DNA from: an uncultured Flavobacteriales bacterium
Lineage (GTDB): Bacteria; Bacteroidota; Bacteroidia; Flavobacteriales_G; Salibacteraceae
Assembly: GCA_913020435.1 (NCBI GenBank)
Contig: CAJVZZ010000009.1
Location: 50,856-114,855 of the forward strand
Length of the DNA: 64,000 nt
Reading direction: 5' to 3'
Part shown: positions 1 to 64,000 of the stretch, in pieces
Numbering within the stretch: position 1 is the first letter of the stretch
Layout of the letters: each line of letters begins with the position of its first letter
Program-made: the position numbers and the translations under genes
The notes under the pieces: generated by a model
Databases searched by the model: none
Told to the model about the DNA's origin: nothing
What the model saw: only the letters and a program-made list of their open reading frames with translations

Positions 1-306
1 ATCAATGAGAATAAATTCCCACTAGATACGGTTCTTGTTGTAAGTAAGGGGTATGGAACAGTTAAAAATGAGCAGGTAAAAACAAGTACTTTACGTCGGT
101 CTTTTGAAACAGTACCAGCTAATGGAACACAACAAGTTGAGCCAATAATTGAGGAGGTATTCGGCCTTACGAATGAATACTGGTTGAGTTTTTATGCGAA
201 GGAAAAGCTATTTGATAAGAAGTTTGTTTTTACTGCAGGCTCAATTAGTAAACAGTTTTTGGTGAATATTCCTATTCTTAATGAACAAGGAATTTTGCAC
301 CCATAG
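1..306 (+). CDS. C-terminal part of an unidentified protein (5' end outside window)
   Basis: Frame 1 is open from the first base to TAG at 304-306, giving about 101 residues; the ORF track omits it because its start lies upstream. The fragment is hydrophilic, with no membrane segment, Cys motif or recognisable catalytic signature. It contains a Glu/Phe/Tyr-rich stretch and ends in ILHP. I do not recognise the family. Its stop codon overlaps the GTG start of the next gene by one base (TAGTG), so it is probably co-transcribed and translationally coupled with the GNAT and QueC-like genes, and may share their pathway. Real coding is likely given the open frame and the coupling. Confidence 0.7.
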   Translation: MNENKFPLDTVLVVSKGYGTVKNEQVKTSTLRRSFETVPANGTQQVEPIIEEVFGLTNEYWLSFYAKEKLFDKKFVFTAGSISKQFLVNIPILNEQGILHP

Positions 307-854
307 TGATCTCTAATAAACAATCCAACCAAATACTTATGCTAGCTAATCAGGCATTTGGAAAAAATTATTTAACGATATCATCCCTCAATAGTTATGA
401 TAGTTTAGAAAATTCGCAGGTTATTGTAGTCGAGGAAAACGAGGAGGTTATAGGTTTCTCAATCGTCATGACTTTCAAACAAGAAGAGCTTTTCAAACAT
501 TTATATATTGATTTAGAAATACCGGCCGAAGAGTCTTGTGTCGGGTATCGAAAAATGACCATTGTAAAACCTGAAAGCAGAGGAAAGGGAATCGGTTCGG
601 AATTAGTTAAAAAGGGAGAAGTTTTTATTCAAACAAAAAGTAAAATTGTTTATTCTTCCATTTGGTGTAATGGAACAGAGGAAAAAATGACCAACCTATT
701 GGATAAAAACGGCTATCAATTCTTAGAAAAAAGAATTAATTATTGGAAAGATGATAGTCTAGAAAAACAATACAACTGTGCTATTTGTGATGCTCCTCCC
801 TGCATGTGTGCTGCCCTGATTTATAAAAAGAACCTTACTATGTTTGTACAATGA
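306..854 (+). CDS. GNAT-family N-acetyltransferase with cysteine-rich C-terminal tail
   Basis: 182 residues. The core resembles Gcn5-related acetyltransferases: a central strand region followed by the acetyl-CoA pyrophosphate loop RGKGIG (about residues 92-97). Unusual for the fold is a C-terminal cluster C158-x2-C161-x4-C166-x-C168, which could bind zinc or an Fe-S cluster. The GTG start at 306 overlaps the previous stop by one base, and the stop overlaps the next ATG by 4 bp, so the gene sits in a tight three-gene operon. The substrate is unknown. The QueC-like neighbour suggests small-molecule or nucleobase chemistry, but that is inference. GNAT assignment is fairly firm; function is open. 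Confidence 0.75.
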   Translation: MISNKQSNQILMLANQAFGKNYLTISSLNSYDSLENSQVIVVEENEEVIGFSIVMTFKQEELFKHLYIDLEIPAEESCVGYRKMTIVKPESRGKGIGSELVKKGEVFIQTKSKIVYSSIWCNGTEEKMTNLLDKNGYQFLEKRINYWKDDSLEKQYNCAICDAPPCMCAALIYKKNLTMFVQ

Positions 855-1513
855 GACTAGATTATTTCAAGGAAAAATTTGATGCTATTGTGCCACTGTC
901 TGGAGGTATTGATAGCGCGGCTGCACTTTACAAAGTTTTATCTGAGAATCCGAATAAAAAATATTTGGTTTTTAGAATTGACATGGTACATGGTACCAGC
1001 GGAAACAGAACAACTCGTGAAGCAATGGCAACCGAGAAAATATTGAATTGGCTAGAAGAAAATGGACACAATAATTTTGGGTTTCGTGAATTACGTATTG
1101 ATTATTCATCATTAGGGTTGACTCCACCTGTTTGGGATAGTGAAGTTGTGAATTTTGCTGCAAGCCTCGTTATACAATCAAAACCAGAGATTTCTGAATT
1201 TGTAGAAGGAGCAATTCAAGATGATTATTTAGAAAAAGGGTTTGCCGAGAGATTAAATAAAATTGAAAAGATCTTGCGCTTGCATACTGGAAAATCAGCC
1301 GAAGAACTAGAAATCTATTTTCCTTTAAAAGATAAACCTAAAGTTGAGGTAATGCGAATGCTACCAGAAGAATTATTAAACTTAACGTGGAGCTGCAGGT
1401 ACCCAAAGATTGTTGGTCCTTGGCAATTTGGTCGTTGTCATGAATGCCCTCAATGCGGTGTAATTGATAAAATCCTTAATAGTAACCCGAATGAGTTTCC
1501 TCAGGGCTTTTGA
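851..1513 (+). CDS. QueC-like PP-loop ATP pyrophosphatase
   Basis: 220 residues. The N-terminus has the PP-loop LSGGIDS (about residues 16-22) that binds ATP in N-type pyrophosphatases. The C-terminus has a TWSC motif followed by C196-x2-C199-x2-C202, which with C182 matches the four-cysteine zinc site of QueC (7-cyano-7-deazaguanine synthase). QueC converts 7-carboxy-7-deazaguanine to preQ0 using ATP and ammonia. No queD, queE or queF lies in view, so this may be a paralogue with another substrate; QueC-like proteins also occur in the Qat defence system, but its other members are not visible here. The ATG overlaps the GNAT stop by 4 bp. Family assignment is good; the exact reaction is uncertain. 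Confidence 0.72.
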   Translation: MRLDYFKEKFDAIVPLSGGIDSAAALYKVLSENPNKKYLVFRIDMVHGTSGNRTTREAMATEKILNWLEENGHNNFGFRELRIDYSSLGLTPPVWDSEVVNFAASLVIQSKPEISEFVEGAIQDDYLEKGFAERLNKIEKILRLHTGKSAEELEIYFPLKDKPKVEVMRMLPEELLNLTWSCRYPKIVGPWQFGRCHECPQCGVIDKILNSNPNEFPQGF

Positions 1514-1595
1514 TTAATAATTATTTTCTCGTTCCTAACTAGATTGGAAATTTAATCATCCAATTATTAATTTCACGACTCAATATTTTACAACT

Positions 1596-2345
1596 ATGAA
1601 AACAGTTTTTCTTACAGGAGCAACATCCGGAATTGGTAAAGCAACCGCCGAATTATTAGCCGCGAACGGTTATAATTTAATCCTTTCTGGAAGAAGAGAA
1701 GAACGCTTGAAAGAACTTCAAGAGCGATTAAGCCATCTTGCAGATATTCATATTCTGAAATTTGATGTGCGCGAAAAAGAAAACATACCTAATATAATTG
1801 CCAGCTTACCCGAAGCCTTCAAGAAAATTGATATTCTCATTAATAATGCTGGAAACGCTTATGGCCGAGATCCAATTCATGAAGGGTTGATAGAGGATTG
1901 GGAAAACATGATTGATATAAATTTGAAAGGGATGCTGTATTTAACACGTGCCATTTCTCCTCAAATGGTAGAACGAAAAAGCGGACATATTCTAAACATT
2001 GCCTCGCTTGCAGGTCGAGAGACTTATCCAAATGGTGCAGTGTATTGTGCAAGTAAATCAGCTGTAAAAGCTGCCACAGAAGGAATTCGGAAAGACTTGA
2101 ATCCATATGGAATCAAGGTGAGCTGTATCGACCCTGGTTTGGTCGAAACAGAATTCTCCGAAGTACGGTTTCATGGAGATAAAGAAGAAGCTAAAAAAGT
2201 CTATCAAGGATATATTCCGCTTACTGCTTTTGATGTTGCTGAGACGATTGAATTTGTTTTGAGTCGACCCCCACATGTAAACATTGCCGATACGCTTATT
2301 TTGTGTGCAGATCAAGCATCGAGCACGATTGTAAGGAAGGAATAA
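1596..2345 (+). CDS. SDR-family NAD(P)-dependent oxidoreductase, YdfG-like
   Basis: 249 residues, normal for a classical short-chain dehydrogenase. The cofactor motif TGATSGIG is at residues 7-14, NNAG at about 83-86, and the catalytic triad is visible as S137, Y150 and K154 (YxxxK). The arrangement and the 'PGLVETEF' segment resemble YdfG-type 3-hydroxy acid/serine dehydrogenases that oxidise L-allo-threonine and 3-hydroxyisobutyrate. The gene stands alone, 82 bp after the QueC-like gene and 49 bp before the glycosyltransferase. Oxidoreductase class is firm; substrate is inferred from family resemblance only. Confidence 0.85.
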   Translation: MKTVFLTGATSGIGKATAELLAANGYNLILSGRREERLKELQERLSHLADIHILKFDVREKENIPNIIASLPEAFKKIDILINNAGNAYGRDPIHEGLIEDWENMIDINLKGMLYLTRAISPQMVERKSGHILNIASLAGRETYPNGAVYCASKSAVKAATEGIRKDLNPYGIKVSCIDPGLVETEFSEVRFHGDKEEAKKVYQGYIPLTAFDVAETIEFVLSRPPHVNIADTLILCADQASSTIVRKE

Positions 2346-2394
2346 ATAAGCAGCTTACTTTAACAGTTTTACTTCAATTACTTTTGACGTGGAA

Positions 2395-3384
2395 ATGACA
2401 CCAAAAATTCTCATAATACGTTTTAGCTCTATTGGAGACCTAGTTCTTACTACTCCGGTTATTCGCATTGCGAAACAGCAAATTGAAGGTTCTGAGGTTC
2501 ATTTAGTAACTAAAAATGCTTTCTCTTCTGTAGTTGAGGCAAACCCTTATTTAGACAAGGTTCATGTTTTAGAAAACGATTTAAAAGCGTTGATTGAAGA
2601 ATTGAAGCAAGAAGGGTTTACCCATGTTATCGACCTGCACAACAACCTACGATCAAGAAAAATAAAGAAAGCGCTAAAGTTGCCTTCAAAGAGCTTTACA
2701 AAGTTGAATATCGAAAAGTGGTTGGCGGTAAATTTTAAACAAATTCATAGGCTCCCTGATACTCATATCGTAGATCGATATCTAGAAACACTCTCAGGAT
2801 TTAATATTAAAAATGATCAAAAGGGTCTTGATTATTTTATTCCTAAAAAAGATAAGGTTGATTTAAAAAACTTGCCTGAAAGTCACCGAACAGGTTATTT
2901 AGCTTGGGTAATTGGCGGTTCCTATGCCACTAAGATGTTACCCAACGAAAAGATTATAGAGGTGCTTAGTAGGATTGAAAAACCAGTTGTCTTGCTTGGC
3001 GGTCCAGAGGATGCCGTAAACGGAAAATTAATCTCAGAAAAGTTAGGCGATAATGTTTTTAATGCCTGCGGAAAATTCAACATTAACCAATCGGCGTCCC
3101 TAGTGGAACAAGCTACGAAAGTTTTGTCGAACGATACCGGCCTCATGCACGTTGCAGCAGCATTTAACAAGCGGACTCTCTCTTTTTGGGGCAACACTAT
3201 TCCGGAGTTCGGAATGTATCCTTATATGCCAGAAAACCAAAATAAATCTACAATAATGGAAGTTGCAGATTTAGGTTGTAGACCTTGCTCGAAGTTGGGC
3301 CATAAAAAATGCCCTAAGAAACATTTCCACTGTATGCAATTGATTGATTCTGATAAAGTCGAGGCTTGGATTAACTTTCAATAA
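2395..3384 (+). CDS. Glycosyltransferase family 9 (heptosyltransferase-like)
   Basis: 329 residues from ATG 2395. The track's GTG at 2389 is six bases upstream, but the ATG begins the conserved 'KILIIRFSSIGD' opening of ADP-heptose:LPS heptosyltransferases. A second hallmark is the GGP nucleotide-sugar loop and the 'SNDTGLMHVAAAF' motif in the C-terminal Rossmann domain (about residues 245-260). These enzymes add heptose or related sugars to the LPS inner core on the cytoplasmic face. A Cys-rich stretch near the C-terminus (CRPCSKLGHKKC) resembles the late cysteines of some GT9 members. The 3' end overlaps the convergent glycosyltransferase gene by 14 bp. Acceptor unknown. Confidence 0.87.
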   Translation: MTPKILIIRFSSIGDLVLTTPVIRIAKQQIEGSEVHLVTKNAFSSVVEANPYLDKVHVLENDLKALIEELKQEGFTHVIDLHNNLRSRKIKKALKLPSKSFTKLNIEKWLAVNFKQIHRLPDTHIVDRYLETLSGFNIKNDQKGLDYFIPKKDKVDLKNLPESHRTGYLAWVIGGSYATKMLPNEKIIEVLSRIEKPVVLLGGPEDAVNGKLISEKLGDNVFNACGKFNINQSASLVEQATKVLSNDTGLMHVAAAFNKRTLSFWGNTIPEFGMYPYMPENQNKSTIMEVADLGCRPCSKLGHKKCPKKHFHCMQLIDSDKVEAWINFQ

Positions 3385-4537
3385 CCTCCATTAACGTTTT
3401 ATTACAGACCTGCCAATTGTAGTTCTCGGTCACAAAAGCATGGCCTTTTTCAGCTATTTTTTTGGAAAAAACAGGATCAGATAATAAACGCTCAATTTGT
3501 CTTTTAAACTCTACTTCGTTGCTTGCAATTAAGATTTCCTCTTCTGGGATTGCACCTAAAGCATTGTTAGCCAGAGGGGTGGTAACGCATGGCAATCCCA
3601 TTGCCATTGCTTCTAATAATTTGTTTTGAAGCCCTGAACCGAGCATTAGCGGAGCCACAAAGATTTTTGCCTCATCGTAGGCGGTTCGTATATCATCAAC
3701 CCACCCAGTAATTTCAACATTAGTTGTAGCCAATGTCCGTACTTTATAGCTAGGTGATTTTCCGCAAATTTGAACCGCTACTTCAGAGCTTAGTATGGGC
3801 AGAATATTTTTGACTAAATATTGAGCAGATTCTACATTGGGCAGATAACCCATATTTCCAGTAAATAAAACATCCGTTTTCTTCGAGCGATTTTCAGATT
3901 TAAAAAAACTCGTATCAATTCCATTTGGAATTACCGCTATTTCTGTGGCATTAGAATGGGTTAGATGTTCCTTGTCTGCTTGGCTAATAATTACTTTCTT
4001 TTCGAAATATTGAAACATTTTTTCTTCGTAGGCCCTAAGTCGTTTTGCTTCGATTGCTACAATTGGTTTTAGGTAAAAAGGTGCTTTTTCGGACCTCCGC
4101 TCCATGCCAATACTAAGCGCATCCATGTAGTCTAAGGTTTTACTGAAAACAGAGTATTTTTTTGCATACTCAGCAACTCGAATTAACTGGCAAAAGAATC
4201 GTTTGGGCAGGTGTTTTTCGATAATTAAATCCAATTCTTGTTGCGCTTTTTGTGAATAGAAATAAGCAACTTGGAAGGGTTTGTCATTGAACAAAGCCAA
4301 AAATAAACGCCACAAAATACCGGAATACTTTAATTGAATAATATTCAGTTCACTGCAAATTGTGTTTAATATTTTTTCTGCTTCCGGGTCTGTTTTTTGG
4401 GTACTCAAACAACATAGAATAACTTCATAAGAAGCGTTCAAATCTTTGACTTGATGAAAGGCGCGCAACTTATCCCCTTTATCCAAAGGATAAGGAATGC
4501 GAGATAATAAGACTAGTAATTTAGGCTTTGACAGCAT
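3371..4537 (-). CDS. Glycosyltransferase family 4 (GT-B fold)
   Basis: 388 residues. The N-terminus has the 'SRIPYPLDKGDKLR' opening seen in sugar transferases related to TIGR03087 (EPS-associated GT4). The C-terminal half has 'FTGNMGYLPNVES' and the 'PLMLGSGLQNKLLEAMAMGLP' type donor-binding signature of retaining GT4 enzymes. It probably adds a sugar to LPS or exopolysaccharide at the inner membrane. The start overlaps the 3' end of the LptF/G gene by 17 bp on the same strand, so the two are likely co-transcribed, fitting an envelope-polysaccharide role. Donor and acceptor cannot be read from sequence. Confidence 0.85.
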   Translation of the reverse strand: MLSKPKLLVLLSRIPYPLDKGDKLRAFHQVKDLNASYEVILCCLSTQKTDPEAEKILNTICSELNIIQLKYSGILWRLFLALFNDKPFQVAYFYSQKAQQELDLIIEKHLPKRFFCQLIRVAEYAKKYSVFSKTLDYMDALSIGMERRSEKAPFYLKPIVAIEAKRLRAYEEKMFQYFEKKVIISQADKEHLTHSNATEIAVIPNGIDTSFFKSENRSKKTDVLFTGNMGYLPNVESAQYLVKNILPILSSEVAVQICGKSPSYKVRTLATTNVEITGWVDDIRTAYDEAKIFVAPLMLGSGLQNKLLEAMAMGLPCVTTPLANNALGAIPEEEILIASNEVEFKRQIERLLSDPVFSKKIAEKGHAFVTENYNWQVCNKTLMEVIES

Positions 4538-5960
4538 CTTTTGATTTTTTCCAAAAGATTAGAAACCTCAGCTTTTTAATAATTCGGGTATAGAATTCCG
4601 AATCTAAAATCACCGAATCGGTTGTTGCTTTGTACGTCAGGAATATACCTATGGGGGTAAGCACGAAACTAGATAGCCACATCCCCGTCCAAATTGGTAA
4701 ATCGCCTGACTTTGCCAGTTTCTCTCCAGTTAAAGATGTAATATGAAAGAGAATAAAGAATAAAATAGAAATTACAACCGGCATCCCCAAGCCTCCTTTT
4801 CTAATAATTGCTCCAAGAGGTGCTCCAATAAAAAAGAGAATAAGACAGGCGATGGATAAGGTGAACTTTCGATGTACCTCTATATAATGTCCTCTAATAT
4901 GTCTATGTCGGTTATTTACATCATTCGCAAATCCTGTGGCATAGGAGTTAGATGCTCGTGTAATATTTACTGCCAAGTTCAGATATTTTAATTTGTCTGA
5001 TTTGGTCGATTTTCCAAACCAATCAAGACTTATTAATGTTTTGTTGGTTGTATCAACTTCGCTTAACAATACAGAATCTTGAATAAGGTAAATATCCTGA
5101 TTCATTCTTCTTTGGAAATGTCCAAGACGATTATAGTAACGTGTTTCAACGGTATCAATTTGATTAATAATTTGGATGAAGTTCATCATCCGAAAATTAT
5201 TGGCAAACATTTCTTCGTCACTCCTTTGAAGCTTAAATCCTGAAAGGTCAAATGTTATGGTTTTGCTTTCAAAATCCTGGCGATGAAAAGGATACTTTGC
5301 GCCCTCCATATCGGTGTATAGATATCCATTATTAAGTTGAAAACTCAAGCCAAGGCCATCAGGAGTCATATCCATACGTCCGGTTTTAGCTCTAATAATT
5401 TGCCGATTTCCCTTTTTCTCGGTATGGTCATAAATAAAGACGTCCTCTAATTCTTCGGTTTCTTCGTTGCGATTTTTTACACGAATTACAAAACCTTCAA
5501 TTTCTTTATAATACACATTGTCTTTAATGTCTAGCGCAGGCTTTTTCTTCCGTATGTCATAAAGTATGGAAGCAAATTTTTGGTTGGAGCTTGGCCAGAT
5601 GGAATTAGAAAAAACGAAAGCACCAAAGCTCAGCAGAATCATAAAAATAATGAGCGGAAACATAATTCGCTGCAAGCTCATTCCCGCGCTCTTAAGTGCA
5701 ACTAACTCGTATTGCTCTCCCAAATTACCAAAGGTCATTATAGAAGATAGTAATACCGCTAATGGCAAGGCAAGAGGAACCAAACTTGCAGAAGCATAAA
5801 ATAACAATTCCACTATAATTCCAAGACCCAATCCCTTGCCGACCATTTCGTCGATATAAACCCACAAGAATTGCATTACCAATATGAAAAGGGTAATGAA
5901 AAACGTGCTGATGAAGGGACCAACAAACGTTTTGAAAATTAGGATGTGTAGTTTTTTCAA
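4521..5960 (-). CDS. LptF/LptG-family LPS export permease (YjgP/YjgQ)
   Basis: 479 residues, larger than the roughly 360 of E. coli LptF/G, as is usual in Bacteroidota. There are three hydrophobic segments in the first ~115 residues, a long periplasmic beta-rich region, then three more segments near residues 365-450, the standard LptF/G topology. With LptB2 this permease extracts LPS from the inner membrane and passes it to the periplasmic LptC/LptA bridge. The sequence alone does not decide LptF versus LptG. It heads an operon with the GT4 gene; a TAnnTTTG element lies just upstream. Confidence 0.88.
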   Translation of the reverse strand: MKKLHILIFKTFVGPFISTFFITLFILVMQFLWVYIDEMVGKGLGLGIIVELLFYASASLVPLALPLAVLLSSIMTFGNLGEQYELVALKSAGMSLQRIMFPLIIFMILLSFGAFVFSNSIWPSSNQKFASILYDIRKKKPALDIKDNVYYKEIEGFVIRVKNRNEETEELEDVFIYDHTEKKGNRQIIRAKTGRMDMTPDGLGLSFQLNNGYLYTDMEGAKYPFHRQDFESKTITFDLSGFKLQRSDEEMFANNFRMMNFIQIINQIDTVETRYYNRLGHFQRRMNQDIYLIQDSVLLSEVDTTNKTLISLDWFGKSTKSDKLKYLNLAVNITRASNSYATGFANDVNNRHRHIRGHYIEVHRKFTLSIACLILFFIGAPLGAIIRKGGLGMPVVISILFFILFHITSLTGEKLAKSGDLPIWTGMWLSSFVLTPIGIFLTYKATTDSVILDSEFYTRIIKKLRFLIFWKKSKDAVKA

Positions 5961-5981
5961 ACTTTAGAATTCAATACTAAA

Positions 5982-5989
5982 CAAATATA
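5982..5989 (-). promoter_or_regulatory. TAnnTTTG -7 element upstream of the LptF/G gene
   Basis: Reads TATATTTG on the minus strand, 21 bases before the start codon. This matches the Bacteroidota primary sigma-factor -7 element; I see no clear TTTG at the expected -33 position. Confidence 0.4.
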
Positions 5990-6023
5990 GTTTGTCCCTA
6001 TTGTTTAGGGTCTGCCAAAAAAA

Positions 6024-6062
6024 CAAAAACCTCTTTCCGAGTAATCGGAAAAAGGTTTTTAA
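6024..6062. terminator. Hairpin terminator after the START-like gene
   Basis: A near-perfect inverted repeat with arms AACCTCTTTCCGA / TCGGAAAAAGGTT around a four-base loop, flanked by A- and T-runs, lies just past the stop of the minus-strand START-like gene. The flanking tracts would let it act in either direction. Confidence 0.75.
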
Positions 6063-6081
6063 ATATCAATATTGTAAATGA

Positions 6082-6462
6082 TTAAGAACCTAAAATCATT
6101 TTGAGTTTACCAATTTGCTTTTCCCAAAGTTGTTTGCTTGCTTCAACTTCGTCATCATCTACGTGGTCTGTTACTAAAAGAGCAACATCACCAGTAAGCT
6201 GATCAATCTTAATTCTAAACTCGAAATAAGTATCATCTTCATCGTCATCCATCCAATGGAAACGAACAAATTCGTGGTCTCTTTTGCCTAGCAATTTAGC
6301 ATCTTCGCCCATGCCTTCCCAAACAAAAGTGTAAATCTCGTCGTTTAGTTTTACGTTGTCCGCAAACCATTCAGCAAGTCCTCCTGGTGTAACCAATCTA
6401 TTATAAAGGATTCCCGGTGCTGATCTGATTGCAAATTCCAGGTCTATTCTTTCTTTAGCCAT
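6082..6462 (-). CDS. START-like (SRPBCC/AHSA1-type) domain protein
   Basis: 126 residues, very acidic. It begins 'KERIDLEFAIRSAPGILYNRLVTPGGLAEWFA', the typical opening of the START-like/AHSA1 fold with a Trp after the first helix, and has an acidic beta hairpin rich in Asp. Similar short single-domain proteins are widespread in Bacteroidota and unstudied. It has no signal peptide and is probably cytoplasmic, perhaps binding a hydrophobic ligand. It lies alone between the M16 peptidase gene and its own terminator. Fold call is moderate to good; function unknown. Confidence 0.72.
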   Translation of the reverse strand: MAKERIDLEFAIRSAPGILYNRLVTPGGLAEWFADNVKLNDEIYTFVWEGMGEDAKLLGKRDHEFVRFHWMDDDEDDTYFEFRIKIDQLTGDVALLVTDHVDDDEVEASKQLWEKQIGKLKMILGS

Positions 6463-6536
6463 CTCTAATTCAATTATTTACCTTAATGGTAACAAGGTTG
6501 CAATATATATAAAAACTTGTTGAATCGTACTTTCAC

Positions 6537-9485
6537 TTAGTAGCCAAACAACTCTTCTAATGAAATTTCGGTAATTGCACCATATTTCTTTAATGATTCT
6601 AGGTCTAGATCTTCTTTATTGCCCATTATCATTAAGGTGTAGGTGTTCCCTTTGATTTTTGATTCAAAGAAATTTACTAAGTCATCTTGCTTCGCAGTCT
6701 TTATATAATCATACGTGTCCTTTCTACTATCGTAGTTCATTCCTTTTTTAAGGTTCGATAAATAGAAAAAGTACTTCTGATCCTTGATTTTTCTATCGCT
6801 GGCAATTCTTTTCATTATACTGTTTCTCGCTGCTTCAATTTGATTGTCAATTATTGGCATTTCAGTTAATAAATCCATTGCAGTGCTAAGAGCTTGGTTC
6901 AGCTTATCGGGCTGCGTCCCAATATACCCTCTAAAATAATGGGATCTTGCAGGTTCATTCGGAGTATCGAAACGACAATATGCAGTATAAGCCAATCCTT
7001 TTGCTTCCCTAATTTCTTGAAAGAAAACAGAACTTAATCCACCGCCATAATAGGAATTAAACCATGATGCAACAGGAATAATTTCTTTATCGAATTCTTG
7101 TTCTTTACTCAAAAACAATAGATCTGTTTGAACTTGAACCCTGTTTACAAAATAGATTTTGCTTTCATTGGTTTCTTGTTCAACCAACTCTATAGAAGCA
7201 GGAATTGCAGTTAAATTTTCTTTTTTAGGGTGCATTTTTTCAAACTTTCCTTGCATTGCATCCATTTCATCATTTCCATAATAGAAAATACGGTGCTCCA
7301 TACTTGAAATTTCTGACACCTTCTTTGTCAATACACTTGGGTCAATCGCTAACAATTTATCTTTCGAAATAATATTGGTGAACGGGTTTACGTTACCGTA
7401 CTTAGCGTAAGCTGGCAAAAAGCGATTTTGAATAGCTCCTTTTTCTAATTTGGCATCTTCTCTTCTTTTAAGTTCGCCTTCAGCAAATTTTTGGTAAGCA
7501 TCAGCATCGGGTTTCGCCTCTGCAAGAATATGCTCTAATAGCTCAATGCCTTTATCAGTGGACTTTTTTAATCCGCCCATAACGACATAAGTCTTATCGG
7601 TTCCAGAATAAACGCCAAAGTCTAACCCGTTCTTGTATAATTCCTGCTGTAATGCGCTGGCACTGTATTTAGACGTTCCTAGAAAAGGGAGATAATCAAA
7701 TGCCAGATTAGCAATTTTATCATGATTCGATCCCATTTCTATTATATACATGAGGTTAAATAACTCACTGTCTTCATTTTTGATATAATCAAATGTGATA
7801 TTACCGTTTATCGTTCCATGTTTTATGTCATTTTCAAAATCGATATACACCGGTTTTAAATCTGGAGACTCTTTTGATTTGAATTCAGCTAAGTATGCTG
7901 AAACTGTATCCGTATTCATTTCAATAGGAGTGATTTCTGGTTTTTCAACCTTTACGATATTTGTATCTACACCTAAGTTTTTTCTAATGACTGCGTAGTT
8001 ATTTCCAAATTTTTCGTTTGCAAACTTTATTAAATCGGCTTTTTCAATCGCATCCAATCGATTTAGTCTTTCCGTTTGCTCGTTCCAAGGAATATCAGAG
8101 ATAAAGGCTTCCAACAACTTATAAACTCTCCAGTTGCTTTCGTTACTTTGAATTTCCTCTTTCTTTAGGTTATTTATAATAGCGTTAAAGGTTTCATCTT
8201 CAAACTCTCCCTTTTTTACTTTTTCAATTTGAGAAAGAATAAGCGCTTCTGCTTCGTCCATTGTTTGACCTTCTCTCAAAGTTGCTCTTACAGTAAGTGA
8301 TCCGTAATCGTTCATGAAATCTGCACCAGCCCGAGCATCCAATATTTTTTGTTGCTGTACAAGGTTCAAATCGATTAATCCCGCTTTACCATTACTCAGT
8401 AAGTTTGCGAATAGTTCGCCATAGTCTGCGTCTTTAGATTTTTTTCCATCCAATCGGTAAGCGAGTGTAATAAACTCTTTGTCAGAACCAAATAAGTCAA
8501 TTGATTTTGGCTCAGTCATAGGAGCTAATTTTTCAAACGTTGGATGTTTCAAATCCGCCGAAGCCTTCAGGTCACCCCAATGCTTTTTAAATAGATCAAC
8601 GGTGTTTTCATAATCCACATCACCACTCAAACAAATGGCCATATTATTAGGCACATAATATTTCTTCCAGTAAGCACGAATATTTTTCATGCTTGGATTT
8701 TTAAGATGCTCAGGCTCACCTATAGTTGTTTGGTCACCATAAGGGTGTCCTGCAAATAAAGCTTCATTCATAGCCGCATAAGCTTTTCTTCCATCAGAAT
8801 CCTGACCTCTATTAAACTCTTCGTAAACGGTTTCTAGTTCAGTATGAAATAACCTTAGCACTAAGTTTCCAAAGCGTTCACGCTCTAACATTACCCATTT
8901 TTCGATTTCATTTGCTGGAACAATGTTCATGTATGCCGTAACTTCATTACTAGTAAAGGCATTAGTTGATTTCCCACCAATTGAACTTATTGCCTTATCA
9001 AATTCGTTAGGCGAAGCATATTTCGCCGCTTCTGAAGAAAGGCTATCTATTTTTTTGTAAAGTAATTTTTTACCTTCAGTAGTAGGTTCGTTTTTGTGCA
9101 ATTCATACAACTCTTCTATTTGGTTAAGAAGAGGTTTTTCCATTTCCCAATTTACCGTACCAAGATTAGGAGTTCCTTTAAACATAAGATGCTCAAGGTA
9201 ATGTGCTAAACCTGTATTGTCAGATGGGTCGTATGTACTCCCTGCTTTTATAGTAATAAAAGAAGTGAAGGTAGGTTCATTTGTATTCTTACTTAAAAAG
9301 AGTTTTAACCCGTTTTCAAGCTCATAAATACGAAGTTTCATTGGATCGTTTTCGACGTAACTGTATGTGTTTCCACTTTTATCTTGAGTTTTTTTCATAC
9401 CTGTTTCTGAATTCTCTTTTTTTGAAGGGCTACATGCTGCAATTAAAAATGATAATGCAATTGCCCATAAATTTAATTTGTTCAT
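6537..9485 (-). CDS. M16-family zinc metallopeptidase, lipoprotein
   Basis: 982 residues. A lipoprotein signal peptide ends in LIAAC with Cys18 as the acylation site. The inverted zinc motif HxxEH of M16 peptidases is HYLEH at residues 95-99, followed about 75 residues later by an ELETVYEEFNRG segment that should supply the third ligand Glu. A second, inactive M16-type half follows with the conserved 'GGGLSSVFFQEIREAKGLAYT' pattern near residue 810. The length fits full pitrilysin-type enzymes. It is probably an envelope-anchored peptidase degrading oligopeptides. Stands alone as a transcription unit; no promoter element is obvious. Confidence 0.92.
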   Translation of the reverse strand: MNKLNLWAIALSFLIAACSPSKKENSETGMKKTQDKSGNTYSYVENDPMKLRIYELENGLKLFLSKNTNEPTFTSFITIKAGSTYDPSDNTGLAHYLEHLMFKGTPNLGTVNWEMEKPLLNQIEELYELHKNEPTTEGKKLLYKKIDSLSSEAAKYASPNEFDKAISSIGGKSTNAFTSNEVTAYMNIVPANEIEKWVMLERERFGNLVLRLFHTELETVYEEFNRGQDSDGRKAYAAMNEALFAGHPYGDQTTIGEPEHLKNPSMKNIRAYWKKYYVPNNMAICLSGDVDYENTVDLFKKHWGDLKASADLKHPTFEKLAPMTEPKSIDLFGSDKEFITLAYRLDGKKSKDADYGELFANLLSNGKAGLIDLNLVQQQKILDARAGADFMNDYGSLTVRATLREGQTMDEAEALILSQIEKVKKGEFEDETFNAIINNLKKEEIQSNESNWRVYKLLEAFISDIPWNEQTERLNRLDAIEKADLIKFANEKFGNNYAVIRKNLGVDTNIVKVEKPEITPIEMNTDTVSAYLAEFKSKESPDLKPVYIDFENDIKHGTINGNITFDYIKNEDSELFNLMYIIEMGSNHDKIANLAFDYLPFLGTSKYSASALQQELYKNGLDFGVYSGTDKTYVVMGGLKKSTDKGIELLEHILAEAKPDADAYQKFAEGELKRREDAKLEKGAIQNRFLPAYAKYGNVNPFTNIISKDKLLAIDPSVLTKKVSEISSMEHRIFYYGNDEMDAMQGKFEKMHPKKENLTAIPASIELVEQETNESKIYFVNRVQVQTDLLFLSKEQEFDKEIIPVASWFNSYYGGGLSSVFFQEIREAKGLAYTAYCRFDTPNEPARSHYFRGYIGTQPDKLNQALSTAMDLLTEMPIIDNQIEAARNSIMKRIASDRKIKDQKYFFYLSNLKKGMNYDSRKDTYDYIKTAKQDDLVNFFESKIKGNTYTLMIMGNKEDLDLESLKKYGAITEISLEELFGY

Positions 9486-9543
9486 AATAATCTAATTAAA
9501 ATTAGTTGTAGCTAATTGGTAAACAGCTACATAGTGATTGAGG

Positions 9544-11187
9544 TTACTTGTTTTGAATTTTTTCAAAGAAAGCGAATCCATTCTTCTTATACAATAACTT
9601 AAAGTGAGTATTTTTTTCTTGAAACTTTGACGATTCTGTGTTCTTCAAAACGCAATAAACAGGCTTATCGGTTTCACCATCAATCAACCAATTCACATTT
9701 GAATGCTTTGGGTTTTTTTGTTTTTGTTTTTTTGTATAAAATAAGTGTGCGTAGCTTTTATAGTGCACAGGAGTTACGTAACAATTTTCATTTGCTTTTG
9801 ATGCGTAGAATTCAATCGCGGCGCGTTGAGTATAAGCCTCAATTTTTGGAACAAATGCAGTAAGAATAATCAAGAAGGACACTAACATTGATGCCATAAG
9901 ATATAGATGACGGCTAAAACTTTTAATGATAAAGTAGAGAGCGAGCCCGCCTGCAAAAATTAACGGTAGTACATAATCTATTATACTCCAAGAGTTTTCG
10001 GCATTAAAATTAGCTTTTGCAAAATCATCATCAATCCATGTGGCTTCGCGCAGTATTTCTATGTGATTTCCAAGATAGGGAAGTGCAAAAAACACAATTA
10101 GAAGAAAGCTTCCAATCAAAGGAAGTGCAATTTTTTGAATTGCGTATTCCTTAGAATTTCTGTTGTATTGGCCGTTTAGATAGTTAGCAGCGAAAAAGCT
10201 CAAAGGAAAATAACACAAACTAGAGTAGTGAATAATTTTGGTATTTACTAAGGAAAACAGTAATAGAACCAGGCTAAAGAGTAAAAGCATTATTCGTTGA
10301 AAATCTTGTTGACTGTCCTTTTCTTGTTTAATAAAGAACCCTCCAAGCGCGAAAATGGACATTGGAAAACAACCGATCAAAAGCACAACAAAGTGATAAT
10401 AAAAAGGCCCACCATGACCAGCGTCTTGTGTTTGGAGTAATCTGATTTGATAAGTAATGAAATCTTCAATGATATGACCCCTTCCGCTAACCCATTCAAT
10501 AAAAAACCACAACCCGCCGATTATTATTAAACTGATGGTAAAACCTGAAAAATGCGAAAAACGAACGGGAACTTTAAATCGTTTCCATAGAAAAAAAACA
10601 CCAAACACCATCAAAATAACAAGCAATGCAACGGGGCCTTTTGTCATAATTCCTAAGCCGATTGATGCGCCGGAAATTACAGCCCAACGAAGGTGCTTTC
10701 CATTAGAATTGTAAATTGACTTCCATGTTGCATAGGTTCCGTAAAAAATGAAAAGATTGAACCAAGGATCGATAATTCCGCTTTTAAAGTAAAGCACAGG
10801 TAATAAGGAAGTACAGTAGGCGAATGCCCAGAGCCACCCGAATGAGTTGCTAAAGTTTTTTCGACCAATAGAATATAAGACCATCCCGGTTATTGCTCCC
10901 GCAATTGCGTTGGGCAATCGAGCGCTAAATTCATTGATTCCGAATAAATTCATACAAAGAGCTTGTAGCCAGAAAAAGAGCGGTGGTTTCTCCCAAAACG
11001 GCTCATAATTGATTTGAACCAAGGAATAATTACCGGTAACTATCATTTCTCGAGCAGCTTCAGCAAAGTTGATTTCGTCCCAGTCAAATAGATGACTTTG
11101 ACCATTGAATGATGCAAAAATCACGAGTCCAAGAAACCCAATTAAGGCGTTGCTCTGATTAGATGTCAATTGTAATAACCGATTCAT
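9544..11187 (-). CDS. ArnT/PMT-like GT-C membrane glycosyltransferase
   Basis: 547 residues, with about ten or more hydrophobic segments. The first periplasmic loop has the GT-C acidic motif DWDE (residues 35-38) followed by 'FAEAAREM' and 'KPPLFFWLQA', the signature of ArnT-like aminoarabinose transferases and PMT-family glycosyltransferases. Such enzymes use polyprenyl-phosphate sugars to modify lipid A or proteins on the periplasmic face. A soluble C-terminal tail rich in Lys and Asn follows residue 440. The start overlaps the stop of the PAP2 phosphatase gene by 4 bp (ATGA), suggesting a coupled lipid-carrier or lipid A modification unit. Substrate not determined. Confidence 0.84.
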   Translation of the reverse strand: MNRLLQLTSNQSNALIGFLGLVIFASFNGQSHLFDWDEINFAEAAREMIVTGNYSLVQINYEPFWEKPPLFFWLQALCMNLFGINEFSARLPNAIAGAITGMVLYSIGRKNFSNSFGWLWAFAYCTSLLPVLYFKSGIIDPWFNLFIFYGTYATWKSIYNSNGKHLRWAVISGASIGLGIMTKGPVALLVILMVFGVFFLWKRFKVPVRFSHFSGFTISLIIIGGLWFFIEWVSGRGHIIEDFITYQIRLLQTQDAGHGGPFYYHFVVLLIGCFPMSIFALGGFFIKQEKDSQQDFQRIMLLLFSLVLLLFSLVNTKIIHYSSLCYFPLSFFAANYLNGQYNRNSKEYAIQKIALPLIGSFLLIVFFALPYLGNHIEILREATWIDDDFAKANFNAENSWSIIDYVLPLIFAGGLALYFIIKSFSRHLYLMASMLVSFLIILTAFVPKIEAYTQRAAIEFYASKANENCYVTPVHYKSYAHLFYTKKQKQKNPKHSNVNWLIDGETDKPVYCVLKNTESSKFQEKNTHFKLLYKKNGFAFFEKIQNK

Positions 11188-11852
11188 CGATTTATCAAAC
11201 TTTTGTTAAACCAAGGCTTATTTTTTTTGCTTAAAAACGCGAAGATCAGGAGCGCCCATAACGTTCCCATTAGGGACCCGAAGTATATGTCAATAAAAAA
11301 ATGTTGTGATAAATACACTCTAGAATAGCCAGCAGCGAATGCTAGTAGAGTAAATAAAACCGTCCATTTAGGTTTTTTGATCAATAACAATAATGACACA
11401 TATAGAGCAAAGGCAGTTGTAGTGTGGCCGGATGGAAAACTATTGTGAATATTCAATTCCATTCCTTCAATAGTTTGAATACTATTTTCACTGAAATGTT
11501 TAAAGAACCATGATGGACGATCATAAGAGTCAAACACAAAGTTTTTAAGCAGTTGAGTGGCGCCTCCAGCAAGTATTGCGGTTAATCCGATTTGAAGGGC
11601 TGATTTATAATTCACAAAGAGGACAAAGAGTATGATTGCTACTGCAAATAAACCATCGCCAATATGAGTTATGTATTTAAAAAAGGAGTGCAGCGAGTCG
11701 TAAAAGAATTGATTGAGAATTAGATGAGAGTTTTCTCTACTGGTTACAAAAAGAAATATTCCACCTAAAACCAGAAAGAGGAGATAGGTGATGTAAAATG
11801 GTAAATAGGATTTATGACTTAAAGCGTAATTCACGATAAGGCGAAAATACAT
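11184..11852 (-). CDS. PAP2-superfamily membrane phosphatase
   Basis: 222 residues with about six membrane segments. The three phosphatase motifs are visible: a K-x8-RP variant (normally K-x6-RP) around residue 105, PSGH in the middle, and SR-x5-H-x3-D near residue 180. Members dephosphorylate undecaprenyl pyrophosphate, phosphatidylglycerol phosphate or lipid A. Coupling by a 4-bp overlap to the ArnT-like transferase suggests either recycling of the lipid carrier or phosphate removal from lipid A before modification, which is inference. Confidence 0.86.
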   Translation of the reverse strand: MYFRLIVNYALSHKSYLPFYITYLLFLVLGGIFLFVTSRENSHLILNQFFYDSLHSFFKYITHIGDGLFAVAIILFVLFVNYKSALQIGLTAILAGGATQLLKNFVFDSYDRPSWFFKHFSENSIQTIEGMELNIHNSFPSGHTTTAFALYVSLLLLIKKPKWTVLFTLLAFAAGYSRVYLSQHFFIDIYFGSLMGTLWALLIFAFLSKKNKPWFNKSLINR

Positions 11853-11903
11853 TAATTGCTCTTTTTATATCAATTATCAATGGATAAGGCGCTATGAAAA
11901 ATA

Positions 11904-11911
11904 TATATTTG
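11904..11911 (+). promoter_or_regulatory. TAnnTTTG -7 element upstream of tRNA-Met
   Basis: TATATTTG, 70 bp before the tRNA. It would give a transcript with a leader of roughly 60 nt before the mature 5' end. No clear -33 element was seen. Confidence 0.4.
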
Positions 11912-11981
11912 CAGCCCGAAAATAGGGCGAAGAAGCTTCTCCAAAACTTAATTGTAAGGTACAGGCAACTTTACCACTTAT

Positions 11982-12055
11982 GGCGAGGTAGCTCAGTTGG
12001 TTAGAGCGTCGGATTCATAACCCGGAGGTCGAGAGTTCAAATCTCTCTCTCGCTA
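11982..12055 (+). tRNA. tRNA with CAT anticodon (tRNA-Met type)
   Basis: 74 nt. The acceptor arms GGCGAGG and TCTCGCT pair with G-U closings at each end. The D-arm is GCTC...GAGC, the T-arm GAGAG-TTCAAAT-CTCTC, the variable loop five bases and the discriminator A; CCA is not encoded. The anticodon loop TTCATAA gives CAU. The closing pair of the anticodon stem is an A31/C39 mismatch. CAU tRNAs may be initiator, elongator Met, or lysidine-modified Ile2. The 5' terminal G-U pair and D-arm look more like elongator Met than initiator, but this is not certain. Confidence 0.93.
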
Positions 12056-12056
12056 C

Positions 12057-12092
12057 AAAAAATGGTCACTCAAAGAATTGAGTGGCCATTTT
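12057..12092. terminator. Shared hairpin terminator between tRNA-Met and the convergent gene
   Basis: Inverted repeat AAATGGTCACTCAA / TTGAGTGGCCATTT with an AGAA loop (one G-U) and flanking A/T runs. It starts 2 nt after the tRNA and touches the stop codon of the convergent minus-strand gene, so it probably serves both. Confidence 0.75.
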
Positions 12093-13396
12093 TATTTCTC
12101 CATGAGCTTGTCCACCCTAAGAAAAACATCCCAATACATCTCTTTGGTCATTTCTGCCCAGTGAATTTCATAGTACCGATATTGAAAGGTTTGAACTTGA
12201 CAAACAACAATTAATACGACGATGAAAGATCTAATCGCAATTTTCGCGACTTTTTCTTTTATGTATTGAAGGCTTATTGCTAATAATAGGGCAAATACAG
12301 GTAAATATTCAACAAAGACGCGGGTTGAGAAACTGCCACCATAATACCAGCACCACCAAGAAGACAATACGTAGGTAACCACGATTAGAAATGCAACCAG
12401 AGAATAAAATTGAAACCTTGATTTCTTATAAAGCGGAATAAGTCCAAAAAGAGCTAAAAAACACATAGGTGTGTATACAAAGAGGCCTTTTTTGTAGCTG
12501 AATAGAAAGTCGAAAATTTGCGGATTTAGAAAGTTAAATCCCTCACCATCATAAGAATATATGAAAAATGACCCTGTTTGGATTTTGTAAATGAAAAGCT
12601 GAATTGAAACAATTGCACAACAAACAATTGCAGAAATAATCAAAGCTAAAAAGTGCTTTTTCAGAGCTAAGAATCCTCTTTTAAGGCTGGAATAGCTTCC
12701 AGCTAAAAAAGGAATAAGACCAATAATTAAACCGTTAACCGGTCGAATTAAAATAATTATACCAAGGAAAATGGAGGCTAGTATAATATCCCGCGAAGCT
12801 GTTTTTTCGAAATATCGTTTTATAAAAAAGACAAATCCAGCAACAAAAGCGAAAGAATAGACGTGCGACATGCCCAACTCACCAACAGTATAATAAAAGA
12901 GATTGGAACCAAATAATAGTGCGATTAACGTTATTGATTTATTGGTTTCATTAATCCGATAGAAGGAAAGTAGGCGCGCTAAAAAGAACAAACCCAAAGC
13001 ACAATAGAAGACAGCTCCTATGGTTTGGAATATTGCATAGAGGTAGGAGTAACCGTCTAAATCGTACCCTAATAGTATACTTAGCCAGTGAGCAACTAGG
13101 TAAAAAGGAACGAGCACAAATGCAGTTCCACAGTAATATTTGTTAATGTAAAACCCGTCATGCTCTTTTCTATAATCGTAGATATCACTTGCGTTTTTGT
13201 ACTTGACACGCTCTATTTCATCGAAAAAACCAAAATTTAAATCTTGATATACAACAGTAGCTGGTAAGTAAGCATAATAACCCTTTGCATCAGACTCCAA
13301 AAAGTCTTTCCAGCTTACCGAATACCAATTAACGTTTGAAGTTATGATTAATAGGAGCGCAACAGAAAAAATCAACGTGACATTCGAAGCCTTCAT
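12092..13396 (-). CDS. Polytopic membrane protein, possible GT-C-type glycosyltransferase
   Basis: 434 residues with around ten hydrophobic segments. After the first helix, a loop carries 'ESDAKGYYAYLPA' and a second loop 'INKYYCGTAFVLVPFYLVAH'. This resembles uncharacterised GT-C-like proteins of Bacteroidota, where an early acidic residue faces the periplasm, but I cannot match a named family. A Trp/Tyr-rich loop (SSWWCWYYGGSFSTRVFVEYLP) near residue 355 is typical of lipid-linked sugar enzymes. It may take part in glycan assembly. The stop codon abuts the shared terminator and the gene starts 15 bp after the response regulator gene ends, on the same strand. Confidence 0.68.
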   Translation of the reverse strand: MKASNVTLIFSVALLLIITSNVNWYSVSWKDFLESDAKGYYAYLPATVVYQDLNFGFFDEIERVKYKNASDIYDYRKEHDGFYINKYYCGTAFVLVPFYLVAHWLSILLGYDLDGYSYLYAIFQTIGAVFYCALGLFFLARLLSFYRINETNKSITLIALLFGSNLFYYTVGELGMSHVYSFAFVAGFVFFIKRYFEKTASRDIILASIFLGIIILIRPVNGLIIGLIPFLAGSYSSLKRGFLALKKHFLALIISAIVCCAIVSIQLFIYKIQTGSFFIYSYDGEGFNFLNPQIFDFLFSYKKGLFVYTPMCFLALFGLIPLYKKSRFQFYSLVAFLIVVTYVLSSWWCWYYGGSFSTRVFVEYLPVFALLLAISLQYIKEKVAKIAIRSFIVVLIVVCQVQTFQYRYYEIHWAEMTKEMYWDVFLRVDKLMEK

Positions 13397-13411
13397 GTTG
13401 CAAGTCTACAA

Positions 13412-14143
13412 CTAAAGACTCATCATTTCTTTAAGCCGTGATGCTTGCCTTCTTGAGATCTCTATTTTATCTCCGGTTTTAAGTTCAACTTGCATTCCCC
13501 CATTAAACCAAGGATCAATTTTCTGAATCCACTTTAGGTTAATTATAAACTTTCGATTAGCCCTGAAAAACTCTTTATCGCTCAGTCGTTTGTCCAAGTT
13601 ATTTAGAGATTTCAGTATTAATGGCTTGTTTCCGTTAAAATAGACTTTGACATAGTTTCCTATGCTTTCAAACTTTTCCACATCGCGCAAATGCACAAAC
13701 CAACAACGCTCCCCGTCTTTTAAAAACACTTGATCATCGCCCGTAAGCTCTTTTGAATTGGGATTTTCAAGCTGTTTCTTTTCTTCGGAAATTAATTCTA
13801 TTGCTTTATTGACCGCATTGGTGAAACGCTCTTCTTCTACAGGCTTTAGAATGTAATCCATAGCATTTACCTCAAATGCTTGAATTGCAAATTCATCGTA
13901 AGCAGTAACGAATATTACGTGAGGAACCCGTTCTAATTCTTCCAGCAGCTCAAAACCATTTTTACCTGGCATTTGAATATCAAGAAACAACAGGTCGGGT
14001 TGTAAATCTTCTATTCCTTGTCTTGCTTCTTCCGGATTTCCATAATCTGCAATTACCTCTAAGTTTGAATGCTGCTCAATTAAAGAAAGCAGTTCTTTTC
14101 TTCCCAGTCTCTCATCATCAACTACAATGGTTTTAATTTTCAT
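13412..14143 (-). CDS. LytTR-type response regulator
   Basis: 243 residues from ATG 14143. The track's longer start at 14173 adds ten residues inside the kinase gene and is less likely, because the receiver domain begins right at 'KIKTIVVDDE'. The phospho-acceptor is D55 in 'LLFLDIQMPG'. A LytTR DNA-binding domain occupies about residues 140-243 ('FFRANRKFIINLKWI' is typical). It overlaps the kinase stop by 11 bp, so the two form a translationally coupled LytS/LytR-like system. The targets and signal are not evident; adjacent membrane and envelope genes are possible targets. Confidence 0.92.
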   Translation of the reverse strand: MKIKTIVVDDERLGRKELLSLIEQHSNLEVIADYGNPEEARQGIEDLQPDLLFLDIQMPGKNGFELLEELERVPHVIFVTAYDEFAIQAFEVNAMDYILKPVEEERFTNAVNKAIELISEEKKQLENPNSKELTGDDQVFLKDGERCWFVHLRDVEKFESIGNYVKVYFNGNKPLILKSLNNLDKRLSDKEFFRANRKFIINLKWIQKIDPWFNGGMQVELKTGDKIEISRRQASRLKEMMSL

Positions 14144-15185
14144 TTCCGTCAATATTTTGAGGTAGCTTGACAATGCAAATGACCTCAGTTTTGTTTTTAT
14201 TTTTTATTTCGAATGAAGCTTTTCCTGAAAATAAGAGCCTTAGTCGTTCCTTTGTGTTTTCAATGCCAAAGCCGGTCTCCGTTTTTTTATTTGCGTCGTA
14301 CTGCCCGCTATTGGTAATGGAAATAATTAAATAGTCTTTTTCCAACTCAGCAACTATAGCCAAATTCCCTCCTTTTGGTAAATGCGCAATACCGTGTTTT
14401 ATTCCGTTTTCTACCAGTGTTTGAATCATAAGCGGAGGTATCATAATGTGCTTGCTATTTGGAGAAATATCAAAGGAAACACTCAACCTTTCTTCGTAAC
14501 GATAGCCTTCGATTGCTAAATAATCGTGAACCAATTTTAGTTCTTCCGAAAAGTGGATGAGTCGCTGTTTTCCCATAAGCATATTACTCCGAAGAATATT
14601 AGATAGTTGAGTAATTGCTTTCTTAGCAATCTTTGGGTTTTCTTCTACCAAAGCCCGAATGCTATTCATGGAATTAAAAATGAAATGCGGGTTGAGTTGA
14701 GATTTTAGCTTGTTCAGCTCTATTTCATTTCGAGCGGCCTCCCACCTTAAGTTTTTTATTTCTTCGGCTTTGTAATTTTTAAAGAAATGGTAAAAGAAAT
14801 AAATAAGAGACCACAGCGTAAAAAGGATCATCCAGCCGGCCAATTCTTGAAATACAACTGCTGTGTTTAATATCTTTTTTCCTGCAAATATGAAGTAAGT
14901 CAAACCAGAATACGCAAGCTGAAATAACACGGCCATTGCTAGCGAGCCAATTATAAACCGCGGAATCATACGAGGAATGTTGAGTTTTAACCAGTCGTTT
15001 CTGATGATAATTTCTCTGTACAAATGACTAATACCCATTCCAAGTAGAAAGGCAGAAACAAGAGTTAAGATAAGAGCAGCAGAAAGCGATACGCCACTAA
15101 GTTGGTTAAGGAAATAAGCTATTAGAATATAGCTTCCCCAACCTATGGATTGGCAAATAATGTATAACCGTTTTTTTGTGCTCAC
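14133..15185 (-). CDS. LytS/YehU-type sensor histidine kinase
   Basis: 350 residues starting at GTG 15185. Four hydrophobic segments fill the first ~135 residues with no sizeable periplasmic sensor domain, so the stimulus may be in the membrane. The His_kinase motif QLNPHFIFNS gives H167 as the phosphorylation site. An ATP-binding HATPase region follows (N-box 'TLVENGIKHGI' near residue 265 and a 'GFGIENTKERL' G-box). It is upstream of and overlaps its LytTR partner. A TAnnTTTG element lies 5 bp upstream of the start. Confidence 0.92.
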   Translation of the reverse strand: MSTKKRLYIICQSIGWGSYILIAYFLNQLSGVSLSAALILTLVSAFLLGMGISHLYREIIIRNDWLKLNIPRMIPRFIIGSLAMAVLFQLAYSGLTYFIFAGKKILNTAVVFQELAGWMILFTLWSLIYFFYHFFKNYKAEEIKNLRWEAARNEIELNKLKSQLNPHFIFNSMNSIRALVEENPKIAKKAITQLSNILRSNMLMGKQRLIHFSEELKLVHDYLAIEGYRYEERLSVSFDISPNSKHIMIPPLMIQTLVENGIKHGIAHLPKGGNLAIVAELEKDYLIISITNSGQYDANKKTETGFGIENTKERLRLLFSGKASFEIKNKNKTEVICIVKLPQNIDGNEN

Positions 15186-15189
15186 TTAT

Positions 15190-15197
15190 CAAATGTA
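15190..15197 (-). promoter_or_regulatory. TAnnTTTG -7 element upstream of the histidine kinase gene
   Basis: TACATTTG on the minus strand, 5 bp before the GTG start, so transcription would begin close to or at the start codon. Confidence 0.35.
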
Positions 15198-15293
15198 AAT
15201 CATCGCTATTGCAATTAATAGTAGACAATACATAAGTGGAGCAATATTGCTATAACCCCTAATTTATTAGGGACAATGGATAAACAGAGCTTA

Positions 15294-15719
15294 CTAAACA
15301 GTAGCAATACATTTTAGTTCAATGGCAATAGGTGTAGGAAGAGCATTAATTGCAACAGTAGTTCTGCAAGGTTGGTTTTCTTGGAAATATTCAGCGTAAA
15401 TTTTATTGAAGGTCTTGAAATCACGCTTCATATCGACTAAAAAAACGGTCACGTCTACAAGATTCTCCCAACTAGATCCTGAAGAGTCCAAAACCGCCTT
15501 AACATTTGCGAAAACGCTGTGAACTTGAGCTTCAAAATCAAACTCTTCAAAGTTTCCATTATGATCTAGCTTTAACCCAGGAACAGCACTGTCATTTTCA
15601 TTGGATTTTGCAACTCTTGGCCCTACACCGGACAGAAATAATAAATTGCCCACTTTACGAGCATGAGGATATGCGCCAACCGCCTTTGGGGCTTTGTCTG
15701 AATTTATTTTCCCTTCCAT
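15294..15719 (-). CDS. RidA-family deaminase, resembling 2-aminomuconate deaminase
   Basis: 141 residues. RidA/YjgF features include 'AYPHARKVGNLLFLSG' at the N-terminus and 'RTTVAINALP...IELKCIA' at the C-terminus with the substrate-binding Arg. General RidA proteins hydrolyse reactive enamines, but the extended 'GVGPR' form and internal loop resemble the AmnD/NbaF branch that deaminates 2-aminomuconate in 3-hydroxyanthranilate catabolism. A 3-hydroxyanthranilate dioxygenase gene is in this window, though 45 kb away, which makes this role plausible but unproven. It stands alone with a TAnnTTTG element 15 bp upstream. Confidence 0.85.
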   Translation of the reverse strand: MEGKINSDKAPKAVGAYPHARKVGNLLFLSGVGPRVAKSNENDSAVPGLKLDHNGNFEEFDFEAQVHSVFANVKAVLDSSGSSWENLVDVTVFLVDMKRDFKTFNKIYAEYFQENQPCRTTVAINALPTPIAIELKCIATV

Positions 15720-15733
15720 AATTTATCTTTTTA

Positions 15734-15741
15734 CAAATATA
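15734..15741 (-). promoter_or_regulatory. TAnnTTTG -7 element upstream of the RidA-family gene
   Basis: TATATTTG on the minus strand, 15 bp before the ATG. Confidence 0.4.
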
Positions 15742-15796
15742 ATTTTCAAGAATGATTCTATAGCATTGTGTGTATTTTTACACCAAATAGAATTGA

Positions 15797-17518
15797 ATGA
15801 AAGTTAAGATTTTAGGCTTACTACTTGCTCCGATAGCTTTACTGGCTCAAGTAAACAAGCCAGATACACCTAGTTTTATCAAACAAATTGAGGTTGTACA
15901 GCAAAACGTAATAGAACTAGAGGCCCCAGAAACGGAGGATCTTTTGAATATGCAGGTTTCTGCAAAAATGAATCGGACATTGGTTCCAATGGGGAAAATT
16001 GTCGCTGTTTCTATAAATGAATCGTTAGGTAAGGCCGAACTTATTAATGAAAACCTAGAACAAAAATCTATTGAGATAAAAACCAATGGAGTAAAAGGGC
16101 TTACTGCGTATTTGACGGAGGTTTTTTTGCCAATTGGGGCAAAGTTATATGTCAGCAATGCCAATGGAAGCCAAATCCAAGGACCGTTCACATTTGATGA
16201 CGTACGAAATGAAAAGCTTACTCCTTATATGATTGAAGGTGACTTTATAAGAATAACTACTGTTTATGATAAAAACATATCAATAAAGCCGCGGTTTTCA
16301 ATAAATGAATTGGGATTCAACTTCGGAGACCTAACCAATCCAGAGAACCAACCCCGTATTACAGATTCTGAAAATGAATTTGGATCGAGAGATTTTGATG
16401 ATTCAGAAAGCTGCGAGGTAAACGTGAATTGTGATGAAGGAGATGACTGGAGAAAACAACAAAGAGCAGTTGTAAGAATAAAAATGCGTATTCAAAATTT
16501 TGAAGGTTGGTGTACTGGAACTATAATGAATAATACACAACAAGACTGCACGCCTTATGTGCTTACTGCAGATCATTGCAGGGCAGTTGAGGGACAAGAA
16601 GCTAGCGTAGAAAACTATGACGATTGGCAATTCTACTTTAATTACGAAGGAACCGATTGTCGAAATCCAAGAGAACGAGATGTTTCTATTGGTGAAATAA
16701 CTGGCTGTAAAAGAATTGCAAATACAAGAAGAAAAGGTTCTGGTGGAGCTGATGCGCTATTGCTAAAGCTATCAAAGGATATTGATAGCTTTTATGCACC
16801 ATATTTTGCAGGATGGCAAAATTATGATGAGACAAGTCCCAGTGGCGTTATGATCCATCATCCTGCAGGAGACATTAAAAAGGTTTCGACTTACAAAATC
16901 GCTATAATTGAATCGGAATGGGATGCGAACTTTGGCGAAGACACGCACTGGCAGGTATACTGGTCTTCAACAGACAATGGTTATGGGGTATCAGAGCCAG
17001 GGTCTAGTGGTTCTTCATTATGGAATAATAAAGGTTTAGTTATTGGCCAATTAACAGGCGGAGCATCTGCTTGTAAAGAAGATACCGATAAGGGCGTTAG
17101 CCCAAGTTTTCCCGATTATTTCGGGAAATTTAGCTTGGCTTTTGGATATGTCGGTTCTGATTCAGCAACAACATTATTTTCTCATTTAGATGGAAGTAAC
17201 CATGCAAAAAGTATTGAAGGAATAGATTGGCCTTGCAGTGAAACAGCGCTGAGTATGGAAGGTGTTCAGCACAGTTTAGAAGATAGAATTTCAGTTTTCC
17301 CTAACCCATCAAATAGCACAGTTAATTTAAATCTAGGAACTCTAAAGGCAAAGCAAATACTGGTGCTTAATAGCCAGGGAGTAGAAGTATTAAAGCTTGA
17401 AGGTGAAACTGCTTCTGGACTTACTTTCAATGTTTCGGAATGGTCAGAAGGTTTTTATTTGGTACAAATTGTAACTGATGAGAATAGGTTGTTGAACAAA
17501 AAATTGATTGTAGAATGA
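15797..17518 (+). CDS. Secreted trypsin-like serine protease with T9SS sorting domain
   Basis: 573 residues. A signal peptide ends near residue 17 (ALLAQ). A long propeptide-like region precedes a chymotrypsin-fold protease with 'GWCTGTIMN', H260 in LTADHC, D319 in ADALLL and S404 in GSSGSS. The pattern resembles Lysobacter lysyl endopeptidase-type (S1) enzymes, which use GxSGS rather than GDSGG. The last ~75 residues are a T9SS type A sorting domain ('VFPNPSNST...GFYLVQI'). It is thus an exported, probably surface-linked or released endopeptidase; Lys specificity is inference. Its stop overlaps the following lipoprotein gene by 4 bp. Confidence 0.9.
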   Translation: MKVKILGLLLAPIALLAQVNKPDTPSFIKQIEVVQQNVIELEAPETEDLLNMQVSAKMNRTLVPMGKIVAVSINESLGKAELINENLEQKSIEIKTNGVKGLTAYLTEVFLPIGAKLYVSNANGSQIQGPFTFDDVRNEKLTPYMIEGDFIRITTVYDKNISIKPRFSINELGFNFGDLTNPENQPRITDSENEFGSRDFDDSESCEVNVNCDEGDDWRKQQRAVVRIKMRIQNFEGWCTGTIMNNTQQDCTPYVLTADHCRAVEGQEASVENYDDWQFYFNYEGTDCRNPRERDVSIGEITGCKRIANTRRKGSGGADALLLKLSKDIDSFYAPYFAGWQNYDETSPSGVMIHHPAGDIKKVSTYKIAIIESEWDANFGEDTHWQVYWSSTDNGYGVSEPGSSGSSLWNNKGLVIGQLTGGASACKEDTDKGVSPSFPDYFGKFSLAFGYVGSDSATTLFSHLDGSNHAKSIEGIDWPCSETALSMEGVQHSLEDRISVFPNPSNSTVNLNLGTLKAKQILVLNSQGVEVLKLEGETASGLTFNVSEWSEGFYLVQIVTDENRLLNKKLIVE

Positions 17519-17949
17519 GAATATTAAGTTATTTATTGATTTTAGGGTTGGTAGTTTCACTATCTAGTTGCAAGGTTCGCTCAACACCATCAGTTGCAGA
17601 GATTACCTGTAAAGAGTTAGTGGTTGCGACGCCTGACGTTTTCACGCCTTTAGCTGAAAATGTTTCTGTGACTAAAATTTTTATGGAAAACGAGTGTCTG
17701 TCGGTACGTGTTAAATTTAAAGGTTGTGAGCAATCAGGCTTTGATTTGATGTACAACGGAAAAGCTAAAAAAAGCAGTCCCCCTCAAGTCAATTTAATGC
17801 TAAAATCGTTGGATATAAATTGTGAAAGCAGCGAAGAAACAGAAAGAGACTTTAAATTTGACATTAAAAAACTGCAGGGAATCGGTGGAAGCGGAAAGGT
17901 TGTAATTAGCGTTCAGGGTTTCTCTGAATCGCTGGTATACCAATACTAA
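17515..17949 (+). CDS. Small lipoprotein of unknown function, coupled to the serine protease
   Basis: 144 residues. The signal peptide ends in a lipobox, SLSSC, with Cys19 as the lipidation site. The mature part is short and beta-rich with four further cysteines, possibly two disulfides. I do not recognise a family. The ATG overlaps the protease stop by 4 bp (ATGA), so the two are coupled and it may act as a foldase, inhibitor or anchor for the protease, which is inference. Its stop shares the CTAA tetranucleotide with the convergent gatC stop. Confidence 0.7.
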   Translation: MRILSYLLILGLVVSLSSCKVRSTPSVAEITCKELVVATPDVFTPLAENVSVTKIFMENECLSVRVKFKGCEQSGFDLMYNGKAKKSSPPQVNLMLKSLDINCESSEETERDFKFDIKKLQGIGGSGKVVISVQGFSESLVYQY

Positions 17950-18239
17950 CCTTTCTTAATAACCTTAGGAACCTTAAAGTAAAAACTATCTTTTTGAGGG
18001 GCATTTTTCAGGGCCTCTTCTTTTGAAATGGTAACTTTACTTTCATCAGAACGAGTTTTACCTTTTTCATCGGTCATGTAAATCAATGGCTCAACACCAT
18101 CTGTAGGAACAGACTGCAGTTTTTCGACAAAATCTAACATTCGATTTAGGTCGTTTTTAATAGCCTCTTTTTCGTCACCCTCAAACTCAAGTTTAGAAAG
18201 ACCTGAAAGTTTATCTACTAGTTTGTTATCTATTTTCAT
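17946..18239 (-). CDS. gatC: Asp-tRNA(Asn)/Glu-tRNA(Gln) amidotransferase subunit C
   Basis: 97 residues, the family's normal size. The 'VDKLSGLSKLEFEGDEKEAIKNDLNRMLDFVEKLQSVPTDGVEPL' pattern (helical N-terminus, then the VEPL linker) is the GatC signature. GatC is the small linker of GatCAB, which amidates mischarged Glu-tRNA(Gln) and Asp-tRNA(Asn). GatA and GatB are not in the window. The start overlaps the plsC stop by 4 bp, so gatC is translated from the plsC transcript. Confidence 0.9.
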   Translation of the reverse strand: MKIDNKLVDKLSGLSKLEFEGDEKEAIKNDLNRMLDFVEKLQSVPTDGVEPLIYMTDEKGKTRSDESKVTISKEEALKNAPQKDSFYFKVPKVIKKG

Positions 18240-18985
18240 CGTTTCGGAATTGCATTCTGAATTATATTAAATACTCGGTCGCGCAAATCTACTATATCCT
18301 TTTCGGTCATTCCCTTTGTTTCGATAGCAGGATGAACGATTGCGTGAGCCAAACCAGGAGAAGCAGGAGCCTTTAGAAAGCCTCCGTTTTCCAATCGTTT
18401 GTAGTTTTGAGTAAAGGTTACCGGAACAATAGGCACTTGCTCTTCTATCGCCAATTTAAAAGCGCCATTTTTAAAACGTCTCATATTAGGCACATCAACA
18501 GGTATTGTGCCCTCAGGAAACAATACCATACTGTTGCCTTTTTGTAACTCTTCTACCGATCTCAAATAGGCATTATGTCCACTTTTTCTACTTCTTCTGT
18601 CAACAGGAATATTCATTCCTTTGGTAAAGAAAATATTGAATAATGGCCAGTTCATAATTTCCGCTTTGCCAATTATGGTAAAATAATCAGGCACTAGGGG
18701 ATAAATTAAAATAATATCAAAGTAGCTGCTGTGGTTGCCCACCAGTACATAAGGAGGTTCTGGAAAGTTTTCCATGCCTTTTCTAATAAGGACAACTCCA
18801 GTTATTAAGGACAGGAACCACGACCATATTTTTTTGAGTTTGAAGGCTGTTTTATACCGTTTTTTCTTTCCAAAAAGGAAAAGAAACATAGGGTATACGA
18901 TAACCATAGAGATTAGGAACCAAATGAAAAAATAGATTTTCCAAAGGATAATAAACGGGCGCTTTATGATTTCTCCAATTGACAT
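18236..18985 (-). CDS. plsC: 1-acyl-sn-glycerol-3-phosphate acyltransferase
   Basis: 249 residues from ATG 18985. The track's TTG start at 19018 is less likely because a TAnnTTTG element lies between the two. There are hydrophobic segments at the N-terminus, then the acyltransferase motif H-x4-D (NHSSYFD) and the FPEGT motif, both needed for acyl transfer and phosphate binding. It makes phosphatidic acid from lysophosphatidic acid at the inner membrane. It is in an operon with gatC, an unrelated function that is simply co-transcribed. A lyso-ornithine lipid acyltransferase is the main alternative. Confidence 0.88.
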   Translation of the reverse strand: MSIGEIIKRPFIILWKIYFFIWFLISMVIVYPMFLFLFGKKKRYKTAFKLKKIWSWFLSLITGVVLIRKGMENFPEPPYVLVGNHSSYFDIILIYPLVPDYFTIIGKAEIMNWPLFNIFFTKGMNIPVDRRSRKSGHNAYLRSVEELQKGNSMVLFPEGTIPVDVPNMRRFKNGAFKLAIEEQVPIVPVTFTQNYKRLENGGFLKAPASPGLAHAIVHPAIETKGMTEKDIVDLRDRVFNIIQNAIPKR

Positions 18986-18992
18986 TGAAAGA

Positions 18993-19000
18993 CAAAAGTA
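18993..19000 (-). promoter_or_regulatory. TAnnTTTG -7 element supporting the plsC start at 18985
   Basis: TACTTTTG on the minus strand, 7 bp before the ATG. Being downstream of the TTG at 19018, it favours the shorter protein. Confidence 0.4.
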
Positions 19001-19081
19001 GCCTAAAAAAAGTGTCAATTCGGGTGATCCGGAGGCTACGGGATTGTATCGAGAATAACTTTTTTACGCCCATTCAGTAAA

Positions 19082-19954
19082 CTACTTCAATACAATTTTC
19101 TGGACGAGACTTTCATTGTTTTTTGTGGAAACCATAAGAAAATAAATTCCAGATGGTAGGTCGGTTGTGTTTATTACCAATGGAAAGAAGGGTTGTTTGT
19201 TTTCTAATACTGTAATTCCGTTGGCGTTAATCATTTTTAGTTGAGAAACTGACTCTAAATTTATTGCATCAATGGTTATGTCGTTATTTGCAGGGTTTGG
19301 AAAGGCCATAAGCACTTGGGTGGTATTATTGGACATCTCAGGAATAGAAACGCCGTATGAATCGCAAGCAATATCTTTGAATTGCTCTTCTACCAAATTC
19401 CCATTGAAACACCTTAATCCAGTGTGTTGATTCGCTGTCCGAATCCACCAATCGGGTAAAAATTGTGATGTAAAACCTATCCCTTCAATAAATTTACCTC
19501 CACGCATTAATGATTCACTGTTATGCAGGTATGTTTTATGCGCGATTCCGTTAACTATGGTATTAAAGACTTTCGTAATAACTGATTTGTAGTGCGATGA
19601 GTTGTTTCCTAAATCTTTATCGGGTATGTCTAAATACAACGTATCACCTACTTTTCCACCATAATAAAAGAGCTTAACAAACTCATTTTTATCCGTTCGA
19701 TATATGAATATTGTATCCTGCGCTTGCGCAACATAAGTAGGCTTATCATCGGAAGAACAAGGTAAAGCACAGATTTTTTTAGCATTAAACCCTAAAAACA
19801 AAGTATCCTTAACGCTTTCAAGGCGCGTAAAATGTCGAAATGGATGGCCATCGCCAATATTATAATGCCAAACCGAACCTACTGGCGCAAATTGGGAGCT
19901 ACTCAATAAACTTGAAAGCAATATTGAAACAACGATGAAAAGTCTAATAAACAT
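19082..19954 (-). CDS. T9SS-exported protein of unknown function
   Basis: 290 residues. A signal peptide is present (ends around SSSQF, residue 22). Residues 23-200 form a beta-rich domain starting 'PVGSVWHYNIGDG', common in uncharacterised Bacteroidota exoproteins, with two or three cysteines. The last ~80 residues are a T9SS type A sorting domain ('AFPNPANNDITID...LPSGIYFLMV'). It is thus destined for the cell surface or medium; I cannot assign an activity. Lone gene between plsC and the divergent trpS. Confidence 0.82.
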   Translation of the reverse strand: MFIRLFIVVSILLSSLLSSSQFAPVGSVWHYNIGDGHPFRHFTRLESVKDTLFLGFNAKKICALPCSSDDKPTYVAQAQDTIFIYRTDKNEFVKLFYYGGKVGDTLYLDIPDKDLGNNSSHYKSVITKVFNTIVNGIAHKTYLHNSESLMRGGKFIEGIGFTSQFLPDWWIRTANQHTGLRCFNGNLVEEQFKDIACDSYGVSIPEMSNNTTQVLMAFPNPANNDITIDAINLESVSQLKMINANGITVLENKQPFFPLVINTTDLPSGIYFLMVSTKNNESLVQKIVLK

Positions 19955-20075
19955 AAAACAGGTGTTTTAAATTCAAGAATAAATATAGCATATTAAAATT
20001 TGGATTTTAAATTAGTCGCGATGTCATTCGTGCATAGAATCGGAGAAGAAATTCTACTTTAACTTAGTCGAATTT

Positions 20076-20083
20076 TAACTTTG
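20076..20083 (+). promoter_or_regulatory. TAnnTTTG -7 element upstream of trpS
   Basis: TAACTTTG, 17 bp before the trpS ATG at 20101. Confidence 0.45.
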
Positions 20084-20100
20084 CAGGATAAAATTTGATA

Positions 20101-21078
20101 ATGTCAAGAATACTAACAGGAATACAGAGTACAGGAACACCTCATTTGGGTAATATTTTGGGTGCAATAGCACCAGCAATTGAAATGGCAAACGACCCAA
20201 AAAATGAATCCTTTTTGTTTATTGCTGACTTGCACTCCATGACCCAAATTAAGGATGGCGAAGAGTTGAGTGATAATACTTATAGTGTTGCTGCTGCTTG
20301 GTTAGCCTTTGGATTGGATCCTAGTAAAACGGTTTTTTACCGCCAAAGCGATGTTCCCGAAACGGCTGAATTGTCTTGGTACTTAAGCTGTTATTATCCA
20401 TACCAACGACTTACGTTAGCGCATTCATTTAAAGATAAGGCAGATCGTCTAACAGATGTAAATGCGGGCCTTTTTGTTTATCCGATGCTTATGTCAGCAG
20501 ACATATTATTGTATGATATCGATTATGTACCTGTAGGAAAAGATCAAATGCAGCATTTAGAAATGACGCGCGATGTAGCTAGCCGATTTAATCATCAAAA
20601 AGGGGAAACATTTGTAATTCCGAAAGATTTAATTCAGCAGGAAACCAAGTTGGTGCCAGGAAGAGATGGACGTAAAATGAGTAAATCGAGAGACAATATT
20701 ATCAACATATTCTTACCTGAAAAGCAACTAAAAAAGCAAGTGAACCAAATTGTTACCGATTCAACTCCACTGGAAGATCCAAAAGATCCTGAGATATGCA
20801 ATGCTTTCGCAATTTATAAATTGCTAGCATCTGATGATCAGGTAGGTGAAATGCGCAAAAAATATCTTGAAGGTGGATATGGCTTTGGTCATGTTAAGCG
20901 AGATATTTTTGAGCTGATTTTGGAAAAGTATAACACTCAAAGGACCCTTTACAGTCAATATATGGAGAACCGCAGTGAGATAGATAACGTGTTGAGGGAA
21001 GGTGCTGAAAAAGCAAGAATTACAGCTAAAGAAGTACTGAACCGTGTGCGGGTAAAGAGTGGTTATTTGGCGCGATAA
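20101..21078 (+). CDS. trpS: Tryptophan--tRNA ligase
   Basis: 325 residues from ATG 20101; the track's TTG at 20095 is only two codons upstream and less likely. It is a class I synthetase with the HIGH-type motif as HLGN (within TGTPHLGN near the N-terminus) and KMSKS as GRKMSKSRDN around residue 193. The length and the 'DLHSMT' and 'YDIDYVPVGKDQMQHLE' segments fit bacterial TrpRS. It charges tRNA-Trp in the cytoplasm. Its 3' end overlaps the convergent PKD lipoprotein gene by 16 bp. Confidence 0.96.
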   Translation: MSRILTGIQSTGTPHLGNILGAIAPAIEMANDPKNESFLFIADLHSMTQIKDGEELSDNTYSVAAAWLAFGLDPSKTVFYRQSDVPETAELSWYLSCYYPYQRLTLAHSFKDKADRLTDVNAGLFVYPMLMSADILLYDIDYVPVGKDQMQHLEMTRDVASRFNHQKGETFVIPKDLIQQETKLVPGRDGRKMSKSRDNIINIFLPEKQLKKQVNQIVTDSTPLEDPKDPEICNAFAIYKLLASDDQVGEMRKKYLEGGYGFGHVKRDIFELILEKYNTQRTLYSQYMENRSEIDNVLREGAEKARITAKEVLNRVRVKSGYLAR

Positions 21079-22184
21079 GCTATGGCTATTGAGCCACTAA
21101 CGTTTTCTAAAGATATCGTTTCTCCTGACGAGGTGGATAAGACGGTGTTGGCAGTAAACTCAATTTTTTTAGTTGACATTCCTAATTCATTTTCTTTGTA
21201 GTCTTCTATTGAAGTAAGTTCAAATTCGTTTGAATTAGTGAGATTTGGCCTAGAATAATATTCTTGTCCTCCTGCATCAGTGTATTTCAAATAAACTGTT
21301 CCCAATTGCAAATCGCCTTTAGGATCTTCTCTCGAGCCACTTTTAAAAGAATAATTAGCGGCACAAAATGCATATTCTTCTTTTAAAACAAGATTTTTGC
21401 AACGTTGAGACTGCACTCCATTTTCGTCAGTTACAGTCAAACAAACCTTTTCAATTCCTTTTTTAGGATCAGTTTGATAATCTACGTAAGGAGTGCTTGC
21501 CGTGCTCCCGCCTTCAAATTCCCATAAATAATTTAATGGAGTAATGGATTCCACTTCTGGCTCAAAGGAAAGAGAGCGCTGAGTTTGTGTTATTATAAAA
21601 TCGGTTGTTGCTTCTGTTTTAATAAAGACACGATTTTGAATTTCACTTTGACAACCTTTTGAAGTTTTTACGCTCAATTTAACATCGTAAAAATTTAGAT
21701 CACCAACGTACAAATGACTAGGTGTCTTTTCATGGCTAATAGTTCCATCACCGAACTCCCATTCGTATTCCACTTCAACTGCCCTGCTGGTAAAAGATTC
21801 ATCTGGATTAAATGTAACAAGGTATTCATTACCTGCATTAGTATTTGTGAATGCCTTAAAGCCTGTTCTTAATTCAGGTTCTGATGCAATACTTTCGGCG
21901 GATTCTTTTTCATCTGTAAAAATCAGAGTGAACGATTCAGCGCAGTTATTTTCACAACCTTCGGTTTTTAATTCACCGATAAATTTAGGAATTGCATTTT
22001 CTTTTTCTTCAAAAGAGCTATACATATAATATTGATGATCTCCGGCAATTAAGTTCAACTGAGCGCCTCCAATTGTCCCCGAAACAAAAAAGTCTGGCGC
22101 GTCAATCAAGGTTTCTTGAAGCTCATCTTTTTTGCAAGAACTTACAGAAAGCAGAATAACTAATATGTAGAACAATTGCTTCAT
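21063..22184 (-). CDS. PKD-domain lipoprotein, third gene of the sigma-factor triad
   Basis: 373 residues. The signal peptide ends in the lipobox SVSSC (Cys17). A PKD-like domain with 'YEWEFGDGTISHEKTPSHLY' is near residue 140, and a second related domain with 'LWEFEGGSTASTP' near 220. The rest is beta-rich. It is probably anchored on the outer membrane. It starts at TAATG, one base overlapping the stop of the anti-sigma/beta-barrel gene, so it is translationally coupled and probably works with it. Specific role unknown; PKD domains often mediate adhesion or protein contacts. Confidence 0.8.
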   Translation of the reverse strand: MKQLFYILVILLSVSSCKKDELQETLIDAPDFFVSGTIGGAQLNLIAGDHQYYMYSSFEEKENAIPKFIGELKTEGCENNCAESFTLIFTDEKESAESIASEPELRTGFKAFTNTNAGNEYLVTFNPDESFTSRAVEVEYEWEFGDGTISHEKTPSHLYVGDLNFYDVKLSVKTSKGCQSEIQNRVFIKTEATTDFIITQTQRSLSFEPEVESITPLNYLWEFEGGSTASTPYVDYQTDPKKGIEKVCLTVTDENGVQSQRCKNLVLKEEYAFCAANYSFKSGSREDPKGDLQLGTVYLKYTDAGGQEYYSRPNLTNSNEFELTSIEDYKENELGMSTKKIEFTANTVLSTSSGETISLENVSGSIAIAYRAK

Positions 22185-23458
22185 TAGAATCTGAATGGAG
22201 TATATTTTAAAGTAACACGTACTTCCAGGTTGTTGCTATTGTCTTGAACATCAAATGTTTCGTTGCTAGTAATATCCATTAAGCCATATTGCACCATTCC
22301 GCCTATTGAGAGGTTTTGGCCAAGGTTATAATCATACCCTACTCTTACTCCAGCATCCCATTTGTTGAGACCATCCTTATAGTTCCATGTATTTTCTACT
22401 GAACTTATTGAGGACTGAAAGCTTTCATCGTGAGTTTTAGCAATAGCACTTTTTACACCTGCTAGATAACTTATGCTCGCGCCTCCAAAAACACTGTGAT
22501 GCCCCTTGATGTCATAACGAACTTCAATTGGTAAATCAATGTAATGTAAACGATTTAAAGCAAGTGTTTCTGTAGTTTGAGATTTTCCAAATCCATACTC
22601 AGTTTGAGTTCGGCTGAGTTCAATTCCTTTTCCAGATTTAGTTCTATATCCTAACCCAGTTGAAACTGAAATATTTGGAGTAGCCTCAATGTTGTAATAA
22701 AAGCCAGCAGTGTACAGCAAATTATTTGTTGAAAGCTGACTGGCAGAGCCTAGGCCATTTTCGAGTGTAATTCCACCAAAAACTGAAAGCGATCGTATGT
22801 AGTTCTTAGGCATGGTCGAGGCGTCTACTGGGTCAAAACCATACTCTGGAAACTCTACGTTAAATGCTTCTAGAGAACTAGGTGTAATTTTACTTACAGT
22901 TGAAATATCAGAATTTAAGGAAGGGTTTTCGGCTTGTTTTTTAGACACTAGCCCATCGTAACTTGTTTCTTGTTTTGCTAATGAAGAGACAACGTTATTT
23001 GATGCTTTAGAAGCAATAGGGGCAATACTGTTGTTACGGCCATACATTGCAATAAGAGTTTTATTTGATTCTCCATTTTCTGGAATTTTATTGCCACTGA
23101 TATCAGAATCAGCGCTGGTAAAAAACGAAGCGTTATCTTTCGATCCAAATAGGCTTGACGAGTTTGACTCTAGAGTAGTGGGGTTTTTAGCAAATGGCCG
23201 TATTGAACTTACCGCATTGCTTTGAGTTGTTGTTTCTGAACTAGCAATCAATTGAGCGTCTGGAATTGTACTTCCGATAAACAAAGTGCTAAGGAAAAGG
23301 GCTGCAGATGCTAATTTCCCAAGGCTCATCCAAGAAAACTTATCGCGCTCATTGAGCATAGAGTTCATGTTATTCCAAGCGTCTTCATTAAAGGAATGAG
23401 GAGAGGGGTTGCCTAATCCGTCTTTAAACAGCTTATCTATATTACTTTTGCTGCTCAT
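22184..23458 (-). CDS. Anti-sigma-like N-terminus fused to an outer-membrane beta-barrel
   Basis: 424 residues. Residues 1-35 (KLFKDGLGN...FNEDAWNNM) look like the short cytoplasmic N-terminus of Bacteroidota anti-sigma-type proteins, followed by a single hydrophobic segment (about 43-62), a Ser/Asn-rich linker of about 130 residues, then a C-terminal region of alternating strands ending in aromatic Phe ('LKYTPFRF'), as in PorT-like barrels. It overlaps the ECF sigma factor stop by 4 bp. I infer a sensor that links envelope state to the sigma factor. A single-pass inner-membrane helix and an OM barrel in one chain is odd; the barrel may instead be periplasmic. Confidence 0.72.
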   Translation of the reverse strand: MSSKSNIDKLFKDGLGNPSPHSFNEDAWNNMNSMLNERDKFSWMSLGKLASAALFLSTLFIGSTIPDAQLIASSETTTQSNAVSSIRPFAKNPTTLESNSSSLFGSKDNASFFTSADSDISGNKIPENGESNKTLIAMYGRNNSIAPIASKASNNVVSSLAKQETSYDGLVSKKQAENPSLNSDISTVSKITPSSLEAFNVEFPEYGFDPVDASTMPKNYIRSLSVFGGITLENGLGSASQLSTNNLLYTAGFYYNIEATPNISVSTGLGYRTKSGKGIELSRTQTEYGFGKSQTTETLALNRLHYIDLPIEVRYDIKGHHSVFGGASISYLAGVKSAIAKTHDESFQSSISSVENTWNYKDGLNKWDAGVRVGYDYNLGQNLSIGGMVQYGLMDITSNETFDVQDNSNNLEVRVTLKYTPFRF

Positions 23459-24030
23459 AAGTTCCCTGCCCTTTGAGCTTCTCGTTCAACAGATTGAGCG
23501 ATTAACTCTCTTAATTTTTTTCTAGCAAATGATACGTGCCATTTTGATGTTCCATCTGAAATACCAAGCATTTCAGCAATTTCTTTGTGCGAATAACCAT
23601 CAATAGCAAACAGGACAAATACCTTTTTACTTTCAGTTGGCAGTTTGTCAATAAACCCTAACAGCTCTTCTGCTTCAAACTCTAAATCAGCAGCATTGTA
23701 TTCAACCCAAAGGTTTTCGGTTCCATCATTCTGGATATCCTTAAACTGAATAATACTTTTCTCTTTACTGTTTTTTCGGTAGTCGTCGATTATGGTGTTG
23801 ATCATTATTCTTCTAATCCAAGCTTCGAATGGTCGATCACCTTTGAAGGTAGAAAGCTTAGTTACAATTTTCATAAACCCTTGGTTAAGAAGGAATTCAG
23901 CGTCTTCTTTGTTGTTTTCGTAACGCAAGCAGATGCTTAAAAGGATGCTGTAGCACTGCTTATAAAGTAAAAATTGTGACTTGCGTTTGTTCGCAATACA
24001 ACCTTCTAATATTTCGTTACTTATTTCCAA
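23455..24030 (-). CDS. ECF-type RNA polymerase sigma factor
   Basis: 191 residues. The sigma-70 region 2 motif 'DAEFLLNQGFMKIVTKLSTFKGDRPFEAWIRRIMINTIIDDYRK' and a region 4 helix-turn-helix 'YSHKEIAEMLGISDGTSKWHVSFARKKLRELI' are both present, joined by a short linker: the standard ECF layout. It should redirect RNA polymerase to a small regulon. The next gene overlaps by 4 bp and resembles its anti-sigma/sensor partner, so the pair is likely co-regulated. A TAnnTTTG element lies about 20 bp upstream. Confidence 0.93.
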   Translation of the reverse strand: MEISNEILEGCIANKRKSQFLLYKQCYSILLSICLRYENNKEDAEFLLNQGFMKIVTKLSTFKGDRPFEAWIRRIMINTIIDDYRKNSKEKSIIQFKDIQNDGTENLWVEYNAADLEFEAEELLGFIDKLPTESKKVFVLFAIDGYSHKEIAEMLGISDGTSKWHVSFARKKLRELIAQSVEREAQRAGNL

Positions 24031-24051
24031 TTGAGTAAATATGATCTAATA

Positions 24052-24059
24052 CAAATATA
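24052..24059 (-). promoter_or_regulatory. TAnnTTTG -7 element upstream of the ECF sigma gene
   Basis: TATATTTG on the minus strand, 21 bp before the ATG. A TTG lies 15 nt further upstream, closer than the usual spacing. Confidence 0.4.
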
Positions 24060-24090
24060 AACTACTGATTAATACAATTTTGACTTTTCT

Positions 24091-25086
24091 TTATTCTACT
24101 ATTAGTGTTTGATTAAATGTCGTCTGTTCACTAATTAAGTGGAGAATATACGTTCCATTATCAAAAGAAGAGATACTTATTTGATTATACCCATGACTTA
24201 GGCCTTCACTCAACAGCAATGATCCGGAAATGTCATAAATACGCAGGGATTGATAATTGTTTTGATTATTGATAGTAAGAGTGGTTTTAGCAGGGATAGG
24301 AAATATTTGGCTTATCACCGTTTGAACTTCTTCTTCAACATCTAGCGCATCGGTTAGACCGTATGACCTGCTTCCAGAAATCCAAAAAGTTAAATCATTA
24401 TTTAATTTTGATGGATTAACAATCAATCCAGAAGACTTTTTTCCTGGAGAGTTTACAATTACCTCGATTTGTTCATTGGGTAAATCAGTGAATGAGTATA
24501 AGCCAAAACCGTCAGAATTGGTCATCGCTATTAATTCGTTTTCTACATTGTAAATGAATAATGCCGCATCAATTACAGGGTCACCTTCGTTATATCCAGG
24601 TACATTGCTACTGTATTTAATCGAGCCAGAAAAACCTTCGCTTCCTGTTGATGATATAATTGGCGTCAAATTGATGTTTTTATTAGAAACAGTTCCCTGA
24701 ATGAAGCAAGCTTTAGACAATGACCAAACTGCACTATCTCCAAAATAAGTTGGCGCAAATCCTTTTCTTAAAGAATAGGTCATGGGTTCTGCGGAAAGAT
24801 AATAGGTTCCTTCATCTAAATTTTCAATTCGATAACTTCCGTCGCTTGAATTGGTTTGTGTGGCTTTAATAAACTGCAGGATATTTGGTCTAGACTCCCT
24901 GAAAACAGATACCCAAACAGAATCTACAGGAACTCCAGCGGCTAAAATTGTTCCGCTTATTTCAGCACTTGAACCTGCTAATTCTCCAAGAAATCTAGAA
25001 TATGGAGGAGTATCAAAACCAAGTAGTTGTGATTTACCTGTAAGGCTAAATCCGATAAAAAGTACAAGGATTAAAATTCTATTCAT
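24091..25086 (-). CDS. T9SS-exported protein with carboxypeptidase-regulatory-like domains
   Basis: 331 residues. A signal peptide is followed by 'AEISGTILAAGVPVDSVWVSVF', typical of a CarboxypepD_reg-like (transthyretin-like) beta domain, and a second such domain begins near 'SGSIKYSSNVPGYNEG'. The last ~70 residues form a T9SS type A sorting domain ('IFPIPAKTTLTI...GTYILHLI'). It is probably a surface-displayed protein; no catalytic motif is visible. Follows the sigma factor gene on the same strand by 61 bp, but whether it shares the sigma regulon is unknown. Confidence 0.8.
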   Translation of the reverse strand: MNRILILVLFIGFSLTGKSQLLGFDTPPYSRFLGELAGSSAEISGTILAAGVPVDSVWVSVFRESRPNILQFIKATQTNSSDGSYRIENLDEGTYYLSAEPMTYSLRKGFAPTYFGDSAVWSLSKACFIQGTVSNKNINLTPIISSTGSEGFSGSIKYSSNVPGYNEGDPVIDAALFIYNVENELIAMTNSDGFGLYSFTDLPNEQIEVIVNSPGKKSSGLIVNPSKLNNDLTFWISGSRSYGLTDALDVEEEVQTVISQIFPIPAKTTLTINNQNNYQSLRIYDISGSLLLSEGLSHGYNQISISSFDNGTYILHLISEQTTFNQTLIVE

Positions 25087-25132
25087 AGCGTAGTATAACT
25101 ACACACGTAAAACCCTCCTTAAACGTTGGTTA

Positions 25133-25672
25133 TCAAAGGTTTTTATTTCGACTTTTTTTGTACAATGATATCGCTCCCCATAATAAAAATGCAAAAGTAA
25201 ATATCCCAAGTAAGCCCCAAATCCAGCTTATTTGATCGCGAAGAATGATTATAAAAACAATTGCAACTAAAAAGACAGTAGCAATTTCGTTGAATACGCG
25301 CAACTTTTTGCTGCTCATTTTAAATAAGCCCGATTGTATTTCTTTATAAATTTTATGGATGTACAGGTGATAAAGATATAGCCCAAGGACAAAGGTGAGT
25401 TTAACTTGCATAAAGGGTTGAGTTAAATAGCCTGGGCTGTGGTATAACATTACTGCAGCAGAAATAAGAACTAAAACGGCAGAAGGCCAGGTGATACCAA
25501 ACCAAAGGCGTTTTTCCATAATATCAAACTGGCTAGAAAGAATGGTTTTCTCTAAGTCTTCTTTTTCCTGGGCTTCAGTATGATAAATAAACAACCGAAC
25601 GATATAAAATAACCCAGCAAACCAAGTTACGATGAAGATAAGATGAAACGCTTTGGTGTATAGAAAATACAT
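25133..25672 (-). CDS. hemJ: Protoporphyrinogen IX oxidase, HemJ family
   Basis: 179 residues with four or five membrane segments. 'KAFHLIFIVTWFAGLFYIVRLFIYHTEA' with the conserved His, and 'MQVKLTFVLGLYLYH' with the conserved Lys, match the HemJ (UPF0093) family. HemJ oxidises protoporphyrinogen IX to protoporphyrin IX in the membrane, the penultimate haem step in organisms without HemG/HemY. No other haem genes are in the window. Divergent from the thioesterase gene by 88 bp. Confidence 0.88.
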   Translation of the reverse strand: MYFLYTKAFHLIFIVTWFAGLFYIVRLFIYHTEAQEKEDLEKTILSSQFDIMEKRLWFGITWPSAVLVLISAAVMLYHSPGYLTQPFMQVKLTFVLGLYLYHLYIHKIYKEIQSGLFKMSSKKLRVFNEIATVFLVAIVFIIILRDQISWIWGLLGIFTFAFLLWGAISLYKKSRNKNL

Positions 25673-25739
25673 TCAGATAATTTTTGGTAAAAATAACCCT
25701 AAAGCAACCTATGGCATGATTCCGGGGCACGAGAAGATT

Positions 25740-25747
25740 TAAATTTG
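25740..25747 (+). promoter_or_regulatory. TAnnTTTG -7 element upstream of the thioesterase gene
   Basis: TAAATTTG, 13 bp before the ATG. Confidence 0.4.
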
Positions 25748-25760
25748 CAAAAACAAAATT

Positions 25761-26273
25761 ATGCGCTCAAAAACAGCAATGGCATCACTGTCAACTTCTA
25801 GTAGAATAGTGCTTCCCAATGATACAAATGTATTGGGGAATTTAATGGGAGGCCAATTATTAAGTTGGATGGACATTACCTCTGCTATTGCGGCGCATCG
25901 TCACTGCGGAAGGGTTGTAGTGACAGCAGCAGTCAACAATGTTTCATTTAATCATCCTATAGCACTTGGTGACATCGTTACGATTGAGGCAAAAGTAACA
26001 CGAGCGTTTACTTCTTCGATGGAAGTATTTATGGATGTTTATGTTGAAGACCGTTTAACAGCAGAGAAAACTAAATGTAATGAAGCTATCTACACATTTG
26101 TAGCTGTCGATCAAATAGGAAAATCTATAGATGTGCCGGAGCTTACCCCTGAAAGTGAAGAAGAAAAATCCCGCTACGATGCTGCTCTTAGACGCAGACA
26201 ACTGAGTCTAATTCTCGCAGGAAGAATGACCGCGAATGAAGCGACGGAATTAAAAGCGCTTTTTTATAGCTAA
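25761..26273 (+). CDS. Acyl-CoA thioesterase (hotdog fold, YciA/BACH-like)
   Basis: 170 residues. 'PNDTNVLGNLMGGQLLSWMDITSAIAAHRHC' matches the ACOT-type hotdog motif, with the catalytic Asn/Asp region, followed by 'VSFNHPIALGDIVTIEA', the second conserved strand. Hydrolyses acyl-CoA to free fatty acid and CoA; substrate chain length is not determinable. The stop shares CTAA with the stop of the convergent membrane protein gene. Start as in the track; the internal ATG at 25779 is also possible. Confidence 0.87.
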   Translation: MRSKTAMASLSTSSRIVLPNDTNVLGNLMGGQLLSWMDITSAIAAHRHCGRVVVTAAVNNVSFNHPIALGDIVTIEAKVTRAFTSSMEVFMDVYVEDRLTAEKTKCNEAIYTFVAVDQIGKSIDVPELTPESEEEKSRYDAALRRRQLSLILAGRMTANEATELKALFYS

Positions 26274-26782
26274 GCCTTCGGTTTAATGCTCTGTTTGTTT
26301 TTCCCATAAAGAGGACCAAGGTATTCGGTGTCCCCTGACATTCCTAAATACATTACGTAAAGTCCGTTAAAGACTAACACGAGTGCATAGTCAATAAAAG
26401 AACGCTTTCCGAAACACTTGCATATCTCTATGTAGAGTGTAATAGTGAAAATCAGAAATACAGACAGCATACTAATCAGGGCGATATTTGCAGCTATAGA
26501 GGTATCTCCGGTATAAACTACATAAAATACTATAGGAGGAGGAATAATGAAAATAATCACCTGCCATGCTGGTCTTCCCATTATTTTCAAGAAGACTACT
26601 ACATTCCAAAGCGGAACAACAGAGGCGTGGCCCGGTAAATCACATTTATAATATAACACCCATTGACCCAAGATTCCAAAAGTCGCAATCAGGGCAACTA
26701 TTATGTACAGGAATTCATTTTGTTGGGAATATTCAAGAAAAAGTTTGAATGGTAACTTAAGCGCATCGTGTAGAATTTCCAT
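26270..26782 (-). CDS. Polytopic membrane protein, DUF5684-like
   Basis: 170 residues from ATG 26782; the track's TTG at 26791 adds three residues. There are three to five membrane helices. 'WVLYYKCDLPGHASVVPLWNVVVFLKIMGRPAWQ' matches the DUF5684 pattern, a Trp/Pro-rich loop between helices that is often found near signal peptidase genes in Bacteroidota. Function unknown. The C-terminus is basic and cytoplasmic. It ends in the shared CTAA with the thioesterase gene. Confidence 0.7.
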   Translation of the reverse strand: MEILHDALKLPFKLFLEYSQQNEFLYIIVALIATFGILGQWVLYYKCDLPGHASVVPLWNVVVFLKIMGRPAWQVIIFIIPPPIVFYVVYTGDTSIAANIALISMLSVFLIFTITLYIEICKCFGKRSFIDYALVLVFNGLYVMYLGMSGDTEYLGPLYGKNKQSIKPKA

Positions 26783-26880
26783 ATTTAGCAATTTTAAGAC
26801 TGCATAAATTTACGGAATTAACAAAAAATAGCAAGGATTAGATTGAAAATAAGACGAACGTTTTGAACAAAAGGTTGGTT

Positions 26881-27291
26881 CTAGGCAGTTTTTTCTTTCT
26901 GATTTCCAGAAATTTGATTGATATCTTTAACGGTAGCCCCCATGCTGCATGCACCTGTAAAGTTTGCGCCAGGTTCAATTGACAGCTTCCCAGTCTCCAT
27001 ATCGCCATTGATATTTGCAGTTGCTTGAAGCGATAAAAGCTCCTTTACGGAAATTTTCCCTTGAACGGTTCCAGAAATATTAGCATTGGTACAGATTATT
27101 TCTCCTTCTAGTTTACCACCTTCTCCAATAACAACCTTTCCGTTACTGTTGATTGTACCGATGAGCTTACCATCTAAACGGATATCGCCACTGGTCTCAA
27201 TATCACCGCTAATTGTGGTACCTGCAGAAATATGATTTCTAGTACCTTCTAGTTCCGTTTGCTTAGCCATAGATTTCGAACTTTTAAACAT
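26881..27291 (-). CDS. Bactofilin-family polymer-forming cytoskeletal protein
   Basis: 136 residues from ATG 27291 (the track's TTG lies seven codons upstream). The central 'TTISGDIETSGDIRLDGKLIGTINSNGKVVIGEGGKLEGEI' repeats of roughly seven residues per beta-turn form the right-handed beta-helix of bactofilins. Bactofilins polymerise on the membrane and help place cell-wall enzymes. A porW/sprE gene begins 42 bp upstream of its TTG on the same strand and an M23 peptidase gene is divergent, an association often seen near bactofilins. Confidence 0.88.
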   Translation of the reverse strand: MFKSSKSMAKQTELEGTRNHISAGTTISGDIETSGDIRLDGKLIGTINSNGKVVIGEGGKLEGEIICTNANISGTVQGKISVKELLSLQATANINGDMETGKLSIEPGANFTGACSMGATVKDINQISGNQKEKTA

Positions 27292-27309
27292 TTGAATTTT
27301 TATAAGAGC

Positions 27310-27317
27310 CAAATATA
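27310..27317 (-). promoter_or_regulatory. TAnnTTTG -7 element upstream of the bactofilin gene
   Basis: TATATTTG on the minus strand, 19 bp before ATG 27291 and after the PorW stop, so the gene may have its own promoter. It also favours ATG 27291 over the TTG at 27312. Confidence 0.4.
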
Positions 27318-27332
27318 AAAATTATCAACAAT

Positions 27333-29888
27333 CTAAAGTTCATACTTGTTTTGGTGAAACTCAAGGTAACTTTCAATCCTTTTGTCTTGAAAAAATAGAG
27401 CATAGTTGGTATAGCTAATCACAAAGAAATCGTTTTCTAACTCATTAATTTTTTTGAGACTGGTCCTGTTTTTTGAAAAATCAGAAAAATAGTCGATTGC
27501 AGATTTAGAGTTTTCAAATTGCTTTATGGAGATCATATGGGTTTCTTTTTCCAATAATACGGCACTTATCGAAAGCTTTAAATTACCATGATATGCTTTA
27601 TTGTAGTTGTCAATTCGTTCTTTAATTTTTTCAATTTCAGTTCCCTCAACAGGTAATAGCATCACCGCTAGATGACGTCCATTTTTTTCAAACATATAAT
27701 CTGGTGGAGGGAGGTCCTTAGCTTCAACTTTCTGCTCACTTTTTAGAATTTTAATTCTTTCTTCTGCGTCTTTGGCCTCAGATGTTCCGGTATTTTCTTT
27801 TTTAAACTGTTCAAGACTGGCAATTAGATCTTTTTTGTCGCGTGTATTTACAGCGCTCAGTGCTTTTAGATAATAAAACTTAGTAGCAAGGTGATTATCG
27901 GGCATTTCAATTGCAGCTTTATCACACTCAGTAATACAGGCAGAATAAAAGTCACGAGTGTAATAGTAATAGGCTTTTTTATAAGCCTGAAGTGCTGCCT
28001 TCTTTTTAGAATTCATGTCTTTTGCATAATCAGGGTCGTCTATGATTTTTGCATAATCAGAATTGGGATATTTACCTAAAATATAATTTTTGTAATAATT
28101 TGAAGAATCTAATCTATTCTCATTTAAATACATTCTATATAACTGGTACAGACAGTTAATTTGATATTTCGATGTGTCATACCGAGAAAGCAGGTTTCTA
28201 AAAGCACTAATTGCATGCTTTTTGTCGTCCATTTTTTCTTTATAAATTATACCTAAAGCATAATATGCTTCTACGATATTTCCGTTGGCCTTTGATTTTG
28301 CTTCAGGTGAGAAGGGTATGTCTTTCATATATTTTGACTTATCACTAAGCCCAGATAAAACACTATCCGCAGCTGTTTCATTAAAGGAACCTAATTCATC
28401 AAGGCTTATACTTGATTTATCGCTTCTACGCCAATTATCATCATTAGGTCTATTACCCCATTGTTTTGCAAATTCTTGTTTTCCAAGAGAAATAGTTTTG
28501 TCATTGTAAAAGTACCAAGCTCCTTTTTCATTTGACACTTCATTTTGAAACCCACCATCATTAAAGCTAGTAGATTGGTTTTCCTGAGCTTCACGACGTG
28601 CTTCTTCCTCAGCAACACGCTGTTCAATTAGTTCATCAATAAATGCATCTAAATCAGCCTCCGACATTTCAGATAAGGCGAGTAAACTGTCTTCTCTTTC
28701 AATGACTAGAATGTTTTCTACCAGCTCTGTTAAACTGTTTTTTATGTTAACGATTTCTTCCCGATTCGGGAAATCAGCAGGAATATACTGAACCGTGCTA
28801 TCATAAAATGCCTGGGCGGGGATATACTCAGGTCGAGCAAAATGTATTTCAGCTAATTCGAGAAAGGAAAGTCCTTTTTGATAATTATCCTCAACACTAG
28901 ACTGAGCGGAGAGCATTAGTGAACTGATTTGCCGTTCTTCGCTATCTTCTTGGTAGTAAATTTTACTTAGAGCATAATAGAGCTTATCTCTGTATTCAAT
29001 GTTCTTATCGTCACGTAACATCTTTAAGAGCACTTTCTTTATATCATAGCTACTGCCGTCCTCAACATTATAGGAAAGAGCTCTATTCATTTGTGCCCAA
29101 AATTCCATTTCGTATTCTGGGTGTCTTTTGGCAACTGCTTTATAAGTGTTATTTGCGCGAATGGATTCTCCCTGTTCAGCATATAGTTGCGCCAAAACAA
29201 ACATCCAACGGGTAGCAATACCTTTGTCTTCTTGGATTAAAACGGCCTCTTCCAACTCCAGCATTGCTTTAGCGTACTCGCCTTGAGTAAGGTAATACTC
29301 GGCAATTGTCGCCTTTACATCAGGCAGGATTTCTTCTGGAATTTTATTGTCATTGGCCAATAAACGAATCAGAGCATCAGCTTGATCATAATTTTCGGTT
29401 TGAATGTGGGCTTTAATAAGCCAGAGACGTGCTTGATACTTTTGTTCGCCTTTAAATTTCTTTGTTACATATTTAAATATAGGTATACACTCTTTAAAGT
29501 TTTTTTCATAGAAATAGGCCTTCCCTATTAACAGCCAGCAATCGTCAATCCATTTAACATATTCCTTTCCTTTAATGTCCATACTGTGGTACTCTATGAC
29601 CCTAGAACATTTTTTGATCACGACATCCATATCTGTTTGAACGGTAGATGCCATTTCTTCATCGCCATAGATGTAGAGTGGAAGAAGTTTTCTGTAGTTT
29701 TCTTTATGACCGGTTTTTATTTTTGTTTTACCTACTTTATATGCTTCAGTGGCATTGAAATAACCGTTCCACCTAGCGTTGGTATTATGAAAAAACCGAT
29801 TTAGAAAGTTGTTCTTTTTTTGAGAACAACTCTGAATTCCAAACGCAATGGAAAACATAAATACAAATAATAGTAATCGATTTTTCAA
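27333..29888 (-). CDS. porW: T9SS/gliding motility lipoprotein PorW/SprE, TPR-rich
   Basis: 851 residues. The signal peptide ends GIQSC, giving lipidated Cys21. The opening after it, 'NRFFHNTNARWNGYFNATEAYK', is characteristic of SprE/PorW. Most of the protein is helical repeats of TPR type (residues about 120-390 and 540-690) with an acidic, Glu-rich segment near 410-440. In P. gingivalis and F. johnsoniae this protein links the PorLM motor ring to the outer-membrane translocon and is required for T9SS secretion. That is consistent with the six T9SS cargo proteins in this window. Length matches F. johnsoniae SprE. Confidence 0.88.
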   Translation of the reverse strand: MKNRLLLFVFMFSIAFGIQSCSQKKNNFLNRFFHNTNARWNGYFNATEAYKVGKTKIKTGHKENYRKLLPLYIYGDEEMASTVQTDMDVVIKKCSRVIEYHSMDIKGKEYVKWIDDCWLLIGKAYFYEKNFKECIPIFKYVTKKFKGEQKYQARLWLIKAHIQTENYDQADALIRLLANDNKIPEEILPDVKATIAEYYLTQGEYAKAMLELEEAVLIQEDKGIATRWMFVLAQLYAEQGESIRANNTYKAVAKRHPEYEMEFWAQMNRALSYNVEDGSSYDIKKVLLKMLRDDKNIEYRDKLYYALSKIYYQEDSEERQISSLMLSAQSSVEDNYQKGLSFLELAEIHFARPEYIPAQAFYDSTVQYIPADFPNREEIVNIKNSLTELVENILVIEREDSLLALSEMSEADLDAFIDELIEQRVAEEEARREAQENQSTSFNDGGFQNEVSNEKGAWYFYNDKTISLGKQEFAKQWGNRPNDDNWRRSDKSSISLDELGSFNETAADSVLSGLSDKSKYMKDIPFSPEAKSKANGNIVEAYYALGIIYKEKMDDKKHAISAFRNLLSRYDTSKYQINCLYQLYRMYLNENRLDSSNYYKNYILGKYPNSDYAKIIDDPDYAKDMNSKKKAALQAYKKAYYYYTRDFYSACITECDKAAIEMPDNHLATKFYYLKALSAVNTRDKKDLIASLEQFKKENTGTSEAKDAEERIKILKSEQKVEAKDLPPPDYMFEKNGRHLAVMLLPVEGTEIEKIKERIDNYNKAYHGNLKLSISAVLLEKETHMISIKQFENSKSAIDYFSDFSKNRTSLKKINELENDFFVISYTNYALFFQDKRIESYLEFHQNKYEL

Positions 29889-30013
29889 GCTAGTTTTTGC
29901 TTATAATTTAGTAGAACTATGAACTGACAAAAATATTTTATTTTAATATCTAATTCTTGAATAAGGCTCTTCAATAATAATCCCTAAGAAATCGGATATT
30001 TGTTCTTGATAAA

Positions 30014-30910
30014 ATGAAAAAAGAAAATAGCCAAAGCGATAAACAAAGTGGAAAGACCAAAAAGGTTATTTCTAAGATAAAGCACAAGTCTAGATTGGTG
30101 CTTATGAACGATGACACCTTTGAAGAGCAGTTCTCATTGATTCTTTCTCCTCTTAATGTCTTTGCATGGGGAGGGTTATTCCTAATTCTCTTTACAGCGT
30201 TTATTATTTTAACGGTTTCATTTACACCACTCAGAGAGTTTATTCCTGGCTATGCCGATATGCAAACAAAGCGGATAGCAACCTCAACGGCTTATAGAGT
30301 TGATAGTCTTGGACAAGCTTTAAATAATAATATCAAGTACTTAAGTACTTTAAAGGTTATTTTATCAGGAGGTGTAGTGAAACGTGATTCGGTAATTTTT
30401 GGTGACGCACCCATTTCTAATGATCAATTAAAAACATTGATATCATTAGAGGATAGTGTTCTCCGAAATGAGGTTGAGCAAGAAGAGCGGTTTAATTTGA
30501 GCTTCAGCTCGGGAAGTGGAGAAGATGACGGTTTACGGAACATTCTGTTTTTTACTCCGCTAGAAGGGGCCTTGTCGTCTAAATTTGATCCAACCATTAG
30601 GCATTATGGTGTTGATATAGTGTCTGCGGAGTCTGATGCTCCAATAAAAGCTGTATTAGAAGGAACAGTTACTTTGGCTACTTGGACATCCGATGAAGGC
30701 CATGTTATTTATCTGCAACATAAATATAATCTGATATCAGTTTATAAGCACAACTCGATGTTACTTAAAAAGGTTGGAGATAAGGTTGGAGCCGGCGAAG
30801 CGATTGCAATTGTAGGGAGCAGTGGAGAGTTAAGTACTGGACCTCATTTGCATTTAGAATTGTGGCATAATGGTGATGCTATAAGCCCTAGCGATTACAT
30901 AATATTCTAA
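30014..30910 (+). CDS. M23-family murein DD-endopeptidase, membrane anchored
   Basis: 298 residues. The basic N-terminus (Lys/Ser rich) precedes one hydrophobic segment at about residues 51-73, so the protein is anchored in the inner membrane with the domain in the periplasm. The C-terminal peptidase_M23 domain has the zinc residues in 'HYGVDI' and 'GPHLHLEL' (HxH). It cleaves peptidoglycan crosslinks. It is divergent from porW, in a context where M23 enzymes often work with bactofilins to shape cells. A terminator follows the stop. Confidence 0.9.
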   Translation: MKKENSQSDKQSGKTKKVISKIKHKSRLVLMNDDTFEEQFSLILSPLNVFAWGGLFLILFTAFIILTVSFTPLREFIPGYADMQTKRIATSTAYRVDSLGQALNNNIKYLSTLKVILSGGVVKRDSVIFGDAPISNDQLKTLISLEDSVLRNEVEQEERFNLSFSSGSGEDDGLRNILFFTPLEGALSSKFDPTIRHYGVDIVSAESDAPIKAVLEGTVTLATWTSDEGHVIYLQHKYNLISVYKHNSMLLKKVGDKVGAGEAIAIVGSSGELSTGPHLHLELWHNGDAISPSDYIIF

Positions 30911-30947
30911 AAAAAAGGCCATTCAATTGAATTGAACAGCCTTTTTT
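30911..30947. terminator. Hairpin terminator between the M23 gene and accC
   Basis: AAAAAAGGC and GCCTTTTTT arms, with further pairing inside (ATTCAATT/AATTGAA). It follows the M23 stop directly and lies 15 bp past the accC stop on the other strand, so it likely serves both. Confidence 0.7.
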
Positions 30948-30962
30948 AAATATTTTTCTCTT

Positions 30963-32333
30963 TTATAGTTCAGAGGCATAATCCCACTCTTCCAGAAATT
31001 TGGTAGTAAAGTTTCCCTTCTGAAATTGTTCGTTTTTCATTAACTTCTGGTGAAAAGGAATTGTTGTTTTAACTCCTTCTACGATATATTCGTCTAATGC
31101 ACGTTGCATTTTCATAATAGCCTCTTCTCGGGTTTGAGCAACAGCAATAAGTTTTGAAACCATGCTATCATAATTAGGCGGAATGGTATAACCCGCATAA
31201 ACATGTGTGTCAATTCGAATTCCTATTCCCCCCGGCTCATGATATTCTGTAATTTTTCCAGGTGAAGGCATCCAGTTCTTTGTAGGATCTTCAGCATTAA
31301 TTCTACATTGTATGGCATGTGCCTTAGGCATATAGTTTTTACCGGAAATTGGCTCTCCAGCAGCAATCAAAATTTGTTCTTTTATCAAATCCCAACCAAT
31401 GACCTCTTCAGTGATAGTATGTTCCACTTGGATCCGGGTATTCATTTCCATGAAGTAGAATTTTTTATTTTTATCCACTAAAAATTCTACCGTTCCAACA
31501 CCTTCATATTTTACAGCCATTGCTGCTTTTATTGCAGCTTCACCCATTTCTTTTCTTAAAGCAGGCGTCATAAACGGTGAAGGAGTTTCTTCAACTAGCT
31601 TCTGATGTCTCCTTTGGATGGAGCAATCTCGTTCACTCATGTGACAAGCGGTTCCGTGCTGATCACCCGCAATTTGAATTTCTATATGACGAGGTTCTTC
31701 TATGAATTTCTCCATATAAACACCAGCGTTTCCAAAGGCTGCAGCAGCTTCTCGTTGAATTGCGGCTAATGAATCCGCCACATCCTCCTCTTTCCAAACA
31801 ACCCGCATTCCCTTACCTCCGCCACCGGCGGTAGCTTTCATCATAACAGGAAGGCCAACTTCTCTAGACATTTGAACAGCATGATCTCCATCCTTCAACA
31901 GTCCTTCTGAACCAGGAACACAAGGAACTCCCGCTGCTAGCATGGTAGTCTTGGCGTTTGCTTTGTCGCCCATTCCTTCAATCATATCAGGTCCAGCGCC
32001 AATAAACTTTATCCCGTGTTCTTCACAGATCTTTGAGAATTTAGCGTTTTCAGAGAGGAATCCATATCCTGGATGTATAGCGTCTGCATTTGTAATTTCA
32101 GCGGCAGCTATAATATTTTGGATTTTTAGATACGATTCTGTGCTTGGCGCAGGGCCAATACATACTGCTTCATCAGCAAATCGAACAGGTAAGCTGTCCT
32201 TGTCTGCTAAAGAATAGACAGCAACCGTTTTTATGCCCATTTCTTTGCAGGTACGGATAATTCTCAAGGCAATTTCACCTCGGTTAGCAATGAGAATTTT
32301 ATTGAAAAGTTTAGATTTTATTTTCCTTGCCAT
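30963..32333 (-). CDS. accC: Acetyl-CoA carboxylase biotin carboxylase subunit
   Basis: 456 residues from ATG 32333 (track start is TTG three bases upstream). Biotin carboxylase features include '[17 protein letters not shown]', the glycine-rich ATP-grasp loop '[14 protein letters not shown]', and the active-site '[17 protein letters not shown]'. It carboxylates biotin on AccB with ATP and bicarbonate in the first step of malonyl-CoA synthesis. Last gene of the operon that begins at the aminopeptidase; a terminator follows. Confidence 0.95.
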
Positions 32334-32351
32334 CAACTATAGTATTTAAAA

Positions 32352-32816
32352 TTAACTAGGATCAATCAAGAATAGAGGTTGATCATACTCCACTGGAGAT
32401 GCATCATCAACTAAAACTTTCACGATTTTACCGGAAACTTCAGCTTCTATTTCATTGAATAATTTCATTGCTTCAATAATGCAAAGTACATCTCCGGGCT
32501 TTACGTCGTCGCCTACATTTTTAAATACAGGTTTCTCAGGAGTAGCTGAACGATAGAAAGTCCCAATCATAGGAGACTTAATTTCAATGTAATTTGAATT
32601 TTCAACAATTGGCGCAGGTGCCGCGACCGTTGCTACTGGAGCAGGAGCCACTATAGGAGCAGCGGCCATTGGAGCTGCTGCATGAATAATTTGTGGAGCG
32701 ACTTCTTTAGCCCCAGTTTTGATAACTAATTTTATGTTATCCATTTCTAGTTCAACCTCGTTTACACCAGATTTAGCTACAAATTTTATTAATCCCTGAA
32801 TTTCTTCAATTTTCAT
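32352..32816 (-). CDS. accB: Acetyl-CoA carboxylase biotin carboxyl carrier protein
   Basis: 154 residues. An N-terminal helical part, an Ala/Pro-rich flexible linker (about residues 40-70), then the biotinyl domain with EAMKL, whose Lys carries biotin, near residue 118. It shuttles carboxyl groups between AccC and the carboxyltransferase. It sits 18 bp upstream of accC's ATG, 36 bp after fabH. A TAnnTTTG element 21 bp upstream suggests an additional internal promoter. Confidence 0.94.
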
Positions 32817-32837
32817 ATTAAAATTTTTCTTGTTCTA

Positions 32838-32845
32838 CAAAGATA
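32838..32845 (-). promoter_or_regulatory. TAnnTTTG-like internal promoter element upstream of accB
   Basis: TATCTTTG on the minus strand, 21 bp before the accB ATG, inside the operon. Confidence 0.35.
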
Positions 32846-32852
32846 AATTTAC

Positions 32853-33848
32853 CTAACTATTATATGCCCATTTAATATAAACCGCACCCCAAGTAAAACC
32901 ACCGCCAAAAGCGGATAAAATGATATTATCACCTTTTTTTAATTTAGGCTCCCATTCCCATAAGCAAAGAGGAATAGTTCCAGCAGTTGTATTCCCGTAT
33001 TTTTCTATATTAATCATGACCTTTTCTGGGTCAAGGTTTAAACGCTTAGCAGTTGCATCAATTATTCTGAGGTTTGCTTGATGAGGAACTAGCCAGTCTA
33101 CGGTGTCCCCATTTAGTCCATTTCTTAACATAACTTCTTCAGAAACATCCGCCATGTTAGTAACTGCAAATTTGAAGACTTGTTTTCCTTCTTGATAAAC
33201 TGAATGTTCGTTGTTTGCAACTGTCTCTGCAGTTGCAGGTTTCACTGAGCCACCAGCAGGTTGGTGTAAATATTTTCGTCCAGAACCATCAGAGTGCAGT
33301 TGGAAATCGATAACTCCGTTTCCTTCTTCGTTTGGTTCTAATAAAACGGCTCCACCACCATCACCAAAAATGATACATGTTGTACGGTCTTCGTAGTTTA
33401 GTATAGATGACATTTTGTCTACGCCAACCACAACAACCTTTTTATATTTTCCTGTTTCAATAAACTGTGCTCCTGTGCTCAATGCATAAATAAATCCAGA
33501 GCAAGCTGCATTTACGTCAAAGCTCCAAGCGTTAGTAGCTCCTACTTTATCCGCAACAATATTTGCACAGCTAGGAAAATTGTAATCGGATGTAACGGTG
33601 CCAACAATTATTAGATCTATCTCTTTTGGTGAGATCCCTCGTTTCTTGCAAAGGTCTAGAACTGCAGGAGCTGCCAAGTCAGAGGCGCCTGTGTTTGGTT
33701 CTTTTAGAATTCGACGTTCCTTGATACCTGTTCTTGAAGTAATCCACTCATCATTGGTATCAATGATTTTTTCAAGGTCTTTGTTGGTCATTTTAGTTTC
33801 AGGTACGTAACCCGAAACGGAGGTAATTGCTGCTGTAATTTTCGACAT
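32853..33848 (-). CDS. fabH: Beta-ketoacyl-ACP synthase III
   Basis: 331 residues. The catalytic Cys is in 'NAACSGFIYAL', the His in 'PHQANLRIID' and the Asn in 'KYGNTTAGTIP': the Cys-His-Asn triad of KAS III. It condenses acetyl-CoA (or branched starters) with malonyl-ACP to start fatty-acid synthesis. The start (TAATG) overlaps the plsX stop by one base, so it is coupled to PlsX. Confidence 0.95.
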   Translation of the reverse strand: MSKITAAITSVSGYVPETKMTNKDLEKIIDTNDEWITSRTGIKERRILKEPNTGASDLAAPAVLDLCKKRGISPKEIDLIIVGTVTSDYNFPSCANIVADKVGATNAWSFDVNAACSGFIYALSTGAQFIETGKYKKVVVVGVDKMSSILNYEDRTTCIIFGDGGGAVLLEPNEEGNGVIDFQLHSDGSGRKYLHQPAGGSVKPATAETVANNEHSVYQEGKQVFKFAVTNMADVSEEVMLRNGLNGDTVDWLVPHQANLRIIDATAKRLNLDPEKVMINIEKYGNTTAGTIPLCLWEWEPKLKKGDNIILSAFGGGFTWGAVYIKWAYNS

Positions 33849-34786
33849 TATTGAAATGCGTTTTTTATTTTTCCCACTAATTGTGCATTTGACACATCTA
33901 GCGAATGAACAATCATATTTTTTATAGCGCGAGCGCTAGAAATTCCATGGCCAATAATAACATTTCCATTAACACCAAGCACAGGAGTTCCTCCATAAAT
34001 TTCATAATTCAAGCGATTAAAGAATTCGTCATTGATTCCACGTTTCTTAATCATTGAATAAAAGGCTTCAGCTTCTTTTAGCATTACATTGCCAGTGAAG
34101 CCGTCGGTTACAATAACATCCACATCTCCGCTAAAGAGATCTCGTCCTTCTACATTCCCAAAAAAATTAAAATCTCTAGAATCTTTCATGAGCTGATGAG
34201 CTGCCTGGATTTGCATTGTTCCTTTTTCTTCCTCTTCTCCCATACTCAAAAGGCCAACCTTAGGGTTTTCAATCGAAAAAACCTCCTTTGCGTAAATTGA
34301 CCCTAGAATTCCGAATTGATAAAGAACATCTGGCTTACAGTCAGCATTAATACCAACATCAAGCAATATATTCATACTTCCTTCAGGACAAGGGATTGCG
34401 GAGGTTACGGACGGTCTAATGACACCAGGTATCGCTTGGATAGTGAACATTGAGCCCACCATCATTGCTCCCGAATTTCCTGCACTTGCAAAAGAATCAA
34501 GTTCACCCGTCTTCAAATAACGAAACCCAAGACCTATTGAAGACTCGGGTTTGCTTTTAAATGCTTTTGCAGGGTGCTCACCCATCTCAATTCGCTCAGT
34601 AGTATGAATGAACTCAAAATCATTAGGATTTTCTCCTTGAGATCGAATTTTTTCTCTACTTACATTTTCATCACCTATCAGGACAATGGAAATATCTTTA
34701 AGCAATTCTTTTCGAGCGTCTATTGCTCCAAGAATAGTTGAGTCGGGTGCAAAATCACCACCAAAAGTGTCGAGGCCTAATCGCAT
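33848..34786 (-). CDS. plsX: Phosphate acyltransferase PlsX
   Basis: 312 residues. The opening 'LGLDTFGGDFAPDSTILGAI' and 'ALLDVGINADCKPDVLYQFG'-type segments, here LDVGINADCKP, are characteristic of PlsX, which converts acyl-ACP to acyl-phosphate for PlsY. It forms the rpmF-plsX-fabH cluster found across bacteria. 'GNSGAMMVGSM' near residue 105 fits the family active-site region. Confidence 0.95.
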   Translation of the reverse strand: MRLGLDTFGGDFAPDSTILGAIDARKELLKDISIVLIGDENVSREKIRSQGENPNDFEFIHTTERIEMGEHPAKAFKSKPESSIGLGFRYLKTGELDSFASAGNSGAMMVGSMFTIQAIPGVIRPSVTSAIPCPEGSMNILLDVGINADCKPDVLYQFGILGSIYAKEVFSIENPKVGLLSMGEEEEKGTMQIQAAHQLMKDSRDFNFFGNVEGRDLFSGDVDVIVTDGFTGNVMLKEAEAFYSMIKKRGINDEFFNRLNYEIYGGTPVLGVNGNVIIGHGISSARAIKNMIVHSLDVSNAQLVGKIKNAFQ

Positions 34787-34823
34787 TCAGGAATTTAGCT
34801 AGTTGCCAAATTAGAACTAATTA

Positions 34824-35015
34824 CTAAACCTCTGTCTCTTTCTCTAAGACAACTTTTCCTTTGTAGTATAATTTTCCTTCGAACCAGTGGGCTCTGTGGA
34901 ATAAATGTGGTTGTCCAGTTGTTGGACATGTTGCAACTGTCGGAGCAGTAGTTTTGTAGTGAGTACGTCTTTTGTCTCTTCTAGTTGTACTCTGCTTACG
35001 TTTAGGATGTGCCAT
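34824..35015 (-). CDS. rpmF: 50S ribosomal protein L32
   Basis: 63 residues, very basic at the N-terminus: '[20 protein letters not shown]' is the L32 signature. Only one Cys (TCPTTG) is visible, so this is not the four-Cys zinc form. It lies 5 bp downstream of the DUF177 gene stop and 37 bp before plsX, the conserved order yceD-rpmF-plsX-fabH. Confidence 0.95.
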
Positions 35016-35020
35016 TATTT

Positions 35021-35551
35021 CTAATTTTTATCTTTAAACAAGTCTTTTAATGTATTCCATCTCGGATCTGATGCTTCGTTAGAAGAATCTTCTCCACCAT
35101 TGTATTCTTTTAGTTTTTCAATCATTATTGGATCACACTTACCTTCTTCGTGAACTGCCTTAGAGGGCAATGCAAGGTGAATAAGCTGATAAAAAAGCTC
35201 AGATAAGTCAACCTTGTGATCTCTGGGCGGAATGTATATCACATCCTCTTCACCCCAAACATCTTCGTCGCTAAATTTCCCAATGATTCTAGAATCACCA
35301 GAAATCTCAATATCTAGAATATCCAAGCAAATATCACAATCGACATTTACTGAACCATTATAAAAAATATCGAATACCAATAAGTTTTCTTTTTTATCCA
35401 ATTCGACATCGAAAGCGACTTTTCCATTATGAATAAGCTCACCTTCAATACCTCTATCTTGAAAAGTCTCAAAGAACGTTTTTGTTACCTCATAGTTAAA
35501 CTGGTGTTTACCTACTGTTAATCCTGAAAATTTTAGTTCAAAATCTTTCAT
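35021..35551 (-). CDS. DUF177/YceD-like protein
   Basis: 176 residues. YceD/DUF177 features: acidic, with a 'VDCDICLD' Cys motif near residue 75 and a late '[13 protein letters not shown]' Cys segment. The gene is conserved immediately upstream of rpmF in most bacteria, and the plant homologue is implicated in 23S rRNA accumulation. A TAnnTTTG element lies 26 bp before its ATG, a second promoter within the aminopeptidase-pdxA operon. Confidence 0.85.
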
Positions 35552-35576
35552 AGAATCCTAGCCAAAAATGAGGCGG

Positions 35577-35584
35577 CAAATGTA
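35577..35584 (-). promoter_or_regulatory. TAnnTTTG-like element upstream of the DUF177 gene
   Basis: TACATTTG on the minus strand in the 83-bp gap after pdxA, 26 bp before the ATG. Confidence 0.4.
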
Positions 35585-35634
35585 ATAAAATATGTGTTAG
35601 TAAAATTTAATCGAAATAATTAAAAACCAAGCCC

Positions 35635-36693
35635 TTATCTCTTTGTTAAAGCATTTTCGACTAGGGTTTTGTTTAGTTTTCGATTTTTAAAGATATCAAT
35701 TGCAGAAAAAACAGCATTTCTGAATGAACTTGCAGAAGCAATTCCAGCCCCAGCAATGTCGTACGCAGTTCCATGGTCAGGCGAGGTTCTTACAATTGGG
35801 AGCCCTGCTGTAAAATTCACGCCCTCATCAAAAGAAATCGTTTTGAATGGAGTCAATCCTTGGTCATGATACATGGCAAGAATTCCATCGAATTTTTTAT
35901 ATCCTGGCGATCCAAAAAAACCATCAGCAGGAAAAGGCCCAAAAATTAAAGTGCCTTGTTTTTCTGCTTTTTTTAGAGCTGGAATAATTATCTCTTTTTC
36001 TTCAGAACCTATAGTTCCATTATCTCCGGAATGAGGATTAAGGCCTAAAACTGCAATTGTAGGGTGAGCAATACTAAAGTCTTGCTGTAAAGTTTTTTGT
36101 AAAACCTCAATCTTTTTTAAAATTACTTCCTCTGTGATTTGACTAGCAACATCCTTAATGGCGATATGACCGGTTATTGTTCCTACTCTTAAATCGCCAT
36201 GGGTAAGAACCATTAACGGATAATCTTCATTAGCATAATTAGCCAAATATTCAGTATGTCCTGGAAATGAAAAATCTTCAGACTGAATGTTGTTTTTATT
36301 AATTGGAGCGGTTACTAACACATCAATTTTATTTGATGCTAAGTCCTTAGTGGCGGCCTCAAGCGATAAGAAAGATTTTCTGCCTGCATCAGAGGTTGAT
36401 TCACCAAAAGTAATGGTGCTTTCATCATCCCATACTTGAACTAAGTTTGCCCTCTTGGGGTTTGCCTGAGCAGCATCCGCGATCTCTAAAAAGCTAAAGT
36501 CACTAACATCAAGCGATTCGTTGTAAGCTTTAATTAAACTCAGATTTCCGTAGATAACGGGAGTACAAACGTCCATCATTCTAGCATCAGAAAAGGTTTT
36601 TATAATTACCTCTAGCCCTATACCATTGTAGTCTCCTATTGAAACTCCAACACGAATTTTTCGATTCGGTTTTATGTTCTTTTTGGGATGCAT
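35635..36693 (-). CDS. pdxA: 4-hydroxythreonine-4-phosphate dehydrogenase
   Basis: 352 residues, normal for PdxA. Metal-binding His residues are visible in 'FPGHTEYLA', 'MYHDQGLTPFK' and 'DHGTAYDIAG'. It oxidises 4-phosphohydroxy-L-threonine to 3-amino-1-hydroxyacetone phosphate, which PdxJ turns into pyridoxine phosphate. It follows the aminopeptidase gene by 8 bp. The paralogue PdxA2 is an alternative, but the operon context fits core PdxA. Confidence 0.93.
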   Translation of the reverse strand: MHPKKNIKPNRKIRVGVSIGDYNGIGLEVIIKTFSDARMMDVCTPVIYGNLSLIKAYNESLDVSDFSFLEIADAAQANPKRANLVQVWDDESTITFGESTSDAGRKSFLSLEAATKDLASNKIDVLVTAPINKNNIQSEDFSFPGHTEYLANYANEDYPLMVLTHGDLRVGTITGHIAIKDVASQITEEVILKKIEVLQKTLQQDFSIAHPTIAVLGLNPHSGDNGTIGSEEKEIIIPALKKAEKQGTLIFGPFPADGFFGSPGYKKFDGILAMYHDQGLTPFKTISFDEGVNFTAGLPIVRTSPDHGTAYDIAGAGIASASSFRNAVFSAIDIFKNRKLNKTLVENALTKR

Positions 36694-36701
36694 TTAAGAA
36701 T

Positions 36702-38147
36702 CTATACTGAAATTGTTTTGAAAAACTCGAATAATGAACGAACTCCAACTCCAGTGCCTTCAATACCTCGATAGTTTTTTTCCGAATGATTGAATGCTGG
36801 ACCGGCTAAATCAATGTGGATATATGGGTAGCCTTCTTTTGTTACTGTATCTTGTGTGAAATACTCTAAAAATTTACCAGCTGTGATCATTCCAGCTTCA
36901 GCTCCACCTAGATTTTTGAGATCTGCAACTCTAGATTTCAACTGATCCTTGTACTCATCCCAAAATGGAAATGGTGCAAATCGTTCGTAGGTTTTTGCAC
37001 CAGACGCGATAAGTACATCGTGTATTTCTTGCGGTGCATTTCCCATTGAAACCATGGCTTGATCGCCAATCGCTCTTGCCGCTGATCCCGTTAATGTCGC
37101 CATATCTATTACTAGTTCAGGATCGTAATTTCTTGCGTAAGAAAGGGCATCTGCTAAAATCATTCTTCCTTCAGCATCTGTATTTAAGACTTCAACGGTC
37201 ATTCCATTGTGCATGTTAATTACATCACCAGGAACATAAGCGTTGCCACCTGGACGATTTTCTGTTGCAGGAATTAGTCCGATTACTCTAATTGGCAATT
37301 TAGCTTGTGCTATTGCGGCCATCGTTCCAACTACTGATGCAGAACCTCCCATGTCACATTTCATATAGTCCATTGACATCGCAGTTGGCTTTAAGCTTAA
37401 GCCACCTGTATCGTAAACCACACCTTTTCCAACAAGGACATAAGGCTTTTCGTTTTTAGCATTTTCTGGATTCCATTCTAAAATAGAAAAAGTTGGTGGA
37501 TTTGGAGACCCAAGATTTACTGCGAGCAGGCCACCCATTTTTAACGACTGGATTTTAGATTTATTGAATACCTCAACTTTAAATCCTAGTTCTTCTCCTA
37601 AATCCATCATATCGTGAGCATACTGCTCAGCAGTTAAATATGAAAGAGGCTCATTTACAAAATCACGTGCAATGCAAGTAGAACTTACTGCTGCATTTAG
37701 GTTGACTAGCTCAGTATTTGAAAGCCCATCAATATTTATGGTCGAAATGGTATTTCTTCTCTTATCAGCATCAGAGAAATATTTAAGGAACTGATAATTA
37801 CTCAAACCAAAGCCCTCAGAAAATGCATAAAGCAGTTCTGAATTTCCGCTGCCTTTTATGGTAACTGAAGTTTGCTTAAGTTCATTTAATTTTTTACAAA
37901 CACCATGAGATGCAAGTCGAGACTTTTCAAGGGTTTTATTATTGTCTTTATCCTCTTCAATTTGATATATGAATACATGACTACTTAACCGATTAAGATA
38001 AATTGAGTTGTTTTTATTCTCAATTTGCTCTTTTACGAAGGCAAGTTCACCTGCGCTTAAGTCTGCGATTTCGCTAACATTTTTGCAGATAAGGATTTGA
38101 TTCTCTATTGAATTAGAAGCTTGGGCTCCTGAAAATATTTCTCTCAT
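36702..38147 (-). CDS. Leucyl aminopeptidase (M17)
   Basis: 481 residues. The M17 signature 'NTDAEGRMILADAL' and the metal-binding 'VGKGVVYDTGGLSLKP' region are both present in the C-terminal half; the first ~170 residues are the variable N-terminal domain. It removes N-terminal amino acids from peptides with two divalent metals in the cytoplasm. It heads the operon to accC. A TAnnTTTG element is about 20 bp upstream. Confidence 0.93.
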   Translation of the reverse strand: MREIFSGAQASNSIENQILICKNVSEIADLSAGELAFVKEQIENKNNSIYLNRLSSHVFIYQIEEDKDNNKTLEKSRLASHGVCKKLNELKQTSVTIKGSGNSELLYAFSEGFGLSNYQFLKYFSDADKRRNTISTINIDGLSNTELVNLNAAVSSTCIARDFVNEPLSYLTAEQYAHDMMDLGEELGFKVEVFNKSKIQSLKMGGLLAVNLGSPNPPTFSILEWNPENAKNEKPYVLVGKGVVYDTGGLSLKPTAMSMDYMKCDMGGSASVVGTMAAIAQAKLPIRVIGLIPATENRPGGNAYVPGDVINMHNGMTVEVLNTDAEGRMILADALSYARNYDPELVIDMATLTGSAARAIGDQAMVSMGNAPQEIHDVLIASGAKTYERFAPFPFWDEYKDQLKSRVADLKNLGGAEAGMITAGKFLEYFTQDTVTKEGYPYIHIDLAGPAFNHSEKNYRGIEGTGVGVRSLFEFFKTISV

Positions 38148-38167
38148 ACTTGAAATTTTTGGAAAGG

Positions 38168-38175
38168 CAAATGTA
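38168..38175 (-). promoter_or_regulatory. TAnnTTTG -7 element upstream of the aminopeptidase operon
   Basis: TACATTTG on the minus strand, 21 bp before the ATG; the likely main promoter for the eight-gene operon. Confidence 0.45.
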
Positions 38176-38229
38176 ATGATTGGTCAAAACTGTGTGACCT
38201 TTTACTGTTTAGTACAATTAATTAATTCA

Positions 38230-38263
38230 AAAAAAGCCCTCCCAAATTTTTGGGAGGGCTTTT
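38230..38263. terminator. Strong hairpin terminator downstream of the HPPD gene
   Basis: Perfect inverted repeat AAAAGCCCTCCCA / TGGGAGGGCTTTT with a short loop and U-run, 3 bp past the minus-strand HPPD stop. Confidence 0.85.
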
Positions 38264-38266
38264 AAA

Positions 38267-39430
38267 TTAAAGAGTTCCTCTGTTTTCTTGTTCTCGTTCT
38301 ATAGATTCGAATAAAGCTTTAAAGTTCCCAGCACCAAATCCTCTTGCTCCCATTCTTTGAATAATCTCGAAGAATAAGGTAGGCCTGTCTTCTATTGGTT
38401 TAGTGAAAATTTGTAATAAATACCCCTCTTCATCAGCATCCACTAAAATTGAAAGTTTTTGAAGTTCTTTTATATCTTCTTTCATCATATCGCGATGTTT
38501 ACCTAGTCTTTCAGGGATTCCATCATAATATTCTTGCGGTGGAGGAGGTAAAAACTCAACACCACGAGCTTTTAGTTGTGCAACTGTTTTTATAACATCA
38601 TCAGTTGCAACTGCAATATGCTGCACACCAGAACCTTCGTAAAAGTCCAAGTATTCTTCTATTTGAGACTTTTTAGCGGCCTTTGCGGGTTCATTTATCG
38701 GGAATTTAATGCGACCGTTTCCGTTAGACATTACCTTACTCATCAATGCAGAATACTCTGTATGAATTTGATTATCGTCAAATGAAAGGAAATTCTCAAA
38801 ACCCATTACATCTTCATACCATTTAACCCAAGTATTCATTTGGTTCCAATCAACATTACCAACCATATGGTCTATGTACTTTAAGCCTACTGGTTCAGGA
38901 TTATAATCTGATTTCCATTCTTTAAATCCAGGTAAAAATGCACCCGTGTAGTTTTTTCTTTCAATAAACATGTGAACGGTTTCGCCATAGGTATAGATTC
39001 CGGCTCTAACAACTTCGCCATGTCCGTCTTTCTCTACTACTGGCTCTAAATAAGATTTAGCACCCCTAGATGTTGTTTCTTCATATGCCTTTCGTGCATC
39101 TTCCACCCAGAGAGCAATTACTTTAACACCATCGCCATGTTTAACAATATGTTCATTTATTGGCGATTTGCTATTTAACGGAGTGGTAAGGATTAATCGA
39201 ATTTTATCTTGAACTAAAACATAACTTACAGAGTCTCTAGACCCGGTTTCTAGACCTTTATAGGCTAAAGATTGAAATCCAAAAGCGGTTTTATAAAAAT
39301 GCGCGGACTGTTTTGCATTACCGACATAGAACTCAATATAATCCGTCCCTAATAGCGGAAGGAAATCTTGTGCACCTGCAAATATTTTTTCTAAACCGTA
39401 GTCTACTGATTGTATTTCTTTTTTACTCAT
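38267..39430 (-). CDS. hppD: 4-hydroxyphenylpyruvate dioxygenase
   Basis: 387 residues from ATG 39430; the track's longer start adds eight residues and overlaps nothing useful. Two vicinal-oxygen-chelate halves are visible. The iron ligands fit: His in 'IDHMVGNV', His in 'VQHIAVATDD', and Glu in 'LFFEIIQR' near the C-terminus. It converts 4-hydroxyphenylpyruvate to homogentisate in tyrosine catabolism. It follows hmgA by 24 bp, forming a two-gene unit. Confidence 0.95.
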   Translation of the reverse strand: MSKKEIQSVDYGLEKIFAGAQDFLPLLGTDYIEFYVGNAKQSAHFYKTAFGFQSLAYKGLETGSRDSVSYVLVQDKIRLILTTPLNSKSPINEHIVKHGDGVKVIALWVEDARKAYEETTSRGAKSYLEPVVEKDGHGEVVRAGIYTYGETVHMFIERKNYTGAFLPGFKEWKSDYNPEPVGLKYIDHMVGNVDWNQMNTWVKWYEDVMGFENFLSFDDNQIHTEYSALMSKVMSNGNGRIKFPINEPAKAAKKSQIEEYLDFYEGSGVQHIAVATDDVIKTVAQLKARGVEFLPPPPQEYYDGIPERLGKHRDMMKEDIKELQKLSILVDADEEGYLLQIFTKPIEDRPTLFFEIIQRMGARGFGAGNFKALFESIEREQENRGTL

Positions 39431-39454
39431 CGTTTTGTCTTTCAATATTATCAA

Positions 39455-40612
39455 CTAACCTATCCAAGATTTAAAATAGTCTTTATCAGCTATTGCCATA
39501 GCTTGTTCGGTAACCTTTAGCGGCTTAAAAGTATCTACCATAACAGCCAGCTCTTCTGTTTCTGTTTTTCCTATACTTCTTTCCGCCGCACCTGGATGCG
39601 GACCGTGTGCAGTTCCTGATGGGTGCAAGGTAATGTGTCCAGGTGCAATGTCGTTTCTGCTCATAAAGTCGCCATCAACATAGTACAGTACTTCATCCGA
39701 GTCTATATTACTGTGGTTATATGGAGCAGGAATTGACTTGGGGTGATAGTCATACTTGCGAGGTACAAATGAACAAATCACGAAAGTATCGGTTTCAAAT
39801 GTTTGGTGAATAGGAGGTGGTAAGTGCACCCTTCCGGTAATTGGTTCAAATTCATGAATTGAAAAGGCATAAGGGAAATTATAACCGTCCCAGCCAACTA
39901 CATCAAAAGGATGTGCTCCATAGGTAAAGTCATAAACGACCCCCTCTCTTTTTACTTTAACCAAAAAGTCTCCTAACTCGTCGTGCGTTTCTATTTCATA
40001 GGGAGCTCGAAGATCTCGCTCACAAAAAGGAGAGTGTTCGAGGTGCTGTCCAAACCTGTTTCGGTATTTTTTCGGAGTATGCACCGGACTGTTTGATTCT
40101 GTTATAAATAAACGATTGTCCGTAGAATCAAAATCCATTTTATAAATCATTCCACGTGGAATAACTAAATAGTCTCCATATTTAAAAACTATGTTGCCCA
40201 TTTGGGTTCTTAGCTTTCCTGAACCTCTGTGAATAAATATTACTTCGTCGGCATCACCGTTTTTATAAAAATAGTCTTCGGTTTTATTTGAAGGTGCTGC
40301 AAGCTGAATAGACACGTCGCTATTAAACAATATGGGTACCCTTGCGTCTAATTGGTCTGCAATAGGGTTAATTTCAAAACCTCTTAATCGCTGAGCTCTT
40401 ATGTTTTTATCAAATGCAGCTTTTGGAGAAACATCTTTTTCAGCTCCAATATCCTTGACTATTGTAGGTCGATGAACATGATACATGATTGATGACATGC
40501 CATCAAACCCAATGGTGCCAAATAATTCTTCAGAATATAACTCTCCATTTTCCTTGCGAAAAATCGTGTGTCTTTTACTAGGGAAGACTCCAAGTTTGTG
40601 ATAAAAGGGCAT
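39455..40612 (-). CDS. hmgA: Homogentisate 1,2-dioxygenase
   Basis: 385 residues. The C-terminal cupin motif 'HPSGTAHGPHPGA' and 'EELAVMVDT' match homogentisate dioxygenase iron ligands; these Bacteroidota members are shorter than the proteobacterial enzyme (~430). It opens homogentisate to maleylacetoacetate. First gene of the tyrosine-degradation pair; maleylacetoacetate isomerase and fumarylacetoacetase are not in view. Divergent from the decayed peroxidase gene. Confidence 0.92.
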   Translation of the reverse strand: MPFYHKLGVFPSKRHTIFRKENGELYSEELFGTIGFDGMSSIMYHVHRPTIVKDIGAEKDVSPKAAFDKNIRAQRLRGFEINPIADQLDARVPILFNSDVSIQLAAPSNKTEDYFYKNGDADEVIFIHRGSGKLRTQMGNIVFKYGDYLVIPRGMIYKMDFDSTDNRLFITESNSPVHTPKKYRNRFGQHLEHSPFCERDLRAPYEIETHDELGDFLVKVKREGVVYDFTYGAHPFDVVGWDGYNFPYAFSIHEFEPITGRVHLPPPIHQTFETDTFVICSFVPRKYDYHPKSIPAPYNHSNIDSDEVLYYVDGDFMSRNDIAPGHITLHPSGTAHGPHPGAAERSIGKTETEELAVMVDTFKPLKVTEQAMAIADKDYFKSWIG

Positions 40613-40626
40613 ACTTAATTTTTTAT

Positions 40627-40634
40627 CAAATTTA
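40627..40634 (-). promoter_or_regulatory. TAnnTTTG -7 element upstream of hmgA
   Basis: TAAATTTG on the minus strand, 15 bp before the hmgA ATG. Confidence 0.4.
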
Positions 40635-40726
40635 TATACTATGCAGGAATAGTAAAATGACTAATGTCAGAAATAATTTAATTTGAGCTAAACGGAGAAA
40701 GCGTTGTTTTACTCAAAATTAAAACT

Positions 40727-41760
40727 ATACAAAAAGTATTTTACCTCCTTTTTTCCTTCTTCATTGTTGCGTGTTCGCGATTAGCTAAATTATATCAAGA
40801 AGAGCAACGGATAATAAACATTGTTGAATCAGTAAACATTAACTTATCTGCTTATGTTTTAAAAATGGCAACGCAGTATTTTGAATTGATTAACCCAATA
40901 AAGCAAGCGGTTTTGAATAAAGAGCTTGTTAAGCCAGGTCAAGTTTTGTATCATGATAAAATACTTTCGAAAAGTGGGAATATTTCATGCAATTCTTGTC
41001 ACAACGCAGAGGCTTTCGGAGCATATAATTTACCAACATCAACAGGAGATTAGCAAAAGAATTGCGACAGAAACTCGCCAACTGTTTTGAATGCTAGTGA
41101 CCATATAGCTCAATTTTGGTGTGTAAGGTCTCCTGAAATTGAAGACCAAGCAGGAATGCGAATTTTGAATCCTATGGAAATGAATATTCCGAACGAACAA
41201 CTTTTAATGGACCATATAGAGTAAGTAAAATTTATTTTTAAAGGCCTTACCAAAGAAGTTAAACCCAATTTCGTATTTTGAGATTACTAATACTATTGGT
41301 GCGTTTGAAAGAACGTTAGTTAATTCTTCACGATTTGATGAGTTTTTAAAAGGAAATGAGGAGGTGCTCACAAAAAAAGAGAAGCAAGGAGTGTCCTTTT
41401 TTGTAAAAGCAGGTTGCAAAAGGCGGCATAATGGCAAATTATTAGGGGGTAAACTCTTACCAAAAACTAGGAGTAACGGTCGACCGGATATACACAAAAA
41501 GTAAACCGTGCGATGAAAGACGTTTTAAAGAAACTCCTGAACCTTCAGAGAGGTATGTATTTAAGGTGCCAAGCCAAAAAATATAAGCGAAACCGTTCCT
41601 TATTATTACGATGGATCGGTGGGAAAGCTTGATGATACGGATAGATATAGACCCGTCTAAGGAACAGGCTCACTCCACCGATAAATGTCTTGAATCTATC
41701 AAAGGGACATTGACTTCAGACGTAAAAAATAAACCGGAAGAATTAGCGCAGAATAAATAG
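40727..41760 (+). pseudogene. Decayed di-haem cytochrome c peroxidase (MauG/CCP-like)
   Basis: Translating all frames and joining them gives a recognisable di-haem peroxidase. A lipoprotein-like signal (FFIVACS) is in frame with the track ORF at 40865, but its expected start codon is ATA at 40727. An intact first haem site CNSCH follows, then in-frame TAG at 41051, the conserved 'RNSPTVLNAS' and 'QAGMRILNP' segments, TAA at 41221, a frameshift before 'GAFERTLV', a second haem site reduced to CKRRH, and a further frameshift before 'PYYYDGSVGKL'. These several lesions and the broken haem site mark it as inactive. It fills a stretch where the track shows almost no gene. Confidence 0.85.
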
Positions 41761-41797
41761 TCTGATATTCTATTCTTAGAGGCTTCATTTTAAATAA

Positions 41798-41805
41798 TAT
41801 TTTTG
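41798..41805 (+). promoter_or_regulatory. TAnnTTTG -7 element upstream of the threonine dehydrogenase gene
   Basis: TATTTTTG, 20 bp before the ATG. Confidence 0.35.
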
Positions 41806-41825
41806 CCGTTCATCATTGAACGTAT

Positions 41826-42764
41826 ATGGTAGAAAAAATATTAATAATAGGTTCTCTTGGTCAGGTTGGCCAGGAGTTATTCGAAAGTCTAAAATCAAGT
41901 TATGGAGCTTCTAATGTTATTGCTTCTGACGTAAAGGATGGAGTAAATATAGAAGGAAGGTATGAGAAGCTTGATATTTTGGATAAAAGCGCCCTATTTG
42001 ATTTAGTAAAGAAAAACGGAATTACTCAAGTCTATAACCTTGCAGCACTATTGTCGGCAACTGCTGAAAAGCACCCGCGTTTTGGTTGGGACCTTACTAT
42101 TGAAGGACAGTTTAATGTGCTAAACCTTGCTAAGGAGGGACACATTAAAAAGATATTTTGGCCAAGTTCTATAGCGGTTTTTGGCCCTACTACACCGAAA
42201 GACCAAACTCCTCAACAAACTATTATTGAGCCTAATACAGTTTACGGTATCGGGAAATTAGCCGGAGAAATGTGGAATAAATACTACTTTGAAAAGTACG
42301 GAGTAGATGTTCGCGGAGTTCGATTTCCTGGGTTAATAGGCTGGAAGAGTCTGCCCGGAGGAGGAACTACGGATTATGCAGTAGATATTTTTTATAGTGC
42401 GCTTCGTGGTGAAAAGTTTGATTGTTTTTTGAGAGAAGATACTGAGCTACCGATGATGCATATGGAAGATGCTATTCGGGCAACTCGTGAAATAATGGAG
42501 GCATCAGCAGATGAGGTTAAGTTAAGAACCTGCTACAATATTGCAGCAATGAATTTTGACCCAAAAGGATTAGCAGCTGAGATAAAAGCAAGAATTCCTG
42601 ATTTTGAGATCAGTTACAACCCTGATTTCAGGCAAGATATTGCAGCTACATGGCCAAGGTCAATAGAAGATTCACCGGCTAGGAATGATTGGAGCTGGAA
42701 AGAGAAGTACGATTTAAAGGGATTGGTGGACAATATGATTGAAAACCTAAAGGGTAAAGTTTAA
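41826..42764 (+). CDS. NAD-dependent L-threonine 3-dehydrogenase, SDR (epimerase-like) type
   Basis: 312 residues. The Rossmann motif GSLGQVG is near the N-terminus and the SDR YxxxK is YGIGK at about residues 140-144. The segments 'NLAALLSATAEKHP', 'WPSSIAVFGP' and 'LPGGGTTDYAVDIFY' are those of the extended-SDR threonine dehydrogenase of animals and Bacteroidota, not the zinc MDR Tdh of E. coli. It oxidises threonine to 2-amino-3-oxobutyrate, which 2-amino-3-ketobutyrate CoA ligase cleaves. A UDP-sugar epimerase is unlikely given these motifs. The next gene starts 1 bp after the stop. Confidence 0.87.
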   Translation: MVEKILIIGSLGQVGQELFESLKSSYGASNVIASDVKDGVNIEGRYEKLDILDKSALFDLVKKNGITQVYNLAALLSATAEKHPRFGWDLTIEGQFNVLNLAKEGHIKKIFWPSSIAVFGPTTPKDQTPQQTIIEPNTVYGIGKLAGEMWNKYYFEKYGVDVRGVRFPGLIGWKSLPGGGTTDYAVDIFYSALRGEKFDCFLREDTELPMMHMEDAIRATREIMEASADEVKLRTCYNIAAMNFDPKGLAAEIKARIPDFEISYNPDFRQDIAATWPRSIEDSPARNDWSWKEKYDLKGLVDNMIENLKGKV

Positions 42765-42765
42765 T

Positions 42766-43767
42766 ATGCGAATAATAATTTCGAGTTGTTTGATTTTGTT
42801 TATCGTTCTTGGTTGTGCTGATGATTCAAAAGAAAGAGCTAAAAAGACAAAAATAATTCCGTCTGCTGTTTTTATGCCCATTGAAAAACCTGCTTTTAAT
42901 GTTGATAGCGCCTATGTTTATATTGTTGAACAAGTTGGATTTGGCCCTAGAGTTCCAGGCACTAATGCGCATTTAAAAGCAGTAGAGTATTTTGAAAAAC
43001 AATTCCTAAAATGGAATTGGCAAACTACCGTACAGCTGGGTAAGTCTACCACATTTAATGGAAAGAAAATTGCCATAAAAAATGTAATAGCAAGATTAGA
43101 TACTAATAATAAAAATCGGGTTTTATTAATGGCTCATTGGGATTCAAGACCATTTGCTGATCGCGATGAAACGAGAAAAACAGAAGCAATTGATGGCGCC
43201 AATGATGGGGCATCTGGTGTTGGTGTACTTATGGAAATTGCAAGAGTCATTTCAAGCTCAGATATTCAACCAAAGGTTGGAATCGATATTATTTTATTTG
43301 ATGCTGAAGATTACGGTCAACCCTCTGGAATGATGGCTGACCAAACAGGTGAAACATGGTGCTTGGGGTCTCAATATTGGGCAAAGAATTTAAGTGACAA
43401 TTATGTTCGACCTAAGTATGGGATTTTGTTAGATATGGTTGGAGCGAAGGAGGCTGTTTTTCCAAAAGAAGGAGTTTCAATGCAATACAACCCTCAACTT
43501 GTAAATAAAGTTTGGTATTTGGCAAATAAGTTAGGTTACGGAAAGTATTTTATTCAAGAAGAAGCTAAAGGAGGCATAACGGATGATCATGTATACGTTA
43601 ACAGAATTGCGAACATCCCAAGTATCGACATTATTCATTACGACCCTTATCAAGGCGATTTTGGGTCATTCCACCACCGACATTCAGATGACATTGATGT
43701 CATTGATAAATCTACGTTGGAAGCAGTCGGAAAAGTGGTTTTAGAAACCATATATAGAGAAAAGTAA
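42766..43767 (+). CDS. M28-family peptidase, glutaminyl cyclase-like lipoprotein
   Basis: 333 residues. The signal peptide ends in LGC (Cys17), making it a lipoprotein. Zinc residues fit M28: 'AHWDSRPFAD', 'DGANDGASGVGVLMEIAR', 'LFDAEDYG', and a late 'FHHRHSDDIDVID' His. This pattern is closest to bacterial/animal-type glutaminyl-peptide cyclotransferases, which form N-terminal pyroglutamate; an aminopeptidase is the alternative. Pyroglutamate is a known N-terminus of mature T9SS and periplasmic proteins in Bacteroidota, so the role could be to cap exported proteins. Directly downstream of the dehydrogenase gene. Confidence 0.87.
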   Translation: MRIIISSCLILFIVLGCADDSKERAKKTKIIPSAVFMPIEKPAFNVDSAYVYIVEQVGFGPRVPGTNAHLKAVEYFEKQFLKWNWQTTVQLGKSTTFNGKKIAIKNVIARLDTNNKNRVLLMAHWDSRPFADRDETRKTEAIDGANDGASGVGVLMEIARVISSSDIQPKVGIDIILFDAEDYGQPSGMMADQTGETWCLGSQYWAKNLSDNYVRPKYGILLDMVGAKEAVFPKEGVSMQYNPQLVNKVWYLANKLGYGKYFIQEEAKGGITDDHVYVNRIANIPSIDIIHYDPYQGDFGSFHHRHSDDIDVIDKSTLEAVGKVVLETIYREK

Positions 43768-43846
43768 ACGTAGTTTAATATTTCGGTTATCTTAAAAAGT
43801 ACAAGTATTCTGAAGAATTGTACAATAATTTAAACTTATCTCACCT

Positions 43847-43854
43847 TACATTTG
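43847..43854 (+). promoter_or_regulatory. TAnnTTTG -7 element upstream of the Reeler-like T9SS gene
   Basis: TACATTTG, 73 bp before the ATG; ACATTTGTTAA is repeated 40 bp later. The 160-bp gap otherwise holds only a short palindrome around 43880. Confidence 0.3.
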
Positions 43855-43927
43855 TTAACAGAAATTAGGGATTGGTGTGTAATCACACATTTGTTAAGTA
43901 ACTCCTGGAGTTAAAAAAACAGTAAAA

Positions 43928-44740
43928 ATGAAATTATCAATACGTATTGTTAGAAGTACTGGAATAGCAGCTTTGGGCGGACTATTTCTTGGGGGACTGT
44001 TATCAAATTCAAATCAGTCGGCACCTTCAGGATACACCGGTTCACCTGCAGATGGGAAAACATGTGGAACAAACGGAGGATGTCATGGCGGAGGAACTAC
44101 GTTAGACAACAATATGATTTCTTCTGATATTCCAACAGAAGGATATACTCCAGGTACAGAATATAATGTTACAATAACTGTAGCGCAAGTAGGAATTAGC
44201 AAGTTTGGGTTTTCGTTTTCTGCTCAGAAAGATGATGGAACTCAGCTGGGAACTCTAATAGCAGGATCGGGAACTAATATTGTGAATACAAAATATATGA
44301 GTCATAAACCCTCAAGCACTGCAGGTGCAAATGGCAGAAAGGCATGGCCTTTTAAATGGACTGCTCCACTAGCGGGAACAGGGTTAGTAAGTTTTTATGC
44401 AACTGGAAATGCAGCTAATTCAATGTCTAATACTGCAGGAGATAAAATATATTCTATGAAATCTGTTTTTATTGAGAAAGGTGGAGACCCATCGACGGTC
44501 TCGGTTGCTGAAGTTAAAGGACGAAACATTTCGATTTATCCAAATCCAGCTCAAAATATAGTTTGGATAGAATCAGAACAATCTGAAGAGGTTCGAGTGA
44601 TAAACTTAAATGGAGAATTAGTCAAAACTATATTTATTGGAAAAGGAAAAAACCAAGTTGATATTACAGACTTAAATTACGGTGTATATAGAGTGAAAAA
44701 TGACGAAGGCAGTTTAAATCAAACGCTAATTAAATTATAA
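43928..44740 (+). CDS. T9SS-exported Reeler-like protein with a haem-like CH motif
   Basis: 270 residues. A hydrophobic signal region is near residues 11-25. The following 'GYTGSPADGKTC' and 'GGCH' gives C46 and C52-H53 (C-x5-CH), which resembles a c-type haem or metal site (usually CxxCH) seen in Bacteroidota 'choice-of-anchor V' proteins. A Reeler-like beta domain follows with 'EYNVTITVAQVGISKFGFSFSA'. The last ~75 residues are a T9SS sorting domain ('IYPNPAQN...NYGVYRVK'). Probable cell-surface protein; haem binding is inference. Convergent with gldH, one base apart. Confidence 0.82.
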   Translation: MKLSIRIVRSTGIAALGGLFLGGLLSNSNQSAPSGYTGSPADGKTCGTNGGCHGGGTTLDNNMISSDIPTEGYTPGTEYNVTITVAQVGISKFGFSFSAQKDDGTQLGTLIAGSGTNIVNTKYMSHKPSSTAGANGRKAWPFKWTAPLAGTGLVSFYATGNAANSMSNTAGDKIYSMKSVFIEKGGDPSTVSVAEVKGRNISIYPNPAQNIVWIESEQSEEVRVINLNGELVKTIFIGKGKNQVDITDLNYGVYRVKNDEGSLNQTLIKL

Positions 44741-44741
44741 G

Positions 44742-45197
44742 TTATTCAACGTTTTCAATTCGTAGACCGATTTCCTTTATTCCTTTAAGGTCCTCATCTC
44801 TCATTACTTGCATAAACATAAAGCTGTAATTTCCCGCTTTAGGAAATTGGACCTTACGTTGAAACATAATTTGGTGAGTGACTAAACCACCGGAGGTTGT
44901 CCCTAGCCATTTACCGGATCGGTCGCACAGAATAAATTCTAGTGTGTCCTTCTCTGTTTTTCCATTGGGCAACGTTAATTCAGAAAGCACATACAGATTA
45001 CTATATTTATAATTTAGATTGTTTCTGAGGTTGAAATAGATATTTTTCGCCTTTTCTGTTTCTTTAATTTCTACAGCAAAAGAAACTGCTTCAGCGACAT
45101 TCCAAACTCCCTCTGTTATCGGCATATTTTCTTCAAATACACGTGTTGTATCACAGCCTAATATTAGAAAAGAAATAAACAGCAAAGCGAATTTCAT
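44742..45197 (-). CDS. gldH: Gliding motility lipoprotein GldH
   Basis: 151 residues. The signal peptide ends in LGC (Cys15), giving a lipoprotein. 'RVFEENMPITEGVWN' and 'FAVEI' followed by the 'NLYVLSEL...DTLEFILCD' and 'GLVTHQI' segments match GldH, an outer-membrane-associated lipoprotein needed for gliding in F. johnsoniae and often present in non-gliding T9SS-bearing relatives. It starts directly after the ricT stop on the same strand, the conserved order ricT-gldH. Confidence 0.88.
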   Translation of the reverse strand: MKFALLFISFLILGCDTTRVFEENMPITEGVWNVAEAVSFAVEIKETEKAKNIYFNLRNNLNYKYSNLYVLSELTLPNGKTEKDTLEFILCDRSGKWLGTTSGGLVTHQIMFQRKVQFPKAGNYSFMFMQVMRDEDLKGIKEIGLRIENVE

Positions 45198-46526
45198 CTA
45201 ATTTGTTTTAGGCTTTGACTTGGATTGAGGTTGCTGACTTCCACCGGATTCCTGGTTTTGAGAATTAGCTTGAGCGTTGGACTTTCTCTTCTGGTTAGAG
45301 TGGTTTTTTTTCTGACCTTGTTGATTTCCACCTTGTCCTTGTTTATTGTTTTGAGTATTTTGTGGTGCTTTACCTTGACTTTTACGCTTATTTCTATTTC
45401 TGTTAGTATTTTTTTTCTTGTCTTTAGTATTAAAACGATTTAAGTCATCTTGACCAACAACGTTTTCGTAGTCAGGAAGGTCCTCAACAGGGGCTTCACT
45501 ATATGCAAATTGTTTTAGGCTCTCTGGAAATTTATTGTTTTTATTCATTTCCAATATTTCTTTCACCGTTTCCAGTTTTAGAGGATGAAATACAGAGGGA
45601 TCCTCCTTAGAGTTAAACCACAAGGTTTTTCTGAAAATATCTGTTTTTTGAAGGAAGGCAATACCCTTTTTGGTTTTAAGCTTAACGTCTCCTTCTGGAA
45701 ATTCTTTTAATGCATCTAGATATGAATCAAGTTCATAATTTAAACAACACTTTAGTTTACCACATTGTCCGGCAAGCTTGATCGGGTTTATCGCTAATTG
45801 CTGATAACGAGCTGCTGAAGTTGAAACAGATCGAAAGTCGGTTAGCCAAGTAGAGCAGCATAATTCGCGGCCACAACTACCAATTCCACCAACACGTGCT
45901 GCCTCTTGCCGAGCGCCAATTTGTTTCATTTCAACACGAACCTTGTACGTACCAGCGAATTTTTTAATCAACTCCCTAAAGTCAACACGACTTTCGGAGG
46001 TATAGTAAAAGATTGCTTTGGTTCCGTCGCCTTGATATTCAACATCCGAAATCTTCATATCCAATTTGAGACTAGTCGCAGCTTTTCTGGCACTGACCAT
46101 GGTATCGTTCTCTTTCTTTTGAACCTCTTGCCACAAGTCAATATCTTCTTGAGTAGCAATTCTAATTACTCTACTTAATGAGTTAATATTTGTCTTGGGG
46201 TTTTTTCGAGTAAGCTGAACCCTTACTAGCTCTCCAGTAAGCGTTACTGCGCCTACATCAGTTCCATGGCTAGCTTCAACCATTACTATATCACCTACCG
46301 AAGGTGTTATACTCGTGCCATATCTAAAATATTCTTTTCGAGTATTTTTAAATCGCACTTCAATAAGAGGGGTTGAATTAACTGCTGAGCTTTCCATTCC
46401 AGCTAACCAATCAAAAACCTCTAATTTTCCGCAACCACCTGAACTACAATTCCCGTTATTTTCGCAACCGGCAGGAGTTCCACCTGAGCTACCGCATGCT
46501 CCACTTGAGCAACTTCCACACCCCAT
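45198..46526 (-). CDS. ricT: PSP1-domain protein (RicT/YaaT-like) with low-complexity tail
   Basis: 442 residues from ATG 46526; the longer TTG start in the track is unlikely. The N-terminus is Gly/Cys/Ser-rich, with seven cysteines in the first 35 residues. The PSP1 core contains 'CGRELCCSTWL' and 'QCGKLKCCLNYE', which bind iron-sulphur in RicT/YaaT of B. subtilis (with YlbF/YmcA, controlling RNase Y). The C-terminal ~80 residues are Lys/Asn/Gln-rich and disordered, a lineage-specific feature, perhaps binding RNA. It is followed by gldH and preceded by holB. Confidence 0.88.
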   Translation of the reverse strand: MGCGSCSSGACGSSGGTPAGCENNGNCSSGGCGKLEVFDWLAGMESSAVNSTPLIEVRFKNTRKEYFRYGTSITPSVGDIVMVEASHGTDVGAVTLTGELVRVQLTRKNPKTNINSLSRVIRIATQEDIDLWQEVQKKENDTMVSARKAATSLKLDMKISDVEYQGDGTKAIFYYTSESRVDFRELIKKFAGTYKVRVEMKQIGARQEAARVGGIGSCGRELCCSTWLTDFRSVSTSAARYQQLAINPIKLAGQCGKLKCCLNYELDSYLDALKEFPEGDVKLKTKKGIAFLQKTDIFRKTLWFNSKEDPSVFHPLKLETVKEILEMNKNNKFPESLKQFAYSEAPVEDLPDYENVVGQDDLNRFNTKDKKKNTNRNRNKRKSQGKAPQNTQNNKQGQGGNQQGQKKNHSNQKRKSNAQANSQNQESGGSQQPQSKSKPKTN

Positions 46527-46588
46527 TAATAATATATATTGAGAGCTTTCTATTAAGTAAGAAAGCAACTTAGGTTCTACAATAACTA

Positions 46589-46596
46589 CAAAGTTA
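46589..46596 (-). promoter_or_regulatory. TAnnTTTG -7 element upstream of ricT
   Basis: TAACTTTG on the minus strand, 63 bp before ATG 46526. Confidence 0.4.
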
Positions 46597-46620
46597 TCAT
46601 AAACAAGTTGTGATTTTCTT

Positions 46621-47760
46621 CTATTTTTTTGGATGAATATTGGTCAAAATAATCAATGAAACATCCATTAAAACTATCTTAGAATTACAATTTCTTCCAA
46701 TATCGAAAAGCGCATTCTCAAAGGCCGATACAAACTCCTGACAGTTATTAGCGGTTACATATTTAGAGAATTTTTTAATAAACCCAGTTTCGGTTTCCTC
46801 AATAAGCTGAAGTTCAGGACCGCCGTAATTAAGAATGATGCTTTCTCTAAAAACGTGTAACCCATATTGTAGAAAAAGTTTCAAATTTTCACGATTTTGC
46901 CGGTTCATTTTATCGAGCCACTTAAATATTGAAGCCATGTCTTTTTTGAAACAGAAACGCATCCAAATAGAAAAATTTTCATGATTGAATTCAATTTGTT
47001 TGTCGTGTCGGATTAACTCGAACGCTTTGTTAAGGTTGCCCTCACTTAATCTGATGATTGTATTTAGTTGCGTTTCAGTTAAATTGTTATTCGATGCCAA
47101 AGCTTTTTTCATTGACTGATTATCAATTGAAGAAAACCTTACAAATTGGCAGCGGGAAAGAAGAGTTGGCAAAATTTGCTCGGTACTTTGAGCAATGAGA
47201 ATGAAAATTGTTTTTTCTGGAGGCTCCTCCAGCAATTTTAGAAGTTTATTAGCAGCGGATGGATGAATACGTTCTGCCATCCAAATCACCATGAATTTGT
47301 ATTCGCTTTCAAATGGCTTTAGACTCAGCTTCTTCATAATAGCTGAACTTTCATGCACGGAAATACTTCCTTGACTTTTTAGCAAACCAATATGATTATA
47401 CCAAGCGTTTAGATTCATATATGGCATTTCCAAAACAGCCGCTCTCCATAAATGAATAAAATCATCACTAACAAGCTTTTGACTAGAAATGCCGTCGGTT
47501 TTATTGATAGGAAAGGAAAAATGTAGATCGGGATGAATTAATTTTTCGATTTTTAAGTCACCATATGAATTAGAACTTTCTTGCCATTTTCCATTTTTTA
47601 TATGTTGAACAATGGTTTTGATATATGCAATTGCCATAGGCAGAGTGCCGCTACCCTCTGGGCCACAAAAAATTTGAGCATGTGGTATTCTGCCATTTTT
47701 TAAGGCATCTAACAAATGAGTTTTTATCTTCTCGTTTCCAAATATGTGCTCTAATTCCAT
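46621..47760 (-). CDS. holB: DNA polymerase III delta' subunit
   Basis: 379 residues from ATG 47760; the track's TTG overlaps the TAnnTTTG element. The clamp-loader AAA+ fold is present with a degenerate P-loop GPEGSG lacking Lys, as expected for delta', and the sensor 'ANKLLKLLEEPPEKTIFILIA' motif with 'LLSRCQ'. Delta' is the stator of the clamp loader. It is longer than the ~330-residue E. coli subunit but typical of Bacteroidota. Divergent from pgk. Confidence 0.9.
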   Translation of the reverse strand: MELEHIFGNEKIKTHLLDALKNGRIPHAQIFCGPEGSGTLPMAIAYIKTIVQHIKNGKWQESSNSYGDLKIEKLIHPDLHFSFPINKTDGISSQKLVSDDFIHLWRAAVLEMPYMNLNAWYNHIGLLKSQGSISVHESSAIMKKLSLKPFESEYKFMVIWMAERIHPSAANKLLKLLEEPPEKTIFILIAQSTEQILPTLLSRCQFVRFSSIDNQSMKKALASNNNLTETQLNTIIRLSEGNLNKAFELIRHDKQIEFNHENFSIWMRFCFKKDMASIFKWLDKMNRQNRENLKLFLQYGLHVFRESIILNYGGPELQLIEETETGFIKKFSKYVTANNCQEFVSAFENALFDIGRNCNSKIVLMDVSLIILTNIHPKK

Positions 47761-47766
47761 ATATGT

Positions 47767-47774
47767 CAAAAGTA
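47767..47774 (-). promoter_or_regulatory. TAnnTTTG -7 element supporting the holB start
   Basis: TACTTTTG on the minus strand, 7 bp before ATG 47760. Confidence 0.4.
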
Positions 47775-47824
47775 GGGAAACGCAATTTTAGACGAACATA
47801 TAGTGCGTGATTTAATTGCCAAAT

Positions 47825-47832
47825 TATCTTTG
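47825..47832 (+). promoter_or_regulatory. TAnnTTTG -7 element upstream of pgk
   Basis: TATCTTTG, 23 bp before the pgk ATG. Confidence 0.45.
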
Positions 47833-47855
47833 TTGGTTCCATTCAAAAAGGAAGT

Positions 47856-49049
47856 ATGAAAACACTAACAGATTTTTCGTTTAAAGGCAAAAGAGCATTG
47901 ATAAGAGTAGACTTTAATGTCCCCTTTAATGCAAATAAAGAAGTAACAGACGCTACTAGGATGGAAGCCGCTTTGCCAACAGTAAATTATATTCTAGAAA
48001 ATGGAGGTTCGGTAGTTCTAATGTCTCATTTAGGGCGCCCAAGTGACGGGTACGAAGCAGATTTTTCTCTCAGTCATATAGTTCCAAAGCTATCAGAGTT
48101 ATTAGGTAGAGAGGTGGAATTTGCAGGGGATTGTATTGGAGATAAGGCGTTTAGTGTAACTAACAGGCTTAGTGCAGGAAAGATTGTTTTGTTAGAAAAT
48201 TTGCGATTTTACAACGAAGAAAAAAAAGGCAATTCGTCTTTTGCAGAAAAGCTTTCAGGTCATGGGGATATTTATGTAAACGATGCATTTGGCACAGCGC
48301 ATAGAGCTCACGCTAGCACATCAATAATTGCAGGCTTTTTTGAAGGTAATTCATGTTTTGGAAAGTTAATGCAGTCTGAATTGGATAGTATTCGCAGGGT
48401 AATGAAAAATAGTGCAAAACCCTTTACTGCGATAATTGGTGGAGCAAAAGTTTCCAGTAAAATTTCAATTATTCAAAACTTAATGGACAAATTAGACAAT
48501 TTAATTATTGGTGGAGGAATGTCTTACACCTTCATTAAAGCCATGGGTGGCAAGGTTGGTAACTCGTTAGTTGAAGATGATTATTTAGAAGAAGCAAAGG
48601 CAATACTCGACGTTGCTGAAGAAAAGGGAGTCCGTATTTTAATTCCTGAAGATTCTATGATAGCAGATGACTTTAAGAATAATGCAAAACGAAAAATAGT
48701 AGATTCTTCAGAGATTCAAGAAGGCTGGATGGGTTTAGACATAGGCCCAAAGGCAACAGAACAGTATTCGAAATGTATTGAAGAATCAAAAACTATTCTA
48801 TGGAATGGCCCGATGGGAGTTTTTGAGATGGATAACTTTCAGAGTGGGACAAAAAAAATTGCTTATTCAGTTGTTTCGGCAACTGAAAGAGGAGCCTATT
48901 CATTAGTTGGTGGAGGTGATTCAGTGGCTGCGATTAATAAGTACGAATTAAAAGAGCATGTATCTTATGTTTCAACAGGAGGCGGAGCCTTGTTAGAATT
49001 GATTGAAGGGAAAGAATTACCGGGAGTGGCAGCTATTGAAAATCACTAA
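47856..49049 (+). CDS. pgk: Phosphoglycerate kinase
   Basis: 397 residues, normal length. The substrate-binding 'RVDFNVPF' and 'SHLGRP' motifs, 'NDAFGTAHRAHAS', 'AIIGGAKVSSKI' and 'GGGDSVAAI' are all present. It transfers phosphate from 1,3-bisphosphoglycerate to ADP in glycolysis. Stands alone with its own promoter element, 5 bp before the convergent cvpA stop. Confidence 0.97.
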   Translation: MKTLTDFSFKGKRALIRVDFNVPFNANKEVTDATRMEAALPTVNYILENGGSVVLMSHLGRPSDGYEADFSLSHIVPKLSELLGREVEFAGDCIGDKAFSVTNRLSAGKIVLLENLRFYNEEKKGNSSFAEKLSGHGDIYVNDAFGTAHRAHASTSIIAGFFEGNSCFGKLMQSELDSIRRVMKNSAKPFTAIIGGAKVSSKISIIQNLMDKLDNLIIGGGMSYTFIKAMGGKVGNSLVEDDYLEEAKAILDVAEEKGVRILIPEDSMIADDFKNNAKRKIVDSSEIQEGWMGLDIGPKATEQYSKCIEESKTILWNGPMGVFEMDNFQSGTKKIAYSVVSATERGAYSLVGGGDSVAAINKYELKEHVSYVSTGGGALLELIEGKELPGVAAIENH

Positions 49050-49054
49050 TTAGA

Positions 49055-49612
49055 CTACTCATTTGGTATAAATTCTAGAAATTCTGGTGGATCAGGCAAG
49101 TCCTTCCCAATTTCGAAATCAGAGTACCAATCGGAATCTTTAAAAACGGGCACTACTAATGGTGCAATTGAAGCGGTTGGAGCATATAGATAAGAGGTGT
49201 TTTTCTGTTTTTTCGGAATAAATTCCCAACGCTGATCTAACGCTTCAACCACAATTAGAAATACACTAAGGATAAGTGCCATTTTAAGAATACCAAATAC
49301 AGCACCACCAGCTTTATTTAGCAGCTTCATCGCTACCAAATTCACCACTTTTTCTAACATTTTTGCAATAAAATATACTGCACCAAGGATTAATAAAAAA
49401 GTGACAATAAATGCTGCTAGCTCCATGGCATTGCCTGTAAGGTTAATGTGTTCACCAAGAACAGCTGCAGTTTTGTGCGAAAAATGAACACCGCCATAAA
49501 TCCCTAAAACGAGACCAACTAAACTCGCAATTTCTATAATCAAACCACGGGTAAACCCTTTGTATAGTCCATACAATAATGGAACGGCTAAGATAATATC
49601 GAGTGTATTCAC
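49055..49612 (-). CDS. CvpA-family membrane protein
   Basis: 185 residues beginning at GTG 49612. Four hydrophobic segments with 'IILAVPLLYGLYKGFTRGLIIEIASLVGLVLGIYGGVHF' match CvpA (colicin V production), an inner-membrane protein of unknown biochemical role linked to purF in E. coli. The C-terminal ~45 residues are acidic and soluble. No purF in view. Confidence 0.85.
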   Translation of the reverse strand: MNTLDIILAVPLLYGLYKGFTRGLIIEIASLVGLVLGIYGGVHFSHKTAAVLGEHINLTGNAMELAAFIVTFLLILGAVYFIAKMLEKVVNLVAMKLLNKAGGAVFGILKMALILSVFLIVVEALDQRWEFIPKKQKNTSYLYAPTASIAPLVVPVFKDSDWYSDFEIGKDLPDPPEFLEFIPNE

Positions 49613-49617
49613 AATGT

Positions 49618-49625
49618 CAAATGTA
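49618..49625 (-). promoter_or_regulatory. TAnnTTTG-like element immediately upstream of cvpA
   Basis: TACATTTG on the minus strand, 6 bp before the GTG. The close spacing implies a very short leader or a start further inside. Confidence 0.35.
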
Positions 49626-49707
49626 GAATGGGCTTTGCATAAATAAATGGGTTACTGGTTTTGTTATGAAGGAAATGAGGTTAAAAACCAATTAGTTTTG
49701 CCATGTG

Positions 49708-50034
49708 ATGGAAATGGACATTCGATGGAATAAAGCAATGGAAAAGTTAGAGGCTGATTTTGGCACTGACTTAGACTTACAATCTGTACTATTTATTATA
49801 GGGCTACAGGAGTTGGGTTTTATAAAACACAAAATTAATAAAAGACAAAAACTTGAAGTACTTCACGTGGCAGTTTGCCGACTGCTCAGTGATTATGGGT
49901 TTTATGAGTTTGAAGGCTATGATGTAGATAAGTGGCCACATTATAAAAGAACTCAGAAGCTCCCTCACTTAAAAAGCGATGACCAACAAAAACTATTGAA
50001 AGAAGCGGTTGTTGTATACTTAGAGAAAATCTAA
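49708..50034 (+). CDS. Conserved hypothetical protein, helical
   Basis: 108 residues from ATG 49708 (track begins one codon earlier at GTG). Predominantly helical and soluble with no signal peptide, starting 'MEMDIRWNKAMEKLEADFG' and including 'LFIIGLQELG'. I do not recognise a named domain. The reading frame is convincing and the stop shares CTAA with the next convergent gene. It lies between cvpA and a lipoprotein gene. Confidence 0.65.
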   Translation: MEMDIRWNKAMEKLEADFGTDLDLQSVLFIIGLQELGFIKHKINKRQKLEVLHVAVCRLLSDYGFYEFEGYDVDKWPHYKRTQKLPHLKSDDQQKLLKEAVVVYLEKI

Positions 50035-50477
50035 TTAGATTCACATTTACCTAGAACGAAAATCTCTTCGGTGACTTCGTTAGATTCTAATGTGATAAAT
50101 CCATCAGCGCACAAAGTATCGCCAACAATAATTACTTCATTATCTGGAAATACTCCTATTTCTCGCTCTTCAGTGTTGTATTTAAGCACTGATACTCGAA
50201 GAACAGAAGGATTAGTGAAATCAAAGTTAACTTTACCTACTCCATCAGTATATTGAGTATCAGCAATATTACATTCTACAGAAACATCTGTACGTTGAAC
50301 ACAAAATAAAATCACTTTAGCATCAGCGATCGCAGTTCCCGTGCTATCAACAATGGTAATTTCTGCTTTCGGGTCCTCTACAGGCTTTTTACACGACTGA
50401 GTAGCTAAAGCTGCAACTAGCATTATGCAAGTTGTCAATGTTATGTTTGAAATCATCTTTTTGAAAAACTCTGACAT
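50031..50477 (-). CDS. Lipoprotein with a transthyretin-like beta domain
   Basis: 148 residues. The signal peptide ends in TQSC (Cys29). 'AEITIVDSTGTAIADAKVILFC' is typical of CarboxypepD_reg-like beta domains. Four further cysteines follow. No catalytic motif is seen; probably a surface or periplasmic lipoprotein. A TAnnTTTG element lies 21 bp before the start. Stop codons overlap with the hypothetical gene at CTAA. Confidence 0.72.
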   Translation of the reverse strand: MSEFFKKMISNITLTTCIMLVAALATQSCKKPVEDPKAEITIVDSTGTAIADAKVILFCVQRTDVSVECNIADTQYTDGVGKVNFDFTNPSVLRVSVLKYNTEEREIGVFPDNEVIIVGDTLCADGFITLESNEVTEEIFVLGKCESN

Positions 50478-50498
50478 AGAATTCTAATTTTACGTTCG

Positions 50499-50506
50499 CA
50501 AATATA
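50499..50506 (-). promoter_or_regulatory. TAnnTTTG -7 element upstream of the lipoprotein gene
   Basis: TATATTTG on the minus strand, 21 bp before the ATG. Confidence 0.4.
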
Positions 50507-50539
50507 GGAATTATCAATTCTAAAGATTCAAGTCAGTTT

Positions 50540-51403
50540 ATGGTTAATAATAATAAGGTTTTAAAAGTTGCTTTCTATTTGATAATGACGGTTTTTGTAA
50601 GCTCTTGTTTTTTGACAAAAAACAAAAAACAAAAAACAAAAGCTGAATTAGTTTTGATAGAAACAACACATGGGAATATTAAGGTAAGGTTGTATGATCA
50701 GACACCAATTCACAAGGCTAATTTTTTGTCATTAGTGGATAGTGGTTTTTATAACGGACTCTTATTCCATAGAGTTATACCAAAATTTATGGCTCAATCG
50801 GGTGATCCAGATTCACGAAATGCAAAATCTGATAAAAACCTTGGTAATGGGGGGCCGGGCTATACACTAGATGCAGAGATTATTGACTCTTTAATTCATA
50901 AAAAGGGAGCTCTCTCTGCGGCAAGACTGGGAAATGATGCAAATCCTGAAAAAAGAAGCTCTGGTAGTCAGTTTTACATTGTTCAAGGAAGAGTTTTTAA
51001 AGAGCAGGAAATGGACCTGGTTGCAGAAAACAGCCTTCAATCCCAGAAAATGACAGAATTGCAGAAATATATTTATGCTCCAGAAAATGAAAAAATATTG
51101 AAGCAAATTCAATACTATCAGGCTGCAAGAATGTCGTATCGATACGATAGTATTATTAGAAGTTTAGATCCTATTATTTTAGAAAGAATAGGACCTAATG
51201 CAAAACCAACGTTTACTGAGAAACAAATACAAGCCTATACAGAGCAGGGAGGAGCGCCACATTTAGATGGTGGTTATACAGTTTTCGGTGAGGTTATAGA
51301 AGGTCTGGATGTGTTGGATAGTATTTGTGGAGCCGAACGGAACAATTATGACCGTCCAAAAAAGGATATTATAATTCTTAAAGCGTATAGAGTAAAAAAA
51401 TGA
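50540..51403 (+). CDS. Cyclophilin-type peptidyl-prolyl isomerase, lipoprotein
   Basis: 287 residues. The signal peptide ends in VSSC (Cys23), predicted lipid-anchored. The cyclophilin core has the catalytic-site residues in 'FHRVIPKFMAQSGDP' and 'SGSQFYIVQ', and 'LDGGYTVFGEVIEGLDVLD' near the C-terminus. A helical insertion of about 70 residues (about 150-215) lies between the last two core parts. It catalyses proline isomerisation in the envelope. Just after the lipobox Cys the coding sequence contains a CAAAAAA heptanucleotide repeat, which could shift the frame if its copy number changed. Confidence 0.9.
   Translation: MVNNNKVLKVAFYLIMTVFVSSCFLTKNKKQKTKAELVLIETTHGNIKVRLYDQTPIHKANFLSLVDSGFYNGLLFHRVIPKFMAQSGDPDSRNAKSDKNLGNGGPGYTLDAEIIDSLIHKKGALSAARLGNDANPEKRSSGSQFYIVQGRVFKEQEMDLVAENSLQSQKMTELQKYIYAPENEKILKQIQYYQAARMSYRYDSIIRSLDPIILERIGPNAKPTFTEKQIQAYTEQGGAPHLDGGYTVFGEVIEGLDVLDSICGAERNNYDRPKKDIIILKAYRVKK
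50616..50641 (+). repeat. Heptanucleotide repeat (CAAAAAA)3 plus partial, within the cyclophilin gene
   Basis: Three perfect 7-bp units followed by CAAAA, encoding the Lys/Gln/Asn/Thr stretch after the lipobox. Seven is not a multiple of three, so gain or loss of a unit would frameshift the gene. Confidence 0.85.
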
Positions 51404-51409
51404 ATCTGA

Positions 51410-52282
51410 CTAATACGACTTAGGGCCTGTCTCGAGCACAACAATTATAAAGTCGCCTTGTTTTTTCCATTCGTTTTTGAACTCTAAATTTGTAGACTCA
51501 ACAGAGCTGATGACTGAAATATTCAACTTTTTCTCGTTGTAAAAGTTTAACCAATGCGCAATTCCACCGTGATCTTTTGAATGAAAGTCACCATTAAAAT
51601 GAAGGAATATACGTTCTGAGTCATAGTACTCTAGAATGGAATGAGCCATAGTCGCATCCTTAAGTGCTTGCGCAGTAACGATTTTACGGGTATCCATTCC
51701 ATGCGAAGCGCCGAAATCACTTTTGATTAATTCTTTATACGGTTTTACTTTCTCGGGTAATGAGAAAGGAAAAGGACACATTAAGGAATTAATACTATCG
51801 GTTCTTATTGAGTCCAAATATTCTATGTTTTTGAAAGCGGCAACTTTTGCGAGTGCTCTGGGAATATTAGTACCGATAAACGCTGCTTTTTTTTCCTTTG
51901 CGAAATCCAGCAGAGGTAAGTAATCGGATTTGAAATTTGGCCAGAGATCCGCTTCTTCAAATAATTGAGAGGAGTTAATAATACCTTGAAGATATTCGTC
52001 AATAAGACTTTGATCGTGTCTTTCGAGCATTTCTGCACCGAGCACGAGACTCTTTTTTTTATTTAATTTTTTCGCAATGTTGAGTTGAAGCTCATGAAGA
52101 CTCTGGTCATTGTGTAATTCTCCAAAAAGTACAATATTCTTATCAGCAAGTTCTTTTATCATGTTTGCAAAGCCAACGGGCCTACCTTTAGAGTTGTATA
52201 TGGCATAGTATGTTGAATCTTGAGCATAGATCGCAACCGAGCAGAGAAAGAGCAGGGTTAATAGGGTTAAATTTTTAAACAT
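51410..52282 (-). CDS. ChaN-family (haem-binding/Tiki-like) exported protein
   Basis: 290 residues. A cleavable signal peptide (AIYAQ) is present. 'NIVLFGELHNDQSLHELQ' is the ChaN signature, with conserved Glu and His residues, and 'SERIFLHFNGDFHSKDHGGIAHWL' further on. ChaN from Campylobacter binds haem and family members are also related to TraB/Tiki proteases. Probably periplasmic. Convergent with the cyclophilin gene. Haem binding here is inferred. Confidence 0.85.
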   Translation of the reverse strand: MFKNLTLLTLLFLCSVAIYAQDSTYYAIYNSKGRPVGFANMIKELADKNIVLFGELHNDQSLHELQLNIAKKLNKKKSLVLGAEMLERHDQSLIDEYLQGIINSSQLFEEADLWPNFKSDYLPLLDFAKEKKAAFIGTNIPRALAKVAAFKNIEYLDSIRTDSINSLMCPFPFSLPEKVKPYKELIKSDFGASHGMDTRKIVTAQALKDATMAHSILEYYDSERIFLHFNGDFHSKDHGGIAHWLNFYNEKKLNISVISSVESTNLEFKNEWKKQGDFIIVVLETGPKSY

Positions 52283-52337
52283 TAAGTTGCTGAAAATTAG
52301 AATTTTAAAAAGTCAAGATTGACGTATCACTTTTCAT

Positions 52338-52345
52338 TAAATTTG
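52338..52345 (+). promoter_or_regulatory. TAnnTTTG -7 element upstream of the 1802-residue gene
   Basis: TAAATTTG, 26 bp before the ATG. Confidence 0.45.
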
Positions 52346-52371
52346 AACTTCAAATAATTGAAGAATAAGCT

Positions 52372-55300
52372 ATGAAGCACAAAAATATTATTAAACCAGC
52401 CGTTGCCACTTTTGTATTGTTTCTAATGCTTTTTAGCGTTAATAGTCAGCAATTAGAATACCTAGAACTTATTGATAACGAGTGGGTTATTAATAAGGAA
52501 AAGTACACTAATTATTTGCAGAACCATCCTTACAATACGAGGTCTAGTATGACCAAAGAAGAACTAAAGGCTATTCCAAAATATGACCGACCAGATTTGG
52601 CATATGAACACGATTGGTTAATTACACACGACCTGATGACTGGTACTATTCCTTGGCAACGATTGATACCAGTGCTCAAGACATTATATGCTTCGAATAA
52701 TAGTATACAAACAACCGCACCAGGCGGAGGAACATCTAACAATTGGGTAGAACGTGGCCCAAACAATATTGGAGGACGAACTCGAGCAATAATGTTTGAC
52801 CCAACAGACGCGACTAATAAAAAGGTGTTTGCTGGTGGCGTTGGAGGTGGTTTATGGTACAATAATGATATTACGAGTAGCACTGCAAGTTGGAATTCGG
52901 TCAATGATTTTTGGACTAACTTGGCGGTTAGTTCTATCGCTTATGATCCTACTGCAGATACTGTGTTTTATGTTGGAACGGGAGAAGGTTGGTTTAATGG
53001 AGGAGCAATGAGAGGCGCAGGAATCTGGAAATCAACAAATGCAGGAACCTCGTTTGTTCAATTATCGTCAACCAATAACACAAGTTTTACAACAGTTCAA
53101 AAGGTAGTTGTTTTGAGTACCGGTAGAATTATAGCGGTTACTAATGGAGGCATATATACTTCAGATAATGACGGTGTTGGTTTTACAAGAAGGCGGTCAG
53201 GTTTTCATGCAGACATTGAGGTGGGAGCTAATGGTGATATTTATGCGACTGGAGGTAGAATAAATAGTACTGGAAAAGTTTATAAATCAATAAATGACGG
53301 AACTGCTTGGACAGATATAACTCCGAGTGGTGGTTCTCCTGAGAGAATTGAATTAGCTTGCGCGCCAAGCGATTCCAACACGATCTATGCGGTTGCATCC
53401 GATTACCCTACAACTGCTGGAACGGATGTGGAGTGGTTTAAAAAGAGCACTAATGGGGGCTCGAGCTGGACTAATGTTACAATACCAACCTATTTGAGCA
53501 ATAGCTCAAAGCACTTTACTCGAGGACAAGCATGGTATGACTTAATTCTATGGGTTCATCCAACAGATAAAAATGTAGTTATTGCTGGGGGTATTGATTT
53601 ACATAGATCAACAAATGGAGGAACTTCATGGACATCTATTAGTTACTGGAATACCTCACAAAGTAAGCCTGTAGTGCATGCGGATCAGCACAACGTAATA
53701 TCAAGGCCTGGAAATAATAATGAAATATTAATTGGTAATGATGGGGGCGTTTATTATTCTGCTAATGCGGGTAATAAAAACAACTCTGCTCCAACATTTT
53801 CAAATCGTGTTAAAGGTTACAATGTCACGCAATTTTATTCTGCTGCTGTTCACCCATCTTCTGGATCGAATTACATGCTTGCAGGGGCACAAGATAATGG
53901 TTCGCTAAAATTAAATACTGCAGGAGTAGGAGCAGGAACAGAAGTAACAGGCGGTGATGGAGCATTTTGTTTTATTGACCAGGATAACTCTTCTTATCAA
54001 ATCACCTCGTATATTAGAAACAATTGGAGACGCTCTACTAACGGAGGGATTAGTTTCTCAATTATTCAATCTGCAAATGATGGAAGTTTTATAAACCCTG
54101 CAGATTATGATGATAATAAAAACATCTTGTATGCAGCTAAATCTGCAACTCAGTTAAATAGGATCACGAATATGACTTCTGGTTCAGTTAGCACAGGAAC
54201 TATAACTATTTCAGGAATGAGCGGCACTGCAACTCATGTGCGGGTTAGCCCATATACTACGGCAAGTTCTACGCTATTTGTTGGTTCATCTGGAGATGTG
54301 TTTAAAGTATCAAGTGCAGATGGAAGCTCGCCGACGGCATCTAAAATTTCTCCTGCAAGCTTTCCTTCTGGTACAGTTTCTTGTGTTGAAATAGGTGCTA
54401 GCGAAAATGAATTGCTGGTAACATTTTCTAATTATGGATCATCTACAGTTTCAGTATGGTATACTGCAAACGGCGGCACAACTTGGGTAAACAAAGAAGG
54501 AAACCTTCCAGATATGCCCGTTCGTTGGGCAATGTTTAATCCTAAAAACAGAAAAGAAGTAATTCTAGCTACAGAGCTAGGAGTTTATGCGACTACCGAT
54601 ATTTTAGCATCAACTGTATCTTGGTCTTCTTCTAGCAAAGGAATGGCAATCACTAGAGTTGATATGTTTCAATATAGAGCAGTGGATTCTCTTATTATGG
54701 CTTCAACACATGGCCGAGGGGTGTTTACAGGTAGGTTTAAAACAGCTGTAATTCCACCTTCAAGTATTCCTGTAGTAAATTTTGGTGCTGATAAAACAAC
54801 AATATGTATTGGAGAATCAGTAACCTTTTCAGACTCAACGACAAATAGTCCTACAGCTCTTCGATGGACCTTTACAGGTGGTACACCATTGACATCAGCA
54901 GCAACAAATCCTGTTGTGACCTATTTAACGGCAGGAACATATGCGGTAAAGTTGAAAGCCACTAACGCCAATGGTTCGGATAGCTTAACTAAAACAGCTT
55001 TTATATCTGTTAACGCAGCCCCAAATGCAGTTCTTGGTGCCTTTTCAGCGCTTTGTACAAATTCTCCAACCCAGACATTAGCAGGAGGAACTCCCACTGG
55101 TGGAGCTTATTTTATTGATGGAACATTATCTACGACGATTGATCCAAGTACATTAAGTGCAGGGTCACATACCATTAAATACAGAGTTCAAATTGGAAAT
55201 TGCGCGGATAGTGCATCGCAATCAGTGATAATTAATACAGCTCCAAATGTTGCTACTTCTTCAATACCACCGGTTTGTATTACCAACCCAAGTTTTACCT

Positions 55301-57780
55301 TAAAAAATGGGACTCCAACTGGAGGAACTTATTCTGGATTAGGAGTCAGTAGTGGAACGTTTGATCCGACTGCAGCCGGAACGGGAACAAAAGTGATTAA
55401 GTACTTAGTCACAAATTCTAATGGTTGTGCAGATAGTTCACAATTTAATATTGTCGTAAACGCGGCGCCAATAGCTTCTTTGAGTGCAATTGGACCCTAT
55501 TGCACTGGCAGTGCTGTTGATACTTTAACCAACGGAACGCCTGTTGGCGGGACATATTCTGGTTCTGGAGTTTCTGGAAGCACATTTAATCCTGCAACTG
55601 CAATGGCAGGAACCCATGTTTTAAGTTATAAAGTTCAAGTAGGAACGTGTTCTGATAGTACAACTATAAATGTTGTAGTGAATAACGGGCCTTCTGTTTC
55701 AGTAAGTGCAATTCCTGCGGTGTGTGAAAATAGTCCAAGCTTTACTTTGATTAATGGCTTACCAGTACGAGGTATTTATACAGGACTTGGAGTCAGTTCA
55801 GGAATGTTCACTCCTGCAACTGCCGGTTCAGGGACAAAATCTATAAAATACAAAGTCACAAGTTCTAACGGTTGTGCAGATAGTGCACAATTTAATATTG
55901 TCGTAAACGCGGCGCCAACGGCTTCTTTGAGTGCAATTGGACCCTTTTGTACTAGTAGTAGTTCTGTGACATTGACTAATGGCTTACCAGTAGGAGGGGT
56001 CTATTCTGGCGTTGGAGTTAGCACTGGAACATTCGACCCAAGTATTGCGGGTGTAGGAACGCATACATTGAAATATGTATTCTCAAACCTGTCGAGTTGT
56101 ACGGATTCTAGTACCATCTCAGTAATTGTAGGTTCAGGTTTAACGGCTACATTAGATTCACTTTCCTCGGTGTGTACCGATACATCATTTACACTTAATG
56201 GTGGAAAACCTATAGGTGGAAATTATTCAGGACCAGGAGTAGCGGGAGGAATTTTTTCAGCTAATACAGCAGGATCAGGAATTCATACCATAGTTTATAC
56301 AACCAATTCTGCTTGTGGAATAAGTGCTGCGTCCAGGTCGATTTTAGTAGATTCCGTTCCAACGGTATCGGTGGTGAAATCGCTACAAGATTGTATAGGG
56401 TCATTGTTTAACTTCAAAGCAACTGGTGCAACGAATTATTCTTGGTCACCAGCCATTGGATTGAGTAACGCAACAATAGGAAATCCGTCTTTACTTATAA
56501 CCTCAAGCTTGACATATATTTTAACGAGCTCCCATAATAATGGCTGTGTGATTAAGGATACCATTGATGTTACTGCACTTAGCACTCCCAACGTAAAAGC
56601 AAACATTGATTTATCGGTTTGTATCGGTGATACTTTCCAGTTAAACGCAAGTGGAGCGAATAGTTATACTTGGGTACCTTCAACAGGTTTGAATAATTCA
56701 ACGATTGCTAACCCTCAAGGCGTTTTAACAGGAAGTATTACTTACTTTCTTACTGGAAAAGATACAGGGAAATGTGTTGGAATAGATACCGTTAATGTTG
56801 ATGTAAAACCTAAATCTGTTGTGACACATAGTCCAATTTCAGATGTTTGTTTAATGTCTGATCCTTTTGCGCTATTTGGCGGAACACCTGTTGGCGGAAC
56901 TTATATAGGGCCGGGGGTTACGAGATCTAAATTCGATCCTTCTTCTGCTGGTGTAGGATTCCATACAATTACCTATTTTGCCAGTGATTCTGGAAAATGT
57001 ATAGCTAAAACTACTGTGACAATAAATGTTTTACTATCTCCAAATGTGGTTTGGAACGTCCCAAATACCATTTGTGAAAATGAGGGTGCATTAATAATGG
57101 TTTCAACCCCAATTGGCGGAAAATATGGGGGAACGGGTGTTTCTGGAGACCAGTTTAATCCAACAATTGCTGGATTAGGGTTTCATGAAATCACTTATAA
57201 TTTAACAGTCTCTGGTTGCGTCTCTAACGAGAAAAGAGAAATTGAGGTAGTTCCCGGAAGTGTTGTTAATCCTATTAGCGGTTTAACGAATGTCACAAAA
57301 AAAGGCAAGTATAATTATCAGGTAAAGGCTATTAATGGCTCAGGTTATTCGTGGTTTGTTACTGGAGGAGCACTATTATCTAATGCAAACAATATTTCCG
57401 CAATTCAATGGGGAACAGCAAATACGGGAAAAATAATACTAGTTCAAACAAATACTTACGGTTGCACGGATACAACAGAATTACTAGTTAATGTTAATGC
57501 TTTGTCTATTGGAGATGAAGTTACACTAGGAGGTGGAGTCGTTTTATATCCAAACCCAGCAGACAAAACGGTATCTTTGAAAATCGATGCCAAGTATAAC
57601 GAGGATGTTCAGATTCGATTGTTCAACAACTCAGGACAGCAGATATTAGACAAGAGCGGTGTAACGCGAAATGAGGAAATGTTTGAAATTAACATTGCTG
57701 AATTTCCAAGTGGCCTGTATTTGATTCAAGCTGAAATTGGAAATACGGCTTATTCAGCAGCACTCGTAATAAAGCACTAG
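52372..57780 (+). CDS. Giant T9SS surface protein: beta-propeller, PKD and Ig-like repeats
   Basis: 1802 residues. A signal peptide (about 1-25) is followed by a propeller region (about 110-800) with Asp-box-like motifs such as STNGGTSW, STNGGSSW and TANGGTTW, as in sialidase/VPS10-type propellers. A PKD domain near 805-885 (RWTFTGGTP) follows. Then come about ten Ig-like repeats of roughly 70-80 residues, most with a 'PVGGxYSGxGV...AGxGTH' pattern and paired cysteines, and a T9SS type A sorting domain at about 1715-1802. It is likely an exported adhesin or surface glycan binder. No enzymatic residues are recognised. Two near-identical 76-bp segments show recent internal duplication. Confidence 0.88.
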   Translation: MKHKNIIKPAVATFVLFLMLFSVNSQQLEYLELIDNEWVINKEKYTNYLQNHPYNTRSSMTKEELKAIPKYDRPDLAYEHDWLITHDLMTGTIPWQRLIPVLKTLYASNNSIQTTAPGGGTSNNWVERGPNNIGGRTRAIMFDPTDATNKKVFAGGVGGGLWYNNDITSSTASWNSVNDFWTNLAVSSIAYDPTADTVFYVGTGEGWFNGGAMRGAGIWKSTNAGTSFVQLSSTNNTSFTTVQKVVVLSTGRIIAVTNGGIYTSDNDGVGFTRRRSGFHADIEVGANGDIYATGGRINSTGKVYKSINDGTAWTDITPSGGSPERIELACAPSDSNTIYAVASDYPTTAGTDVEWFKKSTNGGSSWTNVTIPTYLSNSSKHFTRGQAWYDLILWVHPTDKNVVIAGGIDLHRSTNGGTSWTSISYWNTSQSKPVVHADQHNVISRPGNNNEILIGNDGGVYYSANAGNKNNSAPTFSNRVKGYNVTQFYSAAVHPSSGSNYMLAGAQDNGSLKLNTAGVGAGTEVTGGDGAFCFIDQDNSSYQITSYIRNNWRRSTNGGISFSIIQSANDGSFINPADYDDNKNILYAAKSATQLNRITNMTSGSVSTGTITISGMSGTATHVRVSPYTTASSTLFVGSSGDVFKVSSADGSSPTASKISPASFPSGTVSCVEIGASENELLVTFSNYGSSTVSVWYTANGGTTWVNKEGNLPDMPVRWAMFNPKNRKEVILATELGVYATTDILASTVSWSSSSKGMAITRVDMFQYRAVDSLIMASTHGRGVFTGRFKTAVIPPSSIPVVNFGADKTTICIGESVTFSDSTTNSPTALRWTFTGGTPLTSAATNPVVTYLTAGTYAVKLKATNANGSDSLTKTAFISVNAAPNAVLGAFSALCTNSPTQTLAGGTPTGGAYFIDGTLSTTIDPSTLSAGSHTIKYRVQIGNCADSASQSVIINTAPNVATSSIPPVCITNPSFTLKNGTPTGGTYSGLGVSSGTFDPTAAGTGTKVIKYLVTNSNGCADSSQFNIVVNAAPIASLSAIGPYCTGSAVDTLTNGTPVGGTYSGSGVSGSTFNPATAMAGTHVLSYKVQVGTCSDSTTINVVVNNGPSVSVSAIPAVCENSPSFTLINGLPVRGIYTGLGVSSGMFTPATAGSGTKSIKYKVTSSNGCADSAQFNIVVNAAPTASLSAIGPFCTSSSSVTLTNGLPVGGVYSGVGVSTGTFDPSIAGVGTHTLKYVFSNLSSCTDSSTISVIVGSGLTATLDSLSSVCTDTSFTLNGGKPIGGNYSGPGVAGGIFSANTAGSGIHTIVYTTNSACGISAASRSILVDSVPTVSVVKSLQDCIGSLFNFKATGATNYSWSPAIGLSNATIGNPSLLITSSLTYILTSSHNNGCVIKDTIDVTALSTPNVKANIDLSVCIGDTFQLNASGANSYTWVPSTGLNNSTIANPQGVLTGSITYFLTGKDTGKCVGIDTVNVDVKPKSVVTHSPISDVCLMSDPFALFGGTPVGGTYIGPGVTRSKFDPSSAGVGFHTITYFASDSGKCIAKTTVTINVLLSPNVVWNVPNTICENEGALIMVSTPIGGKYGGTGVSGDQFNPTIAGLGFHEITYNLTVSGCVSNEKREIEVVPGSVVNPISGLTNVTKKGKYNYQVKAINGSGYSWFVTGGALLSNANNISAIQWGTANTGKIILVQTNTYGCTDTTELLVNVNALSIGDEVTLGGGVVLYPNPADKTVSLKIDAKYNEDVQIRLFNNSGQQILDKSGVTRNEEMFEINIAEFPSGLYLIQAEIGNTAYSAALVIKH
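55423..55498 (+). repeat. Internal duplication, copy 1 (76 bp) in the giant T9SS gene
   Basis: Matches 55870-55945 with about three mismatches, at an exact 447-bp (149-codon) offset. This corresponds to the end of one Ig-like domain and the start of the next, i.e. a two-domain unit duplicated. Confidence 0.9.
55870..55945 (+). repeat. Internal duplication, copy 2 (76 bp) in the giant T9SS gene
   Basis: Second copy of the segment at 55423-55498. The flanking protein is similar but the DNA is more diverged, so this stretch is newer or has been homogenised by gene conversion. Confidence 0.9.
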
Positions 57781-57799
57781 AAGAAAAATTAGGCTAGGA

Positions 57800-58591
57800 T
57801 TAAAGACTCCCTGTTCTTCCGCCATCAACAGGAACATTTATTCCATTGATATATGAAGCAGAAGGGCTAGCAAGAAAAGCAATGGCATTTGCTACTTCTT
57901 CAGGCTCAGCTACTCTTTTCATAGGAACCTGATTTTTCATTCCTTCTAGAATTGAGTCTTCAGTATTACCTGTTTTTTTGGCTTTATTTTCAATTATAGA
58001 AGATAGTCTTACAGTATTTGTAGCCCCAGGAAGTACATTATTTACTGTAATATTAAACTGTCCCAACTCATTTGCCAGTGTTTTAGCCCAGTTAGCCACT
58101 GCGCCGCGAATAGTATTTGAAACACCTAATCCATTCAGAGGAATCTTAACTGAAGTAGAAATCACATTGATTATTCTTCCATAGCCCAAGTTTTTCATTC
58201 CTCCAACAAGCGCTTGCGCCATTACTTGATTACAAACTAGGTGTTGATTAAATGCAATTCTGAATTCATCTAGCCCAGCATCAATAGCAGGACCCCCAGT
58301 AGGACCACCAGTATTATTAATCAAAATATTGTACTGTAAACCAGCTTTAAGGTGATTTTCAATAATAGACTTTAGCTTGTCAGGATGATTAAAGTCTGCA
58401 ACTAAATAAGCATGATTTTGACCACCTAAATCTTTATTTAATGATCCAACAGCAGCTACTAGCTTTTCTTCATTACGAGCTAATAAAGTAACGCTTGCGC
58501 CCATTCGAGCGAGTTCTTGTGCAGCAGCGAGACCAATGCCCTGTGTGCTTCCGCAAACGAGTGCTGATTTTCCTGATAAATCTAAATTCAT
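57800..58591 (-). CDS. SDR-family oxidoreductase lacking the canonical YxxxK
   Basis: 263 residues with the SDR cofactor motif GSTQGIG (14-20) and a C-terminal 'YINGINVPVDGGR' like FabG relatives. S145 aligns with the catalytic Ser, but the expected YxxxK reads S158-NTI-R162, and NNAG is NNTG. This resembles a distinct SDR subgroup. It starts two bases from the end of the M43 gene on the same strand. Some Bacteroidota place such an SDR near 3-hydroxyanthranilate catabolism genes, and the dioxygenase lies just across the M43 gene, but the link is inference. It may have altered chemistry or a binding role. Confidence 0.8.
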   Translation of the reverse strand: MNLDLSGKSALVCGSTQGIGLAAAQELARMGASVTLLARNEEKLVAAVGSLNKDLGGQNHAYLVADFNHPDKLKSIIENHLKAGLQYNILINNTGGPTGGPAIDAGLDEFRIAFNQHLVCNQVMAQALVGGMKNLGYGRIINVISTSVKIPLNGLGVSNTIRGAVANWAKTLANELGQFNITVNNVLPGATNTVRLSSIIENKAKKTGNTEDSILEGMKNQVPMKRVAEPEEVANAIAFLASPSASYINGINVPVDGGRTGSL

Positions 58592-58592
58592 A

Positions 58593-61007
58593 TTATTGGA
58601 TTAAAACTTTGTTAGAAGCTGTTTGACCGTTTATAGTAACGTTTACTATATAAAAACCCGCAGCCAAATCGGTAACGTCCAATTCAGTAATGTTACCATG
58701 GATATTTGATTTGCTACTAATGATTTCAGTTCCAAATATGTTCACAATACTTATTACAGCCTTGCTTTTATTATTTGAAATTCTAATATTTAGTTTGTCT
58801 TTCGCTGGGTTTGGATATAAAAAAACATCAAAATTTTCAATTTTGTTTGTTTCATCAATAGAACTAACGAATTCCTCCCCGTCTAAAAATTCATGACCAA
58901 TTCCAGAAGAACTGGTAGTAAAACTCCAAACCTCACTCCATCCGCTGTTAGTTGACCCAAACTTGGTACGAACTCTCCAATAATATTTAGTATTTTCCAA
59001 TAAAGATTCAGCCTTGTAGCGCGTGTCATTTCCCTTTGGGTCATCACTCAAATAGATTGAGGTATTAGACTTTTCAATATTTGAAAAAGCAGCGTCCTTA
59101 CTTAATTCCATTTCATATTCATCAACATAAGGCACTGACTTCCAATCTAAGAAGATGTCTGTTGAAACACTATCCATTCTGTTTCTTGGAAACTCTAGGA
59201 AAGGTTCACTCGCAAATGTTCCGAAAATATTAAGATTGTCTAAATAAATGTTGTTACCGTTTCCATTTTCCACTTCGAATTTTATCAATAAATTTTCAAC
59301 TTTATCTCCGGATCCTAAATTTGTAATGGTTTGTAGTTCCCAGTCAGATACTGCACTTGGAGAGAAGCTAGTAGTGGAGGTTTTTCCTTTAGAAAGAACT
59401 TCTAGACTTGTAGCTAATTTGGTTATCCAAGTTTTACCGCAATCAGTACTTACATACATTTTAAACAAACCATCAGAACTGCTAGCGTCTCGCTCAGCTG
59501 TTGCAACTTCAAAGGATAGTACAGGGTTTTGAATGTTGCTAAGATCTATTGCAGGGCTAATTACACTTTCTACCATTCCTCTTAAGTTGTCGAAGTTCTT
59601 AAGTCCTAAAAAGTTTTCCCCAGAGGCTCCTATACCTTGCATTTTCTGCCAGTAAATAGCGTCATTATCTTCATTTTCTGGAATCCATATATTTTCAACA
59701 CTCTCAGTAGCATCTTCAAAATCTTCCTCTAATGGTATGTAATTACCAACGGATCGATTCGTTTTTATATAATCGGTGTAAGTCGAAGTCTTAGAAATGG
59801 TTCCGTTAGACACCGTTAGCTTCACGTTATAAGTTCCGGGAAAATTGTAAGAAATTACAGGGTTTTTTAGAGTCGATGTTTTTGGTGATCCACCTTCAAA
59901 CTCCCATGACCAAGACTCTACTCCATAAGCAGAAATATCTTTAAATTCTACTTGAGAATTCGCGCAAATTACTCTTGTATCACTTTCAAATTCTGCGGCA
60001 ATTAAATCAAGCACACCAGCTTTCTCGTTATTAGCTCTTGAAACTAAAGCGTTCCTTTCAGCTACCCAAGTATTTACAGCCGCTCTCATTCGAGATGCTT
60101 GCCCAATCGTAAACATGGTTGAACAATAAGAGTAGTCCATAAAATTCTGAACATTGTCTAAAGAACCACAAGTAGTTCCGCTAAGACTGCAGCTTGTCCA
60201 TCCTTCCGTGTTGGGGGTGTCAAAAACACCATCATCATCGCGACAGTTTGCAGCAACTCCAGGGTTATTAGTTCCGCCCCAAGGATGTGGTAAATTTAGC
60301 CAATGACCAATTTCGTGTGTTAATGCTCTGCTACGACGTGGGTTTCCCGTACGGACACTTGCAACGTAGTTATACAATAAAATTATCCCATCTCTAGTCG
60401 GATTCCTGTGCGCTCCTGATGGTAAAAAAGTATATCCCGCAGCTCCACTTGCAATCGATTTCACAATCCAGATGTTGAGGTAGGTGTTTCGCGGCCAAAC
60501 ATTCAGTTTAGAACCCTCACCAGCATTATTAGTTAAGCTAGATTTAATTCTATCAATACCATTGGTTGAATTGCCATTTGGATCTTTTTTAGCCAATCTA
60601 AATTCGATTCTAGCATCTCCCATTATCCTCTTGAATGCAGGAATTGTAGTACTAGTATCTGTGTTTTCTAATTTAAAATCCTCGTTTAAGATACGCATAG
60701 CATCATAAACTTCTTTATTGGTAATATTTTCTATACCATCTTCATGCAATATGTGAAATACGACAGGTATAATATAATCGTATTCGGCTGCTCTTGATCC
60801 AACCTGCTTTTCCCATTCTGTAAATTTCTGAGTAAATGATTCAAGGTGTTCTTCACTTCTTGTGATATCAGCAGCCCATTCAGGGTGCTCTTTTTTAATG
60901 TTTTCATTTAACATAAAATCAGGTTCGCTAAAATCGTGATTATGATTTTGAGCAAATACCATACTGCTGCTTAGTAATATTGCAGAAAGTATTAGAATGT
61001 TTTTCAT
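58593..61007 (-). CDS. Secreted M43 (pappalysin-like) metalloprotease with PKD and T9SS domains
   Basis: 804 residues from ATG 61007, which begins the signal peptide 'MKNILILSAILLSSS'; the track's longer start is unlikely. The metzincin zinc motif HEIGHWLNLPH gives ligands H231, H235 and H241, and the preceding 'IPVVFHILHEDG' is typical of the M43 prodomain/start. A PKD-like domain with 'WSWEFEGGSPKTST' follows near 370, then a jelly-roll-like and a fibronectin-like region, and a T9SS sorting domain at the end ('LYPNPAKDKLNI...AAGFYIVNV'). Exported protease, related to cytophagalysins. Confidence 0.92.
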   Translation of the reverse strand: MKNILILSAILLSSSMVFAQNHNHDFSEPDFMLNENIKKEHPEWAADITRSEEHLESFTQKFTEWEKQVGSRAAEYDYIIPVVFHILHEDGIENITNKEVYDAMRILNEDFKLENTDTSTTIPAFKRIMGDARIEFRLAKKDPNGNSTNGIDRIKSSLTNNAGEGSKLNVWPRNTYLNIWIVKSIASGAAGYTFLPSGAHRNPTRDGIILLYNYVASVRTGNPRRSRALTHEIGHWLNLPHPWGGTNNPGVAANCRDDDGVFDTPNTEGWTSCSLSGTTCGSLDNVQNFMDYSYCSTMFTIGQASRMRAAVNTWVAERNALVSRANNEKAGVLDLIAAEFESDTRVICANSQVEFKDISAYGVESWSWEFEGGSPKTSTLKNPVISYNFPGTYNVKLTVSNGTISKTSTYTDYIKTNRSVGNYIPLEEDFEDATESVENIWIPENEDNDAIYWQKMQGIGASGENFLGLKNFDNLRGMVESVISPAIDLSNIQNPVLSFEVATAERDASSSDGLFKMYVSTDCGKTWITKLATSLEVLSKGKTSTTSFSPSAVSDWELQTITNLGSGDKVENLLIKFEVENGNGNNIYLDNLNIFGTFASEPFLEFPRNRMDSVSTDIFLDWKSVPYVDEYEMELSKDAAFSNIEKSNTSIYLSDDPKGNDTRYKAESLLENTKYYWRVRTKFGSTNSGWSEVWSFTTSSSGIGHEFLDGEEFVSSIDETNKIENFDVFLYPNPAKDKLNIRISNNKSKAVISIVNIFGTEIISSKSNIHGNITELDVTDLAAGFYIVNVTINGQTASNKVLIQ

Positions 61008-61137
61008 ATAAGACCTTTTCATTTGAGCGGGCAAAAATACCCTTTTCAGAATCATAACATTTGACGACTGCAATTGGTTTGTTCCTTCGCATGTGAATGT
61101 CTAATTAATTACTTTTAATTTGTAAAAAATTCTGAAT

Positions 61138-61662
61138 ATGAAAGCGCCATTTAATTTAAATAACTGGATAGAAGAGAATCGAGATATCCTCAAACCACCA
61201 GTTGGAAATAAGAATTTGTACAAAGAAGCAGGGGACTACATAGTAATGGTAGTAGGCGGCCCAAACGCAAGAAAGGACTACCACTATAATGAAACAGAAG
61301 AACTATTTTATCAATTAGAGGGTGATATTAATGTTCGTATCCAGGAAGACGGCAAGGCAGTTGACATTCCTATAAAAGCGGGAGACATGTTTTTGTTGCC
61401 TGCAAAAACGCCACACTCTCCGATGCGTTCAGAAGGATCTGTTGGATTGGTAATTGAACGCGTTCGAAAAGGTACGGATATGCAAGATGGATTGCTTTGG
61501 TTTTGCGACAATTGCAACAATAAATTACATGAAACCTATTTCCCGTTGACTAATATTGAACGAGACTTTCTACCCCGCTTTCGCGAATTTTATGTTTCTG
61601 AAGAATTACGAACATGCAAAAATTGTAGTGAGATTATGGATACCGATGAGCGGTTTGTGTAA
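61138..61662 (+). CDS. 3-hydroxyanthranilate 3,4-dioxygenase
   Basis: 174 residues, the size of bacterial HAAO (NbaC). The cupin core has 'DYHYNETEELFYQLEGD', with His and Glu iron ligands, and 'LLPAKTPHSP' with the second His. The C-terminus carries the two CxxC pairs of the rubredoxin-like iron site (CDNC and CKNC). It opens 3-hydroxyanthranilate in tryptophan/kynurenine breakdown or NAD synthesis. Neighbours: M43/SDR genes divergent and a pseudogene downstream. No kynureninase or monooxygenase is in view. Confidence 0.94.
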   Translation: MKAPFNLNNWIEENRDILKPPVGNKNLYKEAGDYIVMVVGGPNARKDYHYNETEELFYQLEGDINVRIQEDGKAVDIPIKAGDMFLLPAKTPHSPMRSEGSVGLVIERVRKGTDMQDGLLWFCDNCNNKLHETYFPLTNIERDFLPRFREFYVSEELRTCKNCSEIMDTDERFV

Positions 61663-61698
61663 ATCGTTTACCTTTTGTAAAACCCAATCAAAGTGAAC

Positions 61699-62987
61699 AT
61701 GATAAATACAAGACCCAGATTTTACCATTTTTATATATTTTTTTTTGCTGTATTAGGTTGTAATAAAGATAAAGCTGTAGTTGCCCCTACCAGGGATTTT
61801 TCGTTTAACGGTAACGTAAAATCGGAAAAAGAAGCAGTATCGGAAGCAAATGTAAGACTAGTTAAAGACGAGTCTAATTCTACAGTCACTGATAGAAACG
61901 GTTATTTTCAACTTGATAACCTTCCAGAAGGCGATCATTCCATAAGAATTGAAAAGAAATATAAGGACGGCTCAATGGTTAGTAAAACAGTTTCAGGGAA
62001 TACAAGTAATTCTACTGACACTTTTTTATTACCAAAACCCTTGCAATTAAACCTCGTCATTCAGCAAAAGAAGTTTGATCAAGAGGAGATACAGTTATCT
62101 TGGAATAAGGCAGGTCCTAGTGATTTTTATGAGTATAAAATATACAGTCACACAAGTGCTGCGTTGGATGAAACAACGGGAGGACTGTTGACTATTTAAC
62201 AAGTATAAATGACACGACTTACACGGATTTAATACCTAATAATACGACATCCTACTATCGTGTTTACGTTAAAAACTTAAACAGTTATGAAGGGGGTAGA
62301 AATATTCTAACTATTTCTTCGGGGTCTTTTGTACTTGATCCAAATTTGTAACTTGGACAAAAGGTTAATACATATTTGAATGCGAATCAAGTTCAATGTT
62401 CCAAAAGGTAAGTTTTATGTTGTTAAATGGTATAGTTCAGCTGCTCCTGTGGGATATAAAGGCGGCCCCCCAATGACAGGATATAGAGACAATAGGATTG
62501 ACATATATTGGGAACGTCATGTGCAAATTGAACAAATAGGTTCACCAAAGGCATTTATGCAACCAAGAACGGGAAAGCGCACGTCAAAGTAGATGGAGGA
62601 GGTTACGGTGCTTTTTTTATTAAACCAAGTGAATTATCTAAAACAGGTGCGATACAAATTCGAACAAACGATTCTGTAATTTCGGTTATTGATACGGGAA
62701 ATAGTCAGTTGTTATGTTCTGAAATATTAGTTTCCGGAGCAACATATGACTTAACTTTATTGAACCTAACCAAATGGGGTCCACTGGTTGGTCTTTATGT
62801 TCAGATTGCAGCTTATGGTGAACAATCAGATAAAGAATATTTTAGGGGTGAAAGGTCAATAAACATTGAGGCCGGAGGGCTCAAGGTATTACAAATAACT
62901 CCAGTAATGAATGAGAAGGTTTATTTCGTTGTAACTGGTTCTTTTTGGTATTCCGCCAGTACTTATTCAATAAAAATATCTAGGTGA
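61699..62987 (+). pseudogene. Decayed lipoprotein gene with carboxypeptidase-regulatory and Fn3-like domains
   Basis: Starts at ATG 61699 with a lipobox (VLGC), then a CarboxypepD_reg-like domain. The frame breaks near 62185 and continues in another frame with a fibronectin-like segment ('SYYRVYVKN'), then has an in-frame TAA at 62349, shifts again near 62390 into the track ORF at 62380, and again near 62576 into the ORF at 62709, which ends at 62987 ('STYSIKISR'). Read across frames the pieces form one continuous protein of about 430 residues. At least four lesions make loss of function likely, unless some are sequencing errors. The original role is unknown; probably a surface lipoprotein. 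Confidence 0.75.
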
Positions 62988-63018
62988 TGCTTGCTTTCAA
63001 GAATTAGAAAGTCAGATA

Positions 63019-63060
63019 GAAACAAAAAAGGCGATTTAAATGAATCGTCTTTTTTGTTTC
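63019..63060. terminator. Hairpin terminator after the 61699 pseudogene
   Basis: Inverted repeat AACAAAAAAGGCGATT / AATCGTCTTTTTTGTT with a six-base loop, followed by a T-rich tract, 32 bp past the last stop of the broken gene. Confidence 0.7.
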
Positions 63061-63416
63061 AGGTAAGTTTTCATCTTCTTTTTGTTTCCAAGAATCTACT
63101 CGTGAGGTTTGGTAGATTAGCCCATCTTTTCTAATGTGAAATTGTAATCCGTTTGCTGCTCCATATCGCAGAATATTGTACACTTTTTTGCAGAATGTTT
63201 ATTTAGCCGCCTTACGGTTCCGCTAAAAAATTTGGAGGGGGAGTAAAACGCTGCACTTTTAATTTAGCAATTAGCCAAGCCAAATATTTTTCTTTTTTCG
63301 TTATAAAAATTTTGGTTTGGTGATTTTCAATTGAAACTCTAAACTTCCACGTTACTAACAAAAACGGAATGTTTTTTTAGCCATTGTTACCCATCGTTTG
63401 ATTTTTTCACAATATT

Positions 63417-63453
63417 TAAAATGACAAGATGTTCGTCCCACCTTGTCATTTTA
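63417..63453. terminator. Hairpin terminator after the C1q-like surface gene
   Basis: AAATGACAAG / CTTGTCATTT arms around a loop of about 13 nt, just past the minus-strand stop at 63459. Confidence 0.6.
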
Positions 63454-63458
63454 CTAAT

Positions 63459-64000
63459 TCAATTTATTTTAAAAATAGTAAGATTATCAATACCTACGCC
63501 ATCCCATACACCACTTGAGATTTTTAATTCTATCAAATCATTAGCTTTAAGAAGAATAGACCAATTAGCAGTTACCTGACCCCAAGTTCCACCACTATAT
63601 CCTGCAAAATTATTTGATGCTCTCTTGGCAATGCTATTTACATACAAATTTACATTTCTATTCGCACTGGAAATCCCTATGTTGCAAGCTATAAAGTACA
63701 ATCCAGCTTCTTGAACTTTTAAAACATTTGCAGTACCTGATGTATCTATTTTATTAGATGTTTTTTCCGAAGTCCAAATAGGGAGGGTACTATTATTAGA
63801 TGCACCCGTTGCTGAGAAGTAAATACGTTCATTTTGAACAAACCCCATATTCGCTATGGAAGTAGAATCGAGTTGAGTATCAATTGTATGCGCTCCTGCA
63901 ACAAAACCTATAGCAGCTATACCTGAAGAGTCTAATTGTGTATCTGTATCAATTGTATGCGCTCCTGCAACAAAACCTATAGCAGCTATACCTGAAGAGT
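63459..64000 (-). CDS. C-terminal part of a repeat-containing surface protein with a C1q-like domain (5' end outside window)
   Basis: The minus-strand frame stays open to the window edge, so the track's start at 63848 is not the real one; about 180 residues are visible. Two 23-residue repeats with 'GIAAIGFVAGAHTID' lie at the edge, followed by a shorter variant, then a C-terminal domain of about 125 residues ('YFSATGASNNSTLPIW', 'EAGLYFIACNIGI', 'NVNLYVNS') that resembles a C1q/TNF-like jelly roll. Bacteroidota proteins of this build are thought to act as trimeric surface adhesins; a tail-fibre-like origin is also possible. Function not determined. Confidence 0.65.
   Translation of the reverse strand, partial: SSGIAAIGFVAGAHTIDTDTQLDSSGIAAIGFVAGAHTIDTQLDSTSIANMGFVQNERIYFSATGASNNSTLPIWTSEKTSNKIDTSGTANVLKVQEAGLYFIACNIGISSANRNVNLYVNSIAKRASNNFAGYSGGTWGQVTANWSILLKANDLIELKISSGVWDGVGIDNLTIFKIN
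63877..64000 (-). repeat. 69-bp in-frame tandem repeat in the C1q-like gene
   Basis: Bases 63877-63931 and 63946-64000 are identical over 55 bp, with a 69-bp (23-codon) period. More copies probably lie beyond the window. Confidence 0.9.

Follow-up and report, generated by a model that had tools for sequence, protein, structure and literature searches.

A rare gene pair encoding a Cys-knuckle GNAT and a divergent QueC-superfamily ATPase in Bacteroidota

A GNAT-family acyltransferase and a divergent QueC-superfamily PP-loop ATPase constitute a real, rare and undescribed two-gene unit in the window, the whole 64,000 nt stretch of DNA analysed here (G000:C9:50856-114855), which belongs to a 2.95 Mb genome in 50 contigs that is 98% complete. 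Its two genes are coupled, inherited together and found together across genomes, and a cofactor site is preserved in each protein: an acyl-CoA loop in the GNAT, and a PP-loop together with a four-Cys site in the QueC-like protein. The conserved unit is this pair and not the trio that it makes up with the preceding ORF1. As a best, and tentative, explanation, the two enzymes could work on a common or linked substrate, with the GNAT N-acylating an amine and the QueC-like protein using ATP to amidate or ligate a carboxylate. The features of the locus, in window coordinates, are:

1..306, + strand: 3′ part of ORF1, whose encoded protein is 133 aa once extended; its start lies 96 bp left of the window
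306..854, + strand: GNAT-family acyltransferase, 182 aa, GTG start (Pfam Acetyltransf_7, 2.9e-08, over cut-off)
774..812, + strand: Cys knuckle of the GNAT, about residues 157-169, C-x2-C-x4-C-x-C (18 homologues and AlphaFold2 model; probable Zn site)
851..1513, + strand: divergent QueC-superfamily PP-loop ATPase, 220 aa (Pfam QueC, 4.4e-07, over cut-off)
899..916, + strand: SGGIDS pyrophosphate-binding loop of the QueC-like protein, residues 17-22, invariant except for one I/V position
1394..1459, + strand: putative four-Cys Zn site of the QueC-like protein, WSCRYP...RCHxCxxC (C182, C196, C199, C202), all four Cys invariant, in the phage relatives as well

Gene arrangement and distribution of the pair

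Direct reading of the sequence bears out the three overlapping genes of the initial annotation. In particular, the ORF1 stop codon (TAG, 304-306) and the GNAT start codon (GTG, 306-308) share 1 bp, and the GNAT stop codon (TGA, 852-854) and the QueC-like start codon (ATG, 851-853) share 4 bp (ATGA). Extending the contig leftward by 96 bases, a check proposed at the outset, recovers the whole of ORF1 as a 133 aa protein with an S9-type peptidase gene upstream; searches of Pfam, NCBIfam, PADLOC and PHROG returned no family match for it, in keeping with the initial annotation, which had put no name to this protein. Three further genomes of the window's genus (G001-G003) have the same order, ORF1-GNAT-QueC-like; in G009 and G011, from the same family, the pair occurs without ORF1 next to it. 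The earlier notion of a three-gene system was therefore given up, because ORF1 adjoins the pair only within the genus and is absent beside it elsewhere; the conservation of gene order on which that notion was to be judged extends to other genomes for the pair, but not beyond the genus for ORF1. ORF1 is a neighbour outside the conserved unit, probably cotranscribed with the pair.

The surroundings of the pair are housekeeping genes (ATP synthase, S9 peptidase, LptF/G-type permease, mnmE and lepA), and its G+C content is 35% versus 37% for the window, a difference within 1 s.d. that gives no ground for a recent foreign origin. Both genes are under purifying selection with respect to their two nearest relatives (dN/dS of ~0.05-0.15 for the QueC-like gene and 0.13-0.23 for the GNAT gene). 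Moreover, the SGGxDS loop, the four Cys and many other residues are invariant in QueC-like homologues down to ~50% identity, as are the four Cys and many other residues in GNAT homologues down to ~25% identity; together with the purifying selection, this invariance makes the pair's features more than chance.

The relatives that carry the pair are recorded as Flavobacteriales/Crocinitomicaceae. The GNAT and QueC-like genes are adjacent in other Crocinitomicaceae genera, within differing surroundings, and in Aureispira (for example, L025); the pair in G009 and G011 is located elsewhere than in the window's genus, beside mnmE in G009, and the GNAT of G008 is cut by a contig edge. An in-frame TAG interrupts the QueC-like gene of G009 (L012:1483-2160), which marks either a pseudogene or an assembly error. 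Overall, the pair is conserved over several genera and two families. The translational coupling between the GNAT and the QueC-like PP-loop ATPase, part of the original proposal, is also supported. The QueC-like gene is present in 7 of 100 relatives, in 5 of 248 Saprospiraceae and in a single one of 396 genomes drawn over the phylum, namely the window's own. The wide genome scan used exact peptide patterns, by which distant bacterial relatives were possibly missed.

Wherever the QueC-like gene occurs, the Cys-knuckle GNAT is also present (16 of 16 genomes). Among the sampled relatives, the GNAT is found in 7/7 carriers versus 7/93 non-carriers of the QueC-like gene (Fisher 2e-7), and among Saprospiraceae in 5/5 carriers versus 1/243 non-carriers (Fisher 8e-10), p-values that are too small because the genomes are related. 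In two Saprospiraceae (G490 and G491), the two genes lie on different contigs, which argues for a functional tie beyond hitch-hiking within an operon; the GNAT family of the 7 non-carrier relatives can, in turn, act alone. The pair has no conserved neighbour of the transporter, carrier-protein or other pathway type. Further, the QueC-like protein has no plasmid match, and neither the GNAT nor the close QueC-like relatives have a viral-contig match, leaving only distant phage relatives; a plasmid- or phage-borne cassette was rejected on these grounds. The literature searched held no description of a QueC-like protein with an acetyltransferase or of GNAT-decarboxylase fusions, and the initial annotation's view of an undescribed system stands for the pair.

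The two proteins and their proposed chemistry

The GNAT has the family's fold in its AlphaFold2 model (mean pLDDT 93) and its acyl-CoA-binding R/QxxGxG/A loop, here R-G-K-G-I-G. GNAT structures are its best fold matches, including the protein N-terminal acetyltransferases RimI and Naa60, and RimI is also its best NCBIfam match, far below the cut-off. The C-x2-C-x4-C-x-C motif noticed earlier is present, but it is not an appended tail: the model places C158-x2-C161-x4-C166-x-C168 after helix 148-154 and before the last strand (169-176), in the beta6-beta7 region, and C158, C161, P165, C166 and C168 are invariant across 18 homologues. Since acceptor binding in many GNATs falls to the beta6-beta7 loop (PMC7790372), the modelled knuckle likely shapes the acceptor site; judging from its four Cys only, it probably binds zinc. 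Sequence change is far faster in the GNAT than in the neighbouring proteins: amino acid identity to the G001 counterpart is 69%, versus 93% for the QueC-like protein and 96% for the SDR. The fastest-changing part of the GNAT is its N-terminal half.

The QueC-like protein passes the gathering score of Pfam QueC (PF06508; 30.1 versus 22 bits) and falls far below the NCBIfam QueC equivalog cut-off (17.5 versus 150.3 bits). Its AlphaFold2 model (pLDDT 87, pTM 0.87) has QueC, Cap9 (9nto), NcsA, TtuA and TilS among its best fold matches. The initial annotation had credited the protein with QueC's pyrophosphate loop and zinc site; SGGIDS does occupy residues 17-22 (SGG[IV]DS across the family alignment) and the four Cys are invariant, but their spacing is C-x13-C-x2-C-x2-C and not the C(x)8CxxCxxC of the QueC zinc motif.

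The rest of the QueC signature, which has been defined by mutagenesis (PMC13329287), is replaced. In an alignment to B. subtilis QueC, YxQxHxxE, VPxRN and YPDC give way to NGxSxxRxxxE, PPxWDSExVNF and GFxxR; of YxQxHxxE, the Glu alone may persist, and R99, the loss of which abolishes QueC activity (PMC13329287), is among the residues gone. At the Tyr and Asp positions of YPDC, the family has a Phe and a residue that varies among E, D, G and K; the corresponding Tyr/Asp pair holds 7-deazaguanine in Cap9 (PMC13279940), and a Phe in place of the Tyr is partly tolerated in QueC (Y131F; PMC13329287). Because residues that QueC needs for preQ0 synthesis are missing, the QueC-like protein is, as judged by its sequence, not a canonical QueC; because the QueC motifs are replaced and the Cap9 Tyr/Asp pair is not kept, it is placed in a separate clade. 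An ordinary queuosine operon, which the initial annotation had raised as the contrary case, is ruled out by the neighbourhoods of the pair.

The known PP-loop ATPases of the QueC kind all adenylate a carbonyl or carboxylate. Such adenylation is described for QueC, LarE and GMP synthetase (PMC13329287). In the proposed two-enzyme chemistry, the QueC-like enzyme would use ATP to adenylate a carboxylate, and displacement of AMP by a nitrogen nucleophile would then yield an amide (or nitrile) or a conjugate joined through an amide bond. The GNAT would use acyl-CoA to N-acylate an amine, either on that molecule or on its partner, with the Cys knuckle shaping its acceptor site, and the amine would be amino-acid-derived, at least in Aureispira.

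The source of the amine is suggested by a gene fusion, the usual state of the GNAT in Aureispira. Four Aureispira loci (L019, L021, L024 and L026) encode, directly upstream of the QueC-like gene, a 590-603 aa protein in which the Cys-motif GNAT is followed by a fold-III PLP decarboxylase (positions 7888-9693 in L021). The fusion matches Pfam Orn_Arg_deC_N at 1e-30 to 1e-32 and scores 238.9 bits against TIGR01048 lysA, below the 297.9 cut-off; solved relatives of its decarboxylase domain are diaminopimelate decarboxylases and BtrK. This fusion of the GNAT to a LysA/BtrK-type decarboxylase suggests that the amine derives from an amino acid, in a specialised pathway for a small molecule and not one that modifies nucleic acids; the nearest plasmid relatives of the decarboxylase (39% identity), which lie near PKS/NRPS genes in Rhizobium lusitanum and Eleftheria terrae, also point to such an amine. 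On a Sphingomonas paeninsulae plasmid (L047:7474-9212), among signalling genes, a SET-domain methyltransferase gene overlaps a gene for a decarboxylase of the type fused in Aureispira.

The decarboxylase is not a constant part of the unit, since the fused type is absent from Saprospiraceae and from Aureispira Cli_1, and the sole fold-III decarboxylase gene found in the window's genome is lysA, beside lysC; a decarboxylase partner in that genome was accordingly rejected. This inconstancy counts against the two-enzyme reading, as do the lack of conserved pathway genes beside the pair, the occurrence of the GNAT alone and the presence of N-terminal acetyltransferases among its best fold matches.

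Alternative roles and the queuosine background

The alternative that survives best, though unlikely, is a protein conjugation of the Cap9/QatC type, in which the QueC-like enzyme would attach 7-carboxy-7-deazaguanine (CDG), or a different carboxylated group, to an amine of a protein while the GNAT competes for, caps or trims that amine. Cap9 as a top fold match, the resemblance of the GNAT to N-terminal acetyltransferases and the probable synthesis of CDG by the QueD and QueE present in these genomes all agree with it. The phage relatives lend it further weight. In particular, the nearest relatives outside Bacteroidota in the collections searched are phage proteins (tblastn E down to 3e-19), and the QueC-like protein matches phrog_1550 at 2.8e-22 over residues 11-202, compared to 9e-4 for PDB QueC, a rough comparison as the databases differ in size. 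Such phage genes are found in capsid/tail modules (L027:5010-6445, L028:6022-6573, L087-L093 and L097), and in PIS 136 and L097 a RimK-like ATP-grasp gene adjoins them. Their location within virion modules, sometimes followed by a RimK-like ATP-grasp, makes protein modification plausible there and hints at modification of virion proteins. No Cys-knuckle GNAT was found on the contigs carrying phrog_1550 genes, and a tree splits the bacterial from the phage QueC-like group, with long branches and an arbitrary root.

Against protein conjugation, neither partner has the N-terminal Met-Gly of the CD-NTase and QatB targets of Cap9 and QatC (PMC13279940), the QueC-like protein does not conserve the YPDC Tyr and Asp with which Cap9 holds 7-deazaguanine, and neither CD-NTase, QatA, QatB or QatD nor a defence island was seen. 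By inspection, the neighbours in 13 loci include no CD-NTase (with its N-terminal Met-Gly) and no Cap10; the 220 aa protein also lacks QatA, QatB and QatD neighbours. PADLOC returned a weak QueC match (0.0013) and no QatC match. A defence role, a setting that the initial annotation had mentioned for QueC-like proteins, is not supported here, and Qat, CBASS and dpd-type systems were rejected: the PADLOC match is weak, the surroundings are housekeeping, and there is no partner with an N-terminal glycine.

A pair that modifies tRNA or ribosomal proteins, combining an NcsA/TtuA/TilS-like thiolase or amidase with a RimI-like GNAT, is decidedly improbable. The fold matches to NcsA, TtuA and TilS and the RimI match, however far below cut-off, speak for it, but a distribution of 1/396 genomes is too sporadic for a translation gene, no RNA-binding domain was seen in the 220 aa protein, and the Aureispira decarboxylase fusion does not fit.

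Queuosine genes were counted in 17 genomes, the window's and 16 related ones. QueD (PF01242) has matches in all 17 and QueE in 15, while canonical QueC is found in none (0/17) by the same model that finds it in control genomes. In the window genome, QueD passes its cut-off (112 versus 89 bits) and the best QueE match falls below an E. coli-type cut-off (134.5 versus 200 bits). The earlier remark that no queuosine partners are visible holds for the surroundings of the pair; elsewhere, the genome does encode QueD and QueE, though no canonical QueC. CDG may thus be available in these genomes, as far as gene content indicates.

This background raises the prospect that the QueC-like protein stands in for a lost QueC and makes preQ0 from CDG, for which the partial tolerance of Phe at the YPDC Tyr would also allow. 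Such a role is very unlikely: apart from a Glu that may remain, YxQxHxxE, VPxRN and YPDC are gone, together with the essential R99; the gene pairs with a GNAT and not with queD or queE; and G004-G006 have QueD and QueE with neither QueC nor the QueC-like gene. The pathway there is independent of the QueC-like protein, which is therefore not simply the missing QueC. A role of the pair in using CDG is itself weakened because canonical QueC is missing from these genomes while QueD, and in most of them QueE, is present. It is a long shot that, in the QueD/QueE lineages that lack QueC, the pair builds a new small-molecule or protein conjugate from CDG or some related carboxylate; if true, QueC-superfamily chemistry would have a third branch, next to preQ0 synthesis and the deazaguanylation of CBASS and Qat.

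It is also very unlikely that the two genes merely travel together with no shared function: the GNAT does stand alone in 7 sampled genomes, including G005 (L063:698-2043), where it lies at the equivalent place, directly upstream of the counterpart of the window's SDR gene with no QueC-like gene between, but the genes co-occur though unlinked in two Saprospiraceae, their adjacency recurs in different surroundings, and the G005 GNAT nests inside the partnered group of the GNAT tree (moderate support), which suggests loss of the QueC-like gene there.

Relation to known systems

QueC-fold enzymes have lately been shown to act beyond queuosine synthesis, in protein deazaguanylation during defence. 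The bacterial and phage clade described here has its own active-site signature and is tied to a GNAT and, once, to an amino acid decarboxylase. The preferred two-enzyme reading makes the pair a tractable entry to new amide-forming chemistry, as its two genes are small and coexpressible. The finding further highlights Bacteroidota genomes in which QueD and QueE persist without QueC and the fate of CDG is in question.

The microcin C protein MccE is a fusion of a GNAT with a fold-III PLP decarboxylase. It presumably has the same two domains in one chain as the Aureispira protein, with what we take to be a reversed domain order and, in Aureispira, a LysA/BtrK-like decarboxylase. The QueC-like protein shares with canonical QueC the SGGxDS PP-loop, a four-Cys site near the C-terminus and the overall fold, but it differs in lacking the C-x8 spacing and the YxQxHxxE, VPxRN and YPDC motifs, and in not pairing with queD/queE. 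With Cap9, one of its top fold matches (9nto), and QatC, it has in common a repurposed QueC fold outside a queuosine operon; in contrast, Cap9 keeps the YxDC and RN motifs, and QatC is ~400 aa with N- and C-terminal extensions compared to 220 aa here. The closest likeness outside Bacteroidota is to phrog_1550 proteins, such as Mycobacterium phage Muddy gp16 and the Saccharomonospora phage PIS 136 ExsB, which have 26-32% identity and share the W-x-C-R-x-P motif, the four Cys, an E-x2-A-x3-I-L helix and P/K residues, but whose genes lie within virion structural (capsid/tail) modules.
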